Assembly (NCBI GenBank): GCA_902806105.1
Contig: CADCVI010000097.1
Span: forward strand, 3,178-10,320
Direction of reading: 5' to 3'
Origin: an uncultured Rubrobacteraceae bacterium
GTDB lineage: Bacteria; Actinomycetota; Rubrobacteria; Rubrobacterales; Rubrobacteraceae
Length of the DNA: 7,143 nt
The notes under the pieces were generated by a model. It saw nothing but the letters and a program-made list of their open reading frames with translations, was not told where the DNA came from and made no database searches. Made by a program: the position numbers and the translations under genes. Below, piece after piece: positions 1 to 7,143 of the stretch (its first letter is position 1; the number at the start of each line of letters is the position of its first letter).

Positions 1-884
1 TCCAGAAACGCCGGGTCGTCGACGACCCCGAGCACGGCCCTGACCGCCGCCATCGCAAGGGGATTGCCGCCGAAGGTCGAGCCGTGATCCCCCGGGGAGA
101 GTGCTGCGCATCCCTCTTTGGCGAGCACCGCACCGACCGGGAAGCCGCCGCCGAGGCCCTTGGCGCTCGCGAGCACGTCCGGGACGATGCTCGTCCCCTG
201 GTAGGCGTAAAGGTATCCGGTGCGCCCCGCCCCCGTCTGGACCTCGTCGAAGATCAGCAGGGCGTCGTGCTCGTCGCAGAGCTCACGGAGCCCTTCGAGG
301 AACCCTTCAGGCGCCTCGTTTATACCGCCCTCGCCCTGCACGGGCTCGACGAGCACGGCGGCGGTCCGGGGACCGACGGCCCCCCGCGCCGCCTCCAGGT
401 CGCCGAAGGGGGCGTGAACGAAGCCGGGGAGCATGGGGCCGAAGCCGGTCTTGTAGGACTCCTGGGCCGTGGCGGTCAGGCCGCCGTAGGTGCGGCCGTG
501 GAAGGACTTTGTGAAGGTCAGGACCTCGTGCTTGTCGGGGCCGTGAGCCTTGTGGGCGTGCAGGCGGGCGAGCTTTATGGCCCCCTCGACGGCCTCGGCG
601 CCGGAGTTGCAGAAGAAGACCCGATCGAAGTCCGTGGCGCCGGTGAGCATAGCGGCTACCTCGGCCTGTAGCGGTTCTTCGTAGAGGTTCGAGCAGTGGA
701 TCAGCTCGCCCGCCTGCCCCTGTATCGCGCCGACGAGCGCGGGGTGAGCGTGGCCGAGGGAGTTTGTCGCGATGCCCGCTATGAAATCCAGGTAGCGGTT
801 GCCGTCCTCGTCGAAGAGCCAGGACCCGCTGCCGCCCCTCGGGGCTATGCTCATCCGCTTGTAGGTCTCCATGAGTGCGTTCAT
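1..884 (-). CDS. argD: Acetylornithine aminotransferase (5' 294 codons; C-terminus beyond the left edge)
   Basis: ArgD is a cytosolic PLP enzyme. It converts N-acetylglutamate semialdehyde plus glutamate to N-acetylornithine, and family members often also act on succinyldiaminopimelate. Reading leftward from ATG at 884-882, 294 codons are visible of a family length near 390-400, so roughly the last 100 residues are missing. Class-III aminotransferase landmarks appear in order: CNSGAEAVEGAIKLAR (92-107) for cofactor phosphate binding, SFHGRT (127-132), PVQGEGG (181-187), FDEVQTGAGRTG (212-223) with the PLP-ring Asp213, and ASAKGLGGG (239-247) with Lys242 as the Schiff-base lysine. STFGGNPLA follows at 269-277. 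The start is well supported: AAGGGAG lies 7 nt upstream on the minus strand. The ATG overlaps the argB TGA by 4 nt (ATGA), implying translational coupling. It is the third gene of argJ-argB-argD. GABA or ornithine aminotransferase is possible on sequence alone but unlikely in this context. Confidence 0.96.
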   Translation of the reverse strand, partial: MNALMETYKRMSIAPRGGSGSWLFDEDGNRYLDFIAGIATNSLGHAHPALVGAIQGQAGELIHCSNLYEEPLQAEVAAMLTGATDFDRVFFCNSGAEAVEGAIKLARLHAHKAHGPDKHEVLTFTKSFHGRTYGGLTATAQESYKTGFGPMLPGFVHAPFGDLEAARGAVGPRTAAVLVEPVQGEGGINEAPEGFLEGLRELCDEHDALLIFDEVQTGAGRTGYLYAYQGTSIVPDVLASAKGLGGGFPVGAVLAKEGCAALSPGDHGSTFGGNPLAMAAVRAVLGVVDDPAFL

Positions 885-1663
885 GCGGCGACTCCCTTCG
901 ATATCAAAGTTCCTACTCGCTCCCCGGCGACGGCGCCCGCGAGCGTGCCCCGTCTGTTGCCGTTGACGATCCTGGCCTCCACGCCGCCCCTCGCGGCCTC
1001 CGCGGCCGCCCGGAGCTTCGGGACCATCCCCCCGACCGCGAGGCCCTTCTGGACGTATCCCTCGCAATCATCCGGCGCCAGAGAAGCGACGGCCTCCCCG
1101 TCGGCCAGGAGCCCGTCGACGTCCGTGAGGAAGAACAGGTGCCCGGCCCCGAGCCCGGCGGCGAGCGCCGCCGCCGCCGCGTCGGCGTTGACGTTGTAGG
1201 CCCCCTCGGGGCCGAGGCCGACCGGCGCGATCACCGGCACGAACCCCCCCGCCCACAGTGCCTCGACGAGGTTCCCGTCGACCTTCGTGACGCTCCCGAC
1301 GCGCCCGAGGTTCGGGACCGGGGCGACGCGCAGGATCGGGCCGTCCGTCCCGGAGATGCCTGCCGCCGGTACCCCCAGGCCATACAGCTCCCGGACGAGG
1401 CCCTTGTTGACCTCCCCGGCGAAGACCATCTCGGCGACGGCCATCGTCTTCTCGTCCGTCACCCGAAGTCCCTCGCGAAACTCCGTGGTGATGCCGAGGG
1501 CGTCGAGCATCCGGGTGAGCTGCTTGCCGCCGCCGTGCACGAGCGCGACGGGCGTGCCCCCGGCGAGCAGGCCCGGCAGGTCCTCCAGCGCTCCGCCCGC
1601 GAGCGCCCCGCCCCCTATCTTCACGACCACCGGCCTCGTCGAGGGCCTCATCGCGGCGTTCAC
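881..1663 (-). CDS. argB: N-acetylglutamate kinase (short, E. coli-like form)
   Basis: ArgB phosphorylates N-acetylglutamate with ATP, the second step of the acetyl arginine pathway, in the cytosol. From GTG at 1663 it has 260 residues. Amino-acid-kinase motifs are intact: VVVKIGGG (12-19) with the ATP-phosphate Lys, LVHGGGKQL (41-49), GLRVTDEKTM (65-74), NVNADAAA (158-165) and LTDVDGLL (179-186), then GGMVPKL (211-217) with the second catalytic Lys. I prefer GTG 1663 over ATG 1651 for two reasons. It makes a 4-nt GTGA overlap with the argJ stop, and GGGAG lies 9 nt upstream, whereas the ATG is 21 nt away. ATG 1651 would give 256 residues. Kinase sequence begins almost at the start, so the N-terminal helix of arginine-inhibited kinases is absent, as in the insensitive E. 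coli enzyme. Insensitivity here is inference. A LysZ role is unlikely without LysW and next to argJ. Confidence 0.95.
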   Translation of the reverse strand: MNAAMRPSTRPVVVKIGGGALAGGALEDLPGLLAGGTPVALVHGGGKQLTRMLDALGITTEFREGLRVTDEKTMAVAEMVFAGEVNKGLVRELYGLGVPAAGISGTDGPILRVAPVPNLGRVGSVTKVDGNLVEALWAGGFVPVIAPVGLGPEGAYNVNADAAAAALAAGLGAGHLFFLTDVDGLLADGEAVASLAPDDCEGYVQKGLAVGGMVPKLRAAAEAARGGVEARIVNGNRRGTLAGAVAGERVGTLISKGVAA

Positions 1664-2886
1664 GAGCGGTAGCTCCCGTTGATCTTGACGTACTCGTACG
1701 TCAGGTCGCAGCCCCACGCCGTCGCCGAGGCGTCCCCCTCGGAGAGCCGCGCCGTGATCACGACCTCGTCCCCGGAGAGGGCTGCGTTCGCCTCCGCCGC
1801 GTCGTGCGCTGCGGGAGCCCCGCCCCCGAAGACCTTGACCGGCCCGAAGAAGAGATCCACGCCGTCCGGGTCGAACTCTTCGCCGGAGTAGCCCATCGCC
1901 GTGAGGACCCGGCCCCAGTTCGCGTCCTCGCCGTGGGCCGCCGCCTTGACAAGGCTGCTCCCGACGACCGAACGCGCCATCCGCGCCGCCGATCCCTCGC
2001 TCCGCGCCCCCTCGACGACGACCTCGACGAGCTTCGTCGCGCCCTCGCCGTCCCTCGCGATCTCCTTCGCAAGCTCCCGCATCACCCACTCGACCGCCCC
2101 CGCGAACGCCTCGTAACCTGGCGAGCCCTGCGAGATGGTCTCGTTTCCCGCAGCACCGTTGGCGAGGAGGAGCACCATGTCGTTCGGTGAGGTGTCGCCG
2201 TCCACGGTGACGCGGTTGAAGGTCCGCTCCGTGGCCCGGCTCAGGGTCTCCCGCAGGCAGCCCTCCTCGACCGCCGCGTCCGTCGTGACGAAGGCGAGCA
2301 TGGTCGCCATGTTCGGGTGGATCATGCCGCTACCCTTGGCCGTCCCCCCGACGGTGACCGTCACCCCCCCGACCTCGACCGTCGCCGCGGCCTCCTTGGT
2401 GCGCGTGTCCGTCGTCAGGATGGCCTGCGCGAACGAGGTCCCGTCCGGCCCGAGGCTCGCCGCAGCGTCCCTGATACCCGCCTCGATGCGGTCCATCGGG
2501 AGGTGCTCCCCGATCACGCCGGTAGAAGCTACCGCTACCTCGTCCGCCCCAACCCCGAGCTCCTCCGCCACCAAGGCCTGCATCCGGCGCGCATCCTCCA
2601 TCCCCCGCGGGCCGGTCGCCGCGTTGGCGATCCCGCTGTTCGCAACGACCGCCCGCACCCCTCCCTCGACGGCCCCACGCGTGACGAGCAGCGGCGCCGC
2701 CTTCAAAACGTTCGTCGTGCTCACGCAGGCCGCGCTCCCGCCCGGCGCCTCCGAGACCAACAGGCCGACGTCCGGCCGCCCCTCGTACCGCACCCGGGCC
2801 GCAACCCCCGACGCCACGAACCCCCGAGCCGCCGTCGCCCCGCCTTCTATGGGGCTTATTCTGGTTTCTGTATTTTTATTCATCAT
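1660..2886 (-). CDS. argJ: Glutamate N-acetyltransferase / ornithine acetyltransferase
   Basis: ArgJ moves the acetyl group from N-acetylornithine to glutamate, releasing ornithine and recycling N-acetylglutamate. Bifunctional members also use acetyl-CoA, and sequence alone does not tell which kind this is. The 408-residue protein is full length for the family (about 390-410). It has the autocleavage motif KGSGMIHPNMATML (184-197), in which Thr195 becomes the N-terminal nucleophile of the beta chain. STGVIGEHLP (121-130) supplies the oxyanion-hole Thr-Gly, NSGIANAATG lies at 83-92, and the typical end CDLTYEYVKING is at 393-404. Two adjacent ATGs (2886 and 2883) could start it. Neither has a Shine-Dalgarno sequence, and the predicted transcription start is within about 2 nt, so a leaderless message is likely. 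The first codons are AT-rich (AAT AAA AAT ACA) because an ARG box overlaps them. It is first in argJ-argB-argD and ends in a GTGA overlap with argB. Confidence 0.97.
   Translation of the reverse strand: MMNKNTETRISPIEGGATAARGFVASGVAARVRYEGRPDVGLLVSEAPGGSAACVSTTNVLKAAPLLVTRGAVEGGVRAVVANSGIANAATGPRGMEDARRMQALVAEELGVGADEVAVASTGVIGEHLPMDRIEAGIRDAAASLGPDGTSFAQAILTTDTRTKEAAATVEVGGVTVTVGGTAKGSGMIHPNMATMLAFVTTDAAVEEGCLRETLSRATERTFNRVTVDGDTSPNDMVLLLANGAAGNETISQGSPGYEAFAGAVEWVMRELAKEIARDGEGATKLVEVVVEGARSEGSAARMARSVVGSSLVKAAAHGEDANWGRVLTAMGYSGEEFDPDGVDLFFGPVKVFGGGAPAAHDAAEANAALSGDEVVITARLSEGDASATAWGCDLTYEYVKINGSYRS
1673..1677 (-). promoter_or_regulatory. Ribosome binding site for argB, deciding a GTG start
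   Basis: The minus strand reads GGGAG here, inside the 3' end of argJ. It is followed by 9 nt and then GTG at 1663-1661. The next in-frame ATG (1651) is 21 nt from this site, too far for usual spacing. The GTG also overlaps the argJ TGA as GTGA, mirroring the argB-argD and argC-argR joints. The site therefore favours the GTG start. Confidence 0.7.
2867..2884. promoter_or_regulatory. ARG box (ArgR operator) over the argJ start codon
   Basis: The plus strand reads TCTGTATTTTTATTCATC. Against the known ArgR/AhrC consensus TNTGAATWWWWATTCANW only position 5 (T for A) and position 18 (C for W) differ, i.e. 16 of 18 positions agree, counting the two Ns. It covers ATG 2883 and the next argJ codons. 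It lies immediately downstream of the predicted argJ transcription start, so bound ArgR would block initiation or early clearance. ArgR being encoded five genes' width away in the same locus strengthens the call. No binding has been tested. Confidence 0.8.
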
Positions 2887-2894
2887 CGAGCGTC

Positions 2895-2923
2895 ATTGTC
2901 GCAGGGGCGCACGAGGGGGTCAA
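2895..2923 (-). promoter_or_regulatory. Promoter for argJBD, predicted leaderless start
   Basis: On the minus strand, TTGACC (2923-2918; 5 of 6 to TTGACA) is followed by exactly 17 nt and then GACAAT (2900-2895; 4 of 6 to TATAAT). Only 8 nt separate the -10 from the first argJ ATG. Transcription should therefore begin at about 2888-2886, at or next to the start codon. This fits the absence of any Shine-Dalgarno sequence before argJ and the position of the ARG box just downstream. Confidence 0.7.
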
Positions 2924-2939
2924 GCGTTTTATGCAGGAA

Positions 2940-2957
2940 CTTGAATAAATATCCGCA
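2940..2957. promoter_or_regulatory. ARG box (ArgR operator) upstream of argC
   Basis: The plus strand reads CTTGAATAAATATCCGCA. The left half-site TTGAAT and the AT spacer match TNTGAATWWWWATTCANW fully except for the first base. The right half-site is weaker, ATCCG for ATTCA, giving 15 of 18 agreeing positions counting Ns. It ends at the argC Shine-Dalgarno AGGA (2957-2960), so ArgR here could block both promoter and leader. I cannot place the argC promoter firmly: TTTTAT at 2927-2932 is a possible -10, but no good -35 precedes it. Confidence 0.65.
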
Positions 2958-2967
2958 GGATGTTGTA

Positions 2968-4008
2968 ATGCCGTTTATGGGTTTGAAAGCGGCGGTTTAC
3001 GGTGGCAGCGGGTACACGGGCGGGGAGCTCTTGCGGCTCCTCTCGGGGCATCCGGAGGTAGGCGGGATAGAGGTTTCTTCGCGCCAGCACGCGGGGAAGG
3101 TCGTGGGGGAAGTTTATCCCGAGCTCGCGGTCAGGGAGCGGTTCGTGGAGGCCGGTGAGATCGAGGCTTCGTCGCTCGACGTGGCGTTCGTCGCCTACCC
3201 GCACATGGAGAGCGCGGGGCTGGTGAAGGAGCTTCTGGGGGCGGGGACCGGGCTCGTGGTCGACCTCTCGGCGGACTTCCGGCTGCCTGACGTGGAGATG
3301 TACGAGGAGTGGTACGGGCCGCATCCCGCGCCGGAGCTGCTCGCTGAGGCGCATTACGGGCTGCCGGAGGTTTACGGGTCCCCGGAGGGCGGGCGGCTCG
3401 TAGCCAACCCGGGGTGTTATCCGACGGCGGCGATCCTGGCCCTCGCGCCGGTCGTGAAGCGTCTCGCGGTCTCCTCGGTGGCGGTCAACGCGCTCTCCGG
3501 GGTGAGCGGGGCGGGGGCGAAGGCGACGCAGAAGACGCACTTCGTCAGCGCGAACGAGAACGTTTCGCCCTACGGGATGAGCGAGGGGTCGCCGCGTCAC
3601 CGCCACACCCCCGAGATAGAGACCATGCTCAGGCGGTTCGCGCCGGGGGTTCCGGCGGTCACGTTCGTGCCGCACCTGTTGCCGATCTCGCGCGGGGAGC
3701 TTGAGACGATCTACGTCGACCTCCCGGACGGGGCGGAATTGCCGGAGGCCGGGGACGTCCTCGGGTGGTTCGCTGAGGACTACGACGGCTGGGAGTTTGT
3801 CGAGGCGCGGGCGGAGGTACCCCAGATCTCCCACGTCGTGGGGACGAACCGGGCGCGGCTCTCGGTGGCGGTAGACAAGAGGGCCGGGAGGCTCGTTCTG
3901 TTCTCCGCCCTGGACAACCTCCTCAAGGGGGCCTCCGGTGCCGCCGTGCAGAACATGAACCTGGCCCTCGGGTACGCGGAGACGACCGGGCTGGAGTACC
4001 TGAGATGA
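2968..4008 (+). CDS. argC: N-acetyl-gamma-glutamyl-phosphate reductase
   Basis: ArgC reduces N-acetylglutamyl phosphate to the semialdehyde with NADPH, the third step of the acetyl pathway, in the cytosol. The 346-residue length is normal for the family. Its N-terminal Rossmann fold starts with VYGGSGYTGGELLRLL (10-25). The catalytic cysteine is Cys150 in NPGCYPT (148-154). The HRHTPEI motif (211-217) supplies the catalytic histidine, and the C-terminal nucleotide-binding segment DNLLKGASGAAVQ is at 316-328. ATG 2968 has AGGA (2957-2960) 7 nt upstream; the in-frame ATG at 2977 is 16 nt away and less likely. One small departure is AYPHMES (76-82), where ArgC proteins usually read ALPHG-S. The gene is transcribed divergently from argJ, is probably repressed through the ARG box just upstream, and overlaps argR by 4 nt (ATGA). 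Confidence 0.97.
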   Translation: MPFMGLKAAVYGGSGYTGGELLRLLSGHPEVGGIEVSSRQHAGKVVGEVYPELAVRERFVEAGEIEASSLDVAFVAYPHMESAGLVKELLGAGTGLVVDLSADFRLPDVEMYEEWYGPHPAPELLAEAHYGLPEVYGSPEGGRLVANPGCYPTAAILALAPVVKRLAVSSVAVNALSGVSGAGAKATQKTHFVSANENVSPYGMSEGSPRHRHTPEIETMLRRFAPGVPAVTFVPHLLPISRGELETIYVDLPDGAELPEAGDVLGWFAEDYDGWEFVEARAEVPQISHVVGTNRARLSVAVDKRAGRLVLFSALDNLLKGASGAAVQNMNLALGYAETTGLEYLR

Positions 4009-4502
4009 GCGTGGAGGACGGGGTGGGAAGGACGCAGGAAGGGGTAGACAAGGGCACCCGCCAGAACCTCATTCTCAGGCTCATCTCCGAGCAGTCCCTC
4101 GGGACGCAGGGGGACGTGGTCGGGGCGCTCGCCGGGGTCGGGGTCGAGGTAGCGCAGGCGACGGTGAGCCGGGATCTCGCGGAGCTCGGGGTGTTGAAGG
4201 TCGGCAACCGTTACCTGGCGCTGCCGCACGAGTCGAACATGGCCGGCATCGAGGTCCTGCCCAGCTTCGTGCTGCGGGTGACCGCCGCGCAGAATTCGGT
4301 AGTCGTCCACACGCGCGACGGGACCGCCGGCGCCGTCGCCAACGTCCTCGACAGGGTGAAGGGGCTGAAGATCGTGGGCACCGTCGCGGGCCTGGATACG
4401 GTCTTTGCGATCTCGCCCGACAACGAGGCCGCTGAAGAGGTCGCCGGCCTCATCGCCGACGTCTGCCGGGCGAAGACGCGCCCCGCGGGCACCATAGAGT
4501 AG
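4005..4502 (+). CDS. argR: Arginine repressor
   Basis: ArgR/AhrC proteins are hexameric, arginine-responsive DNA-binding regulators that bind ARG boxes of arginine genes. The 165-residue product is slightly longer than the usual 150-156 because of an acidic N-terminal extension of about 15 residues. The winged helix-turn-helix spans about 18-72, with the signature recognition helix ATVSRDLAELGVLKV (52-66). The oligomerisation and effector domain follows at about 86-158, including SVVVHTRDGTAGAVANVLD (98-116) and GTVAGLDTVFAIS (125-137). The family usually has GDDT in the last motif, where the Asp pair contacts arginine; here it is GLDT, with Leu130 replacing the first Asp. ATG 4005 overlaps the argC stop (ATGA) and has GGAG 8 nt upstream. 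Lying inside an operon with an ARG box, it is probably autoregulated. Identity is secure; effector behaviour is less so. Confidence 0.95.
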   Translation: MSVEDGVGRTQEGVDKGTRQNLILRLISEQSLGTQGDVVGALAGVGVEVAQATVSRDLAELGVLKVGNRYLALPHESNMAGIEVLPSFVLRVTAAQNSVVVHTRDGTAGAVANVLDRVKGLKIVGTVAGLDTVFAISPDNEAAEEVAGLIADVCRAKTRPAGTIE

Positions 4503-4513
4503 TTGTCGGCGAC

Positions 4514-4517
4514 GAGG
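4514..4517 (+). promoter_or_regulatory. Ribosome binding site supporting GTG 4527 of the GNAT-ACT gene
   Basis: GAGG is followed by 9 nt and then GTG at 4527. The competing TTG at 4503 sits upstream of this motif and has no comparable site before it. The GTG start also places GNAT strand 1 only a few residues from the N-terminus, as is usual. Support is moderate because direct stop-to-start coupling from argR to TTG 4503 remains possible. Confidence 0.5.
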
Positions 4518-4526
4518 CGTACGGCC

Positions 4527-5402
4527 GTGCCCTGCCGGGTGCGCCCCGGTACCCCCGAAGACCTGGGTTTCCTGTGGGAGATGCTCCACGAGGCCTCCGG
4601 GCACGGCGACGTCTCCGATCCCGCCCTTTCCCTGTACCTCGAAGGCTGGGGGAGACCCGGCGACGCTGCCGTAGTCGCCGTCGACCCATCGAGCGGCGAG
4701 GGGATAGGGGCCGCCTGGTACCGCCTGATGACCCCGGAGAGGCCCGGTTACGGCTTCGTGGATTCCTCGACGCCGGAGGTTGCAGTCGGGGTGGTCGCGG
4801 AGCATCGCGGCCGGGGCGTGGGAGGCGTACTGCTCCCCGCCCTCATGGACGCCGCCAGGGACGAGGGTTTCGGCGCGTTGAGCCTTAGCGTCCGGCGTGA
4901 GAACACGTTCGCCGTGAGGCTCTACGAGCGGAACGGTTTCGTCAGGGTCGCCGAGATTGGCTCCGAGCATCCCTCGTGGGCGATGAAGGTTGAGTTGTCC
5001 GGCGGGGAGGGATCGGGGCGGAAGCGCACTCTCAAGCTGAAGAAGCTCGGCGGGCGCATGGCGGTCTGCCGCCTGGAGCCCTCCTCCGTCGTACCGGCCT
5101 GGGCGACCGGCGCGGCGTTCTTCTCCATAACGCGCACGGCGGACGAGCTCTCGATCGTCTGCCCGGAAGGAGACGTCCCCGATGGGACAAGGCGAGAAGG
5201 GGGATGGCGCGTGCTGGCGCTGGAGGGACCGTTCGAGTTCTCGGAGGTCGGCGTGCTGGCGTCGGTGTTGGAACCTCTGGCCGAGGCCGGGGTGAGCATC
5301 TTCGCCCTCTCGACCTACGACACGGACTACGTGCTCGTCGGGGAAGAGGGGTTGGAACGGGCAATCTCGGCGCTCGTAGAGCGGGGTCACGAAGTCGTAT
5401 GA
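4527..5402 (+). CDS. GNAT acetyltransferase fused to a C-terminal CASTOR-like ACT domain
   Basis: A two-domain protein of unknown substrate. Residues about 1-158 (291-residue form) are a GNAT acetyl-CoA-dependent transferase: strand 1 and the TPED turn at 9-12, WGRPGDAAVVAV at 41-52, and the acetyl-CoA pyrophosphate loop EHRGRGVG at 92-99. LSLSVRRENTFAVRLYERNGF at 119-138 is the typical motif B region. A basic linker (about 159-175) leads to an ACT domain of the ACT_7/CASTOR kind (about 176-291), with FAVCRL-like MAVCRLEP (178-185), FFSITRTADELSIVC (198-212) and SIFALSTYDTDYVLV (257-271). Such domains bind amino acids, arginine in human CASTOR1. GAGG lies 9 nt before GTG 4527. TTG 4503, directly after the argR stop, would give 299 residues but lacks a clear ribosome site. 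Position between argR and argG suggests an amino-acid-responsive acetyltransferase tied to arginine metabolism; this is inference. It lacks the kinase-like domain of classical N-acetylglutamate synthase. Confidence 0.85.
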   Translation: MPCRVRPGTPEDLGFLWEMLHEASGHGDVSDPALSLYLEGWGRPGDAAVVAVDPSSGEGIGAAWYRLMTPERPGYGFVDSSTPEVAVGVVAEHRGRGVGGVLLPALMDAARDEGFGALSLSVRRENTFAVRLYERNGFVRVAEIGSEHPSWAMKVELSGGEGSGRKRTLKLKKLGGRMAVCRLEPSSVVPAWATGAAFFSITRTADELSIVCPEGDVPDGTRREGGWRVLALEGPFEFSEVGVLASVLEPLAEAGVSIFALSTYDTDYVLVGEEGLERAISALVERGHEVV

Positions 5403-5416
5403 GCTTTATTATCAGG
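5398..5416 (+). promoter_or_regulatory. Possible internal promoter and degenerate ARG-box-like palindrome upstream of argG
   Basis: A brief AT-rich patch in otherwise GC-rich DNA contains TATTAT (5407-5412; 5 of 6 to a -10), with a poor -35 candidate GGGTCA (5384-5389) 17 nt upstream. Overlapping it is TATGA, 9 nt, then TCA, which resembles an ARG box with one extra spacer base and mismatched inner positions. It could give argG its own start or control, but evidence is weak. Confidence 0.25.
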
Positions 5417-5436
5417 TCGAAGATTCAGGAGGCAAC

Positions 5437-6663
5437 ATGCTAGAAGGCAAGAAGGTAGTGCTCGCTTACTCCGGGGGGCTGGATACCTCCGTGTGTCTGA
5501 AGTGGTTCGAGCTACAGGGGGCGGAGCCATACGCGCTGTATCTGGATCTGGGACAGGGCGAGCCGGCGGTCGACGTGAAAGCCAAGGCCATGAAGATAGG
5601 GGCGGCCGACGCGTTCGTGCGCGACGCGAAAAAGGAGTTCGCCGAGGAGTACGTGGCGCCAGCCATCCGGGCCAACGCCCTGTACGGCGGCAAGTACCCG
5701 CTCTTCACGGCGCTCGGGCGCCCGCTCATCGCGAAGAAGCTCGTCGAGGTCGCGCGGGAGGTCGGGGCGACGCACATCGCGCACGGGTCGACGGGGAAGG
5801 GGAACGATCAGGTGCGCTTCGACGTCACCACGGCCTCCATCGCCCCGGACCTCACGGTCGTCGCCCCGGTGCGCGACTGGAACATGAGCCGCCCGGAGGA
5901 GATGGCCTACGCCGAGGAGCACGGCATCCCGGTCTCCGTAACCAAGAAATCCCCCTACAGCGTCGACGAGAACCTCTTCGGCCGCTCCATCGAGGCAGGC
6001 CCCCTGGAAGACCCCGACCACGAGCCGACGAGCGACGTCTACGAGATGACGACCGATCCTGAGGATGCCCCGAACGAGGCCCAGTACGTCACCATCGGCT
6101 TCGAGGAGGGCCTGCCGGTAAGCCTCGACGGCGAATCCTTCCCGCTCGCCGAGCTTATCGCGGAGCTGAACACCATCGCGGGGGCCCACGGGGTCGGCAG
6201 GCTCGACATGATCGAGGATAGGCTCGTCGGCATAAAGAGCCGTGAGATCTACGAGTGCCCCGCCGCCCTGACCATCGTCCAGGCCCACAAGGAGCTGGAG
6301 TCGATGACCCTCACCAAGGACGTCCTCCGCTTCAAGGCAGCGGTCGAGCAGCGCTACGCCGAGCTTACGTACGAGGGCCTCTGGTTCACGCCGCTGAAGA
6401 CCGCCCTCGACGCCTTCGTCGCGGAAACCCAGAAGACCGTCACCGGCAACGTCCGCCTCAAGCTCTACAAGGGCTCCTCGACCGTCGCCGGGCGTGTCGC
6501 CCCCCACGCCCTGTACAACAAGGAACTCGCCACCTACGACCCCAACAGCACCTTCGACGAAGCGGCGGCAGCTGGCTTTATCGCCCTCTGGGGCCTCCCG
6601 GCCCGCCAGTGGGCCGGGGTCAACGGCGGCGTCGAGATGGGCCAGAGTCCAGCCGCGAAGTAG
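5437..6663 (+). CDS. argG: Argininosuccinate synthase
   Basis: ArgG joins citrulline and aspartate using ATP, forming argininosuccinate, AMP and pyrophosphate in the cytosol; this is the penultimate step to arginine. The 408-residue protein is normal for the short bacterial type (about 400). It shows the PP-loop AYSGGLDTS (10-18) for ATP, then HGSTGKGNDQVRF (116-128), where many homologues have Cys for Ser in HGCTGKGND. SVDENLFGRSIEAGPLEDP (175-193) contains the citrulline- and aspartate-binding residues typical of the family. YECPA follows near residue 272, in the conserved C-terminal part. ATG 5437 has a strong AGGAGG (5427-5432) only 4 nt upstream. It follows the GNAT-ACT gene by 34 nt, the widest gap inside the argC-side group, where a weak internal promoter is possible. 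argH, its usual partner, does not follow; a hairpin and a macrodomain gene do. Confidence 0.98.
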   Translation: MLEGKKVVLAYSGGLDTSVCLKWFELQGAEPYALYLDLGQGEPAVDVKAKAMKIGAADAFVRDAKKEFAEEYVAPAIRANALYGGKYPLFTALGRPLIAKKLVEVAREVGATHIAHGSTGKGNDQVRFDVTTASIAPDLTVVAPVRDWNMSRPEEMAYAEEHGIPVSVTKKSPYSVDENLFGRSIEAGPLEDPDHEPTSDVYEMTTDPEDAPNEAQYVTIGFEEGLPVSLDGESFPLAELIAELNTIAGAHGVGRLDMIEDRLVGIKSREIYECPAALTIVQAHKELESMTLTKDVLRFKAAVEQRYAELTYEGLWFTPLKTALDAFVAETQKTVTGNVRLKLYKGSSTVAGRVAPHALYNKELATYDPNSTFDEAAAAGFIALWGLPARQWAGVNGGVEMGQSPAAK

Positions 6664-6710
6664 CGGCGGGACGTTGTTGAAGCCCCGATCCAGCATCTCG
6701 CCCTCGGGAA

Positions 6711-6735
6711 GCCGCGTGAGCAGGATTCACGCGGC
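6711..6735. terminator. Stem-loop after argG, probable transcription terminator
   Basis: GCCGCGTGA (6711-6719) pairs perfectly with TCACGCGGC (6727-6735), giving a 9-bp GC-rich stem with a 7-nt loop, 48 nt after the argG stop. No run of T follows, so it is not a classical intrinsic terminator. Tract-less hairpins at gene ends are common in high-GC actinobacteria. Its position between argG and an unrelated gene supports a terminator or mRNA 3'-end stabiliser. Confidence 0.5.
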
Positions 6736-6777
6736 GCCTGACCGTCACCCATGCCTCCCGGCCTCCGGAGCCGTATC

Positions 6778-7143
6778 TTGAGGGCGGAGTTCGGCGGGGC
6801 GGTGCTGGAGCTCGTCCAGGGGGACATCACGGATCAGGGGACGGACGCTATCGTCAACGCCGCCAACTCGGGCCTGGCCGGTGGGGGAGGGGTGGATGGA
6901 GCGATCCACCGCGCCGGCGGCCCGAGGATCATGGAGGAATGCCGCAAGATAGGCGGCTGCCCCACCGGCCAGGCCCGCATAACCTCCGGCGGCAACCTGA
7001 AGGCCCGCCACGTCATCCACGCCGTCGGACCCATCTACCGGGACGGCGCCTCCGGCGAGAAAGACCAGCTCGCGAGCGCCTACCGCAACAGCCTGCGCCT
7101 TGCCGTCGACAACGGCCTGCGGAGCGTAGCGTTCCCCTCGCTC
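6778..7143 (+). CDS. Macrodomain protein, MacroD/YmdB type (partial, 3' end beyond the right edge)
   Basis: The visible 122 residues form most of a macrodomain that binds ADP-ribose. MacroD-type members hydrolyse O-acetyl-ADP-ribose and remove mono-ADP-ribose from acidic residues. Motifs in order: GDIT (15-18) at the adenosine end of the ligand, [22 protein letters not shown] (27-48) and VIHAVGP (79-85). By alignment of the NAAN-to-GGGGVD spacing, Asn30 and Asp40 match the catalytic Asn and Asp of human MacroD1, so activity is expected. TTG 6778 is preferred: GGAG (6767-6770) is 7 nt upstream and the protein then begins just before the first strand. ATG 6751, in the same frame, would add nine residues (MPPGLRSRI) but lacks a ribosome site. 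It is co-directional with argG but separated by 114 nt and a hairpin, so it probably belongs to another unit. Any role in arginine metabolism is unproven. Confidence 0.9.

Follow-up and report, generated by a model that had tools for sequence, protein, structure and literature searches.

The arginine locus and its fusion gene

The stretch of DNA analysed here (the window, 7143 bases) contains argJ, argB and argD running leftwards and argC, argR, a gene that joins a GNAT acetyltransferase domain to an ACT-type unit, and argG running rightwards, with a macro-domain gene last. The arginine genes, the fusion and the control region between the two arms are as follows:

3..884, minus strand: argD, running off the window (open frame and synteny in relatives; named by reading)
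881..1651, minus strand: argB, with no evident N-terminal extension (TIGR00761 over cut-off)
1660..2886, minus strand: argJ, divergent (NF003802, 484.7 bits against a cut-off of 351)
2865..2958, no strand: control region between argJ and argC; two ARG-box-like sites, at 2877-2882 (TATTCA) and 2942-2947 (TGAATA)
2968..4008, plus strand: argC, overlapping the start of argR (TIGR01850 over cut-off)
4005..4502, plus strand: argR, arginine repressor (Pfam Arg_repressor and Arg_repressor_C over cut-off)
4503..5402, plus strand: GNAT-ACT fusion gene (start at TTG 4503 or GTG 4527, TGA stop at 5400-5402)
5437..6663, plus strand: argG, 34 bases downstream of the fusion stop (Pfam Arginosuc_synth and Arginosuc_syn_C)

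The fusion is a single unbroken frame which begins either at TTG 4503, with the argR stop codon immediately 5' of it, or at the in-frame GTG 4527, and the homologue P0001 (291 aa, 98% identical) has the GTG 4527 residue as its first residue and ends at the same point. All three Pfam matches in the protein exceed the gathering score (Acetyltransf_1 3e-11, A9CJY8-like_N 1.2e-19 and ACT_7 2.3e-20), and the SIFALSTYDTDYVLV stretch is present. An earlier note on this DNA, made from the letters alone, had claimed a GNAT and an ACT_7 domain in one frame, an intact acetyl-CoA loop, and a position between argR and argG, and all three are borne out by the open frame with its Pfam matches, by EHRGRGVG at residues 100–107, and by the Pfam assignments of argR before and argG after the gene (the NCBIfam model argR_whole scores 103 bits, below its cut-off of 130). 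The same note's ACT domain of the ACT_7/CASTOR kind was right in family (PF13840 and matches to CASTOR) and wrong in being single, as this half is an Atu0741-like unit of two subdomains. The fusion is therefore confirmed, with the refinement that its sensor half is a two-subdomain unit.

By BLAST, both halves were found in all of the 120 best of 953 homologues (73 GNAT first and 47 ACT first), and the fusion is for this reason not a chance product. It should be noted that the search admitted proteins of 0.55–1.75 times the query length (7999 candidates were scored), which excludes single-domain proteins, so that the frequency of free-standing halves cannot be read from the list; the 120 are metagenome fusions, taken whatever their genomic neighbourhood, which the length limits favour. 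The nearest named relatives of the window are Rubrobacter. In two homologues, P0145 and P0148 (the latter named from a Candidatus Roseilinea bin), the ACT unit is extended on its C-terminal side by about 100 residues.

The argJ/argC intergenic region bears TTGAATAAATAT-type and TTTATTCA-type sites, which we take to be close to the ARG box. Their core hexamers, TATTCA and TGAATA, occur once each in the window. All 26 loci examined have the TGAATA site, and 25 of them have the TATTCA site where argJ starts; the exception, L130, has a TATTCA elsewhere in the control region. Because these ARG-box-like sites precede the operon, the fusion is likely to be under ArgR control.

The macro-domain gene lies directly 3' of argG (6751-7143, plus strand), with a match after argG also in loci L001, L002, L003, L005, L006 and L142 and none in L007–L010. 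In L007 (3060-4023) argJ reads as two pieces in two frames, which is possibly an assembly error.

The GNAT half

The N-terminal half falls in the GNAT superfamily by its PF00583 match (3e-11) and its (R/Q)xxGx(G/A) loop, and has these features:

4539..4997, plus strand: GNAT domain, residues 13-165 (Acetyltransf_1 over residues 45-146; extent from homologue alignments)
4776..4778, plus strand: Glu92, candidate general base before strand beta4 (conservation in alignments)
4806..4823, plus strand: acetyl-CoA loop RGRGVG, residues 102-107 (alignments)
4923..4925, plus strand: Tyr141, candidate general acid (invariant in three alignments)

The candidate role of Glu92 is taken from an alignment with Gcn5, that of Tyr141 from comparison with GNATs in general, and the meaning of the RGRGVG motif from its use in the family. 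Residue 92 is Glu in 24 and Asp in five of the 29 sequences of an alignment covering both domain orders (A1) and is invariant in two others (A2 with 71 rows and A3 with 20), and in A1 residue 102 is Arg in 28 sequences and Gln in one, with G105, G107 and Y141 found in every row.

Alignment A3 consists of four GNATs from the argR–argG interval, referred to here as the slot (none of them ACT first), and 16 from elsewhere, which share among other residues L24, Y45, W49, D54, W72, R74, G82, G84, P91, E92, R102, N134 and Y141. The catalytic residues are identical in relatives from Bacilli, other Actinobacteria and Aliterella that are not linked to arginine genes, so that the chemistry of the arginine-linked GNATs is probably the same as in those relatives; the GNAT half is 36–56% identical to unlinked genomic relatives. 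Its best NCBIfam names are RimI-like, below cut-off, and its best PDB relatives include RimI and N-terminal acetyltransferases. The earlier note held this half to be nearer to general GNATs than to known synthases, and the match in catalytic residues makes the substrate no clearer than that.

The ACT half and its candidate pocket

The C-terminal half has PF21631 and PF13840 in tandem, the A9CJY8-like arrangement, and the following features:

5055..5183, plus strand: A9CJY8-like_N, first ACT-like half (PF21631, 1.2e-19)
5196..5375, plus strand: ACT_7 domain (PF13840, 2.3e-20)
5295..5297, plus strand: Ser265, equivalent of CASTOR1 Ser111 (alignment)
5325..5327, plus strand: Asp275, equivalent of CASTOR1 Asp304 (alignment)

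The best solved match is Atu0741 (1zhv; 6.9e-30 over residues 177–298), followed by CASTOR1/2 chains at about 1e-14. According to passages of PMC5187391, the Asp304 side chain of CASTOR1 contacts the guanidinium and the Ser111 side chain the amino group of arginine, the D304A mutation abolishes binding, and arginine binding by CASTOR2 is not detectable by ITC.

We compared these positions in a set of 143 ACTs and in 15 ACTs from outside the family. The set comprises 23 sequences taken from the window and the slot loci and 120 metagenome fusions, the latter grouped with the slot members whatever their neighbourhood. The Asp275 equivalent is Asp in 142 of the 143, with one gap, and also in 15/15 of the ACT_7 relatives outside the family, and the Asp is thus no evidence of arginine specificity. 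The Ser265 equivalent is Ser in 82/143 and Gly in 48/143, and Ser in 5/15 outside the family. An acidic residue at the CASTOR1 Gly274 position was considered as a mark of a basic ligand and rejected (Glu or Asp in 135/143, but also in 11/15 outside the family). In an alignment of 71 GNAT-first proteins, many positions of the ACT show little or no variation.

The expectation that the pocket would keep its ligand residues therefore holds for the Asp304 equivalent and, in 82 of the 143 sequences, for that of Ser111, and these residues would permit amino-acid binding without telling which ligand is bound. As CASTOR1 binds arginine between its two halves, we infer by analogy that a homodimer would be required to form the pocket in the fusion.

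The arginine linkage inside and outside the family

A genome collection scanned with two GNAT peptide patterns gave 256 relatives, and we examined the best 80. The order argC–argR–[GNAT with or without ACT]–argG is found in all of the first ten, and where the contig extends far enough argJ is seen to be divergent (by title, nine are Rubrobacter or Rubrobacteraceae and one is 'Actinomycetota bacterium'). No arginine-synthesis gene matching those of the window was found beside the other 70, many of which lie on short contigs; one of them (L011) is on the same contig as L163 of genome G039, and is a family member outside the slot. In seven unlinked loci from other actinobacterial bins (L020, L025, L039, L050, L064, L067 and L071) argR alone lies 2–7 kb from the GNAT. 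This was rejected as an arginine link when L067, L050 and L071 were inspected and no arginine-synthesis gene matching the window's was found; in L067 a dehydrogenase E1-like frame, recognised by eye, lies between argR and the GNAT.

We then surveyed the Rubrobacter marinus (G001) family, in which a match at 1e-8 was found for 29 of the 39 genomes. A GNAT match was found in 18 of the 39, and in 16 of these 18 it lies between argR and argG (the others are G028 and G039). The earlier note had made conserved linkage to arginine genes a test of its proposal, and within this family the linkage is conserved. The 34 readable slots, 28 of which hold GNAT and/or ACT, are of the following types:

Fused GNAT-ACT: 5 genomes
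GNAT then ACT in adjacent separate frames: 3 genomes (G036, with an in-frame TAG; G006, with the ACT interrupted; G009)
GNAT without ACT: 4 genomes (G005, G007, G020 and G037, the last interrupted)
Fused ACT-GNAT: 3 genomes
Separate ACT then GNAT: 1 genome
ACT without GNAT: 12 genomes (including G011 and G025, where argR is off the contig; G011 shows only a piece of ACT)
Empty: 6 genomes
Slot not readable, in addition to these 34: 5 genomes (3 in which no argG was found, 2 cut off by a contig edge)

Some of the interrupted copies may be assembly errors of metagenome bins. The GNAT is missing from 18 of the 34 readable slots (the 12 with ACT without GNAT and the six empty) and is dispensable there. 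In G021 and G022 a GNAT lies some 4.7 kb away from the ACT and was considered as a replacement synthase. This was rejected, as by eye the G021 GNAT reads as ArsN2-like and its neighbours as a transporter and genes of arsenic type. In two further family genomes (G019 and G038) there is an ACT_7 match that does not lie near arginine genes.

A phylum sample of 396 genomes, family members included, was also searched, with five candidates scored per genome and 78 genomes matching at 1e-20. Both halves occur in six genomes from outside the family, five of which have them on separate contigs and one at a distance of about 14 kb. Around 15 ACT loci from outside the family, within up to about 6–7 kb per side and less at contig ends, no match to the arginine-synthesis genes of the window was found. 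The arginine linkage is thus conserved in one family, the Rubrobacteraceae.

Reshuffling of the slot

A tree of six concatenated arginine proteins was constructed with 32 of 33 rows (L097 was dropped for having too few columns), with 21 of its 29 inner branches starred. On this operon tree the slot arrangement requires at least 15 changes (mean of 20.3 when shuffled, with none of 200 shuffles as low), GNAT presence at least eight, and ACT presence at least six. Close sisters differ, with ACT-GNAT in G008 vs ACT only in G015, and ACT-GNAT in G010 vs ACT without GNAT in G031.

Domain trees were built from every third GNAT-first and every second ACT-first of the 120 homologues and from hits above a minimum length, with the metagenome proteins again grouped with slot members. 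The careful GNAT tree was made without 14 of the 38 outgroup rows and without roughly half of the homologues of a quick tree. In it, all of the ACT-first GNATs used, fused or separate, are placed in one starred clade (100/99) together with one long-branch outsider (L041). The GNAT-first rows form no single clade in this tree, and a single clean origin for each order was therefore rejected; in the quick tree, GNAT-first rows were grouped (SH-aLRT 87) and three ACT-first rows fell outside their clade. The arrangements are intermixed in the ACT tree, which has few columns and many open forks. The simplest reading is that the ACT is the old resident, that GNATs came in before or after it, and that losses were repeated; alternatively, the history may be one of old tandem GNATs, or of transfer. 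The homologue P0126 (488 aa) is of the form ACT-GNAT-GNAT, and its two GNAT copies, which differ from each other, may be left over from older tandem GNATs.

A UlaG-like MBL-fold hydrolase gene is also found in the slot, before the ACT in G010, G027, G028 and G031 and after it in G030, where 804 bases following the ACT read as the hydrolase. The identification was by Pfam for G010 (locus L010) and by reading for the other four, and the genes or gaps are placed as follows:

L010:9201-9983, L090:722-1492 and L094:1884-2654: MBL-fold gene
L097 and L143: gaps beside the ACT

The extra 800 bases before the ACT in four of these genomes had been considered as a second GNAT, which was rejected on finding the hydrolase (Pfam for L010, with L090, L094 and L097 alike). 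Two metagenome homologues, P0141 and P0146, are ACT-MBL hydrolase fusions, and the hydrolase may belong to the same exchangeable set as the other slot modules. As the ACT merges with both GNAT and MBL neighbours, fusion alone is no proof of a joint function with the GNAT.

Glutamate acetylation and feedback in the pathway

No classical ArgA scored over cut-off in any of the 39 family genomes (what matched there was the kinase part, as would be the case for ArgB), nor did S-NAGS in the same 39 (using a model without a positive control over cut-off) or C-NAGS in 27 genomes; one control genome passed the cut-off in each of the ArgA and C-NAGS searches. A Cg3035-type C-NAGS relative with one internal stop was seen in G008 (C40:1053-1760; 114 bits against a cut-off of 280), and this genome carries an ACT-GNAT slot gene. 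Sections of PMC3827942 and PMC4490483 describe GNAT-type proteins without the ArgA kinase domain as glutamate acetyltransferases in Actinobacteria. ArgJ scores in a family named 'bifunctional', which is a name and not an assay, and were it bifunctional a second synthase would be unnecessary.

The window ArgB starts about seven residues before the first strand, with residue 6 aligning to residue 3 of 1gs5. By contrast, 2bty aligns to it from residue 24 and 2buf from residue 28 (these we take to be the Thermotoga maritima and Pseudomonas aeruginosa enzymes). The 1gs5 sequence is that of the E. coli enzyme, named through entries 2WXB and 1OHA in PMC3329491, the relevant part of which also reports an N-terminal extension of 19–38 residues in all arginine-inhibitable kinases, and the E. 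coli kinase is described in part of PMC3182869 as dimeric and arginine-insensitive. No such extension was evident in the window or, by eye, in 25 relatives, including all six empty-slot genomes, even though the pathway includes ArgJ. The upstream frame has a stop within ten residues of the aligned start in L009 and L131 and elsewhere runs back into argJ, so that an overlapping upstream start is just conceivable there. As ArgB is without an evident extension, the usual arginine feedback point is probably missing and feedback at ArgB is unlikely on this alignment; the short form is found both with and without slot modules, and the slot is therefore no simple substitute for ArgB feedback.

Comparison with known systems

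The closest precedent in working is provided by AAPatA and the type III ACT-GNATs (MaKat Micau_1670, SvePatA and AmiPatA), which like the fusion have ACT and GNAT domains in one actinobacterial chain. From the parts of PMC8556138 and PMC6434083 used here, these have the ACT before the GNAT and a DXPGXL motif between ACT beta1 and alpha1, and they acetylate Acs under the control of Asn, Cys or Arg, with the arginine gating of MaKat a precedent for gating in the fusion. The window fusion has the GNAT first and the ACT C-terminal (the reverse order is seen in 47 of its 120 best homologues) and SEVGVL rather than the motif at residues 247–252, and it differs further in its ACT_7/A9CJY8 type and its position in an arginine operon. 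By analogy the fusion may work like AAPatA, but in domain order and motif it is no member of that group.

The CASTOR1/2 (GATSL) arginine sensors, known from humans, share with the fusion the matches over the ACT_7 part and the Asp304 and Ser111 equivalents, which are not discriminating. The CASTOR1 chain has four ACT domains, whereas the sensor unit of the fusion is joined to an enzyme and has one A9CJY8-like_N and one ACT_7, so that a dimer would be needed. Atu0741 matches residues 177–298 but is a 134-residue chain without a GNAT, and in the open-licence literature searched no paper pairs its PDB code with 'ACT domain'.

ArgA (AAK-GNAT) follows the same logic as the fusion, an amino-acid-binding domain with a GNAT in the same pathway context, but has a kinase (AAK) domain before the GNAT, for which the fusion has no Pfam match. 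The fusion scores 15 bits against a cut-off of 180 for S-NAGS (PRK07922) and 17.8 bits against 280 for C-NAGS (the Cg3035 family), and by these model scores is not a member of a known NAGS class. The best chain for the GNAT is 4h89, a GCN5-related acetyltransferase (phmmer 1e-8), and the widespread 'GYGFVD' GNATs are related to this half but stand alone and have no arginine link. The term 'ACT domain' is absent from the passages of PMC4490483 consulted, and among the open-licence papers listed no title or opening of an abstract describes the fusion or slot.

Possible roles of the fusion

In the mechanism we propose, ArgR would allow expression of the fusion when arginine is short, and the Atu0741/CASTOR-like halves of two chains would pair to form a pocket for an amino acid of the pathway, with arginine or ornithine the likeliest ligands. 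Ligand bound there would change GNAT activity, in cis where the halves are fused and in trans where they are split. The GNAT would acetylate a small amino-acid substrate, with glutamate as the best guess, and the fusion would then be a feedback-inhibited accessory (anaplerotic) N-acetylglutamate synthase topping up the ArgJ cycle, with ArgJ alone doing the job where the GNAT is missing. As the protein would be made at arginine scarcity, it would make better sense for arginine, on its return, to inhibit it than to activate it. We regard gating by a pathway amino acid, whatever the substrate, as about evenly balanced between true and false, and offer the ArgR-controlled, amino-acid-gated synthase acting on glutamate tentatively, as a reading more likely wrong than right. 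Consistent with it are the position of the GNAT between argR and argG in 16 of 18 GNAT-bearing genomes (of 39) and the location of the halves elsewhere away from arginine-synthesis genes in the loci examined, the joining of GNAT and ACT in both orders as well as split, the ARG-box-like sites before the operon (26 loci examined), the lack of ArgA and S-NAGS (0/39 each) and C-NAGS (0/27) over cut-off, an ArgB without an evident 19–38-residue extension, the intact GNAT catalytic positions and the Asp304 and Ser111 equivalents in the window, and the kinase-less actinobacterial glutamate acetyltransferases described in parts of PMC3827942 and PMC4490483. Against it, the GNAT is absent from 18/34 readable slots, its catalytic residues are the same in unlinked relatives (arguing for a general substrate), its best names are RimI-like with NAGS models far below cut-off, ArgJ is in a 'bifunctional'-named family, G008 has both an ACT-GNAT and, elsewhere, the 114-bit sub-cut-off C-NAGS relative, the S-NAGS model lacked a positive control over cut-off, the pocket residues are not specific to slot members, and all six empty-slot genomes have the short ArgB as well. 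In addition, the MBL hydrolase is also beside or fused to the ACT, and joining may simply mirror adjacency.

In the single most probable alternative, the ACT is the real operon component, sensing an amino acid and acting on ArgR or an arginine enzyme in trans, and the GNAT and MBL proteins are exchangeable neighbours with general roles whose fusions came from the merging of packed genes. Slots with ACT without GNAT (12/34) as against GNAT alone (4/34), the MBL-fold gene beside the ACT in G010, G027, G028, G031 and G030 and fused to it in P0141 and P0146, a GNAT active site equal to that of unlinked relatives, and at least eight changes in GNAT presence on the operon tree all argue for this reading, but the GNAT persists without ACT in G005, G007 and G020 (and interrupted in G037) and metagenomes supply many fusions of each order (73 and 47 amongst the 120 best, from a search favouring fusions); we consider it a real possibility short of probable, and GNAT gating in some form, on glutamate or on protein, together weighs more. 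Gating of a protein acetyltransferase in the manner of AAPatA, directed at a lysine or N-terminus of a pathway enzyme or at acetyl-CoA synthetase, would suit the dispensability of the GNAT, as befits a regulator, its RimI and N-terminal acetyltransferase relatives (NCBIfam and PDB), and the amino-acid-switched acetylation of Acs by actinobacterial ACT-GNATs described in parts of PMC6434083 and PMC8556138. We think this version somewhat unlikely, given that the ACT is of another family (ACT_7, without DXPGXL) and follows the GNAT in the window, and that the neighbours point to no protein target beyond the arginine enzymes. It is improbable, in our judgement, that the ACT half is a dimerisation scaffold or relic and the fusion free of amino-acid regulation: the Gly at the Ser111 position in 48/143, the interrupted copies in G006, G036 and G037, and the lack of detectable arginine binding by ITC reported for CASTOR2 in the relevant part of PMC5187391 fit such a role, but Asp275 is kept in 142/143 and many ACT positions are near-invariant in the 71 GNAT-first proteins.

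Taken to its full extent, our proposal would have a CASTOR-type sensor as the arginine-pathway feedback device of the Rubrobacteraceae, whose ArgB seems to be without an arginine site, with an ACT dimer reading arginine or ornithine and throttling a new, non-homologous class of feedback-controlled NAGS, and its modules joined, split, swapped and lost many times in one slot; this complete picture is unlikely to be correct. If gating holds, the fusion would be a new variant of an amino-acid-regulated acetyltransferase, ACT-GNAT gating being already known from AAPatA, and a CASTOR-like sensor would be acting on a bacterial enzyme within the operon of its own pathway, a case of relevance to the origin of such arginine sensors. 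Together the slot and the short ArgB pose the question of where arginine feedback acts when ArgB seems to be without its arginine-binding extension, and the variety of the slot hints at a local way of sensing amino acids in the Rubrobacter family. As the slot is a natural series of modules fused in either order, split or single, gating in cis and in trans can be compared directly.
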